Positions 1 to 64,000 of a stretch of DNA of 64,000 bases are shown here, one piece after another. This DNA comes from Huiozyma naganishii CBS 8797. Lineage: Eukaryota; Ascomycota; Saccharomycetes; Saccharomycetales; Saccharomycetaceae. Both the position numbers and the translations under genes were made by a program. The notes under the pieces were generated by a model. It searched no databases. It was not told the DNA's origin and was given only the letters and a program-made list of their open reading frames with translations. Location: the NCBI RefSeq assembly GCF_000348985.1, contig NC_035924.1:806001-870000 (forward strand), in the 5' to 3' direction. Numbering within the stretch: the first letter of the stretch is position 1; each line of letters starts with the position of its first letter.

Positions 1-388
1 AGCAGACATTGGTTTTCTGGGGGGTTGCTATTGCAATCTGAGAAGTCAATGAAGACGTCAACTGGTCCACGCTGTCTTTTATTTTTCGTTTTACGATTGC
101 AGACGAGTTCGCAATTGAATGTTCAACGGTGTCTGGTCGCCGTTACTACAACCGTATACCTCGACCACGACGCCCACACACAATTGGCCACATGCTCTAA
201 CGTGTAACCCGAATGCCCAGTGTTTTTTCTACCAACACCCACAATCCCTCTCTCAATGACCGAACAAGATCGCTTATTAATGCGTTGATTGGGGAAAACA
301 CTTTCAATCGGACTATAAAGTAGCCAGCATTGCGATTACTCTCAGTTATTCTGGTCAGTTGTTACCAAGGGAGCCGAGACCAACGGGA
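1..388. other. Intergenic, upstream of YDL124W-like gene
   Basis: No gene is supported here. A short open frame (25-207, 60 codons) has no recognisable features and its codons look random. In S. cerevisiae the gene on this side of YDL124W is HNT1, but no HNT1-like histidine-triad sequence is visible on either strand, so the gene is either further left or absent. Confidence 0.6.
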
Positions 389-1324
389 ATGTCACACAAT
401 CAAGCGTTTGTAACTTTAAACAATGGGCATAAGATGCCCGCGGTTGCCATTATTGGGACAGGCACCCATTGGCATCACAAGAAGGAGAAGGACCATGCTC
501 TGTCCCACGAGTTGATTGAACAGCTGGAGTTTGCGCTGAGTCTGCCAGGGGTGGTCCACATCGATGCCGCAGAGATGTATGGGACGTACCCGGAGTTGAG
601 TGCAGCTTTAAGGATGACCGAAAAGCCACGCAGTGAGATATTCATCACAGACAAGCATGCTCTGCACGCTGCCATGTCGAAGGATCCTATAGCAGGGCTG
701 GAAGACTCCTTGAAGGCCAACAACCTCGACTATGTCGATTTGTATCTACTCCACAGTCCCTTCGTGGCAAAGGAGAAACCCGGGCTCACTTTGGAGGGAG
801 CGTGGAGACAGATGGAGCAATTGTACAAGGATGGGAAGGCGAAGAATATCGGGGTATCCAATTTCTCGGTAGAAGATTTGAAGAGAGTGCTGTCTGTTGC
901 GGAGATCAAACCACAGGTAAACCAGATCGAATTTCACCCATTCTTGCAAAACCAGACCCCAGGTATACTCAAATTCTGTCAAGATGAGAACATCGAATTG
1001 GAAGCGTTCACGCCACTGGGTCCTTTGCAGGTCAAGACACAGGAGGACGAGAACGATGAGTTCTTCAAGTACATTTCCAGCTTATCCGGGAAATATCAAA
1101 AGACAGAGGCTCAAATCATTCTCCGTTGGGTCACCAAACGCGGTGTAATTCCCGTTACCACGTCGCGGAGACACGACAGGATCGCAGATGCGCAAAACCT
1201 TTTTGAGTTCGATCTGGAAGACGAAGAAGTGACGAAGATCACTCGTCTGGGACTGCAACATCCACCGGTGAGATGCTACTGGAAGTCACAGTACGACAAG
1301 TTCAACGCAGAGGCCCAGAAATAA
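389..1324 (+). CDS. YDL124W: Aldo-keto reductase, NADPH-dependent alpha-keto amide reductase (YDL124W-like)
   Basis: A 311-residue aldo-keto reductase with the closest remembered match to S. cerevisiae Ydl124w, which reduces alpha-keto amides and aromatic alpha-keto compounds using NADPH in the cytosol. Visible family features are the catalytic Asp-Tyr region in HIDAAEMYGTYPE, the segment LDYVDLYLLHSPF, the IGVSNFSVEDL strand, the VNQIEFHPFLQ strand and the C-terminal cofactor region VIPVTTSRR. The length fits the family (312 in S. cerevisiae). An in-frame ATG lies 30 bases upstream at 359, but the one at 389 begins MSHNQAFVTLNNG, which lines up with the start of the S. cerevisiae protein and is preferred. 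The downstream neighbour SNA4 is also its neighbour in S. cerevisiae. Confidence 0.93.
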   Translation: MSHNQAFVTLNNGHKMPAVAIIGTGTHWHHKKEKDHALSHELIEQLEFALSLPGVVHIDAAEMYGTYPELSAALRMTEKPRSEIFITDKHALHAAMSKDPIAGLEDSLKANNLDYVDLYLLHSPFVAKEKPGLTLEGAWRQMEQLYKDGKAKNIGVSNFSVEDLKRVLSVAEIKPQVNQIEFHPFLQNQTPGILKFCQDENIELEAFTPLGPLQVKTQEDENDEFFKYISSLSGKYQKTEAQIILRWVTKRGVIPVTTSRRHDRIADAQNLFEFDLEDEEVTKITRLGLQHPPVRCYWKSQYDKFNAEAQK

Positions 1325-1410
1325 ATATGTTAGACTACCGATAAATATATGACTAAATATGCAACCCTTTACACGATCGCTCCGTAACAGTAAGGGTTAT
1401 GATATTGTGC

Positions 1411-1845
1411 TTATTCCATCGCGGAGTAAGGAGGTGGGGCGCCCGGCTTGAGCGACGTGCTGTTACGATGTGTCTGTTGATCCTTCAAAGCTTGGTTTAC
1501 ACTGAGCTGCCTCTCACCCCTGAGTAGAGGCGTCCTTGTCGAGTCTGATCCGGTGTACCCTGTATCGTTTACCCGATGTGGGCCTGCGTTGGTCTGTGCC
1601 TCACTGTCAATCCAGCCTTGCTGGTAGAAGAAAGCGTAGTCGGCGTTACGCAGAGGACTGGTGACTGATATGTAGTAGAAGGCATGGATAGTGCCAGGGA
1701 GCAACCCCAGCATAGTCAGAAGCACATTCAAAAGAAGATCGCTGGAACATATCCCTGATCTGAACACGACCGCCGCGGGAGGGAATATAATAGCTATTAT
1801 ATATAGGAGTAGGTCCGAGACGGTGCAACATACATAGCAGCACAT
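1411..1845 (-). CDS. SNA4: Sna4-like vacuolar membrane protein of the PMP3 family
   Basis: A 144-residue protein matching S. cerevisiae Sna4, a small membrane protein of the PMP3/UPF0057 family delivered to the vacuole by the multivesicular body route. It opens with a cysteine-rich MCCYVCCTVSD, then two hydrophobic segments (about residues 10-26 and 34-58) around FPPAAVVFRSG, which is the family signature. The tail ends in PPPYSAME; PPxY motifs of this kind bind WW domains of the ubiquitin ligase Rsp5 and drive sorting. An open frame continues 41 codons upstream to 1968, but that extension is basic and unlike the family, so the MCCY start is chosen. The gene faces YDL124W (convergent), whereas in S. 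cerevisiae both lie on one strand. Confidence 0.9.
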   Translation of the reverse strand: MCCYVCCTVSDLLLYIIAIIFPPAAVVFRSGICSSDLLLNVLLTMLGLLPGTIHAFYYISVTSPLRNADYAFFYQQGWIDSEAQTNAGPHRVNDTGYTGSDSTRTPLLRGERQLSVNQALKDQQTHRNSTSLKPGAPPPYSAME

Positions 1846-2490
1846 TTTGGTCTTGTTTGAGATGGACAGCAGGTGTATTATTGTCAGATCTTTGGTTCCA
1901 CTGTGATCCCTTAAACGTTTTAAACGCTGCAGTTTTTGTATCAATTTTGTTCCGTTTCTGATCCGCACAGCGTCAGCGTTTCGTGGATGGAGGAGGGGAG
2001 AACAGCACTGTGCATCTGCATCTGCTCTTGATGGAACCGTTGGGTGGGGAAAAGAGTCTCGGTGTTGGGTGGAGGGTTGACGTAAAGGTGCCTCTGACTA
2101 TTAGAGTGCAAGTTTACAAAATGTTAGGGTGAACACGGTGTGTCTGAGGTTAGCACCATCGTGGAGCGTGCTTGACTAGAACTGGTTTTTTGAGCCATCG
2201 ATACCGGATTGTTGAGTAGAATCACTCACCACCCAGCATGGTATCTACTAGACTGTGAGGCAGAATCGGTTTTCTGACCCTTTTGAATCTTCTCTGATTT
2301 CGAATCACCGAATGTTTGGCAGCTACAATAGTCCCATTCACAACGGCTCTTCTTTTTTTGTAACACTAGTTCAGAGAATGAATAGCATATATTGGTCCAG
2401 CGTGGATCCCTAAGAGTTTAATTATAAAACCACCTGACTACCTTATTGCTACTTAAAGCTCAGCATTTTTTTAAAAAAACACAAATAACA
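1846..2490. other. SNA4 upstream region and tRNA 5' flank
   Basis: No gene is seen. The stretch from about 2210 begins TGTTGAGTAGAATC and lies within 300 bases upstream of a tRNA gene, the place where Ty1-type elements insert, so a decayed LTR is possible but not demonstrable. This is also the junction between the YDL124W/SNA4 block and the YIL079C block of S. cerevisiae. Confidence 0.5.
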
Positions 2491-2564
2491 GGTCTCTTGG
2501 CCCAGTTGGTTAAGGCACCGTGCTAATAACGCGGGGATCAGCAGTTCGATCCTGCTAGAGACCA
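2491..2564 (+). tRNA. tI(AAU): tRNA-Ile, anticodon AAU
   Basis: A complete 74-base tRNA with no intron. The 7-bp acceptor stem pairs 2491-2497 with 2557-2563, and the discriminator base is A2564. The A box lies near 2498-2509 and the B box (GTTCGATCC) near 2544-2552. The anticodon stem pairs CCGUG (2518-2522) with CGCGG (2530-2534) around the loop CUAAUAA, which places the anticodon AAU at 2525-2527. A34 would be edited to inosine, so it reads AUU, AUC and AUA. It is almost identical to the S. cerevisiae tRNA-Ile(AAU) as remembered. The CCA end is not encoded. Confidence 0.97.
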
Positions 2565-2572
2565 TTTTTTTT
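2565..2572 (+). terminator. RNA polymerase III terminator of tRNA-Ile
   Basis: A run of eight T residues immediately follows the discriminator base, a typical RNA polymerase III stop. Another T run follows at about 2576. Confidence 0.9.
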
Positions 2573-2781
2573 GGTGTTTTTTGGCCAATTCCTCTTAACC
2601 TGACCGGGAACACCCCGAACTTGTGTAACTTCCTTCTGCTTTGCTTACTTCTAAGTTTTGGATTCGAAGCCTTGTTGCTTGGAAGCCCGACTTTAAAACA
2701 GCCTTTGTATTATTTTACTTAATTGTTTGCATATTTCTTGACACCTCTGCGCTTGTGGGTACACCTGTACCATTTTATCGT

Positions 2782-3900
2782 TCATCTTTTCATGTTTAGG
2801 ACGCCGCTTCTAAAAGGTTTGTACGAGTTATAGTTTTTATAATTGTTTCTTTGCGACTGTGGGTAGTTATTATTGTTATTATTCGCTCCGTTGGAGGCGT
2901 ACCGCGAGCCCGACATGTTCTGCGCAACGTTCCCGCCTCTGTTGGACCTGGGGAAGTCCAACGGGTGGCCCTTCGAGTCGCCATACGACACGTTCAAGGA
3001 CCGGCCGACCTGTGTCGGTTGTGGTTGCCGCTGCTGTTTGTTCCCATTTCTTGCCGAATTGTTATTGCCACCACTATCGTTTCTCTTCCTTTTCTTTCCA
3101 CCCCTCCTGCTACTGTTGCCCGCGCTAGGTTCATTTGGGATGTAGCTATCGTACGATGCATCGTCGAACTCGTAATCGTTGTAGTCGATTGTCCCGCTGT
3201 TGTTGTACGAGTTGTACTGTGCGTCCTGTCTTTCCAACGCGTCCAGGTACTCGTAGTACTGTTCGCCCAAAGTTTTATCAAGATTATCGCCCGAGAACGC
3301 GCTTCCATCGTCCTTGGGGACTCTCGAGGACCGTGGACCCCAGCAGTCGTCACCAAAATGGCCCTGCGACCCACAGTTGTAGCAGTACACCTTCTCGAAA
3401 GGCACCTTCTTGAGCCTGTCCTTCTTATCCCGCAGCAAGTACACCCTCCATATGGTTGGGCATCTGTCCCTGGAGTGTCTCTTACTGTTGCACAGCGTAC
3501 AGTATATCCTCTTCCATTTCTGCGGGCACTGCGACCTGTAGTGTCCGTTCTCATTACAGTTAGTGCACTTGATCGCCTTCGGACACTGTTTCGAGTAATG
3601 GTCGTCCATGGACCCGCAGTACGTGCAGATGACGTGCGTACAGTGCTTCTTCAAATGCCCACGCTGTGAACAGTTGCTGCACTTGGGCACGGCCTCCTTG
3701 ATGCTGTCTTTGTCGCCGTCCTCGACACCAAAATACCGGCCCTGGCCTCGCAGACTCCGCAGCACCTCTGGGTCCCCGTCCACCTCCTCGATCGAGGGCG
3801 CAACCAGCTTCGGCTTGCCGTTGCTACTGCTACTCGGATTCGTATCCGTCACAAACGGAAGCGTATCCATGCTTTCCACCTCTGACAGCAGTCCTGACAT
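2782..3900 (-). CDS. AIR1: Air1/Air2 zinc-knuckle subunit of the TRAMP complex
   Basis: A 372-residue RNA-binding protein of the TRAMP complex, which joins Trf4/Trf5 and Mtr4 to adenylate aberrant nuclear RNAs for decay by the exosome. Five CCHC zinc knuckles (CX2CX4HX4C type) lie at about residues 74-87, 92-106, 112-125, 134-147 and 173-186, the Air protein hallmark; the IWRVYLL linker before the last knuckle is the conserved Trf4-contacting region in the family. The C-terminal half is low complexity: acidic and tyrosine-rich, then a KKRKR basic patch and asparagine runs. Divergent pairing with THS1 is the AIR1 (YIL079C) arrangement rather than AIR2, which decides the name. Confidence 0.92.
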   Translation of the reverse strand: MSGLLSEVESMDTLPFVTDTNPSSSSNGKPKLVAPSIEEVDGDPEVLRSLRGQGRYFGVEDGDKDSIKEAVPKCSNCSQRGHLKKHCTHVICTYCGSMDDHYSKQCPKAIKCTNCNENGHYRSQCPQKWKRIYCTLCNSKRHSRDRCPTIWRVYLLRDKKDRLKKVPFEKVYCYNCGSQGHFGDDCWGPRSSRVPKDDGSAFSGDNLDKTLGEQYYEYLDALERQDAQYNSYNNSGTIDYNDYEFDDASYDSYIPNEPSAGNSSRRGGKKRKRNDSGGNNNSARNGNKQQRQPQPTQVGRSLNVSYGDSKGHPLDFPRSNRGGNVAQNMSGSRYASNGANNNNNNYPQSQRNNYKNYNSYKPFRSGVLNMKR

Positions 3901-4530
3901 TTTTTTTGAAGCAGCACAGATATATGTATGGACTTGTGCACCAGATGCTGTCTGAGTTTGTTCCTGTGTATCAACACTAAAAAGTCTCTGTTCTGTCTCT
4001 GCGCATCTTCTTTGAACAATTACGTTTCATATATATATATAAAAATTTCCCAAGCGATACGCTGTCCAAGAACACGGTCCTTCTCGAGTCACTCTCAAGT
4101 ACACTACACTATGTATACAAGTGTCTACACCCATTTCAAGAAACGGCACGCTGTCAACAAGACTCATCACCGTGCAAGACTCCGAACGGACTCCGCTGCC
4201 TCTCCCCCTCCCCCTACATCCCCAGCCCCTGGGTCAATTTTGAAGCTGGAAAAAGTGACAACCACCCACTACACGGTACAAGCACTCCAGAGATCACCAA
4301 CACGACCCTCTGAGGGCCCCACAACCGGCCACAACGACGTCTTCTTGTTGCAACTCATCGCTGAAGAACGAACTCAAAAAAAGTTGAAAAAAAAAAACAG
4401 TAGAAAAATTTTTTCAAAGTTATTGAACTTCGCGATTTGCATCGAACCGTTGAACAGTTTGAGCAGTTGCTGTTGTTGTTGCTGTTGTGAGTTGTGTCCT
4501 TTGCGATCGATCGAGAGAACGAGCTGTGCG
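3901..4530 (+). other. Divergent AIR1-THS1 region with a long open leader
   Basis: This 630-base region separates AIR1 from THS1. It holds an A/T-rich stretch (TATATATATATA near 4030), a core Gcn4-type TGACTC on the minus strand (4086-4091), an A-rich run near 4377-4400 and a TTG/CTG repeat at about 4460-4486. The THS1 frame stays open from the ATG at 3928 right through to the THS1 start, with another in-frame ATG at 4111. It is most simply a promoter and 5' untranslated region. Confidence 0.55.
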
Positions 4531-6729
4531 ATGAGTGCTGAGGTTGCTGAACAGGTGCAGAAACTGTCCGTGAAGGACGGGCAGAGCAATGACAAGAAAC
4601 AGAAGCAGAAGCAGGGCAAGCAGCCAGGGAAGCAGCTGTTCATGGACCCGGAGCCCGCGTTCATTGCGGAGAGGGGTGCTCTGTTTGATGCATTGCAGGA
4701 GCAGTACAAGGAGAAGGTGGCTGCGATGCCTCGCCACACATTGAAGGTCGTGTTGAAGGATGGGGCCGTGAAGGAGGCAACATCGTGGGAAACTACTCCT
4801 ATGGATGTTGCAAAGGAGATCTCCAAGTCCTTGTCCGACAGACTTTGCATTGCCAAGGTCAATGGGCAATTGTGGGATCTGGAGAGACCTCTGGAGGGTG
4901 ATGCGAACGAGGAGATCAAGCTGGAGTTGCTAGATTTCGAGTCCGAGGAGGGGAGGAAAGTGTTCTGGCACTCGTCTGCTCACGTGCTGGGCGAGGCCTG
5001 TGAGTGTAACTTGGGTGCACATATCTGTCTGGGTCCACCAACGGATGACGGGTTCTTCTACGAGTTCTCCGTCCGGGACAGCATGAAGCCGCTCGGTGAA
5101 GGTGAGGAGGAGAGAACCGTCTCGCAGGCGGACTTCCCTAACTTGGAAGCTGTCGCGAAGCAGGTCATCAAGCAGAAGCAGAAGTTCGAGCGGTTGGTCA
5201 TGTCTAAGGAGGACCTGTTGAAAATGTTCCACTACTCCAAATACAAGAAGTACCTGATCCAGACCAAGATCCCAGATGGAGGTGCCACCACCGTGTACAG
5301 ATGTGGTAAGCTGATCGATCTATGTGTTGGTCCACATATCCCACACACAGGGAGGATCAAAGCTTTCAAGCTGTTGAAGAACTCGTCCTCGTACTTCTTA
5401 GGGGACGCCAACAACGATTCCTTGCAGAGAGTGTACGGTGTCTCCTTCCCAGACAAGAAATTGCTGGACGCACACTTGAAGTTCTTGGCTGAAGCACAGA
5501 TGAGAGACCACAGAAAGATCGGGAAGGAGCAGGAATTGTTCATGTTCAACGAGATGTCTCCAGGTTGCGCATTCTGGTTACCACATGGTACCAGAATCTA
5601 CAACACGCTGGTCTCTCTTTTGAGAACAGAGTACCAGAAGAGAGGTTACGAGGAGGTCATCACTCCAAACATGTACAACTCCAAGTTGTGGGAAACCTCA
5701 GGTCACTGGGCCAACTACAAGGAGAACATGTTCAGCTTTGAGGTCGAGAAGGAGACCTTCGGGTTGAAGCCCATGAACTGTCCAGGTCACTGTCTGATGT
5801 TCAAAGCGAGAGAACGTTCGTACAGAGAACTGCCTTGGAGAGTCGCCGATTTCGGTGTTATCCACAGAAACGAATTCTCCGGTGCTCTGTCTGGTTTGAC
5901 CCGTGTGAGAAGATTCCAACAAGACGACGCTCACATCTTCTGTAAACATGACCAAATTGAATCCGAGATCGCCAACATCTTCGATTTTTTGAAGTACGTT
6001 TACGGCGTGTTCGGTTTCGAGTTCAAGATGGAACTGTCCACGAGACCAGAGAAGTACGTCGGGGAAATCGAAACTTGGGACGCTGCTGAGGCCAGATTGG
6101 AGTCCGCTTTGAAGAAGTGGGGTGGGAACTGGGAAGTCAACCCTGGTGACGGTGCCTTCTACGGTCCAAAGATCGATATCATGATCTCGGACGCGCTACG
6201 GAGATGGCACCAGTGTGCTACCATTCAGCTGGATTTCCAACTTCCAAACAGATTCGAATTGGAATTCAAAGCTAAGGAAAACGAGGGTAGCGAAAACTAC
6301 GAAAGACCAGTTATGATCCATCGTGCCATCTTAGGTTCCGTGGAAAGAATGACCGCCATTTTGACCGAGCATTTCGCAGGGAAGTGGCCATTCTGGTTGT
6401 CTCCACGCCAGGTGCTCGTCGTCCCAGTCGGGGTCAAGTACCAAGACTACGCTCAAGATGTGCGCGACCAATTGCACGCCGCCGGGTTCTACGCCGATGT
6501 CGACATGACCGGTAACACTTTGCAAAAGAAGGTCAGAAACGGTCAAATGCTGAAGTACAACTTCATCTTTATCGTTGGTGAACAGGAAATGAACGAGAAA
6601 TCTGTCAACATCAGAAACAGAGACATCATGGAGGAGCAAGGTAAGAATGCCACCGTCGCACTGGCCACCGTGATCGAACAGTTGAAGGTTTTGAAGGACG
6701 AGAAGAGAATGGATAACAAAATGATCTGA
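4531..6729 (+). CDS. THS1: Cytoplasmic threonyl-tRNA synthetase
   Basis: A 732-residue class II threonyl-tRNA synthetase, which charges tRNA-Thr in the cytosol (734 residues in S. cerevisiae). Domains in order: a lysine-rich leader, a TGS domain (about 70-135), the editing domain with HSSAHVLGE (His147, His151), and the class II catalytic core. The core shows NCPGHC with the zinc-binding cysteine, motif 2 [13 protein letters not shown] and motif 3 around ILGSVERM. The C-terminal anticodon-binding domain starts near [10 protein letters not shown]. The start at 4531 ([16 protein letters not shown]) matches the S. cerevisiae N terminus; the frame is open far upstream (see the leader entry). Divergent from AIR1, as in S. 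cerevisiae. Confidence 0.97.
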
Positions 6730-7027
6730 ACGAGCACAATATGCCTCTCGCCCTAATGTGTGTCTAATACACCGTACAAATGTAAACTCTCGAAATATTA
6801 TCTATAATGTCGATAGACTTGTAACGAAGGAAGAAAGAAAGAACGTAAACATCGATTCAAAGAGTATTACATAGTCTTTCCTTTCTTTCCCTACTTCGGT
6901 AGAGCACGCCCCGTGAGCGATGTGTAGTAGTTGTTATAAAAATACGGGTGACCGTTATTATCTTAAGAATATATAGATCTAAAAACTTATTCTAATGAAT
7001 AGTAGAGGGAGAATACGGTTAGCCTCC

Positions 7028-8017
7028 CTAGTCTTTAGGATGTCTTTCATTTTCTAGTAACTTGTCAAAGTCGTCTTGAGATGGTCGTTCAATCGAGTAC
7101 GCCTGCTGTCCCTTATCCTCGCTTAGTGGAGACGAGAAAATATCTTCTTCCGCACTGTCGGCACCAGTATCCAGCACTCTGCCGTCCTCATCGAAATTTT
7201 CTCGTCTGATTTTACCCCAACTTGAAGACGACGAGAGAGGGTCGTCTGCATCGTTTTCCTTCTTAACATTCCCCTCTCTCACTTTTGACCAAGCATCCCC
7301 TGGTGAGTTGAGCATGGCTCCAGAACCTGTTTCAGCTCTTCCATTCTCCTTTGAATGGCCCAACTTGGTCGCAGTTGAATGGAGCCCCATGGGATCTCTC
7401 TGGTGCATGAAGGGGGACAATTGGGGCAAGTTGCCCGTGAACTGTTCGAGTTTGACTTTCGGATCCGGGAACACTTTTTCCGGGTGCAAATACGTGGTGT
7501 AGAAATACGACGCCCACTTGGAACTCCCGCCGTTTTTCAACAACGCCATCATATCGTATTTCCGCTCCTCTCGAGGGACAACCTTGAGGGCATCTCCAGC
7601 GTTCAATTCGTCATCGCCGTAACTGTTCTTGCCCGAAAACTTCCCCTCGGGATCCAATGCGTTCAATTCCCTCTTGTAAGCCCAATCCCCGGCCAGGTAC
7701 GAGGCAACAAACATGCCAACAATCCCAAACATGAAATTCCGCGGCACCTTGACTCCCTTCACCGACCCAGTGTTGTAGTACCGAATCGCAAACGGCGGCG
7801 CAAAAACGGCCCCAAACCCAGCCCATGCAGACGCCGCCTGGTATCGTGCAATTGACGCGTACGAATTGGACAGATCCAGCCTGTCACGAGCATCCAGCAC
7901 TTTATCCCTCTCGTAAAATTTAAGGGCCGCTTCGTACGCCTCTCTAAACCAGCGGTTATCCAGTTTTTTGGGCAGCACAACGCCCTCCCCTTCTGTACCT
8001 CTCTCATCAGACATCAA
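7028..8017 (-). CDS. RCI37: Mitochondrial respiratory-chain-associated protein (Rci37, YIL077C-like)
   Basis: A 329-residue protein whose position between THS1 and SEC28, length and general sequence fit S. cerevisiae YIL077C (320 residues), a mitochondrial protein named Rci37 for interaction with the respiratory chain. Two weakly hydrophobic segments are visible, one around ASAWAGFGAVFAPP and one around FMFGIVGMFVASYLAG (about residues 65-110). The C-terminal half is acidic, serine-rich and probably disordered. No catalytic motif is seen. Two consecutive ATGs occur at the start; the second is at 8014. The biochemical role is not known. Confidence 0.82.
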   Translation of the reverse strand: MMSDERGTEGEGVVLPKKLDNRWFREAYEAALKFYERDKVLDARDRLDLSNSYASIARYQAASAWAGFGAVFAPPFAIRYYNTGSVKGVKVPRNFMFGIVGMFVASYLAGDWAYKRELNALDPEGKFSGKNSYGDDELNAGDALKVVPREERKYDMMALLKNGGSSKWASYFYTTYLHPEKVFPDPKVKLEQFTGNLPQLSPFMHQRDPMGLHSTATKLGHSKENGRAETGSGAMLNSPGDAWSKVREGNVKKENDADDPLSSSSSWGKIRRENFDEDGRVLDTGADSAEEDIFSSPLSEDKGQQAYSIERPSQDDFDKLLENERHPKD

Positions 8018-8283
8018 ACTCGAACTGGTGGCCTCAAACAGCGGTAGCCAGACACCTTTTGAAACGGCAGTTGGGAGAGGACCCTGTCAGGAACTGCAAC
8101 AAGAACTGAAATATCAACATTTTGGAAAAAAATAAATCGAAAGACGTGTTAAGAGACGATCTCAACGACGTTGATTGGAACAAGCGATCTGCTGAGCGTT
8201 GAGGGAGTGTTCTGTGTGTGATATAGTGGTACACCTGGTTCCTGATCTTACGCTGCTACTAGAGTAGAGAGGATAGCAAAAAA

Positions 8284-9171
8284 ATGGACTACTTTAGTAT
8301 AAAGCAGAACTACTACGCGGGTGACTTTGCGCAGGCGTTGACGGAGGTACAGAAATTCAATAAGACAGAGGATGACACGTTACTGTTTTACAAGATGAAA
8401 TGTGACCTCGCGTTGGGAACGTACTCGAAGGGGGCGTCGCACGGCTCACTGGGCAAGAAATTCGACCTGTACGCCAAATTCTTGCAAGATAGGGACATTT
8501 CTGCGTTGGAGAAGTCCATTGCGGTCGACTCATCTTCGCCGTACGAATTGAACCTTTTGGCCTCTGCACAGGCTGTTCTTGGTCAATTGGACGACAGTTT
8601 GGAGACATGTGTTGCTGGGATTGACAGCGACGATGTTACCGGTACCACAGAACTACTTTTACTCGGGATCCAGGTCACTTTGCTAAACGGTCAATTCTCC
8701 ATTGCGCAAACCATGCTTGAAAACTTTATCAGCGGGCAAGAAGGTGAGGTCAGTAGTGAGGACGAGCTGATCATCAACTTGGCGGAATCGTACGTCAAGT
8801 TTGCGACCAACGAGGACACCACCAGTTCCAACTTCTACTATTTTGAAGAACTAGCTCAAACGTTCCCCAGCTGGAAAACCCAATTGAGTTTGCTGAATAT
8901 GCATCTGCAACAGGTCAACATCGAGGAGTCCAGGGGCATTGTCCAGCTCTTGGAATCGGACTACTATGCGGTCGAACAGAAGGAAGCTGCAGCGGTGTAC
9001 CGGCCACATTTCCTCGCCAGTAAGATTACGTTGGCTATCCTAGAGGGTTCCAGTGATCTGCCGTTGCTGAGAGAGGAACTGATTAAGTTGGACCCTCACC
9101 ATAGATACGTTGTGAGCCACAAGAACATCAACGCTAAATTTGACGACGTTATAGCTAAATACAAGGCATAG
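8284..9171 (+). CDS. SEC28: Epsilon-COP coatomer subunit
   Basis: A 295-residue epsilon subunit of the COPI coat (296 residues in S. cerevisiae), which stabilises alpha-COP and acts in Golgi-to-ER transport. The start MDYFSIKQNYYAGDF is the conserved family opening. The body is made of helical TPR-like repeats, visible as alternating hydrophobic and acidic helices, ending in HKNINAKFDDVIAKYKA. The ATG at 8284 is preceded by an A run, the usual yeast start context. It is convergent with RPN2 and divergent from RCI37, as in S. cerevisiae. Confidence 0.95.
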   Translation: MDYFSIKQNYYAGDFAQALTEVQKFNKTEDDTLLFYKMKCDLALGTYSKGASHGSLGKKFDLYAKFLQDRDISALEKSIAVDSSSPYELNLLASAQAVLGQLDDSLETCVAGIDSDDVTGTTELLLLGIQVTLLNGQFSIAQTMLENFISGQEGEVSSEDELIINLAESYVKFATNEDTTSSNFYYFEELAQTFPSWKTQLSLLNMHLQQVNIEESRGIVQLLESDYYAVEQKEAAAVYRPHFLASKITLAILEGSSDLPLLREELIKLDPHHRYVVSHKNINAKFDDVIAKYKA

Positions 9172-9355
9172 AACGGGCGTGCTCCGTTAACCGACGTATA
9201 TATTTAGTATCAAAGTGTATATTGTCATCGACGACTTTTACTTTACTTCTTCTACTTCCTTCTTTCTACTATACACGAACTCAGACGCTTAGATATGTAT
9301 TCGTTTTCATTATTACTACTGTTATTCTTGAATGTGGATGATGATATTATACTAA

Positions 9356-12172
9356 CTATAACCGGTCAAAATCAATTTCATCTTCAACTTTGAATGGCGT
9401 AGGCAGCGGAGCGTTGACGTCTTTGGCCTCTCTTACAGTTTCAACGATTGGCACCGGTTCAGCAGGTTTAGTGTCTACGACGATGATGATGCCAGACACG
9501 TTTTTTGACTTGCGAACCGGGACAAAGCGGCTGTCCTTATCAAACGTAACGTACTTTGATTGTTGAGGTAGGACACGGGTCATGTTAGGAATTTTGTAGG
9601 GCACAGCAGAGTACCTGTTCTTAGAGAATTCTTCTTCCAAAGATACAGGTTTCTGGTCTTCATGCTTCACCGTTTCCTTGTCCTCGTGCTTCTTGACGAC
9701 CTCTTCCTCAGGCTTCTCTTCTTTATCTTTCTTTGTCTTCTTAGACCTAGCCTTTGCCCTAGCCGTAGTGGACAAAACAGCAGCAGCCACCTTTTCAATT
9801 TGCTTACTCTCCTCCACCTCGTACATTTTTGGATAACTGAAAGTATCCTCCTTAGAGAAACAATTCAACTCGAACTTTGGGATCGCTAAATCACTTGCCC
9901 GCACAGCAACGACAGCGGTAGGTGTGAAAGACAAAGACAGGAAGTGAGCCAACGGATACCAATACCAGAACTGGGTGAACATTAGCAAGCCCACGACCGA
10001 TTTAACGTCCAAAGTACCAGTCTCTGGGTTTTCTAGTTGAACTGTGATATTGCGGCCACCAGCGTTCATGATACCTTGGGCGACACACGCACCAAATTTG
10101 GTTAGACCTTCTTGGTGTTTGTTAGTAGCAACATTCAAAAAGTTCTCGTTAATTTGGGCGACCTTGGGGTTCAACTTCTCAGTTTGCTGGATCATAATCA
10201 AAGCCAGAGAAATCATAGCTGCTTGGCGGACAAAGTCAACAGGATCTTTCGTTAGTGGTTCCAAAACTGAAACAGCAGCATCCAATGCTTTCCCAGCACA
10301 CGCTATACCCAATGCAAAAGCTGTACCACAACGCACGTGTGGGTTGTGCGACTTGGATAAAAGTTCTACAATTCTTGGAACAGTCGTGTAATCACGTAGC
10401 AGAACAAACCCTAGAGAAGTTGCAGCGGCCCTTCGAACGTCATCGTCCGAGTCAGATACTGCAATGTGGAGCAATTTTTTTATCGCGTTGTTGTTCCCCG
10501 TGCCAACATATGCCATTGCTATAGTAAATGCACCACCGTAGCGCACAGATGGTTCTTCGCTCTCTAGCATCTTTGATATTATATCATCCGCATGTTCTTG
10601 TCTGTTGTAGTTTACCAAGGACAACCCAACAGACAACGATCTGGTGACACTGCCGTGACTGGACTCTAGAGCAAAGGAATACATGTTGTCGATAATCTGT
10701 TCGTCTCCAGACCCCAAGTTAGTCAAACCAAGTCCCAATGCAGCTGCTTCACCAGGGGTGCCAAGATCTGTGTATAAAACCTCGGTTAAAACTTCATTGA
10801 CCTCTTCATTCGCAGTACCCATCGCAGCCAGACCAACACCCAATGAAGCCCCGTGTAATAAAACGTTAGCATCTTCGTCCCCAGCCTTGCTACTATTCTC
10901 GGTAAGTTGTGTTTTTAAGTAGTCCAGAATACTGTCACCAAAGCCGGCATATATTAGACCCAAACCATACAGGGAACCACCTTTGATGTAACGAGATGAT
11001 GCTCCGCTTCCAGGAAGATATGGAGCCATCACTCTGCGGCCGTCCACTAGGTTGCCCTTGTGAATCACACCCAGGGATGCAGTTGCGGTAAACTTGGCCC
11101 AGTTTTGGGCTTTCCCTAACCACGACAGATTAGCTTTGATAAACGAGTTATCGGTGGTACCTGCGTGCATGAACCCGTTTGCAACACTCACTGCCGTATG
11201 GAATAGAGAGAATTTACCATCCATTGACCCCTTTGTCTTGTTCAGTAGGCCAATGTCTATGTTTTTGTTGTTATACAAAAAAGTGTTTTGGAAATCACTT
11301 GTTGGAATACCCGATAAAATCTCTAATACTTTTGAATCGTAATCTTCCTTCATAAGTTCATTGCGTAGAGTGTGCAGAAGGGACTGGGATGCAGAGTTAA
11401 CCAAGTCAAACGATATCTGGTACAAAAGCTCCGTCTTCTTATCGCTCTTCAACTTCTGGAATAGTTTTATGGCGTATTGGCCATCATTTAGGTTTGCAAC
11501 TACCTTTGATGCGGTAGAGTAGTCAGTATCCTGCATGGAAATTAGGATGCTGAAAAGCTCTTTTAAGATCTCCACCCGGAATGTAGAGTTGACAACAGTA
11601 GTAGAAGCCGCTGTTAAGACATAGTTGATCAGTTTCAACCCGCCGTTTTCCTTGCCCTCATCCAGTACCTCATTTAAAATTTTTGTGGCAATATCCAATC
11701 TGTAGCCCTCCAAGGCAATACCCAGTGCCAGCTTGAGTTCAGCGCTCGCAACACATTTGTCCAACATTTTCTCAAAGATTTGGGTCAGTTTGGGGCTTAT
11801 TTCCTCCGTTGCCTTTCCGAGATATCTTGCGGTAGATGCAGCGATGTACATTTCAATACTCTTCGAAACGATAGTCTCCACAAATTGGCTCTTTTCCTCG
11901 ATATTGAAGCATTCTTCAGCAGCTAATGCAAATTTAACAGCAGTTTCGTACTCACCCAGATTGTAGTAAACTTTCGACGCGACTAACGCTGCCATCCTGC
12001 GGTCCGGAAAAGACAAGTCGTCATATAGGGCCTCGATATCGGGCAAATCATTTGACAGTTCTGGCCAGTCCTGGTCCACTATACCATTTATGGATTCTAG
12101 AGCGTAAGACTTGACGGAATCATCTTTCTCCTTCAAAAGAGCCAAAAGAGGGGCTGCGGTCGTTAACGACAT
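9356..12172 (-). CDS. RPN2: Rpn2, 19S proteasome regulatory particle base subunit
   Basis: A 938-residue scaffold of the 26S proteasome base (945 in S. cerevisiae). The central region holds the proteasome/cyclosome repeats, short Gly/Ala-rich helical hairpins recognisable in segments such as GSLYGLGLIYAG, HGASLGVGLAAMG, AAALGLGLTNLGS and RCGTAFALGIACAG. A charged lysine/glutamate-rich linker (about residues 810-860) precedes a conserved C-terminal beta domain. The tail ends in VEDEIDFDRL; in S. cerevisiae the Rpn2 C terminus contacts Rpn13. A perfect Rpn4 PACE box lies 151 bases upstream of the ATG, supporting co-regulation with other proteasome genes. Confidence 0.97.
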   Translation of the reverse strand: MSLTTAAPLLALLKEKDDSVKSYALESINGIVDQDWPELSNDLPDIEALYDDLSFPDRRMAALVASKVYYNLGEYETAVKFALAAEECFNIEEKSQFVETIVSKSIEMYIAASTARYLGKATEEISPKLTQIFEKMLDKCVASAELKLALGIALEGYRLDIATKILNEVLDEGKENGGLKLINYVLTAASTTVVNSTFRVEILKELFSILISMQDTDYSTASKVVANLNDGQYAIKLFQKLKSDKKTELLYQISFDLVNSASQSLLHTLRNELMKEDYDSKVLEILSGIPTSDFQNTFLYNNKNIDIGLLNKTKGSMDGKFSLFHTAVSVANGFMHAGTTDNSFIKANLSWLGKAQNWAKFTATASLGVIHKGNLVDGRRVMAPYLPGSGASSRYIKGGSLYGLGLIYAGFGDSILDYLKTQLTENSSKAGDEDANVLLHGASLGVGLAAMGTANEEVNEVLTEVLYTDLGTPGEAAALGLGLTNLGSGDEQIIDNMYSFALESSHGSVTRSLSVGLSLVNYNRQEHADDIISKMLESEEPSVRYGGAFTIAMAYVGTGNNNAIKKLLHIAVSDSDDDVRRAAATSLGFVLLRDYTTVPRIVELLSKSHNPHVRCGTAFALGIACAGKALDAAVSVLEPLTKDPVDFVRQAAMISLALIMIQQTEKLNPKVAQINENFLNVATNKHQEGLTKFGACVAQGIMNAGGRNITVQLENPETGTLDVKSVVGLLMFTQFWYWYPLAHFLSLSFTPTAVVAVRASDLAIPKFELNCFSKEDTFSYPKMYEVEESKQIEKVAAAVLSTTARAKARSKKTKKDKEEKPEEEVVKKHEDKETVKHEDQKPVSLEEEFSKNRYSAVPYKIPNMTRVLPQQSKYVTFDKDSRFVPVRKSKNVSGIIIVVDTKPAEPVPIVETVREAKDVNAPLPTPFKVEDEIDFDRL

Positions 12173-12615
12173 CTTTTTACGGCAATTGTCTTCAGGTTTC
12201 TTGTCTAGCTCAACGAACCAATCTTCTTATACAAAAGTCCTTCTTGTATATTGAGCGGAAGCCAAGTAGAATCTTTCTCAACCTTCTAACACAGTCAACT
12301 TATACCTCTCTTCCACTATCGTTTTGCCACCGCGCAAGTTCCAACACCTTCAATTTTATTTTATTTTATTTTTTTCTCGCTTTAAAATTTCCAAATACTC
12401 TTTTTTTCATTTTGGGAAAGAGATCTCGTGATCTATCCACTCAAAATGCGACAGTAGCAGTCAATAACGGCAACAACTCTTTGTATTAGACTCTAACATT
12501 CCCAGTAGTATCTTGCCGATGCAAGCATATCTCTATAAAGTTATAAACCAAAAAAATATAATTAATATTAAGTTACTTCATTAGTGCTGAAAGCAAAAAG
12601 AGAGATAACCTGAAA
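12173..12615. other. RPN2 promoter region and SER33 3' end
   Basis: Apart from the PACE box this region contains only T-rich tracts (12355-12380) and A/T-rich 3' sequence of SER33. No other gene is seen. Confidence 0.6.
12323..12331 (-). promoter_or_regulatory. PACE box (Rpn4 site) of RPN2
   Basis: The plus strand reads TTTGCCACC, so the RPN2 coding strand carries GGTGGCAAA, the exact proteasome-associated control element bound by Rpn4 in S. cerevisiae. It lies 151 bases from the RPN2 ATG, a normal promoter distance. Confidence 0.85.
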
Positions 12616-14007
12616 TTAGAATATTATTCTTACTGCTATCCTGCCTGAAGTCTCCTTTAGCCTGTTGTAAATTTCCTCGATATCACTGGATCTCACTGAT
12701 GATATATCTGTTATTAGGTACGCGACATCGCCACACGAATCGGCATACTGTTTTTCTATATTGTAAAATTCCAAAGCATCGTTGACTCGCCTTAAAACGT
12801 CCGGACTTTTACGGTATACGTATAGCAAACGAACGATATTTGTACCCTCGAGATCTAGCGGCTTGAGTCCAACTTCAGGGAAATTTACTGCCCCGATCGA
12901 GTAACCCTCGTTGAGGAACCTGACGATGGAAGTAGAGACCTCAGCTCCAGTAGAAGTTTGAGATTCCTCAGTGGCCCCACCAATATGTGGTGTCAGTATG
13001 ACATTCGGCAACGCCGACAATTCACTTAACCATCGCCTTAGTTTTGGACTTATAACCTCCTTTGTACCGTTTTTGATCGGCTCGTTTGGGAAAACGTCAA
13101 GGGCGGCACCTGCCAGTTTCCCCGATTTGAGGTTTTCCAACAACGGCACCATATCAACGACACTGCCCCTAGAGGTGTTTAGTACGTATGCGCCCTTCTT
13201 CATCGCAGCAAATTGTTGATGTGACAATAGGTGCTTTGTATCTGGGGTTGCTGGAACATGAAGAGAGACAAAATCGGACTTTTTCAACAGCTCGTCTAGA
13301 GTAGGCACTTGGTAAGCTGTCCCTAACGGTATGATTGTGAGAATATCGTAATACAACACCTTCATACCCATCGCCTCTGCTAAAATTGACAGTTGCGATC
13401 CAATATGACCGTACCCGACAATACCCAGTGTTTTGCCTCTAACCTCCCAGTAATTTCCTCTGCCAGGATTCCATATCCCACTATGCAAGGCCGCTGACAT
13501 GTCACACATCTGCCGAGCCAAACATACGATCTCGGCAAGGGCTAATTCGGCTACCGATCTTGAGTTGGCAAATGGCGAGTGGAAAACTGCAATACCGGAA
13601 TTAGTTGCGTAGTTTAAATCGACTTGGTTCGTTCCTATGCAGAAACAGCCGATGGAGATTAAATTCTTGGCATGCTTGAGCACTTTAGCAGACAATCTAG
13701 TCCTTGATCTGATACCGATTGCATGGACGTTTTTTATTTTCTCAATAAGCTGATCTTCAGGAAGAGTAGAATCGTGGGATTCGATTTGATAGCCCTGTTG
13801 CTCTAAGACTGCCACCGCGGAGACGTTGATGCCCTCCAGTAATAGGATTTTCATATCATCGGTAGAAAACGGTTTGACAAGACATTCAGCGGAGGTTTTA
13901 TGTTCAGTCACTGTACTCGTAAAAGAGTCTGTAAAGCGATTTGAGAAGGACTTCCCAGGCTCGCCAAATTCAACGCCGGTTGGAAATGTAGTGTCAAATA
14001 TACTCAT
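12616..14007 (-). CDS. SER33: 3-phosphoglycerate dehydrogenase (serine synthesis)
   Basis: A 463-residue D-3-phosphoglycerate dehydrogenase, which oxidises 3-phosphoglycerate with NAD in the first step of serine synthesis. Visible features are the Rossmann motif GIVGYGHIGSQL, the catalytic Arg in NTSRGSVVD, the Glu in PNEPIKNG, the His in TPHIGGATEE, and a C-terminal ACT domain (about the last 80 residues) used for serine feedback in the family. The start at 14007 (MSIFDTTFP) is preferred over an in-frame ATG 75 bases upstream because the extra residues have no family counterpart. The neighbours RPN2 and SPO22 make this the SER33 (YIL074C) copy rather than its duplicate SER3. Confidence 0.93.
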   Translation of the reverse strand: MSIFDTTFPTGVEFGEPGKSFSNRFTDSFTSTVTEHKTSAECLVKPFSTDDMKILLLEGINVSAVAVLEQQGYQIESHDSTLPEDQLIEKIKNVHAIGIRSRTRLSAKVLKHAKNLISIGCFCIGTNQVDLNYATNSGIAVFHSPFANSRSVAELALAEIVCLARQMCDMSAALHSGIWNPGRGNYWEVRGKTLGIVGYGHIGSQLSILAEAMGMKVLYYDILTIIPLGTAYQVPTLDELLKKSDFVSLHVPATPDTKHLLSHQQFAAMKKGAYVLNTSRGSVVDMVPLLENLKSGKLAGAALDVFPNEPIKNGTKEVISPKLRRWLSELSALPNVILTPHIGGATEESQTSTGAEVSTSIVRFLNEGYSIGAVNFPEVGLKPLDLEGTNIVRLLYVYRKSPDVLRRVNDALEFYNIEKQYADSCGDVAYLITDISSVRSSDIEEIYNRLKETSGRIAVRIIF

Positions 14008-14364
14008 TGTATTTATTCCACTTAATAGCACCACCCGCTCCACTTTATAGACACTACGTACTACGTTAAAGCAAGGTGACAATACGCAAAGTCGTCTCTA
14101 CAAACTTCATATTCACCATGCAGAATATAAACATGGAGTCTCGCACTCCAATTGCATCCTTCTATACCTCTCGGAACCCAGTTACACACTTCGCCTGTAC
14201 GGCGCGGACACACAGTCACTTTCTCACCAAAAATCTGGAAACTGCCCTCTTTTTAGGAAAATGTGGCTTTTCGGTTTTGGGGGGTGCACCACGTGATTTT
14301 CCGGTGGAAATGCGCTATCCGCACGGTTTGTTGAGGACGTTGGGCGCGGAAGCAGTATGAATTA
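14008..14364. other. SER33 promoter and SPO22 3' end
   Basis: The upstream region of SER33 holds a CACGTGAT motif (separate entry). A short frame at 14076-14360 has no recognisable features. No other gene is seen. Confidence 0.5.
14290..14297. promoter_or_regulatory. Cbf1-type E-box
   Basis: CACGTGAT is the reverse complement of ATCACGTG, the Cbf1 consensus RTCACRTG. It lies about 285 bases upstream of the SER33 start, and Cbf1 sites are common in amino-acid and sulfur-metabolism promoters. There is no A/T-rich CDEII-like stretch beside it, so it is not part of a centromere. Confidence 0.4.
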
Positions 14365-17300
14365 TTAAATACAGAGAAGCTCATCGACACGGTCCCGGGT
14401 AATGTCTGCCGACGTAGCCAGTGAACTCCAGAGGCCTTTCAATTGATCTTTGAGACCAGGGTTTGCTATTGAGGCAAATTTGATTGAATACATGCACCAG
14501 GCTATGGCCCCCTCTGTGTTAGCAAGGATCAGCGAGTTCACGCCCCTATTCCAGGCCAGTGTAGCTATGACTTCAATATCAAACTGGGCTTCCTGATGGT
14601 TGGCCGCTCCCATCTCTAATCGCTTTAAGAGAGTTTTCACAATCTTTTCCTCCTCTTTAATTACGTCATCAAAGGAATCGGTTTCCAAATATTTGCGGAT
14701 CCAAGTACAAAGAGTGTTGTCTAACAGCCCATCGTTTGTCACATTGCGTTTAATTATAGCAGATAGGATTTCTTTTTTAAGGTATTGTGGAGTTCCCTCG
14801 AATGCCAAGAGGTTATTTACTATCGTGGAATCCACTTCCGGATCGGGTGAAGTTTCAACCAGATGTAGTATCTTGTGCACCTTTTGAGTATCCTTGGAAA
14901 ATAAGATCAGTTCGAAGAGAACACTGAGAAGGTCCAAATAACACTGTTTCAGTTTCCTTTCATCAGCTTCATTCAGATTGGCTTCCTTTTCATTTCTCCC
15001 AAATTCTAGGAGCTCTTCCATATACCTTTTTATCCTCTCTTCAAGTTCATCGACTTCTTTACCATCTACACCTCTGGATGTGAGCATCTTCCCACACGTA
15101 AAGCAATTTAGGGTCAAGCATCTATACTTCCAATAAAAATAATGAAACATTTTAGGGAAAGTAAATTCCTTCCCGGGTATCAGATCAACATATTCTGTTG
15201 CTATCTCAGAAAACGTTCTGCTTCTTTCAATATCCCCACCGGCATGACATTTAGCTGCAAAGTTGTAAGCGACTGAGGCAAACCATTCAATTTCATCTAT
15301 GGAAACTGGTTCTGTGTGGGTATCACCTTCTTCACCTCTTGTTGACGTGATATTTTTCTGAAGACGGGACTTCAATACAAAACTTTTCGCTTTCATCAAT
15401 AAATTCTCAACCCGCAAGAGATAATCATCCAGAACGGTCGGGTCCTTTTTTTCGACTAGTTTGATAATCAACTGAATTGTGTAACGGACCAAGGAGACTG
15501 TAGGAACGGTCCAGTTTTGTAAATCAGAGCTCTCCTTGGTGTATGGTGCTTCTTCCAATTTTTCAAACAGTAGATTTATCGCTTCTAGCGTGACATCTTT
15601 AAAATTCTTGCAATATGTGATACCTAGAATAAGGGCGTCTATAGTTGTGTTTGTGTTGGAACACTTTATATTCTTCAGGTTAGAAATTGCACCTTGTGTG
15701 TCTTGCCGACTAAGTGCCTCTTTGAGCATTAACAGTTGCGTTAACGGGTGGTTTTGTTCCTCTTCTGTCATTTCTTCGAACACTCGACTCACAGACACAA
15801 ACTCCTCCAAATTGATATAGGCGGCTTGTAATGCCCTCTGTAACTTCCCCTTGTCTGTATAATCCTCGCTTAATATTTTCCTTAAGGCCATTGTGTAAAA
15901 CATCACGCTTTGTGGATACTCTCCAGATTTATCTAGTTTTTTGCCAGCGTTCCATAACAGGGTGACGATGCAAGAAACTGTGTCTTTGGACAGTTTAGTG
16001 GTTAATATCCTTTCGACTAGATCGCAAAACTCGGATAGAGATGACGCGATTTCATCTGCGGTAAGTGTTTTCGATTGAGTGATGATGAAAAACCTGGCCA
16101 CTATTAATTTTTCCAAGATACTTTTGTCCTTCTCTGGTTCCAACTTATTTGAAAGAATGTAATCCAGGCAGGTTGCCCCCATTTTGATGTTGACTTCAAC
16201 CAATTCTTTAGCGCACTCTAGTACTTGAGCAAAATTTGGTGCAATATCGACGGAACTGATCATTTTCATCAATACTTCTTCGATCGATTGATCAAGGTTG
16301 TCACACCCCTTCTTTTTGTAGTACTTGATGTAAAGAGCAAAAGGCTCGATCTTTTTAGGGTAGGACGTTTCGAGAGCATTCAAATACAGTTCACACTCCT
16401 CGCAATTCGCTTCTATGTTGTACTGTTCCACTAGATTGTTAACTAGAAATACAAGCAGGGAAAACTTGATCATGTTATAGTCGACATGATTTTGTAAGTT
16501 ATCCACGGGGAGCTTCAAAAGGGAGTAAGCTTGTTTAGCAAAATAACTCAGTTTGACGTTACCTCCTCCCTGTGAATCATCTGTAACCTTTTTCGAAGAT
16601 GATAAAACCGCATTGTACGTTTGTCGGCATATTTCAAGTAGTAAGTTTGCATCCACGGTGGTCAAATTGTTTTCAATATCCATTTTTGTGCTGTACAAAG
16701 TAGCCGTTTCGAAGTCCCCTTCTTGTAACGATATCTGAAAATTAAGCAAATAAAATTTGAATTTGAGTTTCTGTATCTCTGTACCTTCCGCCGGTTTCCA
16801 ATCAAATTGTGATTCCTCCAACACTTTGAAATTTGTGTATGCGTGCTCTTGTGCCTTAGTCAACAGTTCCTTTTTTTTGTCTCTCCCCACGTTAGAAGAT
16901 TTGTCTGTAAGCGGTTCCTGAATGAAAAACTCGACTACCGTTCTTAGGACAGTAACATAGCACTGGAAGCTCCTAATTCTAGTAAGGGAGCTTCCATCAA
17001 GGGAGTCAAAAAGGGATAGCAATATTGCCGCAAACAGTTTACAGCGACATAGCAGCAGTGTCCCCCCACTTAAGTTCTGTTCGCTCTTCAACTCTATGGA
17101 GATGGCATTCCAAAGGCTAGAGGAAGCGTTTTCCAATTTGAGCAAACAGTCCTCATCCAATACAACATGGTTGGTTCTGAATGATCTTTCAAACTTTTCA
17201 GTAGACAGGTTGTAATGCTTCCAGTTTATTTCCACTGACAAGCAAGTCCTCATTTTTAAGTTTTTCCAGGAATATATTTGGTTTGTAATCCAGTTGGCGG

Positions 17301-17373
17301 CATCTGCAAATTCGTTTACGGTGGACTTCAAACTTGACGTTATCTCTACCATGTTATTATTTTGAGCCTGCAT
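14365..17373 (-). CDS. SPO22: Meiotic crossover protein Spo22/Zip4
   Basis: A 1002-residue homologue of Spo22/Zip4 (975 in S. cerevisiae), a TPR-rich scaffold of the ZMM group. In meiotic prophase it links crossover factors to the chromosome axis and promotes synaptonemal complex assembly. The protein is helical throughout with degenerate TPR motifs and no catalytic domain; local matches include the YDLIPGKEFTFPKMFHYFYWKYRCL region. The call rests on length, helical composition and position between SER33 and HOP1. A GGCGGC core (Ume6-type) sits about 57 bases before the ATG, which fits early meiotic control. The frame is intact. Confidence 0.88.
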   Translation of the reverse strand: MQAQNNNMVEITSSLKSTVNEFADAANWITNQIYSWKNLKMRTCLSVEINWKHYNLSTEKFERSFRTNHVVLDEDCLLKLENASSSLWNAISIELKSEQNLSGGTLLLCRCKLFAAILLSLFDSLDGSSLTRIRSFQCYVTVLRTVVEFFIQEPLTDKSSNVGRDKKKELLTKAQEHAYTNFKVLEESQFDWKPAEGTEIQKLKFKFYLLNFQISLQEGDFETATLYSTKMDIENNLTTVDANLLLEICRQTYNAVLSSSKKVTDDSQGGGNVKLSYFAKQAYSLLKLPVDNLQNHVDYNMIKFSLLVFLVNNLVEQYNIEANCEECELYLNALETSYPKKIEPFALYIKYYKKKGCDNLDQSIEEVLMKMISSVDIAPNFAQVLECAKELVEVNIKMGATCLDYILSNKLEPEKDKSILEKLIVARFFIITQSKTLTADEIASSLSEFCDLVERILTTKLSKDTVSCIVTLLWNAGKKLDKSGEYPQSVMFYTMALRKILSEDYTDKGKLQRALQAAYINLEEFVSVSRVFEEMTEEEQNHPLTQLLMLKEALSRQDTQGAISNLKNIKCSNTNTTIDALILGITYCKNFKDVTLEAINLLFEKLEEAPYTKESSDLQNWTVPTVSLVRYTIQLIIKLVEKKDPTVLDDYLLRVENLLMKAKSFVLKSRLQKNITSTRGEEGDTHTEPVSIDEIEWFASVAYNFAAKCHAGGDIERSRTFSEIATEYVDLIPGKEFTFPKMFHYFYWKYRCLTLNCFTCGKMLTSRGVDGKEVDELEERIKRYMEELLEFGRNEKEANLNEADERKLKQCYLDLLSVLFELILFSKDTQKVHKILHLVETSPDPEVDSTIVNNLLAFEGTPQYLKKEILSAIIKRNVTNDGLLDNTLCTWIRKYLETDSFDDVIKEEEKIVKTLLKRLEMGAANHQEAQFDIEVIATLAWNRGVNSLILANTEGAIAWCMYSIKFASIANPGLKDQLKGLWSSLATSADITRDRVDELLCI

Positions 17374-17426
17374 GAAAGTCTTTAAGCTCCCAGGGGCTTT
17401 TGTTTTCTCCTTTCCCTTTCTACAAA

Positions 17427-17437
17427 TTTGCCGCCAA
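17427..17437 (-). promoter_or_regulatory. URS1-like Ume6 site of SPO22
   Basis: On the SPO22 strand the sequence reads TTGGCGGCAAA, containing the GGCGGC core of URS1 (consensus TCGGCGGCT). It lies about 57 bases upstream of the SPO22 ATG, where early meiotic genes of S. cerevisiae carry URS1. Confidence 0.55.
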
Positions 17438-17646
17438 TGTACTGTTTATTTACTTTTACGTTTTGTTTTTTTATTAATAATTTTGAGAAAAAGTATCTTG
17501 ACCCACTATTTCTAGTAAACACAATCAATTTTGTGGGAGAGAGGAGTATCACGCAGTCTCATAAGAGTAACAATACAAAAATAAATGTTCAAACATATAC
17601 AAATACATATATTAAACGGTACACCACCACAACGATTGAGAAACAG

Positions 17647-18504
17647 TTACAACGGTGTTCCATTGAGCGGAACATACTTCAAACTGTTGATGTAGGACAT
17701 GTCATCATCAACGGTGCTTACCATACTATCGAGGTCGTTTCCCCTCTGATGGTGTCCTATCAACAGGTCCAGGTAATGAGAATTACTGTCCTTATTGTGC
17801 TCCCCCAGAGCTTCCACACCCCCCTCTTCCTCCTCCTCATCCTGATAAGCGGTGTTTGTGTTCCTCAGTTTTCCCCAACAGGCTTGATAGTGATTTCTGA
17901 GTAAGAAGGAGTTACTCGAACCGTTGGATTCCAGCAGTTGCTGTTCACCCAGTGAGTACAGCGACGAAGAGTTCAATCCACCCGCGATCGACGAGCCCAG
18001 TTGATTTCTATCTATATTCAACAATTTCATCTTCTCCTTCAGAGTCATGGGTGGTAAGTTTGGTAAATCCGGGAATGACGCCGGTGTAGACTGCCCTGAA
18101 TTCGCGTACCCGTACGAGACAACATCCTCTGAAGTGACCACGCACCTCGCCGATGGGTGTACAGCACCCTCATGCGGCTCGTACCTCCTCTGACACTTGG
18201 TATTGAGCGTCACCGTACTCGACTGCTCCGAAGCGTCATCCATCAGGCCGAAGGAACACTGACCGGCACTCTTCCGATACGGTCTCTTCCCCTCGGCTCC
18301 AGTTTCGGCTCCAGTTTTGGTCGTCACGATGACTGTGGTTGGCTGTATCGAGCAACGGGACATGGGTCTCGAGACCCCTATATCCGACGGGTCGATCTCC
18401 GGTGGCTGTCTATTTATATCCGTCACTTCGCTGATGTAATTTATCGAAGTTGTAGAGGACGTATCCCTTGAGACAGGTGGGGACGACATGTCGTTTGAAT
18501 TCAC
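17647..18504 (-). CDS. Uncharacterised protein, possible YER079W counterpart
   Basis: A 285-residue protein that I do not recognise from sequence. It is serine/threonine-rich and probably mostly disordered, with a KEKMKLLNIDRNQL helix near the middle, an acidic run of six glutamates (DEEEEEEGG region) and a hydrophilic C terminus. No signal peptide, membrane segment or enzyme motif is visible. S. cerevisiae has no gene between SPO22 and HOP1. The duplicated sister region, however, carries YER079W near SER3, on the same strand as SER3, and this gene lies on the same strand as SER33 here. It may therefore be the ancestral gene retained on this copy. That is an inference from gene order, and it is longer than Yer079w (146 residues). 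Confidence 0.7.
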   Translation of the reverse strand: MNSNDMSSPPVSRDTSSTTSINYISEVTDINRQPPEIDPSDIGVSRPMSRCSIQPTTVIVTTKTGAETGAEGKRPYRKSAGQCSFGLMDDASEQSSTVTLNTKCQRRYEPHEGAVHPSARCVVTSEDVVSYGYANSGQSTPASFPDLPNLPPMTLKEKMKLLNIDRNQLGSSIAGGLNSSSLYSLGEQQLLESNGSSNSFLLRNHYQACWGKLRNTNTAYQDEEEEEGGVEALGEHNKDSNSHYLDLLIGHHQRGNDLDSMVSTVDDDMSYINSLKYVPLNGTPL

Positions 18505-19109
18505 TCTCTTTCAATCTCTACCCGCACCAAGTGAACGGAAAACACCCCGCAACAAGAAGACAAACAAGAGATCGTCCCTGTTTACAGGTGTTATATAACA
18601 GCTGCAGCGTACACTCTCTCCATACAAGAGGGAAAAGCCCCAGTAGCGTCGAAATGCCAAGCGAACAACGGACTCGAAACGGACAAGAGATACAGTGCAC
18701 CCTGCCACCGGACAGGTGCCCAGCCGTGCAGAGAATGTCCGTCGAAGGCGATGTCCGCACGGCTGAGACACCGCCGCTTCCGGAACAATACATGGCGCCA
18801 TGCGGCCCGTGCTTTCCTCCCGTCCAGCGGCATTTGTCCGCGGACATGTGTTCCCGATCGGGATGACTGTGTTTTTTGGCTGCGGCGACAGGGCCTGGAA
18901 CTCTTTCGGTGTCAGCAGAGCGGTGTCTGGGTGTGCTCTCCGGGAAGTGGGTTCACCGGTTTTTTTGATTTTGATTTTGTTTGGCTTGGCTCTGTTTGGG
19001 TTGGGCGGTTAGAGTTGTTGATCTCGGATAAGACGGCACGCTTCTGTCGCTTTTGGGTGTCTTGAGACGTGAAGGGGTCCGCACAGAGAGAAGAAGCGTA
19101 CGGAATAAA
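18505..19109. other. Divergent promoter region upstream of HOP1
   Basis: This 605-base, comparatively GC-rich region separates the uncharacterised gene from HOP1. Several overlapping short frames are open on both strands, as expected from GC-rich DNA, and none resembles a protein. It carries the URS1-like site listed separately. Confidence 0.5.
19001..19011 (+). promoter_or_regulatory. URS1-like Ume6 site of HOP1
   Basis: The sequence TTGGGCGGTTA matches the URS1 form TGGGCGGCTA except for one base. It lies 99 bases upstream of the HOP1 ATG. In S. cerevisiae HOP1 is a classic Ume6/Ime1-controlled gene with URS1 and UASH elements; no clear UASH was found here. Confidence 0.5.
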
Positions 19110-20903
19110 ATGTCGACCAACCAGCTGCTGCTGACGAAGGAGAAGGTGAAGACCAAGACTGCAATCACGTCGGAACAGTCTCAGAAACTGATACAGACGA
19201 TGCTGACAATGTCCTTCGGGTGTTTGGCGTTTCTGCGAGGGCTGTTCCCTGATGACAGTTTCCTGGATCAAAGGTTTGTGCCGGAGAAAACCGAGAAGAA
19301 CTACAACAAGGACACTATCTCCCAATCTAACTCGATAAAGATCAAGACGCTTGTCCGTGGGAAGTCAAAGGAGGTGGACCTGCTGCTGGATTGGCTGGAA
19401 AAGGGGGTTTTCCAGTCAATCAGATTGAAGTATCTCAAGGCTTTGAGTCTGGGTGTGTTTCTTGATGAGAACAACCCTACGGAACTCTTGGAGAACTATA
19501 CTTTCTCCTTTGAATACGATGAGGCCAATAACATCTCTTTGCAAATTACCCACGGAGATGAGAAGGAAAAGCCAATATCGCTTCTGGACTCCAGGAGGAT
19601 GGTTCAACAACTGATGAGAAGATTCATTATTATCACTCAGTCCCTCGAACCACTGCCAGAGAAGAAGTTCTTAAGTATGAGGCTACTATTCAATGAGAAC
19701 ACGGACCCAGAGTACCAACCAAACTTGTTCAGGGACGCTACAAACGATGAAAGAGCCACTATCAAAATTCCATCACAGACGAACCCAGATGTTTTAACCG
19801 CTGGAACTTTAAACACAAAACATCACAGAGTCGATTTGAAAGTGTTGTCTAGTCTGGAGGGCAGAAACGAATTGAACCCTGAGGAACAGTCCTTCGATGT
19901 AATCGATCCATTTGAACAACTCACAGATACATTCGATCAATGTTCTCTCAAGGCGGGCTCCCAATTGGGGGCCCTAGCAGTCGACGATAGCCAAACTACT
20001 AATCATTTGGGTGAACTTCTTAAATCGTCTCAGGGGAGCATTCTCCCCACACAATCCGTCACCAGTGAGAGAGACCCTAACAAAACTTGTGATTGTGCGT
20101 TACCTTGTCCACAGGGGGTAACCACAGTAAGGATCTGTAGAGTATGTCGCAAAGCAGTCCACGCACTATGCTATGGGAATCCCAGGGGCACCATTATCGA
20201 TTCCTGTTTTTCGTGTCTAGACGGCGGGGAACTGTCCCTCCCTCAAACTTACTTCAAGGATTTGATGATGCTGAGGAAATGCTACAAATTTATGACCAAA
20301 AGCAGAGGCGTGCTACCAAATACGTTGTCCGCTTTTGTGGAAAAGATAGTATGTCAGAGGGATATCGATGAAGAGGTCAAAGAGAGAATCGCTTTCTGCT
20401 TTTCAGTGTTTCTTCAAGACGGTGTACTAGTTTTGCCCGATGTGCGGGCAAAACAGTCAAGGACAAATACAAACGAAATGTTATTCGATATTCCAGGTGT
20501 CATTGATCCCAATGGCCATCCGATAGATTCCTCGAAACCTTTATTCGTGGCATTCAAATTTGGAATCCAAATATCCAACGTGTGCTATTCAGATGCTTTT
20601 GCCATCTCTAAACAAGAATTGCAACTCTGGCTCCAAGATGTTCAAAATTTAAGACAAAATCTGGCAGAGTCGTTGCCTTCCTCCTGCGACTTACAGGAGT
20701 TGAATATTGAAGACAACGATACAGCGATCAAGATCCCCTCTGGGAACAAAAGAAAGCATCTGGACTTACAGCAGTACTTGAAGACAAACGATAGTTCTGT
20801 GATCGCGGACACGCTGGATATCAACGAAACGACTCTCGTCGAAAAACCCAAGAAATTCAGAAGAATTAGTGTCTCTAAGAAAACATTAAAGAGCGTATGG
20901 TGA
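19110..20903 (+). CDS. HOP1: Meiotic HORMA-domain axis protein Hop1
   Basis: A 597-residue Hop1 (605 in S. cerevisiae), a meiotic chromosome axis protein that recruits the Mek1 checkpoint and biases repair toward the homologue. The N-terminal HORMA domain (about residues 15-250) is strongly conserved, with LTMSFGCLAFLRGLFPDD and SLLDSRRMVQQLMRRFI. A cysteine-rich zinc-binding PHD-like region covers residues 327-369. The C terminus ends ISVSKKTLKSVW, matching the S. cerevisiae closure motif that HORMA domains grip. SQ/TQ sites suitable for Mec1/Tel1 lie in the linker (SSQGS, PTQS). An in-frame ATG 57 bases upstream is rejected because MSTNQLL aligns with the S. cerevisiae start. Confidence 0.96.
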   Translation: MSTNQLLLTKEKVKTKTAITSEQSQKLIQTMLTMSFGCLAFLRGLFPDDSFLDQRFVPEKTEKNYNKDTISQSNSIKIKTLVRGKSKEVDLLLDWLEKGVFQSIRLKYLKALSLGVFLDENNPTELLENYTFSFEYDEANNISLQITHGDEKEKPISLLDSRRMVQQLMRRFIIITQSLEPLPEKKFLSMRLLFNENTDPEYQPNLFRDATNDERATIKIPSQTNPDVLTAGTLNTKHHRVDLKVLSSLEGRNELNPEEQSFDVIDPFEQLTDTFDQCSLKAGSQLGALAVDDSQTTNHLGELLKSSQGSILPTQSVTSERDPNKTCDCALPCPQGVTTVRICRVCRKAVHALCYGNPRGTIIDSCFSCLDGGELSLPQTYFKDLMMLRKCYKFMTKSRGVLPNTLSAFVEKIVCQRDIDEEVKERIAFCFSVFLQDGVLVLPDVRAKQSRTNTNEMLFDIPGVIDPNGHPIDSSKPLFVAFKFGIQISNVCYSDAFAISKQELQLWLQDVQNLRQNLAESLPSSCDLQELNIEDNDTAIKIPSGNKRKHLDLQQYLKTNDSSVIADTLDINETTLVEKPKKFRRISVSKKTLKSVW

Positions 20904-21067
20904 TCCCTGCTCAGAATAAAGATTGGCTTTACTATATTTTGCATCAGTTTACGAATGTTTATTAACCCAATAACACTCCTTCCCCCCTCCCCCTCTTTAT
21001 CATTAAATAAAATTATTTTATATACCCTAGCATGTACTTTTAACCCACTGGTCTCAATACCATGATA

Positions 21068-22336
21068 TCAACTAGTTCCATCAAAAGCAAAACTGTCCGT
21101 GTCACTGACGTTCGTCAAATCGTTAAGATCCATCGTATCGTTATCTGACGAAACTGAATTAGGTAGGGTGCTTCTATTGACCGTATCATTGTTCACAATG
21201 ATTCCCTCAGCTTTATTTTCCAACTCAAGTACTTTCTGTCTTTTCTCCTGTATTCTTCGGTCGATCTCTCTTTCATTACGCTGTAATTGAACAACGATAT
21301 CTTCTAGCCGTCTACACTGGCTTTCACACAATGTATCACCCCGGATAACTATATTCAAATTGGCTGACTCTATAAGCAGCTCTACATCTTCCCTTATTGT
21401 CTTTTCCTCGATTCCCAAAGTTCTCGAAAGGTACCCTATTTGGATCTCACAGGATACTTTGAAATAAAAGTAGTATATCTTGGACCTCATTACCAATTGA
21501 GCAAACGGCCATGCGTCTACAAGATACGGGCTCTGTAAACACTCCTCTGCTATCTCATTCCCCTGCCACAGGGAGAAAAACTTGTTAAAACTAGTGTTCA
21601 GTAGAAGCCTTAGACTTCTTAAACATAGTGGGAAATGCTCGAAAAATGGTACTGCCTCCCTCAGGTATATGAAGTCATTATAGCTTTCCAAGGGGATCGA
21701 TATAAGGCATGAAATGGTGATCATCAAGTTAATCTCTTTGTCCGTAAGCAAAACGTTCCTGGCCGGTATAGGTGGAGTGTTGAGCAAGTCTGGGTCTATA
21801 CTTAGCCATTTGAAGAAATACTGGCAACATTTGAAGAACTTCTTCTGCATGTAAAAACTGGCCGCGACCAAAACACGTATTCGTCTACACGCCTCTTGCT
21901 CCTTCACAGTTAACTCAGGAAAATTGACAATGTTTTGTATCCTTTGTTCCAACTCTTCCACCCCTTTGAAGTTCTTACACAAGATAAGAAACTTGATGGT
22001 TTCCTCCAATTGTCTATAATACCGATCTCTTGTCACACGTTTATTTTGCAGGAAGTACTGAGCTTCACCGAATTTATGAGATATAACTTTACGAAGCAAC
22101 TGAGCGTCGTAATCTGGGGAAGCATTGTTGCTTGGTACGTGGTGAGGCTTATCGATCTGCAGCCCACTTGCCTCGTTGAGAATATCCCAATGCGGCGTGT
22201 CAAAACATTTGATATCCTGGAGGAAATTCATGGCTGCTACCGCACATTGTCTCCGTTCCTCAATGGTACCAACCTCATGCGAGATCAAATAAGCGACTCT
22301 TTCAAGGTAGAACAAGCCTTTGTCACTATGCGGCAT
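21068..22336 (-). CDS. PCI8: Pci8-like COP9 signalosome / eIF3-associated PCI protein
   Basis: A 422-residue protein in the place of S. cerevisiae PCI8 (YIL071C, 444 residues), a subunit of the reduced yeast COP9 signalosome that also contacts eIF3. The N-terminal two thirds is helical and TPR-like. A PCI/winged-helix region is plausible at about residues 270-350, with VSCEIQIGYLSRTLGIEEKTIREDVELLI, followed by a basic coiled helix (RRLEDIVVQLQRNEREIDRRIQEKR) and an acidic tail. The family diverges fast, so the call depends on the PCI-like C-terminal segment and on the gene order HOP1-PCI8-MAM33. Confidence 0.83.
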   Translation of the reverse strand: MPHSDKGLFYLERVAYLISHEVGTIEERRQCAVAAMNFLQDIKCFDTPHWDILNEASGLQIDKPHHVPSNNASPDYDAQLLRKVISHKFGEAQYFLQNKRVTRDRYYRQLEETIKFLILCKNFKGVEELEQRIQNIVNFPELTVKEQEACRRIRVLVAASFYMQKKFFKCCQYFFKWLSIDPDLLNTPPIPARNVLLTDKEINLMITISCLISIPLESYNDFIYLREAVPFFEHFPLCLRSLRLLLNTSFNKFFSLWQGNEIAEECLQSPYLVDAWPFAQLVMRSKIYYFYFKVSCEIQIGYLSRTLGIEEKTIREDVELLIESANLNIVIRGDTLCESQCRRLEDIVVQLQRNEREIDRRIQEKRQKVLELENKAEGIIVNNDTVNRSTLPNSVSSDNDTMDLNDLTNVSDTDSFAFDGTS

Positions 22337-22726
22337 GGCCTACTGCGTTCGTAATTTTATCAGGGTTTGGTTCAGGTACTTTCTAATGAAGCTGTAATTA
22401 ACTCGCAAGGAGATTTTTAATATTTTTAGGTGGGAAGCTCAGACTGCCATCCGAGCACACTTAAATGAGGAAAAAGATCCGTGTATACCCTACTGATTGT
22501 ATCAAGAAAAGCTTCTATCCACAACATATACACATGTATATACAGGGCAGCTGGTAAATCATCGTCAAAAAATCAGTTTTCCTTTCTTCTTTTATTTTCC
22601 CCTTCAAAATTCAAAGGATTCTCTCTATCGTTACCGTATACATTGGGACGACAGAAGACAAACAGAATATCATTATATACAAGATCTGGGACGGGGGTTG
22701 GCTTTAAACTGTCAAAACACCAGAAT
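22337..22726. other. PCI8 promoter and MAM33 3' region
   Basis: A/T-rich DNA with no supported gene; two overlapping frames at 22481-22756 are shadows without family features. Confidence 0.5.
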
Positions 22727-23524
22727 TTAATCGAAAAATCTCTTCATGTTTTGTAACCAGGAAACGTACTCAGCGCCCTCTTTGAATTCAGAGTAAGCAC
22801 TAATAAAGGACGCCAACTCCTCGTTGATCCCTCTGCTTTCCAAGTAAATCTCCAATGTTTCTTGCAGTTCCTCATCTAGGTTAGAAAATGGTGGGCCATG
22901 GTACACCGCATCTTTCTTGACTTGAGCCTCGGCGGTGTCGTCTAATGCCAGCTCTGCGGAAGTATATGGCGTGATGCTGTCAACAAAGAAGGACCTGTCT
23001 TGCAAGTTCATTAGTAAATCGAAAGACAGAGCAGAACCATCGCTTTCTTTGGCTACAACAACGTTGACATTAGCAAAGTTATCGGCCATGGAATCAAAGT
23101 CCTCCTCACCGGCGTCGTCGTCTGCCAAATTTTCTTCCACTGGGGCCTCGTCGAAGGGCAGATTGGCTACCTGTGCCACATCAAAGAATACACGAACAGT
23201 TTCGCCATTATCCGTTTTTCTGACAATCTGTGCCTCGTTCTGTCCCTTGTTCTCGACGACATCGAATTTATACTTCGTCAAGTAGTCCTTAAACAATGCG
23301 GGCACTTCGTCCGAAAACGACTCAGTCTCCACTTTTATCTCAGATTTAAGGATATCGCTGACGTTTTGTCTTTGCTGGTCCCCTCTTACTTGGGTCGTCA
23401 AAAATGTCCTGACAGGGGCGGAAGTAACAGTCAACCTTTTCAAAGATTGAGACACAGCAGTGGTTCTCGTTATAGCGCACACTGGGGTTTTCGTAGCAGC
23501 ACGGCGTAATACACTCAGAAACAT
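22727..23524 (-). CDS. MAM33: Mitochondrial acidic matrix protein Mam33 (p32 family)
   Basis: A 265-residue p32/gC1qR-family protein (266 in S. cerevisiae) of the mitochondrial matrix, linked in yeast to mitochondrial translation and respiratory adaptation. The first about 45 residues form an arginine/serine/threonine-rich import signal ([15 protein letters not shown] through RTFLTTQ). The mature part is very acidic, with [20 protein letters not shown] in the loop, and ends in the conserved helix [30 protein letters not shown] box lies about 80 bases upstream. PCI8 is the neighbour on one side, as in S. cerevisiae; on the other side a foreign-looking gene separates it from RPS24. Confidence 0.95.
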
Positions 23525-23855
23525 GGTAGCAGTGTGAGTCTAATGAGCGCACGTCGTGTTACAAGTTTGCACCTCTCAGCAATGGCGACAGTCAAAGTCG
23601 ACGACCAATTTCAATATTCGTAGGAATTTAAATATCAGTTCTATATTTTTTTAGTCTTTGAAACGATATCACAGTATTCCACACGACAGTTGTATGTGAT
23701 TCATAAAGAATCAAGACAACGCATACCATGCGGCAATGTGATACAATAGTATATTTAGAAAAGATATATCCGTACAGACTCTGGTAATAGACTTCCATTT
23801 CCCACCCATTGACGATTAGTAAGCCGAAGATTGGTCAAAATCAGTTACGACACGT
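23525..23855. other. MAM33 promoter and 3' end of the killer-like gene
   Basis: A/T-rich intergenic DNA with a CCAAT box at about 23605-23609 and no gene. Confidence 0.5.
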
Positions 23856-24665
23856 CTAACAGTATTTACTGGACGATCCAGTAGAACAACCAAGTCTGTA
23901 ATTTTCGTCACCAGTTCTTGGAGCGTCCACATGTTGGACTACACTCCACGAGGAGCATGTGTTACCGAACAGACCCTTCGAACATTTCCTGTGCTGGATC
24001 TTAGCATAGGCAACGTTTTGTTGGTACCAAATTTGGCCGACTTTACCGTGATCCACAGGACAAGAGTAAGTACCACCACGGGTAATGGTCTTGGCAAATG
24101 GGTAGGACAAGCAGCCCCGTAGGATATTGTCGTCAAAATCGTTTCTGAAGCCGCTGCAGGAGTAAGAATAACCCCATCCTAGACTGATTGGCCTTCTGAA
24201 AGGGTTCCCCCAACCACAGTGGGAGATGGGGTACCATGGGGACCACCAACAACCTTGTTCAATGGTAACATACTCGTCCCAAGAACACAACCATCCACCA
24301 ACCACATGCATTACCAAACATCTCTTATGCAATGGGTGGTCTTCCGAGATGGTATCGTTATCACCAACATATTTTTTGGTCAAGTTGGCGTAAACGGACT
24401 CGTTACCTCTCAAAACGATGTCAGTGTTAGCAAAATCCTCAAAAACATCGGTGACGTTTACCCCGTCGGCTAAATTTACAATGTCTGAACCGTTGCTGGA
24501 CACGTGAACTAAACCTTCACCGATGGCCAAATCAGTCTTGTTCTCAACACCTGCACTGCTGCTGTTGAATGATATGTAGTCGACTGCAGCGACTACTTGA
24601 ACGAAAGAAAGAATGGCTATAAGGCACCACGCTAGGCCTGATCGTTTGGTTAGCGTATTAAACAT
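23856..24665 (-). CDS. Secreted Cys-rich precursor with killer-toxin-like architecture
   Basis: A 269-residue secretory precursor of unrecognised family. Residues 1-28 form a classic signal peptide (charged start, hydrophobic core LAWCLIAILSFV, AAV end). Residues 29-115 form an acidic pro-region with seven N-glycosylation sequons (N34, 42, 58, 70, 88, 94, 103). It ends at Lys114-Arg115, a Kex2 cleavage site. The predicted mature part (116-269) has eleven cysteines, many Trp and Gly, and no N-x-S/T sequon. A glycosylated pro-region, Kex2 cut and disulfide-rich product is the layout of yeast killer toxins, but no specific toxin family is identified and the activity is inferred only. A TATA box at 24764-24770 lies between this ATG and an in-frame ATG at 24776, favouring this start. 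The gene is absent between MAM33 and RPS24B in S. cerevisiae. Confidence 0.8.
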   Translation of the reverse strand: MFNTLTKRSGLAWCLIAILSFVQVVAAVDYISFNSSSAGVENKTDLAIGEGLVHVSSNGSDIVNLADGVNVTDVFEDFANTDIVLRGNESVYANLTKKYVGDNDTISEDHPLHKRCLVMHVVGGWLCSWDEYVTIEQGCWWSPWYPISHCGWGNPFRRPISLGWGYSYSCSGFRNDFDDNILRGCLSYPFAKTITRGGTYSCPVDHGKVGQIWYQQNVAYAKIQHRKCSKGLFGNTCSSWSVVQHVDAPRTGDENYRLGCSTGSSSKYC

Positions 24666-24763
24666 GTTCAATACACTGTTTAGATGGTATCTTTTGGGAA
24701 CGGACTGAAAGTAATGATGAAGGGCATGTAAAACATTTATCCGAACACCTTCTCTCTCCTTTC

Positions 24764-24770
24764 TTATATA
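24764..24770 (-). promoter_or_regulatory. TATA box of the killer-like gene
   Basis: TATATAA on the minus strand lies about 100 bases upstream of the chosen start, a normal yeast TATA distance. Presence of a TATA box suggests regulated rather than constitutive expression. Confidence 0.55.
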
Positions 24771-24776
24771 TTGCAA

Positions 24777-25865
24777 AGGTACTTGGCCATCTGTTAACAG
24801 AAACGCTCATCGTGCACAAACCAAAATGTTGGCGGTAACAGGACTTTCACACATTTCAACTACATATGAGACGGAAACCAAAGAACCCTACTTGTTTGTA
24901 GTCAAAGAATGTTCTTCGAGACAGCTTCTACATGAGAAGCTCTTGCCGATGCCCCTTTTGAGTCGAACTTACTCCTGCTAGGGATAACTACTGCCTACTA
25001 CTTAAGGAACATAAGACACATCCCTAACTACACATTTAAACTGGAACGCTTTGCTGATCACTAGTGTACAGAATAGTAGTGCAGTACTAAAAAAATACTT
25101 AATGTGAGAGACCGCTTATACCACGGTGAGTTCATACCATGTGTAGAAGAATCATATCAAGAATATTTGGGTAACGGAGACCATTCTTTCAGCCAATGAC
25201 TTTCCCTTCCCACTTCATAACCTCTCCCGAGAAAATCCTTGTTTGGAAAATCAGTTCATGTTGTAGCACAAAAATACTAACTAGTTTCATATTATGATAT
25301 GCATTTCCCGTGGTGGTTGGCTGCAGAATGCACCAACAGCCTGAAGACCGTTCAAGTCGTATTACCTGTACGTGCTCTCTTTCTTTTCTTCGCTTTCAGA
25401 GGGAAGACATATTTTATTTTCATTTGTAGGGATACTGCTCTAACTGGGTTTAGTGGGGTATTCGTTCTTATTTTCTTTAAAAGGTGCGTCCCGTACCTGC
25501 GTCTTCAGGCCACATATATAACTCTCTTTAAACCATGGTACCACTTTAGACTATATACACCCAGTTGTACAACTACTTTACTTGCTTGAAGATGGCATCG
25601 TATTTGTAATTCTGATAGTGTGTTTAGCGATCTATTTCCAATGTCTCTTGGAAGACACAAGTCAAGAAACTTGAATACTTATCGGTAAAACATTTGCGGC
25701 AATCCTTTGAGTAGTGAACTTACTAAAGATCACACTTCTTCAATGTTTCTTTTTCATATTGTATTGTATTATAATAACTTAAAGTGATATACATGTATAC
25801 ACACTAAGGGTGATAGAAAGGTGGATCATGAGTTTGTCTGACGGTCCTGAGCTTCCCTATCATGC
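24777..25865. other. Long gene-free region beside the killer-like gene
   Basis: About 1.1 kb without a supported gene. A 96-codon frame at 25299-25589 on the plus strand is hydrophobic but looks random. No tRNA, long repeat or recognisable transposon sequence was seen. The unusual emptiness next to a lineage-specific gene could mark decayed insertions. Confidence 0.5.
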
Positions 25866-26709
25866 TTAATCAGCGTTACGACGGGCAACCTTCTTCGCTC
25901 TTCTCTTACCGGTACCGAAGACCTTCTTGTCTCTGTTCTTCTTTTGCTTTCTTTGTTGTCTGGAGGCCTTCTCGACCTTTTCAGCCAAACCGTATCTGAC
26001 CAATCTGTAGGTAGGTTCGAACTTCTTGGCATCGGCAACGGAGTTGTAGACTAGACCGAACCCAGTGGACTTGGCACCACCGAATTGCGTTCTGAAACCA
26101 AAACGGAAAACGGCATCCTTTTCAGCCTTGTAAACCTCAGCGATTTTCTCTCTTAGTTCGTCCTTAGAGACATTGGCTCTGTTTGGGTGCAGAACATCAA
26201 CGACGAACTGCTTTCTAGCCAAAAGTGGATTGGAGATGACCTTTCTGGTACGGATAGTGACACTGTCGGACTATTGAAAACAAGGATATGCATGTTGATG
26301 CAAAACAATTAAGGCATGTTAGTAACGATGAGATTAGGATACCATTGTGTGGATATTTTCAAACGAATACGCTGTATGTTACGAAAGAGGTCGATTGGTC
26401 GTATCAACAGAACTTATTGAACGAATGATGGAATAGGCATAAAACATTTAAAACCATACATTTTGTTAATACCTTTATTGCCGCCCTCCAGTTTGGTTCA
26501 TATAATCAAATGAGTAATATACAATGTTCTGTTCCGTGGAGTTCCTCAAATATGTCATTATATGTTATGAGCGATGGCATCTGAATAACCTGATCTTAAA
26601 AGTGATAATAGTGCTACCATCAAGCCCTAAATTGACCAAAAAATACCCCCAAAATCCGACCTCAACACGCTAGTTCGCTTCATTTTCGTTAGCTTCAATT
26701 ACATACCAT
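25866..26709 (-). CDS. RPS24B: 40S ribosomal protein eS24, spliced
   Basis: A 135-residue eS24 of the small ribosomal subunit, the same length as in S. cerevisiae and nearly identical. Exon 1 is just the start codon (26707-26709); exon 2 is 25866-26270, beginning [15 protein letters not shown]. Joined, the coding sequence is 408 bases including the stop. The intron falls directly after the ATG, exactly as in S. cerevisiae RPS24A and RPS24B. Without splicing the only open start would be Met at the [10 protein letters not shown] position, giving a truncated protein missing conserved N-terminal residues. Its position beyond MAM33 makes it the RPS24B (YIL069C) copy. A Rap1 site lies upstream at 27014-27024. 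Confidence 0.97.
26271..26706 (-). other. Spliceosomal intron of RPS24B (436 bases)
   Basis: On the minus strand the intron begins GTATGT (26706-26701), has a perfect TACTAAC branch point (26324-26318) and ends CAATAG at 26271, about 48 bases after the branch point. These are the budding yeast consensus signals. Its length resembles the S. cerevisiae RPS24 introns. No snoRNA was recognised inside. Confidence 0.95.
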
Positions 26710-26944
26710 TTTCTGATGCACTTGTTTTAGCCCTTTAAGCTTACTAACTAAACCTTCAAGAGCAAGCTTGTTTGCTCATACACAGATATCTATCTAAAGC
26801 CTTCTTCTTTTTCCCGTCTTTCTGCAGAACCACCGTTAGAGACCCCCAGCCTGGAGTGCTACCGGGGCCCCGCCTGGACCCCTCCTACCAAACGGTAACT
26901 CGTAGAAGGAAGTTTTTGTGTCTCCCAAACGCCAAGTTCCAAAT

Positions 26945-26951
26945 CGGGTAA
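26945..26951 (+). promoter_or_regulatory. Reb1-type site in the RPS24B promoter
   Basis: CGGGTAA is the Reb1 core. It lies about 240 bases upstream of the RPS24B start codon, in a promoter that also has a GC-rich patch (26840-26895) and a Rap1 site. Confidence 0.4.
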
Positions 26952-27013
26952 TATACACATCAACGAAAAATATCTATAAAAAAATAAAATAAAACAAAAA
27001 AAAAATGAAGAAA

Positions 27014-27024
27014 TGTACGGATGT
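27014..27024 (-). promoter_or_regulatory. Rap1 site of RPS24B
   Basis: On the RPS24B strand the sequence reads ACATCCGTACA, matching the HOMOL1/Rap1 element AACATCCRTRCA of ribosomal protein promoters. It lies about 305 bases upstream of the ATG. RPL12 has the same element in the same orientation. Confidence 0.75.
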
Positions 27025-27077
27025 AAAAAAGGACACTCGAACTGCTTGAGTTCAGTTTACTCATTGATACCGTAAGT

Positions 27078-29108
27078 TCAGGATACACCCAAAAGTGGAT
27101 CATGCCAAATCCCAACGGGCCATTCTAAAATGGCAGCATTTGTGTAGTCGCTTCGATCTTTTTGAGGTGACCCCATTGATACTCTTGCCGCTCTCAAATA
27201 TAGCGGAATACTACCATTAGCACTTTCCTCTATGGCCCTTTCTGCCATTAGTGACAAGTTTTCATTAGTTTCGAAAAGTTCATCTAGATCAATTGTTTTG
27301 TCCTTCCCGATGTATACTTCAATATCGTTCAGTAATAGAGAGAATCCGTTAAGCTCTTCATTTCTAATGTACGATTCTGACGCCGTGGAGTTAACCACTA
27401 AATGCAGTGTATGAGGCGTTTCTTCCTTGAATCGAAATATTGGGGGTGGGGGAGCGGCACCTGCTTCTCCCCGTAGTAAAGCAATATCAGTTTCTACAAT
27501 ACTGGCAAAATCCCACCTTGACACACCTGACAAAACCAAACCTATAAGAATACCTTGAAACATATAAGCAGATGTCCCTCTTGTTGCACAGCCTGGAACC
27601 AAAACGGCACCAAGAATATAATGATGTATTCTCAAATGTAAACCGGGGATAGAGGCTAGGGATACAAGTCCCAAAATGAACGAAATGTATATTTTGAAGA
27701 ATTTTCTAAATCTTCCGGACTTCCAAAGAGAATATGCTTGAATGAAAGCGCAGGTTAAAATGGTCCCTGCAATACACCCAACTGCAGTTGCTGCACCAGC
27801 TTGTTCTTTCAGATCCTTCCCAGTTAACCTGTCGACCGGTAATCGATCAAATGTTATATTGTTCATGATTCCGAGCCATAACAAAGGGTACCACAGAAGG
27901 ATTTTACACAACGGGGAGCAGTCTTCCTTTAACGTCCGCTTGACAGCGCTCTTCCACAGAACGTACAGTACAAAGCACAACGGTAGAAGTCTTTGAAATC
28001 CTAAGCTGAATAATTCGTAAACCGTCGACTCATCGTGTGGATCGACCAACAGTGGAGGGTCCAAAACTAGCACTAAAGTCCAATAACCAACAATAGTGCA
28101 TATCCAATAACCTATTATGCTTTCGTATAAATAAAAAATTGGAAGGCCAAAGAGGATATTCAGGCAGACCACAGTCATCCTTGGATCATGACACCCGGAT
28201 GCTATTCCATTCAAATAAGACCGGAATGCAAAAGAGCTTGGGAAGAATGAATTGAAACCAACTGAAAATTTAGTGTTATGCTTTCCCTCTCTGGATGGGA
28301 ATAGTGTTTGGAAACCCTCCATCGAGATCCGGGCACATCCTCCCCGTGTGGGAGATATTATATCAGCGTGAACTGCAGCACCACAAGCAAAGGAATCAGC
28401 GCGATATGGGTATGAAAAAAGATCAGGCTGCGATGAATCAGACAACTGCCCACCACCTATCTCATACCCCCTATATTTAACCTTGGTTGTACCAACGTCG
28501 ATGGCAGAATAGGTCCATCCACCTCTATCACATAACGCAGGACATCTTATGTAGTATTCTTTGTTATCAAACGGTTCGCACAGCTCTCCCATCAGACCAC
28601 AGGCATTGTTCTTTCCCTCCCAATTCAGATACGAGTTACAGCTCAAAGTTATTATAGGAAGCTTCTCTCCGCCATCGGACGGATAAAAGAAGGGCTTTTT
28701 TATCAAGTACGCATGTATAAGTGAAGATACTATTCCAAACCAAACACAACCATATATTAGCAGAAGAAAAATCCTAACACTCTTTTTGGGGAATCTCGAC
28801 TTGAAGACATCTTCGGGGAAGGCATCAATCTTCCTTAAAAGCTCAAATTTTCTAGGAAAAGCTGGTGGTTCATCATTCGGTTTGTCCGGTCCATACCATA
28901 TTCTGTACAAAATTCTTTTGAAGATATTAGAATGTCTCAGTAAAACCCATTCTTCGCGTCTTCGAGCAGACTCAGTAGACTCAGGCAAATCACCGGATTC
29001 GTTATAGGAGAGGTCCTGAAGTTCCAAGGCTTCATCTGTTAAAGCATGTTGTGGAAATTCGAAGCCAACTTTATCAGTACTTTCCTCGTTGGACATATCC
29101 AAATTCAT
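27078..29108 (-). CDS. YIL067C: LCCL-domain multi-spanning membrane protein (YIL067C-like)
   Basis: A 676-residue membrane protein matching S. cerevisiae YIL067C (678 residues) in length and place, of unknown function. A cytosolic N-terminal region (about 1-108) precedes a first membrane segment, RIFLLLIYGCVWFGIVSSL. A luminal domain at about 160-300 follows, in which YRADSFACGAAVHADIISP and GGC match the LCCL fold (first seen in Limulus factor C, Coch and Lgl1). Several further membrane spans follow from about residue 305 to 530. The C-terminal region is hydrophilic. LCCL proteins of this layout are widespread in fungi; a role in vacuole or endomembrane biology is only a guess. In S. cerevisiae SEC6 lies between this gene and RPS24B; it is missing here. 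Confidence 0.88.
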   Translation of the reverse strand: MNLDMSNEESTDKVGFEFPQHALTDEALELQDLSYNESGDLPESTESARRREEWVLLRHSNIFKRILYRIWYGPDKPNDEPPAFPRKFELLRKIDAFPEDVFKSRFPKKSVRIFLLLIYGCVWFGIVSSLIHAYLIKKPFFYPSDGGEKLPIITLSCNSYLNWEGKNNACGLMGELCEPFDNKEYYIRCPALCDRGGWTYSAIDVGTTKVKYRGYEIGGGQLSDSSQPDLFSYPYRADSFACGAAVHADIISPTRGGCARISMEGFQTLFPSREGKHNTKFSVGFNSFFPSSFAFRSYLNGIASGCHDPRMTVVCLNILFGLPIFYLYESIIGYWICTIVGYWTLVLVLDPPLLVDPHDESTVYELFSLGFQRLLPLCFVLYVLWKSAVKRTLKEDCSPLCKILLWYPLLWLGIMNNITFDRLPVDRLTGKDLKEQAGAATAVGCIAGTILTCAFIQAYSLWKSGRFRKFFKIYISFILGLVSLASIPGLHLRIHHYILGAVLVPGCATRGTSAYMFQGILIGLVLSGVSRWDFASIVETDIALLRGEAGAAPPPPIFRFKEETPHTLHLVVNSTASESYIRNEELNGFSLLLNDIEVYIGKDKTIDLDELFETNENLSLMAERAIEESANGSIPLYLRAARVSMGSPQKDRSDYTNAAILEWPVGIWHDPLLGVS

Positions 29109-29410
29109 GTCTCATTACAGTCTTCAGCAAACTAAACGTCAACCAGGATCCCAATCGTGCCACTTATTAACAGATCATACTATCTGCAAGAATTTAAGCA
29201 GGCTTTTCCAATTAATTTTTCAATATTAAGTAAAAAAAACCCCTACAAAAATGAAGGGAATTAGAACCTATTAAATTATCCAAAAGTATCAAAGGTGAAA
29301 GGTTTAATGGAAAACAGTAGCATCGAACAACTATTCCATTGACGATACACACAATAGTATACAAACGATCTAAATAAAAAAATGTTTAAAAGGTATATAT
29401 AAATTTGTTC
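29109..29410. other. YIL067C promoter and RNR 3' region
   Basis: A/T-rich DNA with an A run near 29230 and no gene seen. Confidence 0.5.
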
Positions 29411-31948
29411 TCATTGACTGGTCACCTCGCAACCTTCCTCTATAATAACGGCGGTAACGTTAGAAGATATCTTTTCGTTAGAAGATGTTCTGGGAGTCTC
29501 AAGCGAATGATCTTCCAAAGTTAAATTGGATATTTCCCTCAAAGCCGTCGGAGGCATAGAATGTTCGTTAATTTTTGCCAAACGTTCAGTGAATTTGGTG
29601 CCTTGCGGGACGTATCTTGGACGTTTCAAATTAGCGAGATCTGCGACCATGGTAGCAGCCCTATCAGCTACCTTTTGATCAATGGTGAACTGAATTGCAG
29701 CAGATGCAGCTTGTGTCCTCAGATAGTACATACCAGTCTTCAAACCTTTCTTCCAACCGTAGAAATGCATACTGGTGATTTTACCCATTGTTGGAGCTTG
29801 TAAAAATAAGTTCAAAGAATGAGATTGATCAATGTAGATGGAACGGTCGGCAGCCATTTCCAAAATCTTTTTCTGAGATATTTCCCAAACCGTTTTGTAT
29901 AACTCTTTCAACTCATCTGGGATATTTGGCAAACCTTGGATGGAACCGTTGGCCGTAATTAAATGTTGTTTCATACTTTCGTCCCAGACACCCAAATCAA
30001 CCAAGTCCCGAAGCAAGTATGGATTGACGACTTGAAATTCACCGGACAGGACACGACGCTGGTACATGTTGGAGGTGAGGGGTTCGAAACATTCGTTATA
30101 GCCCATAATTTGAGATGTTGAAGCAGTTGGCATTGGGGCCATTGTCAAAGAGTTTCTCAACCCATGCTCAATAATATCTTTTCTCAATGTTTCCCAATCC
30201 CACATCCCAAACGGTTTGGCATCCCACATATCCATTTGGAAAATACCCTTAGACATTGGGCAACCCTCCCAGGAGGAGTATGTTCCATCCTTTTGAGCCA
30301 GTTCACAAGATGCCTCCAAAGACGCATGGTAGATTGTTTCAAATATTTGTTTGTTCAAAGTCCTGGCTTCCTCCGACTCAAACGGTAAACGCAGCAGCAT
30401 ATAAGTATCAGCAAGACCTTGAACACCTAAAGCAATTGGTCTATGTCTCATATTGGAGTTTTCAGCTTCCGGAACTGGATAGTAGTTGTTGTCGATGACT
30501 CTGTTCAAGTTGTGAGTAACAACCTTGGAAATCTCGTGTAGCTTATCGAAGTTATAAGTGGACACTTTCCCATCTTCCGATGTCTCTATGAAGGCCGGTA
30601 AAGCAATCGAGGCAAGGTTACAAACTGCTGTTTCATCTGGTGCAGAATACTCGACAATTTCACAACACAGGTTAGAGGATTTGATTGTTCCCAAATTCTG
30701 TTGGTTACTCTTCCTGTTACACGCATCTTTGTAAATCATAAATGGCGTACCAGTTTCGGTCTGAGCTTCCAGGATTGCGTACCACAATTTGTGTGCTTTA
30801 ATTGTCTTACCACGACCCTCCCTTTCATACCTTTCATAAAGTTGCTCGTACTCTTCACCCCAAACATCAGATAGACCTGGAGCATCGCTCGGCGAAAACA
30901 AGGTCCAATCGCCGTTAGCTTCCACACGCTTCATAAAAAGGTCGGGGATCCATAAAGCGGGGAATAGATCTCTTGCCCTGATCTCTTCCTTCCCGTGATT
31001 TTTCCTGATATCAATGAAGTCAAAAATATCAGCGTGCCATGGTTCTAGATACAAAGCAAAGGCACCAGGTCTTTTGTTACCACCTTGGTCGACATAACGT
31101 GATGTGTTGTTGAAGACACGGATCATTGGAATCAGACCATTCGACGTCCCATTGGTACCGGCGATGTACGACCCAGTTGAACGAATATTGTGAATGTGCA
31201 AACCGATACCACCTGCAGTTTTCGATATCATAGCACACTCCTTCAAAGTGTCAAAAATTCCCTCAATGGAGTCATCTTTCATGGCAATCAAAAAGCATGA
31301 TGACATCTGTGGTCTTGGGGTACCAGCATTGAATAGAGTGGGGGAGGCGTGTGTGAAGTATCTCATTGACATCAAATTGTATGTCCTTACGACAGATTCT
31401 AAATCATCCAGATGGATACCCAAGGCCACTCTCATAACCAAATGTTGGGGACGTTCCGCCACTTTACCGTTAATTCTCAGCAAGTATGACCGTTCTAGTG
31501 TCTTGAAACCAAAGTAATTGTATGCAAAATCCCTGTCATAAACAATAGTGGAATTCAACAGTTCTTTGTTTTTCATCACAATGTCGTAGACCTTATCTGA
31601 AATCATAGGAGCGTGCTTCCCGTTAGCAGGATTAACATAGTGATACAGGTCACTAACAACCTGAGAAAACAGTTTCGTAGTTTGCTTGTGCAAATTAGAA
31701 ATCGCAAGCCTAGCAGCCAAAGTACCGTAATCAGGATGAATAGTAGTCATGTATGCGGCTGTTTCTGCGGCTAGGTTATCCAATTCTTCAGTGCTCACAC
31801 CTTCATAGACACCAGAAATGATTCTCTGAGTGACTATAACAGGGTCAACACGTTTCGGATCTAACCCATAGCAAAGTCTTGTAATCCTGGCCGTGATCTT
31901 GTCAAATCTGACAGGCTCTTTCCTTCCATCTCTTTTTATAACGTACAT
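29411..31948 (-). CDS. RNR3: Ribonucleotide reductase large subunit (R1, RNR3-like)
   Basis: An 845-residue class I ribonucleotide reductase large subunit, which makes dNDPs from NDPs (Rnr1 888, Rnr3 869 in S. cerevisiae). An N-terminal ATP cone (1-90) is followed by the ten-stranded barrel with Cys218 (SSCF), Asn426, Cys428, Glu430 and Cys443, and the YYLRTQ radical-transfer tyrosines near the end. All catalytic residues are present. The extreme C terminus is unusual: R1 proteins end in a CX2C shuttle pair, but here the tail reads GCEVTSQ, keeping Cys840 with Thr843 in place of the second cysteine. The position next to YIL067C and the X-box-like promoter sites favour RNR3 over RNR1. Confidence 0.93.
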
Positions 31949-32678
31949 CCTTGGATAATGTTCTTTTTGTTGTAAAAAGGTAACAAGTTACTTTGTTCTT
32001 CTTGGTTTAGTGAGAATACTCAGAAGAAATATCAAAAACGCATTTCATTTGAGACGAGAAAACTGGGAATAGTATTTTATTCTGAAGATATATTCCACCG
32101 CCTTATATATACAAAAATCTCGGTTTACGACCCACCCACAAATACCACTAAACATCTTATTGAATCTTGCTGCGTAACCAGATATAGTAATAGCCAAAGA
32201 AAAAGAAAAGAAAAATGAATTGAAAAAAGGAAAAGTTGACGCGTTGCCATGAGAACCATTTTTGGTAACCATGGTTCCCTCAGAAAGTGCCGCAGGCCGT
32301 ATACAGGGTGCTATTTTTTTTGGTTGGCGACAATGGAAGAAAGATTTATAACAGGTCGGTATTTAGCTGCTTGTTAATACTCTGCAACTGGTGTCGTTTG
32401 GCGTTAGGGTTCAACAATTCAGTGAAAAAAAGAAAAGAAAGCTCGTTGATGCAATTAAACGGGTGCGGTGTTTTCAGGACCACCTGTCATTTGGCGTTTC
32501 TTGAAACATGCAATTTCGACAGATTCCTGTAATGGATGTTGCTATTTACAGGCCCAAAAAAAACAGGAGACTGATATTTTTGGATAGGTTTTAGAGAGTA
32601 ACACAACGTTTAGTTGGGACACTTCTACATGTAATCACAAGGTGAACATAAAAAAAATCCCCCCAAAGGAACGAGATG
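31949..32678. other. RNR promoter region and synteny junction
   Basis: This 730-base region holds the RNR promoter: a TATATATA box near 32104-32111 and damage/cell-cycle type sites listed separately. It is also the junction between the chromosome IX-like and chromosome II-like blocks. Short frames here (for example 32287-32532) show no protein features. Confidence 0.6.
32239..32278. promoter_or_regulatory. MCB and two X-box-like sites of the RNR gene
   Basis: ACGCGT (32239-32244), a perfect MluI cell-cycle box bound by MBF, overlaps GTTGCCATGAGAAC (32243-32256), which matches 12 of 14 bases of the X-box palindrome GTTGCCATGGCAAC bound by Crt1/Rfx1. A second imperfect palindrome, GGTAACCATGGTTCC, lies at 32264-32278. 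In S. cerevisiae RNR1 is mainly MBF-controlled and RNR3 mainly Crt1-controlled; here both signal types sit together about 290-330 bases from the ATG. Confidence 0.55.
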
Positions 32679-33359
32679 TTATTTTGTCAGAGACTTATTC
32701 AGCGCCTTGAACTTTTCCAAATAATCCTCGCTTGCGTCACATTGTCGCTTCAGAGTGTGGTCACTTGTATTTTGTAGTATGGACTCTACAATCAGACTAT
32801 TTTTGACCCAGTCGTTCAATCGACTCCATGAGGAGTATTTTGATTCCTGTTCATCCAGCAGATCACGCTCGCCGTAGGGATCTAACCTCGCATCAACTGC
32901 TACCGTTTTTGCATTAGAACTTTCTGCATACTTCACGTCCAGTTCGGCTTTCAGTTCATCAGCTTGACGCTGACAGAATGTAATTGCCTTGGACCTAGCC
33001 TCCCAGTTGGGGAACAGTTCATTTTGAACGAATGTATTACAGTTCTGCAGCTTGTCGCTATTTGTCACGGTTTGTTTATTGTAGCTGTTTAGCCGCTGCT
33101 TTATTTTGTCGTCACTGATGTGACGCAGGGTCTGTAAGAAGGAATCAACAAGCGTAGACTCGATGCACACTTTTCTGGTTAATGTTATCTCCGATACTGA
33201 ATTATCCCCGTTACTGAATTTCAGATTGTCATCATCAGCATCAATCAAGCCTGGTGAAGGTGCTCTTATTGTTATAGAATCTTCCCTCCCCATCGCTTCA
33301 CTGTATTCACTGCTTCCTTCAGACCATTTGACATCAAGGGCTGTTCTGTACCGAAACAT
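32679..33359 (-). CDS. MIX23: Mix23 / CCDC58-family mitochondrial intermembrane space protein
   Basis: A Mix23/CCDC58 (Cid2) family protein, which in yeast supports protein import across the mitochondrial intermembrane space. The family core is clear: CIESTLVDSFLQTLRHISD followed by DKIKQRLN, the CX21C pair starting at QNCNTF, DPYGERDL, and WVKNSLIVESILQN before a final cysteine (RQC). These match human CCDC58 position by position as remembered. The start is uncertain. The frame is open to an ATG at 33482, just 3 bases from the SRO7 stop, which would add a 41-residue hydrophobic segment. An ATG at 33359 (226 residues) or 33293 (204 residues, close to the 196 of S. cerevisiae) is more plausible. 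Its place next to SRO7/PKC1 matches YBL107C. Confidence 0.82.
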   Translation of the reverse strand: MFRYRTALDVKWSEGSSEYSEAMGREDSITIRAPSPGLIDADDDNLKFSNGDNSVSEITLTRKVCIESTLVDSFLQTLRHISDDKIKQRLNSYNKQTVTNSDKLQNCNTFVQNELFPNWEARSKAITFCQRQADELKAELDVKYAESSNAKTVAVDARLDPYGERDLLDEQESKYSSWSRLNDWVKNSLIVESILQNTSDHTLKRQCDASEDYLEKFKALNKSLTK

Positions 33360-33485
33360 CGAAAAGTTGCAAAATAGTAAAAAAAATACTAAAACAAGTA
33401 TCCATCCAATATAATGTACAATTCTCAGGATTGCATTAAGAGTTTTGATTTTCAATTTAAGTACATATAAAATATACAGCAATCA

Positions 33486-36400
33486 TTAGAACCCGAAGGA
33501 TCCCTTTACAAAATCTTTCCCCGTCTCTTCCATAGCGTCGTTCATGCCTTGGCCCACCGCAGAGGCGTAATCGTTAAATTGATCTTCCAGATTGTCCAGC
33601 TTTGTCTCAACTGCGCGACTAACACTTTTCATCATACCATAGGAACTGGACCTTCCTGAGTTTCTAGACGCCCTTTTATAGGGCTGCGGAGTCCCTGGTG
33701 GCTTTGAATCCTCTGATGGCTTTAATGATAAAGTACCCTTCGCAATTTCACTTTCTTTATACTTGGATGGTTCCCTTCTTGGTCCTCCCAACAGTTCATC
33801 CAATTGGTCAGTCGTACACATTATTGTGCCCCTAGCCCACTGTAAAGAGTTAACCTGCGGCCTGTACGGTATTCTCAAATGCTGATTATACAAGGAATCA
33901 ACTTCCGGCTGAGTCTGATGTTGCGGAGAGTTCGGATCAATGACAGTTGAGAAGAGAACGGTTTTATATTCGCTTGTTCTTGAAAACATATCACCATTCT
34001 TTAACACTGCGGAATCCCTTGCAAACTTTGAATTGAGAGGTGTCGGAGAGTGCCCCGACATCACCTCTTTCAAGTCAGGCACAGACAATGCACGGATATC
34101 ACCAGTTGCCAAAAGAACCATAATGTATGACATCAACTTCCGTTCCTTTTTTGCATTATAGGCCACAACATACGATAAACCGGAACATGCAACGGGGTAT
34201 TTGAAAGACTTGGATGCTACTTTACCCTTTCCAATCTTAACTGCTCTCACGTCCGAATCGCTCGTCACTATAATGAAACCTGGTATGGCAATGCCTTTAG
34301 CTAAATCCTGCATCTTGATAACACTAGCATCACAGCTATATCCTGTTTCCTTCGCAATCGACTCTATTTTGAGAACAGGTCCCTTGTCGTTACCTTTAAT
34401 AACATCCCCATACTGGACATGAAACCGCCCGGTTTGTTCAGGTAAAACTTTATTAACAATCAACTCGCCGGTATTGGTACCACATAACATTAGAATACTG
34501 GAGTACTGCTCCTCCCCGTTTTGCATAATTGCAAAACTAATGCAGGTGACGTATTGGCTTTGCTGCTTTGTTAGACTTCGAACTTGGTCCATGTAAATGA
34601 TAGCGGGCCCTCTTCTATCAAGTAAAACAAGCGTACCATCCTGATATGCAATAGACAAACAAAGCCAAATATTACTGTTCTCCAAAGCAGTTACTTTCCC
34701 TTTCTTCAGATGAACAGCGGTGCTGGGCATCAAACCTTGCCTGATATTATATGGGGATCTATCTCTCACATCAATCACAGGGTCTTTGAACCCATCTAAA
34801 GAGAACCTGCTGAAATTCAGATCCAAATCACTGGTAGCGTTCTTCCTCTGTAAATCAAAGTATTGATTTACCTCATACTTGAATAGCATAACGTCCCCGT
34901 TTTCAGTCGCCGCAGCTAACTCCAAAGTATCTGGCGCGAATGAAATGTGCTCAATCGATAACTGGTCTGCCCTATTCAAAATGCGAGCTAGATTGACCTC
35001 AAAAACAGAGTTATCATCCAAATCCCCTGCCGCCCCATCCCAAACACGAACAGATCCATTTTTATGCCCTGAAAGCAATACTGTTCTTATATTCTGAACT
35101 CTTAAATCTTTTTTACCAGCCACACCTCCTTGGAGGATGCTGTCGTATTTTGTGTTTGATGAAACCATACCCAACCATAATTTGTTTGGGGCAGAGACAG
35201 CACTACACACTGTTGTTTTCGATCTTGCCCAAGACAAACTCTGAGGCAAGAGCGACGCCTTGGAGGTAATAATTCCCGAGGGAAATAACATAGTTTCGAT
35301 TTCACCATCCTCTGAAAGTATCAATAAACAAGTTGGATTGTGGCCGCCCGCAAAATAAGGGGAAGATTTGGCGATTGGTATAAAATCTTTACACTGAGTT
35401 TGGCGGTCCAAGGGACATAATTTCTCTTGTTTTGGGTGTGCATAGTACTTCGCCATCGCGTCGTATGATGTTACACTATAGAGTGGTGTACCGCCCAAAT
35501 CTAAGATCGTAATACCTTGGGTAGTATCATTGGGGACAGAAGGTTTAGTGGCCACAACCAAGTATGTGTACTCTGGATTCTTTTGACACACCCAAACAAC
35601 TTTGTAAATCCTTGGTGCATGTGCAGTAGATTTTGGATTCTCTGAGCCATCTTGAGTTAAATGAATATTATAATCAAATAAGGTCCTCGCCTGTATCAGT
35701 TTACCAGTATTAACATCCCAAAATACCATAGAATTGTCTTCATGCACTGTTAGCATATGCAGCGAGTTTGGATGGTACAGAGACTGAATGATCTTGGGGG
35801 TTCTAGCTCTCTCCACCCCTGTTGAAAAATCCCCACCTGGTGCGTATGGTGGTAATTCATATATGAAGTGTTGGATAACCTCGCCACTGACCAAGGAATA
35901 GGTAACGGTGACTTGTTCATATGAAATTAGTATCGTGCCAATATCTCGTGGATTCCAAGATATGGAAACAACAGGTGACAGCTTATTTTTTGGGAAAAAA
36001 TAACTCTTCTGCAGGTTCTCGATCTTAACGTCGGATACTTGATTTCTATCAACATCATATATCATTATTGAACCACTTTGTAACCCGAGTAGTAGCCAAT
36101 CTACCGATGGATCAGTTTCTATACAAGTGATTCTGCTCGGAGAAAAGAAAGTGGCCAAAACTCTTTTGGATAAAAGGGATATAACCGTAACCGTATCTTT
36201 CGCATCAACAACAACCAAATAAATGCCCTTCACAAATTCTAAATCAATAATGGGGGCACCAGTGGTCAATGTCATTGTTACGTCTATCTGCTTTTGTCCA
36301 AACAAATGTATCTCCAGGGCATCTGTAGCAACTGCCAAAAGACTCTGCGTACAATCGTACGCCATGCAAATAATCTTCCCAGTCAATCCCGACACCGAAA

Positions 36401-36620
36401 TTGGTCTGATATCGAATAATTTTGAATCACCTGAAGTATGGGTGCTTTTCTTAGAGGTCGGAACGGATTCGGAAGGGTTTGCATCGGAAGATTTGCTACC
36501 TGATGACTTGAAGGGGAACGAAAAAGAATGCGATTCTTCTTTTGGCTGCTCATTGCCTTTATCTCTGGACGACGTTTTGAAAGGGTTGGACACCTTTTTC
36601 AATTTATTACTTTTAAACAT
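33486..36620 (-). CDS. SRO77: Lgl-family exocytosis regulator Sro7/Sro77
   Basis: A 1044-residue homologue of Sro7/Sro77, yeast members of the lethal giant larvae family. They bind the SNARE Sec9, the Rab Sec4 and the exocyst to promote docking at the plasma membrane. The N-terminal 60 residues are serine- and lysine-rich and probably disordered. The body forms two seven-bladed WD40 propellers, with recognisable pieces such as MVFWDVNTGKLI and GSVRVWDGAAGD. The C-terminal tail (about 985-1044), with DNLEDQFNDYASAVGQGMNDAM, is the SNARE-like autoinhibitory segment. The YBL106C position next to PKC1 points to the SRO77 copy; whether a second copy exists elsewhere cannot be told. Confidence 0.93.
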   Translation of the reverse strand: MFKSNKLKKVSNPFKTSSRDKGNEQPKEESHSFSFPFKSSGSKSSDANPSESVPTSKKSTHTSGDSKLFDIRPISVSGLTGKIICMAYDCTQSLLAVATDALEIHLFGQKQIDVTMTLTTGAPIIDLEFVKGIYLVVVDAKDTVTVISLLSKRVLATFFSPSRITCIETDPSVDWLLLGLQSGSIMIYDVDRNQVSDVKIENLQKSYFFPKNKLSPVVSISWNPRDIGTILISYEQVTVTYSLVSGEVIQHFIYELPPYAPGGDFSTGVERARTPKIIQSLYHPNSLHMLTVHEDNSMVFWDVNTGKLIQARTLFDYNIHLTQDGSENPKSTAHAPRIYKVVWVCQKNPEYTYLVVATKPSVPNDTTQGITILDLGGTPLYSVTSYDAMAKYYAHPKQEKLCPLDRQTQCKDFIPIAKSSPYFAGGHNPTCLLILSEDGEIETMLFPSGIITSKASLLPQSLSWARSKTTVCSAVSAPNKLWLGMVSSNTKYDSILQGGVAGKKDLRVQNIRTVLLSGHKNGSVRVWDGAAGDLDDNSVFEVNLARILNRADQLSIEHISFAPDTLELAAATENGDVMLFKYEVNQYFDLQRKNATSDLDLNFSRFSLDGFKDPVIDVRDRSPYNIRQGLMPSTAVHLKKGKVTALENSNIWLCLSIAYQDGTLVLLDRRGPAIIYMDQVRSLTKQQSQYVTCISFAIMQNGEEQYSSILMLCGTNTGELIVNKVLPEQTGRFHVQYGDVIKGNDKGPVLKIESIAKETGYSCDASVIKMQDLAKGIAIPGFIIVTSDSDVRAVKIGKGKVASKSFKYPVACSGLSYVVAYNAKKERKLMSYIMVLLATGDIRALSVPDLKEVMSGHSPTPLNSKFARDSAVLKNGDMFSRTSEYKTVLFSTVIDPNSPQHQTQPEVDSLYNQHLRIPYRPQVNSLQWARGTIMCTTDQLDELLGGPRREPSKYKESEIAKGTLSLKPSEDSKPPGTPQPYKRASRNSGRSSSYGMMKSVSRAVETKLDNLEDQFNDYASAVGQGMNDAMEETGKDFVKGSFGF

Positions 36621-36993
36621 TCTCGATCAGTATACTATGCTTTGTTACCGTTAATAAAAGCCAGCGACTAAACTACCTGAACTAAAATAACAAAGTAACC
36701 AAAACCAGACCGTTGAGTGGTTCGTGTCCCTTATGTTTGTTCGGTTACTCGCTCATCGGGTTCTCCTTTGTACGAAAACATATGAAAATAAAATATCTCG
36801 AAAAACAAAAAAAACGACAACAATAACAAACAATCGACCAAGCCACACACTTTAAGATATGCAACCGGAACTTAATGACAGGGGTCAAACACATCCAGCC
36901 ATATCGTATATTCATGTACATAAATTAAATACTTTCTGACTATGAAAATTGCTCCTTTCTAATGACTATATATTCCATATTGAAGTGAACAAC
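36621..36993. other. SRO77 promoter and PKC1 3' region
   Basis: A/T-rich DNA with A runs near 36790-36815; no gene is seen. Confidence 0.5.
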
Positions 36994-39900
36994 CTACAGT
37001 TCAAGCTCTTCCGGCATGAAAGAAAACCCACGAAATTCTTCTTGTTGTGTTGTTGTTAGAACAGACGGTATTGGGGTTAATGTAGGTGGTGCTGATGTAA
37101 ATTCTTGTTCAAAATAAGACGTGTCCTCTGCAGATTTGATCTCTGGAATGTAAGGTGGTTTAACTTTCAACTGTAGAATATCATCAAAGTTGATGTTGCG
37201 GAAAAATGGTTCTTCCATAACTTCTAAGGCATCACGAGGACCAGCACCTAAACGATGTTCCGGATCTTTAGCTAACAATCCTTGGAAAATTTGAACAATG
37301 TCACCTGCCATGTCGATTGGATATAACGGTTCATCCGTGAGAATAGCGTTAAATACCTCATCCTCATCATCACCTGAAAATGGTGATTGACATAGCAACA
37401 TTTGATATAACAGAACACCAAACGCCCACCAATCAACAGCTCTGCTGTACTCTTGGTCTTTCAAAATTTCAGGTGCCATGAATTCAGGTGTACCGCAAAA
37501 AGTAGATGTTTTGTTACCGTACCACATTTCATCCTTGCACAAACCGTAATCTGCAATCTTGATATGTCCTTCAGAGGTCAATAAAATATTTTCCAGTTTC
37601 AAATCACGATAAATGACACCGTTGCTATGGAAGAATTTAAGAGCTAGTAAAACCTCTGCAGCGTAGAATTTTGCTCTCCTTACAGACAGCCTCTGATTCT
37701 GCACATGCCACATCAAGTCACCGCCTCCAATAAATTCCATCGCGAAATAAATACGATTTTCTGTTTGAAACGAACAGAATAGGTTCGTCAAAAATGGATG
37801 CCTCGTCTCCGTTGCCAGCAAAAACACCTTTTTCTCTGCACGTGCACTTTCTATATCGTGATTCTGGATAATATTATCCTTCTTCAACACCTTAATGGCA
37901 CACAAACTACCGGTGTTCTTCGACTTCGATAAAATAACTTTACCAAAATTACCCTTACCCAAAACCTTCAGTAAGATAAAATTGTCCAAAGAAACTTTCC
38001 GGCGTTTGCTCTGTCTCTTTTTATGCTTTGGCGAACTATATGACTTTTGGGGAGACGAATGTTCAAGTAATGGCGCAGCTATATCTGGCAAGTTTTCTCC
38101 AGCATTTTTTTCGGAGGTGACAAAGTTTTTTGCAATTTGTTGCTGCTCCATTTGGAATGTTTCGTTATTCATTTCGCGGAATGGGTTGGATGCAGTGGTA
38201 TCAACCGTATGTTCATGTTCATCTTCCATATAGTCAGCATCCTGTTGCACATACCTTTCCGTTGGCTGTATAGCAACTGGCCCATCAAATTCCCTTGTAT
38301 AGTCTTTATAATCTTGTTCTCGTTGCACTTCAATTTCTTTTTCCATTCTAATGCGCTTTTCTTCCCAAATGTCATCTTCTCCCTGATACCCAAAATCCCT
38401 GTCGTTTTGAACATTGAATCGTTCCAAGTTATCGTAGTTTGCCTGAGGAACATCTACGCCTGAGTCAATTCTTGCCATTGGATCTAGTGTCCTAGTTGTG
38501 TTACTTCTTACAGGTGACTCCTTTTCTTTTGCCACATTGCTTGTGAAGTTCAAATATGGGTCATTCCGCTCAACATAATTATTAACTCTATCACTGGTCT
38601 CATCGTGCAGATTGTTCGGTGTATCATTCTTTACCGAATATGTACTCTGCCTCTGATTAACCATATCTTCATGATATTCTTCAGATTTTGTAGCACTTTG
38701 CTGAGAAATAAGAGAAATCCTCTTGCCTTCATTTTTGTCAGCCATCTTTGGATGAGAAACTGCAGTGATGGATGATGATGCATTAACAGAGGGGGGGACT
38801 CTTCTTCTCTTCTCCTGATTACGTTGAGTGTCTTGGATCGTCTTCAAGATTTTATTCGCCATTTCCATCGACATGCCACAGAAATCTGGTACCAAATGGG
38901 CACATTGAGCGTGACACATCACACCACACTCAGAACATTTACGAACCTTTGTTTTCCCCCAAGGCAGGATATAGCCACAGTGACAACACCACTTTGTACC
39001 ACGATTAGCAGCAGGTAAAAACCTATGTGGAATGCGATGGTTCAATTTAGCCTCGTCCGAGTCTTCATCATGCGATGTTTTTGCAATACATTTAGTAACA
39101 ATATTCGTGTAGCACTTCTTGTGGCATAGGAACTTACAGTCCTGACATTGGAAACCGGTGTATCGCAGAAATTCTCCACAGTAGGCACAGCACATAATAT
39201 TATAAAAGGATTTTTGAACAAAATGATGCCCATGTTGCTCAAAGACTTCCTCATTTCTGTCAATGATTGCACCGTGACGATGCAAACCACCCATTAAATT
39301 TTTTCTTGGTTGTTGGGATGTCTTATGGAATCCTAGTGTTAGGAGAATTTGACCTGCAGGTTCTAAAATAAACCATTGATTTGTTGTCACTCGATCAGGA
39401 GAATTGTAGGCCGTTTCAGAAGCTGAGTGCTCGGTTAAGGTGCTTCCGGTTGACATAGCTTTCAGTGCATTGGACGAAGTGTCCGCAGTGCCAACCTCTC
39501 TCCCAGGTACACGACTGCCACTGACATCTTGGGCGCTTACCCAACCTTGCTGCTCGTTCGTCTGATTAGCCTTCTTCTTACGGATGGCTTCTGCAATATC
39601 TGATAACAAGAGCCACATAACTGCAACAGGTGTCATCATTTCGTTTACTTTATCATAGACAGTAATTTCGACTTCATTGCCTTTCCCCACGGTGATCTGA
39701 AATTCTTCACTCCATCTGTCATTTCTCGACGGCTTAGATCTTGCCTTCACTGTGTCATCAATCTTTATAGTAATGTAACTTTCAGGTGTTCTGGCAAACA
39801 TGGGAGACTGAATGTGATCTACATCTCGAATTGCAGTCAGACCGATAGTCAGAACACCGGTTAGCTGTTTCCTTCTAAACTTTGGCTGGCTTATATCCAT

Positions 39901-40512
39901 CTCCTCGCTGTCATGGTGCTTGTACTGATCCAAATCGACATTGATCGCCTTATACTTCTTTAAGGCCTTCTTTAGCAATAGAATACGTTGTTTCGACTCA
40001 AAAGCACCACCTTCAGCCGCTGAACTACTCCTTTGGTCTCCATCAATTTGGTATAGCTTCGTCAACTTGTTGTTTGCTTCTTGATATTGTTTTTCCACCT
40101 GGAGTTTCAATGCTAATTGTTGCAACATATACTGTATACGTTGAGACAAAGACGGACAATCATACTTTACCAAATCCAGCCTTGAAAAAACGTGCTCGTT
40201 AGGAGAGATGGTTGACAAGTACCCATAGCCCTTCTCGGCGACGTCTTTCTTTCTTTGCAATGCTGATTCCTCCTCTTTACTAATCTCTTCATCGTTTTTC
40301 GTCTTGCTACTCTCTAAACGTAGCTTGCTCAGTGTTTCTTGTAGATAATCGATGTTTTGTCTAGCTTCTCTTATATTGGTGTTACATTTTTGAATGACCA
40401 TGACATTATTGGTTTTTTTCTTCATGTTGGTGGCACCCTGGATGATGTTTTGCTCTACAGCAATTTTTCTGCTAATATCTTTTTCTACTACTGATAGCTC
40501 CATGATGATCAA
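36994..40512 (-). CDS. PKC1: Protein kinase C, cell wall integrity pathway
   Basis: A 1172-residue protein kinase C (1151 in S. cerevisiae), activated by Rho1 and phosphatidylserine, which starts the Bck1-Mkk1/2-Slt2 cell wall cascade. Domains in order: two HR1 Rho-binding coils (about 1-70 and 105-190), a C2-like domain (215-320), the pseudosubstrate GGLHRHGAI (408-416), paired C1 zinc domains (426-475 and 492-545), a long disordered linker, the AGC kinase (about 844-1105) with GKGNFG and the activation loop TSTFCGTPEFMAPE, then the AGC tail with turn and hydrophobic motifs (TPIPSVL, FRGFSFMP). All catalytic motifs are intact. A second ATG three codons in (40503) is an alternative start. Confidence 0.98.
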   Translation of the reverse strand: MIIMELSVVEKDISRKIAVEQNIIQGATNMKKKTNNVMVIQKCNTNIREARQNIDYLQETLSKLRLESSKTKNDEEISKEEESALQRKKDVAEKGYGYLSTISPNEHVFSRLDLVKYDCPSLSQRIQYMLQQLALKLQVEKQYQEANNKLTKLYQIDGDQRSSSAAEGGAFESKQRILLLKKALKKYKAINVDLDQYKHHDSEEMDISQPKFRRKQLTGVLTIGLTAIRDVDHIQSPMFARTPESYITIKIDDTVKARSKPSRNDRWSEEFQITVGKGNEVEITVYDKVNEMMTPVAVMWLLLSDIAEAIRKKKANQTNEQQGWVSAQDVSGSRVPGREVGTADTSSNALKAMSTGSTLTEHSASETAYNSPDRVTTNQWFILEPAGQILLTLGFHKTSQQPRKNLMGGLHRHGAIIDRNEEVFEQHGHHFVQKSFYNIMCCAYCGEFLRYTGFQCQDCKFLCHKKCYTNIVTKCIAKTSHDEDSDEAKLNHRIPHRFLPAANRGTKWCCHCGYILPWGKTKVRKCSECGVMCHAQCAHLVPDFCGMSMEMANKILKTIQDTQRNQEKRRRVPPSVNASSSITAVSHPKMADKNEGKRISLISQQSATKSEEYHEDMVNQRQSTYSVKNDTPNNLHDETSDRVNNYVERNDPYLNFTSNVAKEKESPVRSNTTRTLDPMARIDSGVDVPQANYDNLERFNVQNDRDFGYQGEDDIWEEKRIRMEKEIEVQREQDYKDYTREFDGPVAIQPTERYVQQDADYMEDEHEHTVDTTASNPFREMNNETFQMEQQQIAKNFVTSEKNAGENLPDIAAPLLEHSSPQKSYSSPKHKKRQSKRRKVSLDNFILLKVLGKGNFGKVILSKSKNTGSLCAIKVLKKDNIIQNHDIESARAEKKVFLLATETRHPFLTNLFCSFQTENRIYFAMEFIGGGDLMWHVQNQRLSVRRAKFYAAEVLLALKFFHSNGVIYRDLKLENILLTSEGHIKIADYGLCKDEMWYGNKTSTFCGTPEFMAPEILKDQEYSRAVDWWAFGVLLYQMLLCQSPFSGDDEDEVFNAILTDEPLYPIDMAGDIVQIFQGLLAKDPEHRLGAGPRDALEVMEEPFFRNINFDDILQLKVKPPYIPEIKSAEDTSYFEQEFTSAPPTLTPIPSVLTTTQQEEFRGFSFMPEELEL

Positions 40513-41170
40513 AAAAATGTTATTTCCGTTTTTATGCCTGTTTGTTGACTTTTATACCTCTATCAATGATCCAGTTGAAATATAACTGAAAGATGTAGGA
40601 AAAAAAAGTACTCGTTCCTTCTAACTCAACTACTGATATATGCTATGGTAAACGTACAGTGATTATGGATAACAAAAAGGATACGTGATTTAGATCAATC
40701 CTTTTTTTATTTTAATTAAAGCTGGTACAACAGAATAACTTCCCCTCGATAACTGCTGTTCTTATATATTGTACTTTGCACAATCCACAAAGACAATGTT
40801 CCAAATTGAACTTGATATCAGAGGGGTCTGAGAAGAGGGCGAACAACTGTTTTACAGCGCGGATCAACCTCGCAACGAGTCTGAAACTTTTCAAGGTAGA
40901 AATATCGATCTTTTCAATTTTACAGTTTCAGTCGGTAAAAAATCTGGAAAAGAACAACAAAATCGAGAAAAATTGAGAGCGGAAAAGGGAGAAGAGCGGG
41001 TAACAACAGATTCCGGGGCCGGGTATGTACTGTCTACGCCTATGGACCCCACTTCCCACACCAGTAGGTGGCAGCGACCATGGCGCCCCCCATGGGTTGC
41101 CATGGTCTGAAGAGTAGCGGATGAGACAATCAAATGACTAGACTCCTTTTCTAGTTTTTTATAGATTTAA
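40513..41170. other. PKC1 promoter and SEA4 3' region
   Basis: This 658-base region contains a Reb1-type CGGGTAA at 40997-41003 and a CCATGG-rich inverted repeat at 41076-41107 (separate entry). No gene is seen; short frames lack family features. Confidence 0.5.
41076..41107. repeat. CCATGG inverted repeat upstream of PKC1
   Basis: GACCATGGC (41076-41084) pairs perfectly with GCCATGGTC (41099-41107) across a 14-base spacer that itself contains another CCATGG (41090-41095). Three CCATGG boxes thus lie 12 and 10 bases apart. The last part, GTTGCCATGGTC (41096-41107), resembles an X-box half with its centre. Confidence 0.6.
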
Positions 41171-44100
41171 CTAGTATTTCGTGCACTGACAATCGCATCC
41201 TTGAGTAGGACATACACTGTGTTTGGCAAACCACTCTTCTGCATGGCCAGCGTGCATACCATGGTTGCATGAAAGACAGAAACTGAACCACTCGTTTAGC
41301 CGAAACTGCTTTCTCCTCAGGTTCTTTTTGTAGAATGTTAATTGAGACGATCTAGAGATTATGTCGGTTCTTTGGTCGCCGTCTTCCCTGTAAGTCGTAT
41401 CAGTTGGCTCTTCTCTACTGCCGTTGCCAAGATCTGCACTCTCAGGGACATCTTTGTAATCCACAGACCTGATCCCATTTATGGCAAAAGGTAAACTGGA
41501 GGTTCCTAAAGGCATCAGGCAGATAGCACACCTTGGAAATGATGTACCACAATGTGGGCATGAATATCTATGAGGCTCCACTTCTTGTGCTTGCCCAGAG
41601 TCTGTCAGATTATCTATTTTCTTCATCGCTGGACCGTTCAAGGCATTGCCTGCAAGGTTCATTCGAGTGCTGATCGGCTTGTTTATGTTCTTTTTACAGT
41701 TGACACACTGGATATACAGTTGTCTGGGTTTGACTGTCGTGGTTACTTCACCCGAGCTCGTTGTGGATAACTTGGTTCTCAATACGTCAAATTTGGCTCT
41801 CTTTGAAAATAGCCCCCATGAATTCAACATCTTTCGGTATGCAAAAACCCACTCATCAACACGGTCGTCTTTAAAGTACCTAGGTGATCCAAATAGTGAA
41901 ATCAGTGCTGCAGATTGCACGTCGCTAGTTTTGTTGACATAGGATTGCAACAGGTCTATACCGCTCGGTGTGATACCGGTTAAAATTAGCCCCTCTAATT
42001 CACCATTAGCAATAACTGTTGAAGAGGTTCTGTCGAGAAATCTTGTCAGGTCAGCATCATTTAGAAACCGTAATGCAACACCTAGCCGCTCCCGCAACGA
42101 GATAGCAGGTTCATATAGGATGTCCCACCAGTCGTTATCAGCTATGAACGCAAAGATAACCCTCAAATAAGGGTCATCCAGCTCAGATGCCATTTTCCTA
42201 CATTGGTTTCTCCAAGAATTGTTTTCTGGACGATCCTTATACGCCACATAACCGGCTATAGCTGTTGCAATTAACCTCAACCTCTCCTTTTTAGCAGAAC
42301 CCAGTATTTCTACCGCTTTAGGAATATCGCCAAAGAGACAGCCCAAGCTGCTGCCTTTTCGTAATGCCCATTTTTTTATGATGATATTGTATTTCTCCTC
42401 GTAATCAGTAGATGATAAATCCCAACCAGAGATGATGAGGCATAGGTTACGCTGAACATTCTTTGGGGAATCTGGAAAGTCGTAAACTGAGGATCTATGA
42501 CTCATTCCCGGTTTTCTTTTTTCTTCTTGGTCTTGATGTATTTTTTCCATCTCTTTGTTCAGTTGTTTGTCTGTCAACATAATATCATGTGAGCACCGGT
42601 TTTGGTTAGAGAGTCCCGCTAACCCATTCCAGATCCCGATTATTCCTTCATATCCTAGATCTAAATCACCAGATACCATGGTTCCATCTTCTACTGATGC
42701 CTTGGCAATGGCCAACCAACGCCACGTGTTTCTAATGTATGTGTTGTTTTGCAAGGCCTTTGATTGATCGATCAATTCGACGGTAGCCATGGGATCTAAC
42801 CCATATCCAAGCATTGCTCTAAGACGCATGATCACACTTATATCCTTTTGGAGAAGCCGCTTAGGTTTCCAATAGATTTGGTAGTCCTCATCTTCTGTTA
42901 GGTTACGTGACCCACGGTCGCTCGAATTGGCTACACTGCTGTGTTCCAAGTCATCATCATATTCGCCTCCATTCTCGTAAAGATGGTCTGAAGAGCCATC
43001 ATTTGAAGGGAGACTCTTAATTGAGGGGACGTACTCCTCACCGATACCGAGATCTTCAAACGAAAGTGTTTTCAATGCAGTGTTAACGTTGTGCAAGTTT
43101 GCTATCTTTTCAGTTTCCGCAACTTTGATCTCGTCAATCACTGACGATTCATAGTTTGATAATAAGAGACAGTTACTGAGGTTGAACGCCGTCTTTGAAT
43201 AACTTTGTAGCATTGGTATTCTGTAAACTGTACCAGACTGCCGCATACAAATGACACTAGTTTTGTGATCTCCCTTTGGTATATAATCAAAGGTGGCCAC
43301 CCTGTCGAAGGTTGTTGCTATGTCGTGGACTGTTGAAACAAACAAGTTTTCCAGCTGGTCGCCATTTTCGGCAGACTCTACGCTTGAACCCAGTCTCCAT
43401 CTTTTTATAGTGTCACCTCTGTGTAAAGTTGCGAATTCACGGTTCTGCACAGATGACCATCGGAAACATGAGTTCATGTACTTCCTTGAGGCGGCACCGG
43501 CACCAACCAGCTTGTCAAATGTCAATAAAGGTTGTGCCAGGTTCAGATCGCCGGCGTTTACTTTTCCGGACAATTTTCTCCTGTCCCATATGGCCAAAGT
43601 CCCATCATCACCGTAACTGCTAAATTGCCAGTCGTTGAACGGGTTCAGTTTGATGTCATATGACAATCTTGTTGGGTGTTGATAAACAGGTGTTTTCACT
43701 CTCAAATCCACTTCCTTAATGAACTTTGTACTGGCCACTAACAAGCTGATATCGTTCAAGAACTGTAGCGACACGAGAGACTCATTCACGCAGTATTCAA
43801 AGGACAGGTTTACGAAGTCCTCACCTTGCTTTTGATAGTTGATATCCCAAACCTGCAAGGATGCGTCCTGGCGATGCTTATCTAGCCCCATGGCTACGAG
43901 TCCCACGTTGTTGATGCTGACGGCGTTGATGCATCGGCGTTGTTTAGGTCTCACGACGAGTTGAGTTCTACCGCCAAGGACATCGACTATTTTGACAAAA
44001 CCATCCTTCTCACCGACCCCCACAATACCGGGTTGGCTCTCTGAATAGTCAAGACACGTAATGTTTGTGAAGTCCTTCAATGTGTTCAATTTCGTGATAG

Positions 44101-44224
44101 ACTCGTCCGCTTCGTCGAACGGGTCGACTTTGAAGTGTGTCACTTCATCCCTGGTCGGGTTCACAGAGAGATAGTCCAATTGCGTATCCTGGGACCATGT
44201 CGTTACCTTCTTAATCAGACCCAT
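41171..44224 (-). CDS. SEA4: SEA complex subunit Sea4 (Mios homologue)
   Basis: A 1017-residue Sea4 (1038 in S. cerevisiae), the Mios counterpart in the SEACAT/GATOR2 part of the SEA complex on the vacuole, which controls TORC1 in response to amino acids. An N-terminal WD40 propeller (about 1-370, with GTLAIWDRRKLSG) is followed by an alpha-solenoid. The C-terminal zinc module starts near residue 860 with CVNCKKNIN, CPHCGTSFPRCAICLMPLG and ends in CLSCNHGMHAGHAEEWF and CDCQC, the RING-like fold shared by Sea2-4. The opening MGLIKKVTTWSQD is conserved. Confidence 0.94.
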   Translation of the reverse strand: MGLIKKVTTWSQDTQLDYLSVNPTRDEVTHFKVDPFDEADESITKLNTLKDFTNITCLDYSESQPGIVGVGEKDGFVKIVDVLGGRTQLVVRPKQRRCINAVSINNVGLVAMGLDKHRQDASLQVWDINYQKQGEDFVNLSFEYCVNESLVSLQFLNDISLLVASTKFIKEVDLRVKTPVYQHPTRLSYDIKLNPFNDWQFSSYGDDGTLAIWDRRKLSGKVNAGDLNLAQPLLTFDKLVGAGAASRKYMNSCFRWSSVQNREFATLHRGDTIKRWRLGSSVESAENGDQLENLFVSTVHDIATTFDRVATFDYIPKGDHKTSVICMRQSGTVYRIPMLQSYSKTAFNLSNCLLLSNYESSVIDEIKVAETEKIANLHNVNTALKTLSFEDLGIGEEYVPSIKSLPSNDGSSDHLYENGGEYDDDLEHSSVANSSDRGSRNLTEDEDYQIYWKPKRLLQKDISVIMRLRAMLGYGLDPMATVELIDQSKALQNNTYIRNTWRWLAIAKASVEDGTMVSGDLDLGYEGIIGIWNGLAGLSNQNRCSHDIMLTDKQLNKEMEKIHQDQEEKRKPGMSHRSSVYDFPDSPKNVQRNLCLIISGWDLSSTDYEEKYNIIIKKWALRKGSSLGCLFGDIPKAVEILGSAKKERLRLIATAIAGYVAYKDRPENNSWRNQCRKMASELDDPYLRVIFAFIADNDWWDILYEPAISLRERLGVALRFLNDADLTRFLDRTSSTVIANGELEGLILTGITPSGIDLLQSYVNKTSDVQSAALISLFGSPRYFKDDRVDEWVFAYRKMLNSWGLFSKRAKFDVLRTKLSTTSSGEVTTTVKPRQLYIQCVNCKKNINKPISTRMNLAGNALNGPAMKKIDNLTDSGQAQEVEPHRYSCPHCGTSFPRCAICLMPLGTSSLPFAINGIRSVDYKDVPESADLGNGSREEPTDTTYREDGDQRTDIISRSSQLTFYKKNLRRKQFRLNEWFSFCLSCNHGMHAGHAEEWFAKHSVCPTQGCDCQCTKY

Positions 44225-44522
44225 GCTTTCATCCGCGTTCTGGTCAAATCTTGTAGCTCGTATCGGCTACCTTTAACAAAACTCATCAGTATCATCTTAA
44301 AATATATTTCAATTACAATAGATTTGTAGCAGAGACACAACAGTGTAACATACCTAAAGCACAGTGCAACTCACCCTCATCAAAACATCTGTGGTACATC
44401 CACAATGTCTTCACGATGGAGTGTTCCGTGTACAGAACCAAATATGTAAGACTTGGAAGCACCGTAAATATGTCTATGGCGGCATATGGGGCCGCGAACT
44501 GAACTTGTTCTTGTTATGTAGT
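44225..44522. other. SEA4 promoter and RTG3 3' region
   Basis: No gene is seen in this spacer, which holds ordinary A/T-rich flanks. Confidence 0.45.
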
Positions 44523-46073
44523 CTATGAATTGAATTCTAGCAGGTAGTCCGCCGCGTTGGCGTCACCATGACTGTTGTCCATGTTAAACCCGCCAAACAT
44601 CAGTTTTGCGTTGTCCTCCGCCTCTGCAATGTTCCCTGACAGGTATTGTTTCAAATCGTCCGAGATCCCCTGCGGACCGTCCTCGAACTCGTCCCCGACA
44701 CTAGGTTTATACCTTGTGTCTATTATCCTCTCCCCGGAGACGTTCTGCGAGGTGATCGTTTCTGAGGATTGTACGGGCTTCATCTCATGCCCATTGTTCG
44801 CATCCTGTTTACCAACCGCGTCTATGTGCAACCCGCCCATCTTTTCCTCGAGTTGGTTAAGTTTGTATTTGAGCTGTATCTTTCTTTTCTCCTGTGCGGC
44901 CAACACCTGTTGGAGAAAGCTAATGTACTCTACCGTTTTGTTCAATATAATGCCCTTGTTCGGTTTCACTTGTTTCCCCGTAGAGTCAAAGCAAAGCAGT
45001 GATGGCGGAACCAAATTCCCCAGCTCTCCTATCTTAGTCTTGATCAGTTCTCTTCTTCTGCGCTCGACCGCGTTGTGGAAGTCTCTCTTCCGCCGCAGTT
45101 TCTCCTCCGTGGATAGATGCGTCAATGATTTGGGCACGCTGGTACTCAGTTTATCCCCGTTCACTGCTAGGGACGCGTGTCTGGATTTCGGCGTCGCTGG
45201 ACTGTTCAGGAAGTTAGGCTGCCTCAGCGACTGCGAAAGATAGTTCCCGGCCCGTATCGAGTTGGAGGGGGACCTCAGGGACTCCAGTTGCTGCGGGTTG
45301 AAGGAGAATGAGGACGGTGTCATGATGTCCGAGTGGACCGAAGAACTCAGGGATGAGCTCAAGTCGTCTGTGTAGTTGAACATTGCGTCGTCTGCCCCAT
45401 GACTGAACAGCATGTCTACGGGCAAGGGCTCGTTGAACGTTGTCGCGTGGGTATCCAGACTGCCACTCGGCCAGGGCTCTGATATCGAGTTGTGTTGTGT
45501 AGTGTTCGCTGTGGTATTAAATGTATCCTCAATCTGCGTGGGTTGGTTGTCACCACCATGAAGTTGCTGCGACTGTCTCGTCTGATACTGCTGCACACTG
45601 TCCAGACGAGACGCTGTGAACATGTCGTCCAAAAAGGAGGTTGGCTGCTCTATTATTTGTGGTGCGGAATTCGCCATAGCAGGCGGTCTACCATCCCAGT
45701 TTGAAGTACTACTCTTGTTATGGGCATGATTATTATTATTATTACTAGTAGTGGTATTATTGTTATACAGCATGCTTTCATGCTGTTGAGCGGGAGTGCT
45801 TGGGTATATACTGCCGCGACTCATACCGGTTTCATTGTCAACCAGCGAAGCACTAGCCGTATTCTGTGGGGAAACGTCCAAAAGACCGCTCTGGCCAGCC
45901 CCATCCTCCAACTTCATATGTGCCATAAACTGACCACCAGAACTACCAGCATTGCTGTTCAAACTGTCGTTCGAAGGTTGGAAGGCGTGAATATTATTGT
46001 GTACAAACTCGTCGAGGAGTCTGTGATTTTCCTCGATGTTATTATGCATGTTCATGGGGATACTGCACTGCAC
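44523..46073 (-). CDS. RTG3: bHLH-Zip retrograde transcription factor Rtg3
   Basis: A 516-residue Rtg3 (486 in S. cerevisiae), which with Rtg1 activates genes of the mitochondrial retrograde response and of glutamate supply. The bHLH domain is at about 328-390, with the basic segment RRKRDFHNAVERRRRELI and helix 2 around GIILNKTVEYISFLQQV, followed by a short leucine zipper. Asparagine, serine and glutamine runs fill the N-terminal half (residues 104-117 come from AAT/AAC repeats). The C terminus (EAEDNAKLMFGGF, ADYLLEF) matches the S. cerevisiae end. Three ATGs lie near the start (46073, 46055, 46049); the last two align best with the S. cerevisiae N terminus. Confidence 0.95.
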   Translation of the reverse strand: MQCSIPMNMHNNIEENHRLLDEFVHNNIHAFQPSNDSLNSNAGSSGGQFMAHMKLEDGAGQSGLLDVSPQNTASASLVDNETGMSRGSIYPSTPAQQHESMLYNNNTTTSNNNNNHAHNKSSTSNWDGRPPAMANSAPQIIEQPTSFLDDMFTASRLDSVQQYQTRQSQQLHGGDNQPTQIEDTFNTTANTTQHNSISEPWPSGSLDTHATTFNEPLPVDMLFSHGADDAMFNYTDDLSSSLSSSVHSDIMTPSSFSFNPQQLESLRSPSNSIRAGNYLSQSLRQPNFLNSPATPKSRHASLAVNGDKLSTSVPKSLTHLSTEEKLRRKRDFHNAVERRRRELIKTKIGELGNLVPPSLLCFDSTGKQVKPNKGIILNKTVEYISFLQQVLAAQEKRKIQLKYKLNQLEEKMGGLHIDAVGKQDANNGHEMKPVQSSETITSQNVSGERIIDTRYKPSVGDEFEDGPQGISDDLKQYLSGNIAEAEDNAKLMFGGFNMDNSHGDANAADYLLEFNS

Positions 46074-46758
46074 TTCAGGGGAAAAAGTGTCAAAGCGGCT
46101 ACCAAAATAAGAATACCGAGTGCAGTGAAGTGGGTGGGAAAATACCTAAAGCAGAAGTGCAAGTGTACCAGATGCAGAGCAGCCTCCAAGCTGACGATGA
46201 GAGTCCGAATACAGTCGCAAAAGAAGAAGCAAACAGTTCAAATAAAATAAAATTGAACAAAATACGAAAAAAGAAGAAGTACGAGTCATTTCTACGTTGG
46301 ACAAGACGTTTGTACCAGCGAGAAGTACACATTAATTAGACGTGTGCACGTAAAATGTATACGTACGTACGTATGTGATAGATGCAGATGGCAAAGAAAC
46401 GGAACTTTTCTGAGACATAAGAAACATGCACATATAATCTGTGAGTCACTGACACAGTTCTCGAGACGTGTGCTCATCGCGTGCCCTGTTTGTGGGGGAC
46501 ACAGATCTACGTTCTTTGTCTACACATCGGGGAAAGTACAACAACAGCAGAGGGGTGAAGACAGCAACAGACTCGCCTACACCCTTCGAGGGCAGCAACC
46601 AAAAATATATTTTAATGCTTGATTTTTAAGTACTTTGCACTTACTGTGCCCTCTCCCCCTCTTAATCTCTAACCCGTCTCAGCTTATATACAAGTCTATC
46701 GTAACTCTGATAGTGGACGAAGGTTCCTCTTGGTTCTTAATTTGTGCAATACATTACA
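46074..46758. other. Divergent RTG3-SFT2 promoter region
   Basis: A 685-base spacer between divergent genes. It contains a perfect 16-base ACGT palindrome (separate entry) and the half-palindromic CGTGTGCACG at 46341-46350. Short frames in it have no features. Confidence 0.55.
46359..46374. repeat. Perfect (ACGT)n palindrome
   Basis: ATACGTACGTACGTAT reads the same on both strands. It lies in the RTG3-SFT2 spacer and may simply be a tetranucleotide repeat, or a binding site for a dimeric factor. Confidence 0.7.
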
Positions 46759-47403
46759 ATGTCCGGGAGCACAGACTCACAACTCAACCAGCTGCGGGAC
46801 TCGCTCGGGCGGTGGAACCAGCAGCGGTCCGAGAACTCGACCTCGGCAAACGAGGGTGCCAAGACGCTGTTTGCGTCGTGGGCGGAGTCCCTGAACGGCG
46901 CGGCCAACGATGTGTACCAGAGGCTCCCCATGACGAGGCAGGACCTTACAGAGGACCAGGAACCCAGCTGGTTTCAACTGTCCCGGTGGGAGCGGCTGTT
47001 ACTCTTTGTGTGCTTCGTGCTCGGGTCCGTCGCGTGCTTCACACTCTGCTTCTTTCTGTTCCCAGTGCTCGCAGTCAAGCCGCGCAAGTTTGCACTGTTA
47101 TGGACAATGGGGTCCCTGCTGTTTGTTCTCGCGTTTGGTGTCATGATGGGGCCATTGGCGTACTTGAAACACATCACGTCCAGGGAACGCCTGCCCTTCT
47201 CCCTCTTCTTCTTCGCAAGCTGTCTCTCGACGCTGTACTGCGCAGCATTCATAAAGAGCACAGTGCTCACACTCGTCTGTGCTGTCGCAGAACTCATCGC
47301 AGTCCTGTACTACTCGATATCGTACTTCCCGATGGGCGCCACCGGGTTGAGAATGCTGAGCACAGTAGGCGTCAACACGGCAAGAGGTGCATTACGTATT
47401 TGA
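46759..47403 (+). CDS. SFT2: Sft2 Golgi tetra-spanning membrane protein
   Basis: A 214-residue Sft2 (215 in S. cerevisiae), a Golgi membrane protein linked to retrograde endosome-to-Golgi traffic and the SNARE Sed5. A hydrophilic N-terminal half (SLGRWNQQRS, ESLNGAANDVYQRLP) ends at DQEPSWFQLSRWERL. Four membrane segments follow: LLFVCFVLGSVACFTLCFF, LLWTMGSLLFVLAFGVMMG, SLFFFASCLSTLYCAAF, and the last through LICAVAEL-type sequence to YYSISYFP. The tail GATGLRMLSTVGVN is conserved. An ATG 15 bases upstream (46744) is in frame; the start at 46759 (MSGSTDSQLNQLRDSL) aligns with S. cerevisiae. Confidence 0.96.
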   Translation: MSGSTDSQLNQLRDSLGRWNQQRSENSTSANEGAKTLFASWAESLNGAANDVYQRLPMTRQDLTEDQEPSWFQLSRWERLLLFVCFVLGSVACFTLCFFLFPVLAVKPRKFALLWTMGSLLFVLAFGVMMGPLAYLKHITSRERLPFSLFFFASCLSTLYCAAFIKSTVLTLVCAVAELIAVLYYSISYFPMGATGLRMLSTVGVNTARGALRI

Positions 47404-47660
47404 AAGGAAGGGAAGGAAGACAAGAGCAAGCATATATAATCGTGTGTACATGTCTAATCGAATTGTCCATGTGCAACACGTATTTACTCAACAACAGGTA
47501 ACGAAATCTGATGATAAAGTTGACACCTTCAAAAAAGGAACATTTGGGGGAAGTGAGATATTCTAGTGGTCCAAAATGCGCATACCTATAGGTATATAAA
47601 TGTAGATATATCTATCCATCCAAGAGAAATAAAGAATGAAACGACTGGGTGGGATGCAAT

Positions 47661-50600
47661 CTACTGGTTGCTATCCCTCTTTATAACCTCGTTGTAGTTT
47701 GGCGGCTGGTGTGTTGGTTTTGCAGGAGTGCTGTTTGGTGAACTCATCGTGAAATCTTTCTTGAAGATAGGCGACCCTGAAGACGACAAAACGTTGTCCA
47801 AATTGTTGAACCGACCTTCACTCTCTGGATGGTTCCTATTCGTAGGGTTCCCGACGGTCCCCATCATCGGAGTGTCAAAATTCGTGCTTGCTGCGCCACC
47901 GGTACCTGTTCCCGAGGGCAGTAGTTGAGCTCCCTCACCAGACGGCCCGCTTATGGAAGTAGCCCTTGAGAGGTTCAGCTGTTGGATCGATAACGTGTCC
48001 GGGTCGTACACAGATGGGAAAGCAGGGGACCCAATGGGCGACATGAGCGGTGAGTTGGGGACAGATATCGCCTCCTCAAACGTCGGCGGCGGCAGCACGT
48101 TGCTCACGTCGACAGGTCTTCCCTCAATGTCTGTAGTGGCCATGCGGTACGTTGGAAGCTCCATGTTCCCACTGTTGCAGATCTCAGACACGAGGAAGAT
48201 CGGGGTATCGATTAGCACTTCGTAGTGCCGCAACCGTGCTGGGTCATCTGGGTCAGGTTTGCTGATACGGAGCATGATCTCCAGTTTATGGCGCGCGTGG
48301 ATGTTACTGAAGTGTAAACTGTCCAGATAGAGACCGCGCTTGGGCTCGTTCAACTTCGTGTGGTATTTGACGTCGACTCCCGAATTTGTCCTCAATTTTG
48401 TAACGTGGAACCTTTTATCGTACACTTTCTCTTGTCTTTCAGTGTCCTTAGTCGTTCCGTGGTGTCCAGAAAGAAAGCCGATGACACTAGGCTTATGCGA
48501 GTTTGATGCACCCTTGGGTGGTAGGTTCTCCGGGTTCGGTACCATGAGAAACGAGTCGATACCGTAAGGAGGAATGATTCTTGCCTGTTTGCGATCCAAG
48601 TTCTCAAAACGGGGGAACTTTAACACAGTTTCAATGTTGAGTGGTTCCGTGATCCCGATCACGTCCTTTTCGTCCTCCTTCTTCGGTGTATCCTGCCCAG
48701 AATCCTGGAATGTGCTGTACGAGATCAGGTTGTTCCCCGATGAGTTCTCAACGATCTCCTCCCTCAACGCGCGACACCCTTTGTCCTTGGTCCGGATCTC
48801 CAAGAGGGGCAAATTACGCTCCTTGCGCCGCTTGGACTGAAAGTCCAAGTAGTACGGATTGTACGGGTCCTTAGCCACTGGATCCACCTGATCGTATTCG
48901 TACTTCAGGTCCTTGCTCACGAAAGTGATCTTCTCGTTGATGCTCACGCGGACACGCTTGATGCACAGGTTTTTCTCCAGCGGCGCCAGCTTGATCTTGA
49001 TGGGCACCTCGCTCCCGAGCGAGACGTATTTCTGCGCGAACGATATCTCGTAGGACAGCGAGTCCGCCCATACTCTGTTGATGTATATTGGTTTATTCGC
49101 TGTGGATATTGAGATCTGCGGTGGTGTCCTTACGACTCTTATTGGGTATTCTCCAAAAACTTGACTTGTTGTACTAGTGTTGGCGGTTTTGTCCGGAGAG
49201 GCAATGTGTAAAGTGTGCTTCATCTTTTTCAGGATGGACGACCTCCGCGACTTTCTGTACCCTACTTGTTCCAGTTCCGTGTCCCTTAGGGACACAGTTG
49301 ACCCGCCAGACGCGAGGGACACCGTGCTTGCGGATTGTGAGATGGCCGCCCCCGCAGCGTTGATGTTATTTCGCTGCACGGAATGGTTAGCGCCGTCCAC
49401 GACGTCGTCTAGGATTCTAGTCCCCACTTTCAGTCTGTAACTGACTCGTGCTGATGGGTAGTACAGGGACTCTGGCAGGTGATTTGAGAACACGATGGGT
49501 AAGATGAACACGTAGTCCCCCGGTTGGAACACGTTTGTTGCGGTGACTTTCCCCGTCTCTTGTATATTTTTGAAGAATTCATGCCTGGTCGTCTTCTTAT
49601 CCAGGTAGGGAACCTCTGTTGAAGTAGCACTCTTTAGTACTTGCATTGGGGTCATTACGTTATTGTTTTCGACGATCTGCTCCTTGTCCGAGATGTTGGA
49701 AGGAATGTATAAGTTACAGTTCGACCTGTTCAGCGACCACTTCAGCGCGGATCCGTTGTAAAACTCCTCGTCGAGGTTCTTCCCCGGCGGCACCCCTCCA
49801 TTCCAAAACACTTTCACCCTCGAGTGCAGTTGCACGTGAATCGCGGACAGTTTCGTCGGTGTGGCAAGGGACACTATCACTGCCACGTTATACGCTGCCA
49901 TGGATCCATCCATTTCGACGTCTGGGGCGGATGACGCTGAGGTGTCATCCCCTGTACCAGTGTCCGTTGTACCTGGCCTCCGCCGCTGATGTTGGGAACC
50001 CGTTGGATAAACCGCTGCTGCGTCTTGGTTCTCCCCGAGCGCGGGTTGACGAGCCGCCCTTCCCGCGGAGACATCCTCCAAGACAAAATCTGCCTCCTCG
50101 TCCCCCTCGTCCCCTAGCCCATTAAGCCGCATCATGTACTCATCGTCATTGGAGGACATTGTGGGCAAGAACACGTAGTTCCCCGTAGTTGCAATGGCGA
50201 TCTTCACTGGCCGCACGTGGTCCCTCCTGTCCGCGACGGTCCTTGGTGGCAGAAACCCTCTACTGGTCAAGAACTCCCTGAGAAACGCCCTATTATTTGG
50301 CGGTGTGACCCGCTGTCTCGTCACTGGTTGTGTATTCAAATCCTCGGAGACACCATCTGACATGATAGCCTCCTCGTTGTCGTCCAGATCCTCATCGGAC
50401 AAACTCTCTATATCTGACACGTACTCCGGCGTGACAGCCCTCCCAGAGACGGGCGATCTACCAGCACTCTGCTCCGTAGCGTGTCTTGGTGGATGCCTCG
50501 TCTTCTTCCCACTGGCGACCCCTCTCCCGGCATTAGACCCGTTCAATTTCCCAGTGTCTCTCGGCACAGACGTCGTACTGTGTCTCCTCGCCGACTGTGG

Positions 50601-50675
50601 CTGTGGCTGCCCGTTGCTCCCCAACAGGGACGACAGCGCACTCTTGATGGTGGAAGACCTCCTCCTTTCAAACAT
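47661..50675 (-). CDS. ECM21: Arrestin-related Rsp5 adaptor Ecm21 (Art2)
   Basis: A 1004-residue alpha-arrestin (1117 in S. cerevisiae) that brings the ubiquitin ligase Rsp5 to nutrient transporters for endocytosis. The N-terminal 200 residues are basic and serine-rich with acidic stretches. The arrestin N and C lobes are spread across about 260-760, with FQPGDYVFILPIVFSNHLPES typical of the C lobe and VWADSLSYEISFAQKYVSLGSEVPI-type strands. The C terminus is proline- and serine-rich and carries a PPxY motif (PPNYNEV, near residue 993) that binds Rsp5 WW domains. The YBL101C place next to SFT2 makes it ECM21 rather than CSR2. Confidence 0.92.
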   Translation of the reverse strand: MFERRRSSTIKSALSSLLGSNGQPQPQSARRHSTTSVPRDTGKLNGSNAGRGVASGKKTRHPPRHATEQSAGRSPVSGRAVTPEYVSDIESLSDEDLDDNEEAIMSDGVSEDLNTQPVTRQRVTPPNNRAFLREFLTSRGFLPPRTVADRRDHVRPVKIAIATTGNYVFLPTMSSNDDEYMMRLNGLGDEGDEEADFVLEDVSAGRAARQPALGENQDAAAVYPTGSQHQRRRPGTTDTGTGDDTSASSAPDVEMDGSMAAYNVAVIVSLATPTKLSAIHVQLHSRVKVFWNGGVPPGKNLDEEFYNGSALKWSLNRSNCNLYIPSNISDKEQIVENNNVMTPMQVLKSATSTEVPYLDKKTTRHEFFKNIQETGKVTATNVFQPGDYVFILPIVFSNHLPESLYYPSARVSYRLKVGTRILDDVVDGANHSVQRNNINAAGAAISQSASTVSLASGGSTVSLRDTELEQVGYRKSRRSSILKKMKHTLHIASPDKTANTSTTSQVFGEYPIRVVRTPPQISISTANKPIYINRVWADSLSYEISFAQKYVSLGSEVPIKIKLAPLEKNLCIKRVRVSINEKITFVSKDLKYEYDQVDPVAKDPYNPYYLDFQSKRRKERNLPLLEIRTKDKGCRALREEIVENSSGNNLISYSTFQDSGQDTPKKEDEKDVIGITEPLNIETVLKFPRFENLDRKQARIIPPYGIDSFLMVPNPENLPPKGASNSHKPSVIGFLSGHHGTTKDTERQEKVYDKRFHVTKLRTNSGVDVKYHTKLNEPKRGLYLDSLHFSNIHARHKLEIMLRISKPDPDDPARLRHYEVLIDTPIFLVSEICNSGNMELPTYRMATTDIEGRPVDVSNVLPPPTFEEAISVPNSPLMSPIGSPAFPSVYDPDTLSIQQLNLSRATSISGPSGEGAQLLPSGTGTGGAASTNFDTPMMGTVGNPTNRNHPESEGRFNNLDNVLSSSGSPIFKKDFTMSSPNSTPAKPTHQPPNYNEVIKRDSNQ

Positions 50676-51183
50676 GTTTCTTGGTACCCTTACCCTTTAC
50701 CTCGTGGTATCGCTTCGAGAGCGGACTTCCTTCCTGATTACGAGCAACAGTGACTGTTGAACTACAGAACAGTATACACACACACGACACACACACGCAC
50801 AAACCAGCTAGCAGAGCACGGAACTAGTAGGCAGACCGCTGTATCGCCAAGTTACGCCAAGATAATAACAGCAGGACCGGGAGCCCCAAATTATTCAAAG
50901 TGCTAATGACTATCCGGTGAGAGCGCGGTGTGCTGTGGTGTGTGGGTCTACTCGCGCCAAAGACGGCTGTGCGACGGCCAAGGCCCGGTATCTCGAGGCA
51001 GCGTTCAGTGTGCGGTGGTACTATACGGTGGCACAGTACACGGCGGGTGTGTGTCCACCCTGCCGCTGCTGCCCGGACCGCCCCCACGCTAACCCCACGC
51101 CCCCACGAAATCGCCCCCCACGCCAACCCACAGCTTACCCCGCCCACAACATCCACACCCACACACCCGCAAATCCGTACAAC

Positions 51184-51213
51184 GTGACACCAATTGTCAC
51201 ATCACGCCACACG
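51184..51213 (+). promoter_or_regulatory. CCAAT-centred palindrome and Abf1 site of ATP1
   Basis: GTGACA (51184-51189) and TGTCAC (51195-51200) form an inverted repeat around CCAAT. It is followed at once by ATCACGCCACACG (51201-51213), a perfect Abf1 consensus RTCRYN5ACG. They lie about 350-380 bases upstream of the ATP1 ATG. Confidence 0.6.
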
Positions 51214-51250
51214 GCGCCCGCCCGCCGCCTCTCTGTCTTTTCCTCGCCGC

Positions 51251-51258
51251 TGATTGGC
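51251..51258 (-). promoter_or_regulatory. HAP complex (CCAAT) site of ATP1
   Basis: TGATTGGC fits TNATTGGY, the Hap2/3/4/5 element read on the opposite strand. Hap4-dependent control of respiratory genes such as ATP1 is well established in S. cerevisiae. It is about 307 bases upstream of the ATG. Confidence 0.55.
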
Positions 51259-51564
51259 CAGCCGCCCAGCCGTCGAATTAACAGCCGCCAAAAAAAGCAC
51301 CCACACAGAGAAAAAAACTACACTGTGAGAGAAACCGCACACACAGACACACACACACACACTGTAGAACAGCTCCCCCGGGCTTCTCTGTCCTCTCTGT
51401 TTTAAATACAATCTTGTTTCTTGTTATATTAAAAACAGGTTTTCGTATTTGGGGGCACCTCTCCTCACTCCCACTCCCGCTTCTTCAGCATCGTTCTGTG
51501 TCCAGTCGTCTTCTACAGCAGAGAAGTGGAACGCAACTAAGTCTGCAAGTTTTTTCAACGAGAG

Positions 51565-53217
51565 ATGCTATCCAATCGTGCCGTTGCATTGCGCTCGCTT
51601 TCGAGAGCAGCGCTCGCCTGTACTGCCAGAACAGCAGCCCCCAAGTCCGTCGCGCCCTCGTGTGTCGCGTTCAAGAGGTTTGCCTCGACCACAAAGGCCC
51701 AGCCCACCGAGGTCTCCTCTATCCTGGAGGAGCGGATCAGGGGGGTCACTGACCAGACCGCTTTGAATGAGACCGGGAGAGTGCTTGCCGTCGGGGATGG
51801 TATCGCTAGAGTGTACGGCTTGAATAACATCCAGGCGGAAGAGCTGGTGGAGTTCTCGTCTGGTGTGAAGGGGATGGCTTTGAATTTGGAGCCTGATCAA
51901 GTGGGTATTGTGCTGTTCGGGTCGGATAGACTCGTTAAGGAGGGGGAGATCGTTAAGAGGACCGGGAAGATCGTGGATGTCCCCGTGGGTCCCGCCCTGT
52001 TGGGGAGAGTCGTGGACGCTCTAGGGAACCCAATTGACGGGAAGGGCCCCATCAAGGCGGAGAAGTACTCGAGAGCGCAAGTGAAGGCTCCTGGGATCTT
52101 GCCCAGAAGGTCCGTTCATGAACCAGTGCAGACTGGGTTGAAGGCCGTCGACGCTTTGGTCCCCATTGGGAGAGGCCAGAGAGAACTGATCATTGGGGAT
52201 CGTCAGACGGGGAAGACCGCTGTTGCGCTAGACACCATCTTGAACCAGAAGAGATGGAACGATGGGAAGGATGAGTCCAAGAAGTTGTACTGTGTCTACG
52301 TTGCCATTGGGCAGAAGAGATCCACAGTCGCCCAATTGGTTCAGACTTTGGAACAACACGACGCTTTGAAGTACTCGATTATCGTCGCGGCTACTGCCTC
52401 AGAGGCTGCCCCGTTGCAGTACTTGGCCCCCTTCACCGCTGCATCCATCGGTGAGTGGTTTAGAGACAACGGGAAACACGCGCTGATTGTGTACGACGAT
52501 TTGTCCAAACAGGCCGTCGCGTACCGTCAATTGTCACTGTTGTTGAGACGTCCACCGGGGCGTGAGGCGTACCCAGGTGATGTTTTCTACCTACATTCAA
52601 GACTGCTAGAGAGAGCAGCTAAGATGTCTGAGAAGGAAGGTGGTGGCTCCCTGACCGCTTTACCAGTGATCGAAACTCAAGGTGGTGATGTCTCCGCTTA
52701 TATCCCAACTAACGTCATCTCCATCACAGATGGGCAAATCTTCTTGGAGGCAGAACTGTTCTACAAGGGTATTAGACCAGCCATCAATGTCGGTCTATCC
52801 GTGTCCCGTGTTGGGTCCGCAGCTCAAGTGAAGGCTTTGAAACAAGTCGCAGGGTCCTTGAAACTGTTCTTGGCTCAATACAGAGAAGTGGCCGCGTTCG
52901 CCCAATTCGGTTCAGACTTGGACGCCTCCACGAAACAGACTCTGACAAGAGGTGAGAGACTGACCCAGCTGTTGAAGCAGAGCCAGTACCGCCCACTGTC
53001 CGCAGAGGAACAGGTGCCTCTGATTTACGCAGGTGTCAACGGGTACCTCGACAACGTCGACCTTTCGAGAATGGCAGAGTTCGAGACCTCCTTCCTGGCC
53101 TACTTGAAGTCAAACCACGAACAGATCCTCACAGGGATCAGGGATACAGGTGAGTTGACCAAAGACCTGATGGCAGCTTTGAAATCCGCTACTGAGTCCT
53201 TCGTCGCCACTTTCTGA
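51565..53217 (+). CDS. ATP1: Mitochondrial ATP synthase F1 alpha subunit
   Basis: A 550-residue F1-ATPase alpha subunit (545 in S. cerevisiae), part of the alpha3beta3 head that makes ATP in the mitochondrial matrix. The first about 45 residues are a typical import signal rich in Arg, Ser and Ala ([17 protein letters not shown]). The mature protein starts near [12 protein letters not shown]. It has the beta-barrel N domain, Walker [10 protein letters not shown], and the nucleotide-binding core with [17 protein letters not shown] and the arginine-finger region [12 protein letters not shown]. The end [12 protein letters not shown] is nearly identical to S. cerevisiae. Codon use is strongly biased, as expected for an abundant protein. 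Confidence 0.98.
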
Positions 53218-53415
53218 TCAGGCCTACAAAAGAAACCACCCACCACCATTTTTTGTTGCTTGCGATCCGCTTATTCACTCGTCGTCCGATCAACCGTATA
53301 TATACATTATGTGAGCCAAGGCGCACCATAATTTCCTTCTGGTGAACTCTTGGATCGTCTAAAGCAACGATATCTTTTTTATATTCAACCCTTCCAAAAG
53401 AAATATCTTCAAATT

Positions 53416-53446
<31 letters not shown>

Positions 53447-53536
53447 CCAAAAAAATAAATAGACAAATCAATTCATATCTGTATACATACTGTACGTGAA
53501 GCTCATCGGGACAACATATCCCAGGCCCTCCCCCCA
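53218..53536. other. ATP1-BRN1 spacer, no BNA4
   Basis: This 319-base spacer holds only a (CTA)n microsatellite and T/A-rich 3' and 5' flanks. In S. cerevisiae the kynurenine monooxygenase gene BNA4 occupies this place; no remnant of it is visible. Confidence 0.7.
53416..53446 (+). repeat. (CTA)n microsatellite
   Basis: About ten uninterrupted copies of CTA on the plus strand, 90 bases upstream of the BRN1 ATG and so probably in its promoter or 5' leader. Confidence 0.95.
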
Positions 53537-55909
53537 ATGACAAGCATACACACACACCTCGATGAGAACATCGGGGACGACCTGTTTGCGAACAAGTCCA
53601 CCATGATGGCGAACTTCGAGGAGTGGATCAGGATGGCCACGGACAACAAAATCAACTCTCGGAACAGTTGGAACTTCGCGCTCATCGACTACTTCTACGA
53701 CCTCAATGTGCTCAGGGACAACGAGAACAACATCAACTTCCAGAGGGCCAGCGCGACACTCGACGGGTGCATCAAGATATACTCCTCCCGGGTCGACTCC
53801 GTGAGCAACGAGACGGGGAAGTTGCTCAGCGGGTTGGCGCAACGAAGGGCACACGCGGGGAAGAAAACGGCCGGTGCAGAGGGCGAAGGGGACGGTGGTG
53901 ATGAGGAAGAGGGGAGCGATGCAGAGGACAGTGTGGTAATCGACGCGGCTACTGGATTGCCCGTTGCTAAAAATGCGGACGCTACGCACGGCGCGAACAG
54001 GAGGAATTATAATAGGACATTGGAGACTACGTTGGTCGAGTTTGACCAGATCAAGATGAACCAATTGGACCAGGAACTGAATATAGACCCTTTGTTCAAG
54101 AAAGCCCTTGTGGATTTTGATGAAGGTGGAGCGAAAAGTTTGTTATTGAACACGTTGAACATCGACAAAAATGGCCGAGTGATCTTCGATGCTTCGATCA
54201 AAGATACAGAAAATGGAACTGGGAATGAGCTAGATGTGAACGATGAGTCCCGGCAGGCCGAGGACGACGAGGCAGACGACCCACTGGAACACTCAAATAT
54301 CCCTGATACCTCCCACGATTTGTCAACAGCTTCGAGAAACTTGTCCACACTAATACAATCCGACGATAAAGATACCACTTTTGTAGCAGAGGATGAGATT
54401 TTGGCGCTCGGGTTAGACTACATTGAATTCGGGGATATTGCACAGTGTGAAGTATCGACTTTACTGCCCCAGCTACGGTCTGCGATAGATGACGTCCAAA
54501 TGGAGAAAACTTTTATCAATAGCGTCAACGTCAAGGCTGACAACTTCCTCACAGAGCAGGATATGAAGGATGTCACTACAGAGGCAGATGCTGGTGGATT
54601 AAATGAGGATGACATTCCAGGACTGCCATACACTGGAAATGGCGATGGCGATGAGAGCGACGAGGGAAGCAGGCAGAATAATTCAGCTGCAGGAAACTTC
54701 GATGATGTGGGAGGGGTTGATGATGAAGAAGCCAATGGACTGGCAAACGAAACTGGCAATTATACAAACGGTGAAATGTTTGAAAAGGACCTTATGGCAT
54801 ATTTTGACCAAACTTTGAATTCGAATTGGAGAGGCCGGGAACATTGGAAAGTACGCAACATAAAGAAAACGTTACTGAAGGAAAGTGATGATGCAGGTGG
54901 CAAAACTAATAGAGTACAAACTGCAAGTACAAATAACTCTGACACCACCTCAGAGACTTCAAATGACAAACTTAATGAGAAAAAGAGTAGTAACAAAAAA
55001 CAACAAGAAATTTTAGACTTTTTCCATTTCGATGATAATTTGGAAGATACAGTGTTTGAAGTGAAAAAGGGCAAGAATACAATAGAGCTTGCCCAAAAAC
55101 TCCGAATCAATGAAAATCACTATCTGTTACCGGATGATTACCATTTTTCTAGCGATAAAATCACCAAACTGTTCATCAAACCAGAACAAACTATGAGTGT
55201 TTTTAATCACAAACGGTTTAAACGCAGTGATCGAAAATTTGACTCAAGCAATTTTGGTAATGACTCCTCGCAACCAACCAATAACTCTAATGTTCCTGAA
55301 ATAGCCGACGAGGAATTTTGGGCGGATAATTACGATATGAAAAAGCAACAGGATAAGGTATCTGCAGAGGAGGGTACTGATATCAGAGGAATGCAAGTTG
55401 AAAACCCGTTCGACGACGATGAGGGGAACGGTGTAGATTTCAATCAGGCATTCGACGATGCTGAGTATGATGATATTGACCACCCATCTATGGAGAATAA
55501 ACTACCGAATCAACAATTTGATGAGCAAAAGCCTTCACTTTCAGAAAAGAAAGTCAACTATTCTCGTGTCTCAAAAAAGGTGGATGTCAGGAAGTTGAAG
55601 AATAATGTATGGAAATCCATCAACAAATTAACCGCGCAAGCACAACAAGAAGACACTACACAACAGGTAGACGGTAACAAAACGGTCATTGAATTGAAGT
55701 TCACCGACGTCACAAAGCAGTTGGTAAACCAGTACTCTCCTGAAATCTTAAAGGATATATCAACAAGTTTTTGTTTCATCTGCCTCCTGCATTTGGCCAA
55801 TGAACATGGCCTTCAAATCAAAAATACAGAGAACTTTGAGGATCTGATAATTCAATACCAACTACTCAGCACAGACAATGATACGGCGGCAACAACGACT
55901 ACGGGCTAG
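53537..55909 (+). CDS. BRN1: Condensin kleisin subunit Brn1
   Basis: A 790-residue Brn1/CAP-H (754 in S. cerevisiae), the kleisin that bridges the Smc2-Smc4 heads and recruits Ycs4 and Ycg1 for mitotic chromosome condensation. The N-terminal kleisin domain is very conserved: STMMANFEEWIRMATDNK, SWNFALIDYFYDLNVL, ASATLDGCIKIYSSRVDS and DPLFKKALVDFDEGGAKSLL. A long acidic middle follows. Central segments GREHWKVRNIKK and HYLLPDDYHFSSDKITKLF match the HEAT-binding parts. The C-terminal winged-helix region is VDVRKLKNNVWKSI and LKDISTSFCFICLLHLANEHGL. The frame is intact. Confidence 0.97.
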   Translation: MTSIHTHLDENIGDDLFANKSTMMANFEEWIRMATDNKINSRNSWNFALIDYFYDLNVLRDNENNINFQRASATLDGCIKIYSSRVDSVSNETGKLLSGLAQRRAHAGKKTAGAEGEGDGGDEEEGSDAEDSVVIDAATGLPVAKNADATHGANRRNYNRTLETTLVEFDQIKMNQLDQELNIDPLFKKALVDFDEGGAKSLLLNTLNIDKNGRVIFDASIKDTENGTGNELDVNDESRQAEDDEADDPLEHSNIPDTSHDLSTASRNLSTLIQSDDKDTTFVAEDEILALGLDYIEFGDIAQCEVSTLLPQLRSAIDDVQMEKTFINSVNVKADNFLTEQDMKDVTTEADAGGLNEDDIPGLPYTGNGDGDESDEGSRQNNSAAGNFDDVGGVDDEEANGLANETGNYTNGEMFEKDLMAYFDQTLNSNWRGREHWKVRNIKKTLLKESDDAGGKTNRVQTASTNNSDTTSETSNDKLNEKKSSNKKQQEILDFFHFDDNLEDTVFEVKKGKNTIELAQKLRINENHYLLPDDYHFSSDKITKLFIKPEQTMSVFNHKRFKRSDRKFDSSNFGNDSSQPTNNSNVPEIADEEFWADNYDMKKQQDKVSAEEGTDIRGMQVENPFDDDEGNGVDFNQAFDDAEYDDIDHPSMENKLPNQQFDEQKPSLSEKKVNYSRVSKKVDVRKLKNNVWKSINKLTAQAQQEDTTQQVDGNKTVIELKFTDVTKQLVNQYSPEILKDISTSFCFICLLHLANEHGLQIKNTENFEDLIIQYQLLSTDNDTAATTTTG

Positions 55910-56077
55910 CGGGGATCTAACCTGCGTGAGTATTTTATATCCTTTCTTGATATATACTTAATGGCATCTCGGTTTTTATTTCTTTTCTTTTTCTGACAAG
56001 CTTTTAGTACACGTTCGATCTGTCGCTGGCGTTGCACCCTGCCTGAAAGCGGGACAACCGCGCGGATATTAATCAAT

Positions 56078-56842
56078 ATGTCAGCTCTAAGGGCAGCCAA
56101 TAGGTTATTTGTTTTACCTACGGTCGGATTCACACTTGGTGTATTCACTTTCATAAAGGCGTGGCCCGATGAATCCAGTACGATCTCTTTAAAGGATCCT
56201 TCAAATTCACCGTCCGTAGACAAGCTACTACACAGGAAGCAGCCATTGGTTCTTCAACGCTCAGACGTTCTGAATAAAATAGCCAAGTCGACATTATATC
56301 AAGAGCTGATTTCAAACCCATCGGTTGAACATCTAGCACAGAGTGAGAAAATCCCCTCTGGACACCGACCATATCATGTAGGACAAGGACCATTGTTCGG
56401 TCCCTCAAAATTAGAAATTGATCCTCTGATCTTTCATAATTTGAAGGATGACACACTGGTTGTCTTTTATCACCTGGGTTCGGGACTGAGTAACGAGAAA
56501 AACAAGATTCATAAAGGTGTTCTCTCTTTGCTTTTAGATGAGGGTTTATGCTACTGTGGGTTTCCCTTATTACCAAGCAAAAGAGGTGTTACGGCCAAAT
56601 TATCAATCAATTTTGAAAAGGATGTTCCTGCAGACTCAACCATAATCCTTAGGGCAAAAGTTTCCAAGAGCAAAGGTAGAAAATGCATTATTGACGGTTC
56701 ATTAGAATCTGTCCCGTCAAAGGGCCTTCTAAACTACATAACAGGTAGCGAACCTACAACTGGCGAGACATTTGCGACAGCGAAATGTATCCTTGTAGAA
56801 CCGAAATGGTTCAAGTATTTAAACTGGTTGCATGTATTTTGA
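56078..56842 (+). CDS. MRX3: Mitochondrial protein Mrx3 (YBL095W-like), hotdog-type thioesterase fold
   Basis: A 254-residue protein matching S. cerevisiae YBL095W (270 residues), named Mrx3 for association with the mitochondrial expressosome that couples mitoribosomes to gene expression. A hydrophobic segment near the N terminus (LFVLPTVGFTLGVFTFIKAW) looks like an import or anchor sequence. The C-terminal half resembles a 4HBT/hotdog thioesterase: HKGVLSLLLDEGLCYCGFP-type helix followed by strands RGVTAKLSINFEKDVPADSTIILRA and IDGSLES. No catalytic proof is seen. The ATG at 56078 is the first one in a good context. It is convergent with RAD30 at a synteny junction only 110 bases long. Confidence 0.85.
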   Translation: MSALRAANRLFVLPTVGFTLGVFTFIKAWPDESSTISLKDPSNSPSVDKLLHRKQPLVLQRSDVLNKIAKSTLYQELISNPSVEHLAQSEKIPSGHRPYHVGQGPLFGPSKLEIDPLIFHNLKDDTLVVFYHLGSGLSNEKNKIHKGVLSLLLDEGLCYCGFPLLPSKRGVTAKLSINFEKDVPADSTIILRAKVSKSKGRKCIIDGSLESVPSKGLLNYITGSEPTTGETFATAKCILVEPKWFKYLNWLHVF

Positions 56843-56952
56843 GAAATGATTACTGGTAGATTGCCTGCTTAAATACAGATTTATACAATAACTTACCTTT
56901 TCTTCTCTTCCAATCAGTGGCATTAAACTATGATAGAGCGGTATCTGATGAA

Positions 56953-58845
56953 CTACTTGGAAAAATATTTGAAGATATTGTTGTTGCCTTTTGATGCTGG
57001 TTTTTTTATTTGAGATTTTGCATTGGATTTGTCCCTTCGCTTCTTTGGGAACAGTAATCTTTGTTCACCCAAGGAAAGGTTTGCAGAATCTTCTGCAGTA
57101 CCATTCAAACTTTCTGAAAGCTTTGTAGCAATATGAAAATCTTTGTGCTCATTAAATTCTTTTAGAGATGCAGAGTTTATCTCGCATATGTCGCAGTAAA
57201 AAGCATTCTCTTTTGAATACGCATCGTCGATTTTTTTGTCACTATCTTTCGGGCTATCAGCGTCGGGCTTCGACAACTGAGTTTGGTTTCCAAACATGTC
57301 AATAATCGTTTTTTGAATGTCCATAATCTCAAAGTTTGAAATTGACAAATTTAAGTTCTTCAAAGGATAATAATTAGGACACGCTTGTTTGTTGTTGTAT
57401 TTGGTGTTTAGTTCTGTAATCAATTTTATTCCTGTTTTCAACAAATCCTCTGAGTTCAAAGATCGGCTTCGGTGTACAAGTGGCCCTGACTTCCTGAAAC
57501 TAACATATTTATCTGTTCTCAGAGAGACAGTTACAGTCTTGGGCATAATGACTTTGTTGTATTCCCTTTCTAGTTCTTTGACCCGTGAATCCAATTCCCC
57601 ACAAAAAACCTCGAGCCAAGAAATGCAATCAATTAAACTGCTGCACGCTTTCCCTCGCATGTTCTTGTTAGACATCATAGTCTTCACAACGGGTTTGGGA
57701 TTTAACGGCGTCACAAATTGTCCTCGCGATATATCGTAGAGTTTTTGGGCCAAAATATCCACTCTTTCAAAATCGGATTTATTATGCTCAGGTATAAAAT
57801 TGGTATGCTTTATTTCAGCCGTGATGAAAGTTGTTAATTCTTGCGGTGTTTGCCAATTCTCCCGTATGTAGTTGATGCTTCGGTTTGAGGGTAAATTCAA
57901 GATATCCACAAGTTGTTTCCCTAACAACCCACCAAGTGTCCAAAAACTAGTGATATCAAATTTACCACAATCGAGGAACGCATTAATGTTCTTGTTCAAA
58001 ATAATAACTTGGGCGTCCGGTTTTTTGAAGTTTGATCCTAATTTACACAGCATTTTCGTTCTTGCAACCCCACATGAGGTACTATATCCTAAGGTATCCT
58101 GGATACATGTCCTAATCTCAAGGACGTATTTGGAAGCCAGCCAAAATATTACGTCATCCCAATCAGTGAGGGAAGCATTTTCTTCTTGGAAAACGAAACC
58201 ATGAAACTTTAGACTCTTCAATTCTTCAGGAATACTTGGTAGTTTTGAATCCAGATCATATTTACCCCTAACAAACAAATCCTTTAGTTCATTAAAGTTC
58301 ATAACAGCTGGTTCGCGTTCTGAACTGTCCAGTTCCATCAGTCTTTGGAAACATATTCTGCCTAGATCTAGAAATACTTCATCCACACTTGCCTTCTCCA
58401 CCACGTCGCAAAACTCTTTGAAGATCTTCAAGATTTTCCTGCTCTCTCTGCGATAAGGGTCTAAAGAAACTTTATAAAATTCAGGGCTGAGTTGTTTCTT
58501 GGGATCCTTGCTCCAAGATCCAAATCCGTCATGGTATTGCCAAAAATTTTCACCCTTCTTGAAAACCGCAGTGTGTATTGGTACCAAACTGGGGCATTTC
58601 TCCATCGCGCTCTCTATAGTGTCCATCCTGGATATATTGAATTTCCGCGCGGCGTACGACACTGCTATGATCGAGCTCCACTGGACACAAACAACAGGTT
58701 CGTCTTTCGAATATCCGCATCGTATCTGCTCCACCTGAGCGAAGAAAGCGTTCATGTCTATGTGCGCAAGACATGCTAATGGCGATGAATAGGCATCTGT
58801 TGCCGAATTAATCTTTATGAGATCCCTCCATGTATACTTTGACAT
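56953..58845 (-). CDS. RAD30: DNA polymerase eta, Rad30
   Basis: A 630-residue Y-family translesion polymerase eta (632 in S. cerevisiae), which copies past UV cyclobutane dimers and is recruited by ubiquitinated PCNA. The active-site carboxylates are present: Asp30 in HIDMNAFFAQVEQ and Asp155-Glu156 in SVDEVFLD. A ubiquitin-binding zinc finger lies at 549-573 (Cys551, Cys554, His567, His571), and the extreme C terminus NNNIFKYFSK (621-630) is a PCNA-interacting peptide with Asn in the usual Gln position. The neighbouring RPL12 and SYF1 match the YDR419W block. Confidence 0.95.
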   Translation of the reverse strand: MSKYTWRDLIKINSATDAYSSPLACLAHIDMNAFFAQVEQIRCGYSKDEPVVCVQWSSIIAVSYAARKFNISRMDTIESAMEKCPSLVPIHTAVFKKGENFWQYHDGFGSWSKDPKKQLSPEFYKVSLDPYRRESRKILKIFKEFCDVVEKASVDEVFLDLGRICFQRLMELDSSEREPAVMNFNELKDLFVRGKYDLDSKLPSIPEELKSLKFHGFVFQEENASLTDWDDVIFWLASKYVLEIRTCIQDTLGYSTSCGVARTKMLCKLGSNFKKPDAQVIILNKNINAFLDCGKFDITSFWTLGGLLGKQLVDILNLPSNRSINYIRENWQTPQELTTFITAEIKHTNFIPEHNKSDFERVDILAQKLYDISRGQFVTPLNPKPVVKTMMSNKNMRGKACSSLIDCISWLEVFCGELDSRVKELEREYNKVIMPKTVTVSLRTDKYVSFRKSGPLVHRSRSLNSEDLLKTGIKLITELNTKYNNKQACPNYYPLKNLNLSISNFEIMDIQKTIIDMFGNQTQLSKPDADSPKDSDKKIDDAYSKENAFYCDICEINSASLKEFNEHKDFHIATKLSESLNGTAEDSANLSLGEQRLLFPKKRRDKSNAKSQIKKPASKGNNNIFKYFSK

Positions 58846-59499
58846 GGACTGTGTTCTACAGTGGATTACTGCTACTTCAGTCTATATCAAGTTATTCCAA
58901 AAAATTTTTTTTGTTGCTTAAAGGCGTAAAGAAAATATTGAGAGTTCAAAATGAGCAAGAAGAAAAGAAACTACAGTAACGAAATTGCTGCTACAACAAG
59001 TGTAGCTGATCATTGTAGAAAAGAACAACAAAACGTAAATCAAGATGTTGAAGTGTGTGAAAAAAAATATATGACAGATGAAAGATGGACCAATATAGTC
59101 ATGGAGGAAGAGACTATCTTGGTGAGTAAGTGTCAGTGGATCTTGTTTGAGCCAAAATAGGAACCTAATATAGTTAGAATAAAAGAAAAGCTGAAATAGT
59201 AAAATTTCAGATCTAATATACCACTAGGCACCAGAGTGTCGTCAAACTTGTTTTGCAAGTTAAGAATAAAGGTAGAAATCATTGAAGGATTTTGAGGGAG
59301 AGAAAAAAGTAAGTTTGTAAGAGTTTTTAAAAGATGTTAGTTGAAAGGTATAATGTTTATTGGATGTTATTCACAAAAGGGAAAAAATAATAATGACGTA
59401 ATAGAGTTCTTTTTATCATATTAAAACCTAGGGTTAGTTAGAAATATAGAATAAAAACAGCAGCAAATTAGTAGGCAAATGGGATTAATGGATGAATGT
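58846..59499. other. RAD30 promoter and RPL12 3' region
   Basis: A 654-base A/T-rich spacer. One lysine-rich 69-codon frame on the plus strand is entered separately with low confidence; nothing else is seen. Confidence 0.5.
58951..59160 (+). CDS. Small open frame of doubtful reality
   Basis: A 69-codon frame encoding a charged peptide that begins MSKKKRNYSNEIAATTS and ends ILFEPK. It is divergent from RAD30, starts 105 bases from the RAD30 ATG and has A at position -3. I recognise no family, signal peptide or domain, and S. cerevisiae has no gene here. A GTGAGT near its end is not the yeast splice consensus and no TACTAAC follows. It could be a lineage-specific micro-protein, an upstream transcript, or chance. 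Confidence 0.2.
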   Translation: MSKKKRNYSNEIAATTSVADHCRKEQQNVNQDVEVCEKKYMTDERWTNIVMEEETILVSKCQWILFEPK

Positions 59500-59997
59500 T
59501 TAGTTTTCTGGAATTTCAAGTTCACCAGCATTGATAGCATCAATGATATCATGTGGGTTCTTGAAGTCGACACGACAACCAACGGATTGGGCAGTACCCA
59601 AAATTTCCTTGGTGACGGAAGCCAAGTTCTTACCGAAGGACTTTTCTCTCATCTGTTTGGCAATCGCAATGATTTCATCTAATGGGATGTTACCACTGTG
59701 CTTGACGTTCTTGTCCTTCTTTCTGTCTCTAGGTGGTTCCTTCAAGGCAGTGATGACTAGAGAGGAAGCCGATGGGACGACAGAAGCAGAGGCTTGTCTG
59801 TTTTGGATTTTCAATTGAACGGTAACCTTGATACCCTTGAATTCCTTGGTGGCCTTGGCGATATCTTCACCGACCTTCTTTGGAGAAAGACCCAATGGAC
59901 CAATCTTTGGAGCCAAAGCAGCGGAAGCACCAACTTCACCACCGACAGCTCTTAGGTATAGGTATTTAACTTCAGTTGGGTCGAACTTTGGAGGCAT
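59500..59997 (-). CDS. RPL12B: 60S ribosomal protein uL11 (Rpl12)
   Basis: A 165-residue uL11 (165 in S. cerevisiae), at the base of the ribosomal P-stalk in the GTPase centre. The opening [21 protein letters not shown] carries the conserved N-terminal loop (the PPK start is a target of N-terminal and lysine methylation in S. cerevisiae). [20 protein letters not shown] binds the rRNA thiostrepton loop region. The C-terminal domain ends [26 protein letters not shown]. No intron is needed. Between RAD30 and SYF1 it takes the RPL12B (YDR418W) place. The promoter has a Rap1 element and three IFHL motifs. Confidence 0.98.
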
Positions 59998-60195
59998 GTT
60001 AACTGTTTAGTTGTAGTTGTGTGGATCGATTAGGATAAGAAACCACCAGTAAGTAATAACATCACAACACTAAGTAATCTATGTGCTAACTAATGTTTGA
60101 GTACCTTTTCTAACAGTAACCTTTGAAAAAAATCATAGACTCCCTCCCTCTGCCAAAGGGGAAAAGTTGCGTGGTCCCTACCGTGAATGCTCTCG

Positions 60196-60251
60196 CTAGG
60201 CAGAACCTAGGCAGATCTTTTATTTCTCGTACAGAGGGACAGCTAGGCAGA
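60196..60251 (-). promoter_or_regulatory. Three IFHL (Fhl1-Ifh1) motifs of RPL12
   Basis: On the RPL12 strand the motif TCTGCCTAG occurs three times (60204-60196, 60215-60207, 60251-60243). It contains TCTGCCTA, the IFHL element found in ribosomal protein promoters across yeasts and tied to the Ifh1-Fhl1 coactivator. The first two copies are 11 bases apart, one turn of the helix. A fourth, inverted partial copy (CCTGCCTA, plus strand) lies at 60254-60261. Confidence 0.75.
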
Positions 60252-60373
60252 GGCCTGCCTATGGTGCCGAAGTACTTTGCATTCTTGATGAAAAATAATG
60301 TCTTTACCTTTTGGGTTTCCTAGAAGAGCAATTTTATAAAATTACAATTTCAAAATCGTCATAATTTTAAAGA

Positions 60374-60384
60374 TGCACGGATGT
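60374..60384 (-). promoter_or_regulatory. Rap1 site of RPL12
   Basis: On the RPL12 strand the sequence reads ACATCCGTGCA, a match to the HOMOL1/Rap1 element AACATCCRTRCA. It is about 380 bases upstream of the ATG and 120 bases upstream of the IFHL cluster. Confidence 0.75.
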
Positions 60385-60410
60385 AGCAAGCAGTCCATTT
60401 ACGCAATTGC

Positions 60411-62936
60411 CTAAATATCTATATCTATCTCCTCGGGATTGCTTACCGCACTGGACTTATCTGTTGGAAGAGGTGTACGATTTTGTGGTACTGTGGATGT
60501 GACAAATCTCACACCTCCTTCAGCCTGGCTGACCGTTTCGGTGTCGACCTTCAATTCACTCTCCAGTTTCTTCTTAAGTTTCAGCATATCTCTGTACGAT
60601 TCCCTGTCACCGTGCTCAATTTCGAACTGATCCCATACTTTCCATAAATCTTCGTTTTTAGAAGGGGGCACAAGCTGAGCACCGTATGAAAATAGCTCTC
60701 TAACACGTTTGTACTCTTTCTGTTCTGTTTCCAATTGGACAAATTGGAGGATGTGCTTGATATTTCGCGGTATAGGAATTTGAGGAATGCACTCTTCATA
60801 TATGGGTCTGCAAGCAACAGCTCCAAAATTATCGTGCATCTCACTCAGAGCCATATCCCACAATTTGAGCTTACTATTGGTGAATTTTTGAGGAATTGAA
60901 TTCGCCCCTCTTCTTAATATATCAATTGCTCTCATCGTGGACCTTTGTTCCAATTTCTCTTCAAACGTATGATAAAGCAAGTATATATCCTCGCAACTAA
61001 CTTTATCATTCAGGCCAGATAACGCCTGTTCGAAAGAGTCACGATACTCCTCCCTCTTGGTTTGTATATCTTCATCATCGACTATTTGGTGTAAAAGAAC
61101 AACCCATAACTGGAACAAAATGGTCGGATTAGCGTGAAAAAGGTCAATACCTCTCTGAAGAACTTTGTAGGTCTCCTCTTTTTGGCCAATGGTTTGCAAA
61201 AACTGAGCGTAACTTGTTATTAGAAGAGGTGTTACCAGTTTTAGTGATATTATCTGCTCGTAAGCCAAGATCAAACCGTTCACATTGCTGCTCGCCTCCA
61301 AAAAATCTAGATACATTGTCCAAAGTTTTAGAGAATTGAATAAAACAGTTTGTGCAGGAACAGTTTTACTATGACTATAGAATTTCTCAATGAGCACTTC
61401 GTGTTGGTCGGGGATCTTTAAAATCGAACTGAGCATGTTACAACCTCTCTCTACACCAAGAAGTTTTACTTCCTTTTCAATCCAGTTTGCATATATCAGC
61501 TCTAGATCTTGTAAGTATGGGAACGGGACCTTAATTGCGGTGTCAAATATTTCCCTTGCAGAATCATAGTCTTCTGCTGTCCAATATACGGTGGCGTAAT
61601 CGCACCATAAAGATCCGAATGCTCGAGGTGTGTAAACGTTCAAAGGATCGATGGTGACAAGTGCTTGTGAATATACTTCACATTTTTCTTTTATGGTTGC
61701 AAAGAGGTTTACACGATCTTTCCAGGCGTCTATATTATGGGGGTTTTGCCTTAATTTTAAATCGCTTAGTTTCATGTCATATGATTCTATATGACTTTCT
61801 AGCAGAGTCATATGCTCCCCTAAAATAGTTTCCCATTTGGTCTTGTTTTGGATTTGTCCGCTTTCTAACTCTTGTATTACCACACTGTTGTAGGCTTGTT
61901 CGAAGTCAATTTGGTAGTTGTATATATAGAAAAAGTCCTTGAATTTGAGTGTGTTTGATAGTTCATCAGTGAGCAGCATACAGAGTTCGTCTAATTTCGA
62001 AAGCTTGATATAATGACTCGTTTCCTCAGTGAGCAACTTGATGTTCTCCTCAGGGTAGTTTTGTTTCAGGGCTCTTAGAAGATTTTGATATGCAGTTTCC
62101 AAATTCAACCGTTCCAGAGCTCGCAGATATATCATTTGCATTGAAAGAGACGTACGATCGTTGTTGTTCTTGAAGAGATACTTATCGAAGCACTCTTTAA
62201 TCGTGTGATAATCAAATGTCCTTGCTAATAAAGCTAAAGTGTCAAATATTCTGTCTCGTGGACATATTATTAAATACCTTTTGAGCATTTGAGCCGACCA
62301 AATATCGCCGTCTTGATCCACCTTCTGCAATTTATCTCCAAATAGAGTAGTATACAATTGAAACTGCAATTTTTCGTACTGAGTTTCAAAATCACTACCT
62401 TCAAAAGCCGTTTCTGTTAGTGGTATCAGTTTATTTTGCAAGAAAGATATTAGTATTTCCCATATTTTAAGACGGCTCTGCTTTTTTGTTATTTTACCTA
62501 AGGATTGATCTAACGCGCTTCTTATCACTGTCAAATCGAGGGAGTCTACTGCAAATTTCATGTAATTGACGCAAAGTGTATCCAAAGTAAGACGTTTGGT
62601 CTTTGATGGGGCCTTGACTTGCTCCAAACATCGCTTGTACAATCCACTGATAAATTTTATCGAGATGCTATCCCTGTGCTCAAATATCCAGCAGATATAG
62701 TCATACCAAACATCTATATCTTCGTATAAAACTGCAACAAGCCTCTCATATAGCCAAATTATATGTTGTAAAGGCCTTTTATCCTTATCTTCTATATATT
62801 GGGCCTTCCAATGGTCCAGGTACCTTTGCCAGGTCACAAGGTTCGTATCATCCTTCTGTAATTCATATTCAAAAGCAATATCATCCTTATCCTGTAGATA
62901 CCTCTCTAAACATTTTGATGGCTGCTTACCTGGCAT
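60411..62936 (-). CDS. SYF1: Splicing factor Syf1 (NineTeen complex HAT protein)
   Basis: An 841-residue Syf1 (859 in S. cerevisiae), a scaffold of the Prp19-associated NineTeen complex needed for the spliceosome's catalytic stage. It is built of HAT (half-a-TPR) repeats, visible as recurring W-x-x-Y/F and aromatic helix pairs (LVTWQRYLDHWKAQY, DIDVWYDYICWIFEH, FGSLWCDYATVYWTAEDY, LWKVWDQFEIEHGD). No other domain is present; the C-terminal 60 residues are disordered and basic/serine-rich. Between RPL12 and the YDR415C-like aminopeptidase it occupies the YDR416W place. Confidence 0.95.
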   Translation of the reverse strand: MPGKQPSKCLERYLQDKDDIAFEYELQKDDTNLVTWQRYLDHWKAQYIEDKDKRPLQHIIWLYERLVAVLYEDIDVWYDYICWIFEHRDSISIKFISGLYKRCLEQVKAPSKTKRLTLDTLCVNYMKFAVDSLDLTVIRSALDQSLGKITKKQSRLKIWEILISFLQNKLIPLTETAFEGSDFETQYEKLQFQLYTTLFGDKLQKVDQDGDIWSAQMLKRYLIICPRDRIFDTLALLARTFDYHTIKECFDKYLFKNNNDRTSLSMQMIYLRALERLNLETAYQNLLRALKQNYPEENIKLLTEETSHYIKLSKLDELCMLLTDELSNTLKFKDFFYIYNYQIDFEQAYNSVVIQELESGQIQNKTKWETILGEHMTLLESHIESYDMKLSDLKLRQNPHNIDAWKDRVNLFATIKEKCEVYSQALVTIDPLNVYTPRAFGSLWCDYATVYWTAEDYDSAREIFDTAIKVPFPYLQDLELIYANWIEKEVKLLGVERGCNMLSSILKIPDQHEVLIEKFYSHSKTVPAQTVLFNSLKLWTMYLDFLEASSNVNGLILAYEQIISLKLVTPLLITSYAQFLQTIGQKEETYKVLQRGIDLFHANPTILFQLWVVLLHQIVDDEDIQTKREEYRDSFEQALSGLNDKVSCEDIYLLYHTFEEKLEQRSTMRAIDILRRGANSIPQKFTNSKLKLWDMALSEMHDNFGAVACRPIYEECIPQIPIPRNIKHILQFVQLETEQKEYKRVRELFSYGAQLVPPSKNEDLWKVWDQFEIEHGDRESYRDMLKLKKKLESELKVDTETVSQAEGGVRFVTSTVPQNRTPLPTDKSSAVSNPEEIDIDI

Positions 62937-63141
62937 AAGGGTGTAGCTTTGTGTACGACAGTATGCTGGTTCTTTTGTAGCGGCTCAAACTAATTTACCA
63001 CCATTTCATTTGAATTAGAATTCATTTTTTTCAATCCTCAAAGATTTCCTACCCTTACAGCACACCCCCCGTAGCACGGTAGCGGGCAGTTACTCAACGT
63101 AACGATACATCCATTACCTTTCAGTCCATCATTTTAAACCA

Positions 63142-64000
63142 ATGAAGATTGGATCGCTCCTAATTTCTTTACTTCCCCTTTCGCTCGGGTCTCCCGTGTT
63201 TTCTCTGCCTTTTGGAGAAGTGCCCTTTGGGAGTGAACTGCGGGTGTTACAACTAAGTGCTGATGAGTTCGTGACTGTACCAGAGACAGAAAAGCTGTTT
63301 TTACGTAGAAGAGGTACCAACTTTTTTGACATTACTTCGCATTCGGGGCAAATTGCAGGCGGCAAACTCAAAGATGAAATTCCTGTTCCTGACTACCTGT
63401 ACCCCACTGAGCTTAACGAAATAGAAACGGTTTCAAAAGTTAACAAAATGATTAACACCAATTCCATGCAAGCTAATCTGGCTGAGATTACCAGTTTTTA
63501 TACCCGCTACTATAAATCGCAAAGTGGGTTTGAAGCGTCAGAGTGGGTTTCATCTAAAATCATAGAATCGACAGAAAAGCTTCCAAAAGAAATTGTGTCA
63601 GTGAAACATTTTGACCACAAGGAGTGGGCACAGTACTCTATTATTGTGCAGATTAAGGGATACGAAAACCCAGATAACGTTGTTGTAATTGGTTCTCATT
63701 TGGACTCTATCAACCTGTTGCTGCCCTCAATTTTACCGGCACCAGGTGCGGACGACAATGGTTCCGGTACTACGACCAACTTGGAAGCACTGAGGTTGAT
63801 AGTGGAACACATCTTATCATCGGGTAAGACGTTTAGAAATACCGTCGAATTCCATTTCTATTCCGCAGAAGAAGGTGGCCTACTAGGTTCTCAAGACGTC
63901 TACGGCGAATACCGTGCGCAGAATAAATCAGTGATGGCCATGCTACAACAAGATATGACCGGCTACGTGAGAGACCCATCGAACGAACACATCGGGGTGG
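63142..64000 (+). CDS. YDR415C: Secreted/vacuolar M28 aminopeptidase, 3'-truncated by window end (YDR415C-like)
   Basis: The first 286 codons of an M28 zinc aminopeptidase matching S. cerevisiae YDR415C. It opens with a signal peptide (MKIGSLLISLLPLSLG), then a pro-region and the catalytic domain. Zinc ligands and catalytic residues are visible: His186 in GSHLDS, Asp204 in GADDNGSG, catalytic Glu243 and ligand Glu244 in EEGGLLGS, and Asp271 in QQDMTG; the last His ligand would lie beyond the window. The frame stays open to base 64000 without a stop. The gene is divergent from SYF1, as expected from S. cerevisiae once the block is inverted. Confidence 0.93.
   Translation, partial: MKIGSLLISLLPLSLGSPVFSLPFGEVPFGSELRVLQLSADEFVTVPETEKLFLRRRGTNFFDITSHSGQIAGGKLKDEIPVPDYLYPTELNEIETVSKVNKMINTNSMQANLAEITSFYTRYYKSQSGFEASEWVSSKIIESTEKLPKEIVSVKHFDHKEWAQYSIIVQIKGYENPDNVVVIGSHLDSINLLLPSILPAPGADDNGSGTTTNLEALRLIVEHILSSGKTFRNTVEFHFYSAEEGGLLGSQDVYGEYRAQNKSVMAMLQQDMTGYVRDPSNEHIGV

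What the first reader, a model, noticed from the sequence alone, without database searches (positions are those of the whole stretch)
23856..24776. Lineage-specific secreted Cys-rich precursor with killer-toxin layout between MAM33 and RPS24B
Seen: signal peptide, a short acidic pro-region with seven N-glycosylation sequons, a Lys-Arg Kex2 site, then an 11-cysteine, Trp/Gly-rich mature part of 154 residues with no N-x-S/T sequon, and its own TATA box. Known: yeast killer toxins are made as glycosylated precursors cut by Kex2, and related K1-like genes occur in chromosomes of Kazachstania and Naumovozyma. Inference: this may be an uncharacterised killer-type or antagonism factor, perhaps a new family; I recognise no named toxin in it. 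No separate immunity gene is evident nearby.
Basis: partly seen in the sequence, partly recalled or inferred. Interest (0 to 1): 0.78.

Follow-up and report, generated by a model that had tools for sequence, protein, structure and literature searches.

The report
Chromosomal K62-type yeast killer toxin gene
This yeast gene encodes a secreted, processed protein related to K62, a virus-borne yeast killer toxin thought to punch pores in rival yeasts; it looks like a new, somewhat unusual member of a recently described family rather than a new kind of toxin.

Summary
The gene is real: a 269-residue minus-strand frame (23856-24665) with a signal sequence, an acidic pro-region with seven sequons, Lys-Arg at 114-115, and a 154-residue, 11-cysteine mature part without sequons. 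The host is Huiozyma (Kazachstania) naganishii; its paralog KNAG_0L00670 is in this genome at 100% identity.

Most likely it is a secreted antifungal protein, freed by Kex2, that oligomerises and inserts a beta-hairpin. Homology and layout are shown; cleavage, pore and killing are inferred. Two things temper this: the predicted insertion loop is unusually charged in both host copies and carries two extra cysteines here, and Arg216, needed by K62, is Asn. A decoy or immunity role is not excluded.

The parts
23856..24665 (-). Whole ORF, 269 aa (P0001), K62-like preprotoxin-type gene
24585..24665 (-). Signal sequence, residues 1-27 (cleavage site inferred after A27)
   Evidence: Hydrophobic 15-mer from residue 14; cleavage rule recalled, no predictor run
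24327..24584 (-). Acidic, sequon-rich pro-region, residues 28-113, seven sequons
   Evidence: aligns with the K62 N-terminal domain
24321..24326 (-). Lys-Arg 114-115, predicted Kex2 site, aligned with K62 KR111-112
23859..24320 (-). Mature part, residues 116-269, aerolysin-type core by model, 11 Cys, no sequon
   Evidence: AF2 model pLDDT 84.8, pTM 0.71; fold matches
24075..24182 (-). Predicted membrane-insertion segment, residues 162-197 (K62 160-196), with extra C170 and C185 and six charged residues within 169-193
24764..24770 (-). TATA box (TATATAAG), 105 nt upstream of the ATG

Best explanation
The gene encodes a chromosomal K62-like protein. Inferred working: the signal sequence sends it into the secretory pathway; the glycosylated pro-region (counterpart of K62's N-terminal domain) helps folding and keeps it inactive; Kex2 cuts after KR115 in the Golgi; the released core of 154 residues, held by disulfides 150-269, 202-260 and 228-237 (by alignment to K62), binds the surface of competing yeasts, forms a ring and inserts a two-strand hairpin (about residues 162-197) as a beta-barrel that leaks ions. 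Shown here: the homology, the layout, the cysteine match and the modelled fold. Inferred from K62: Kex2 cleavage, oligomers, pore and killing. I put membership of the K62-like family at 0.97 and an active pore-forming antifungal at about 0.55.
Confidence: 0.72

Rival explanations
1. A K62-like protein that no longer makes pores: the two host copies keep the fold but changed the insertion loop, and now act as a decoy or dominant-negative immunity factor that joins K62-type rings (from outside or from the paralog) and blocks insertion.
For: The host copies are the two most charged of 20 rows in the loop aligned with K62 167-192, and P0001 alone has cysteines there (2; 0 in the other 19 rows). 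They share a long stem branch of 1.5. K62 immunity is genome-encoded and unexplained (PMC12691639 passages). P0002 has KK in place of KR.
Against: Strand alternation is not lost: P0001 0.45 and 0.68, P0002 0.57 and 0.80, against 0.33-0.61 and 0.35-0.67 in 17 others. Interface energy is within the others' range (P0001 2.07, two of 17 higher). Over the wider 160-196 segment P0006 is more charged (8 against 7). The two copies are sisters, so this is probably one event.
Confidence: 0.2
2. A secreted or wall-associated protein with a non-toxic role such as adhesion or glycan binding; UniRef labels the paralog 'Flo11 domain-containing'.
For: The UniRef label; pore-forming lectins are among the fold matches (1w3a, 7r55).
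Against: No Pfam family at E<=10 for P0001 or P0002. By eye, no Ser/Thr-rich stalk and no hydrophobic C-terminal tail for a GPI anchor. K62, its relative, kills.
Confidence: 0.06
3. A K1-like (KKT) or K2-like (DUF5341, SMK/KP4 fold) killer toxin, K1-like being the first reader's lead.
For: Same general layout: signal, pro-region, KR site, Cys-rich part.
Against: End-to-end homology to K62; a mature model that is almost all beta with one short helix; KKT genes reported absent from this species (PMC7888664 passage); no Pfam hit. PMC13404059 section 12 describes the K1/K2/SMK/KP4 group as sharing split beta-alpha-beta motifs.
Confidence: 0.02

Closest known systems
K62 killer preprotoxin (S. paradoxus M62 dsRNA satellite; P0016)
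   Same: 31% identity over 267 aa; same order of signal, sequon-rich N-domain, KR, core; six disulfide cysteines aligned; WWSPWYP, WYQQ and GCS blocks kept; the same PDB neighbour, parasporin-2, for the modelled core (PMC13211469)
   Different: Chromosomal; five further cysteines in the mature part (K62 has one beyond the six); insertion segment one residue shorter, more charged, with 2 Cys; R216 is N; no sequon in the mature part (K62 has one)
KNAG_0L00670, paralog on contig C12 of the same genome (P0002)
   Same: 45% identity, six K62 cysteines kept, charged insertion loop
   Different: KK in place of KR at the cleavage site, one cysteine beyond the six, one sequon in the mature part
KTA1 / YCL049C and KTA2 of S. 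cerevisiae (from PMC12691639; sequences not retrieved here)
   Same: Chromosomal K62-like genes in the Saccharomycetaceae
   Different: Not compared by sequence; KTA1 sits on S. cerevisiae chromosome III
Parasporin-2, SaroL-1, LSL, epsilon toxin and other aerolysin-family structures
   Different: None was listed by sequence searches of solved structures; [quoted passage not shown]

Membership tests
K62-like (K62L) killer toxin family | Sequence homology to K62 over N-domain and core | tested here: met
   31% over 267 aa, E 5e-31; hhalign probability 100; 2000-shuffle control with K62 alone
K62-like (K62L) killer toxin family | Dibasic KR between N-domain and core (in 57% of homologs per PMC12691639) | tested here: met
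   KR114-115 aligned with K62 KR111-112. K62 has no other dibasic pair; P0001 also has KR7, KK97, RR157, RK226
K62-like (K62L) killer toxin family | Cysteines C146-C271, C201-C262, C227-C237 of K62 | tested here: met
   P0001 C150-C269, C202-C260, C228-C237 by alignment; pairing itself not shown
K62-like (K62L) killer toxin family | Insertion loop with alternating hydrophobic and Ser/Thr residues | tested here: inconclusive
   Alternation kept, but 6 Ser/Thr in 36 residues against 14 of 37 in K62 (P0006 also has 6, P0004 7), six charged residues and two Cys in the loop
K62-like (K62L) killer toxin family | Antifungal killing and SDS-stable membrane oligomers | not testable with these tools
   Needs protein; shown for K62 only, not for the homologs
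Aerolysin superfamily (fold) | Five-strand elongated aerolysin core | tested here: inconclusive
K1-like (KKT) killer toxins | Homology to K1/K1L | not tested
   No K1 sequence compared; PMC7888664 reports KKT absent from K. naganishii
K2 / DUF5341 killer toxins | DUF5341 domain | tested here: inconclusive
   No Pfam family at E<=10; presence of the DUF5341 model in this Pfam copy not checked

The most novel reading that the evidence does not exclude
The two host genes are aerolysin-type proteins whose membrane-insertion loop was re-made in the host lineage: charged in both, and in P0001 carrying two cysteines that could close a disulfide across the loop. Such a latched copy would be a redox-gated pore former, or a pore-dead subunit that poisons K62-type rings and so provides the unknown genome-encoded immunity to K62-type toxins.
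Probability: 0.12. Interest if true: 0.72.

Novelty: new member of a known kind. Interest (0 to 1): 0.38.

Why it matters
K62 showed in 2025 that a yeast killer toxin can be aerolysin-like, with the toxin on a viral satellite. Here are two chromosomal relatives that group with K62 in a supported set of four, useful for asking from which kind of yeast gene the satellite took its toxin. Their altered insertion loop gives natural variants for testing what the fungal pore needs, and whether chromosomal copies give immunity, which is open for K62.

Tried and rejected
Pfam scans of P0001 and P0002 at E<=10 gave no family; of the 14 members of A2 at E<=1, three families matched one member each at E 0.019 or weaker; K62 and P0004 have none at E<=1. 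Sequence searches of solved structures gave only chance matches (EAF3, antibody light chains, DNA polymerase lambda). tblastn against plasmids: no match. The BFVD fold search with the full-length model gave one row under E 0.001 (a viral glycoprotein, E 9.4e-4, TM 0.19) and a Malassezia mycovirus protein at rank 41 (E 0.29, TM 0.26), not followed.

'Lost pore loop' as a firm claim was rejected: alternation is intact in both copies, and over the wider segment P0006 is more charged. Positive selection was not supported: NG86 between the paralogs gave dN 0.50 and dS 2.08, mature part 0.51 and 2.52; dS is near saturation, so the test is weak. Arrival by retroelement was looked for: 24666-25866 and 23480-23870 each match only themselves in the genome. 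Of 11 recalled promoter motifs, TATA boxes sit similarly (-105 and -138); CCAAT and CRCAAA occur in both at different places. Rows left out: P0021 (departs from P0020 part way, like a frameshifted copy); P0003 (a piece of P0001); P0015; P0015, P0020 and P0021 from A5. YCL049C (KTA1) was named in no protein search result, so it was not compared. Disulfide distances could not be measured: no model coordinates were available.

Full report
WHAT IS THERE. The finding gives 23856-24776. The gene itself is the minus-strand ORF 23856-24665, 269 codons. The described parts check out: seven sequons, all before the KR at 114-115; 154 residues after it with 11 cysteines and no sequon; an acidic pro-region (15 acidic, 6 basic); a hydrophobic signal core; a TATA box at 24764-24770. 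The neighbours are MAM33 and the second exon of RPS24. Nine ATG frames of 30 aa or more overlap the 1.2-kb interval upstream; by eye I saw no immunity-gene candidate among them, and none was searched.

HOST. The window is from contig C3 of a 10.85-Mb genome in 13 contigs. The paralog P0002, named KNAG_0L00670 of Huiozyma naganishii CBS 8797 by NCBI, is encoded on contig C12 at 100% identity, so the host is H. (Kazachstania) naganishii or very near it. Protein searches of the genome with P0001 (E<=1), P0002, P0005 and P0008 (E<=10) each returned these two places only.

RELATIVES. A single-sequence search found only the gene and its paralog at E<=0.001 among 192 candidates. The two-sequence profile found 12 more proteins among 3203 candidates. 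All 12 have WWSPWYP, WYQ and GCS, and KR at the boundary (RR in P0014). The pattern led me to the killer toxin literature. PMC12691639 (passages, section 7, section 10 part 1 of 2) describes K62 as an aerolysin-family toxin with over 1,000 homologs, among them YCL049C (KTA1) of S. cerevisiae. PMC13211469 (sections 2.10 and 2.8.3) gives the K62 layout: 272 residues, one KR at 111-112, disulfides C146-C271, C201-C262 and C227-C237. A third search, whose profile contained a quoted 37-residue piece of K62, returned the K62 preprotoxin among 16 hits from 3816 candidates.

MEMBERSHIP. Tests that do not depend on that piece: BLASTP of the window protein with K62, 31% over 267 residues, E 5e-31; the paralog, 31%, E 3e-39; hhalign of A2 with K62, probability 100, E 1e-49; phmmer with K62 alone, 100.6 bits against 9.4 for the best of 2000 shuffles. 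A profile of 17 relatives (P0004-P0020, K62 included) scored P0001 142 bits and P0002 147 bits; the best of 2000 shuffles had 10. All six disulfide cysteines and the KR align. In a tree of 18 rows the two host proteins are sisters (100/99) and form a set with K62 and P0004 (96/96); the root is a midpoint for drawing, and the pairing of P0004 with K62 is weak (73/42). So the gene is a K62-like gene.

HOW IT MAY WORK. By analogy with K62: secretion, Kex2 cut, oligomerisation, hairpin insertion. Only the sequence basis is shown here; in K62 too the Kex2 cut is inferred from size and motif (passage). K62 immunity is not carried by its satellite but by the genome, so the absence of an immunity gene next door says little.

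WHAT IS ODD. In the loop aligned with K62 167-192 the two host proteins have 6 and 5 charged residues (0-4 in the other 18 rows) and the lowest hydropathy (-0.40 and -0.66; others -0.16 to 0.72); P0001 alone of 20 has cysteines there. Against a simple 'dead loop': strand alternation is normal to high, and interface energy is within the range of 17 relatives. K62 R216 is Asn here, but that site varies widely among the 20 rows. The paralog has KK for KR. The two are sisters, so the shared charge is probably one event, not two.

KNOWN OR NEW. The family is published. A word search found Kazachstania and naganishii nowhere in the main texts of PMC12691639 and PMC13211469; supplements were not readable, so these two genes may be in the published tree. 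Library searches for K. naganishii with killer (four papers, two seen as listing only) and K62 with Kazachstania (passages of both listed papers read) showed nothing on them; the library is open-access papers only. PMC7888664 (passage) states that K1-like genes are absent from K. naganishii. PMC11017505 (passages) names K. naganishii only for its mating-type genes in what I saw. I rate it a new member of a known kind.

Noticed in passing
L002:295-422 (own genome C12): A roughly 120-bp element found at six places in the genome reads by eye as an intron-bearing tRNA gene (probably tRNA-Pro; ARAGORN in bacterial mode did not call it). It lies about 1.1 kb upstream of the paralog KNAG_0L00670; KTA2 of S. 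cerevisiae Y55 is also reported 1,459 bp from a tRNA gene.
   Followed up: partly
P0007-P0010, P0012-P0014, P0017-P0019 (unnamed relatives): Ten relatives carry an N-terminal extension of about 50-60 residues, nine of them with two Cys-Gly motifs in it, before the hydrophobic segment (which starts at 50-66), unlike K62 and the two host proteins. It may precede a signal anchor or be a further domain.
   Followed up: no
P0002 (KNAG_0L00670): UniRef names it 'Flo11 domain-containing', but no Pfam family matches at E<=10; the label looks unreliable.
   Followed up: partly
P0020 and P0021: P0021 is identical to P0020 up to the loop and then departs, as a frameshifted copy would, so decayed copies may exist in some genome.
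   Followed up: no
window 27078-29108 (-): Next to a ribonucleotide reductase large subunit gene (29411-31948) lies a 676-aa protein with an LCCL domain (Pfam E 3.4e-07).
   Followed up: no
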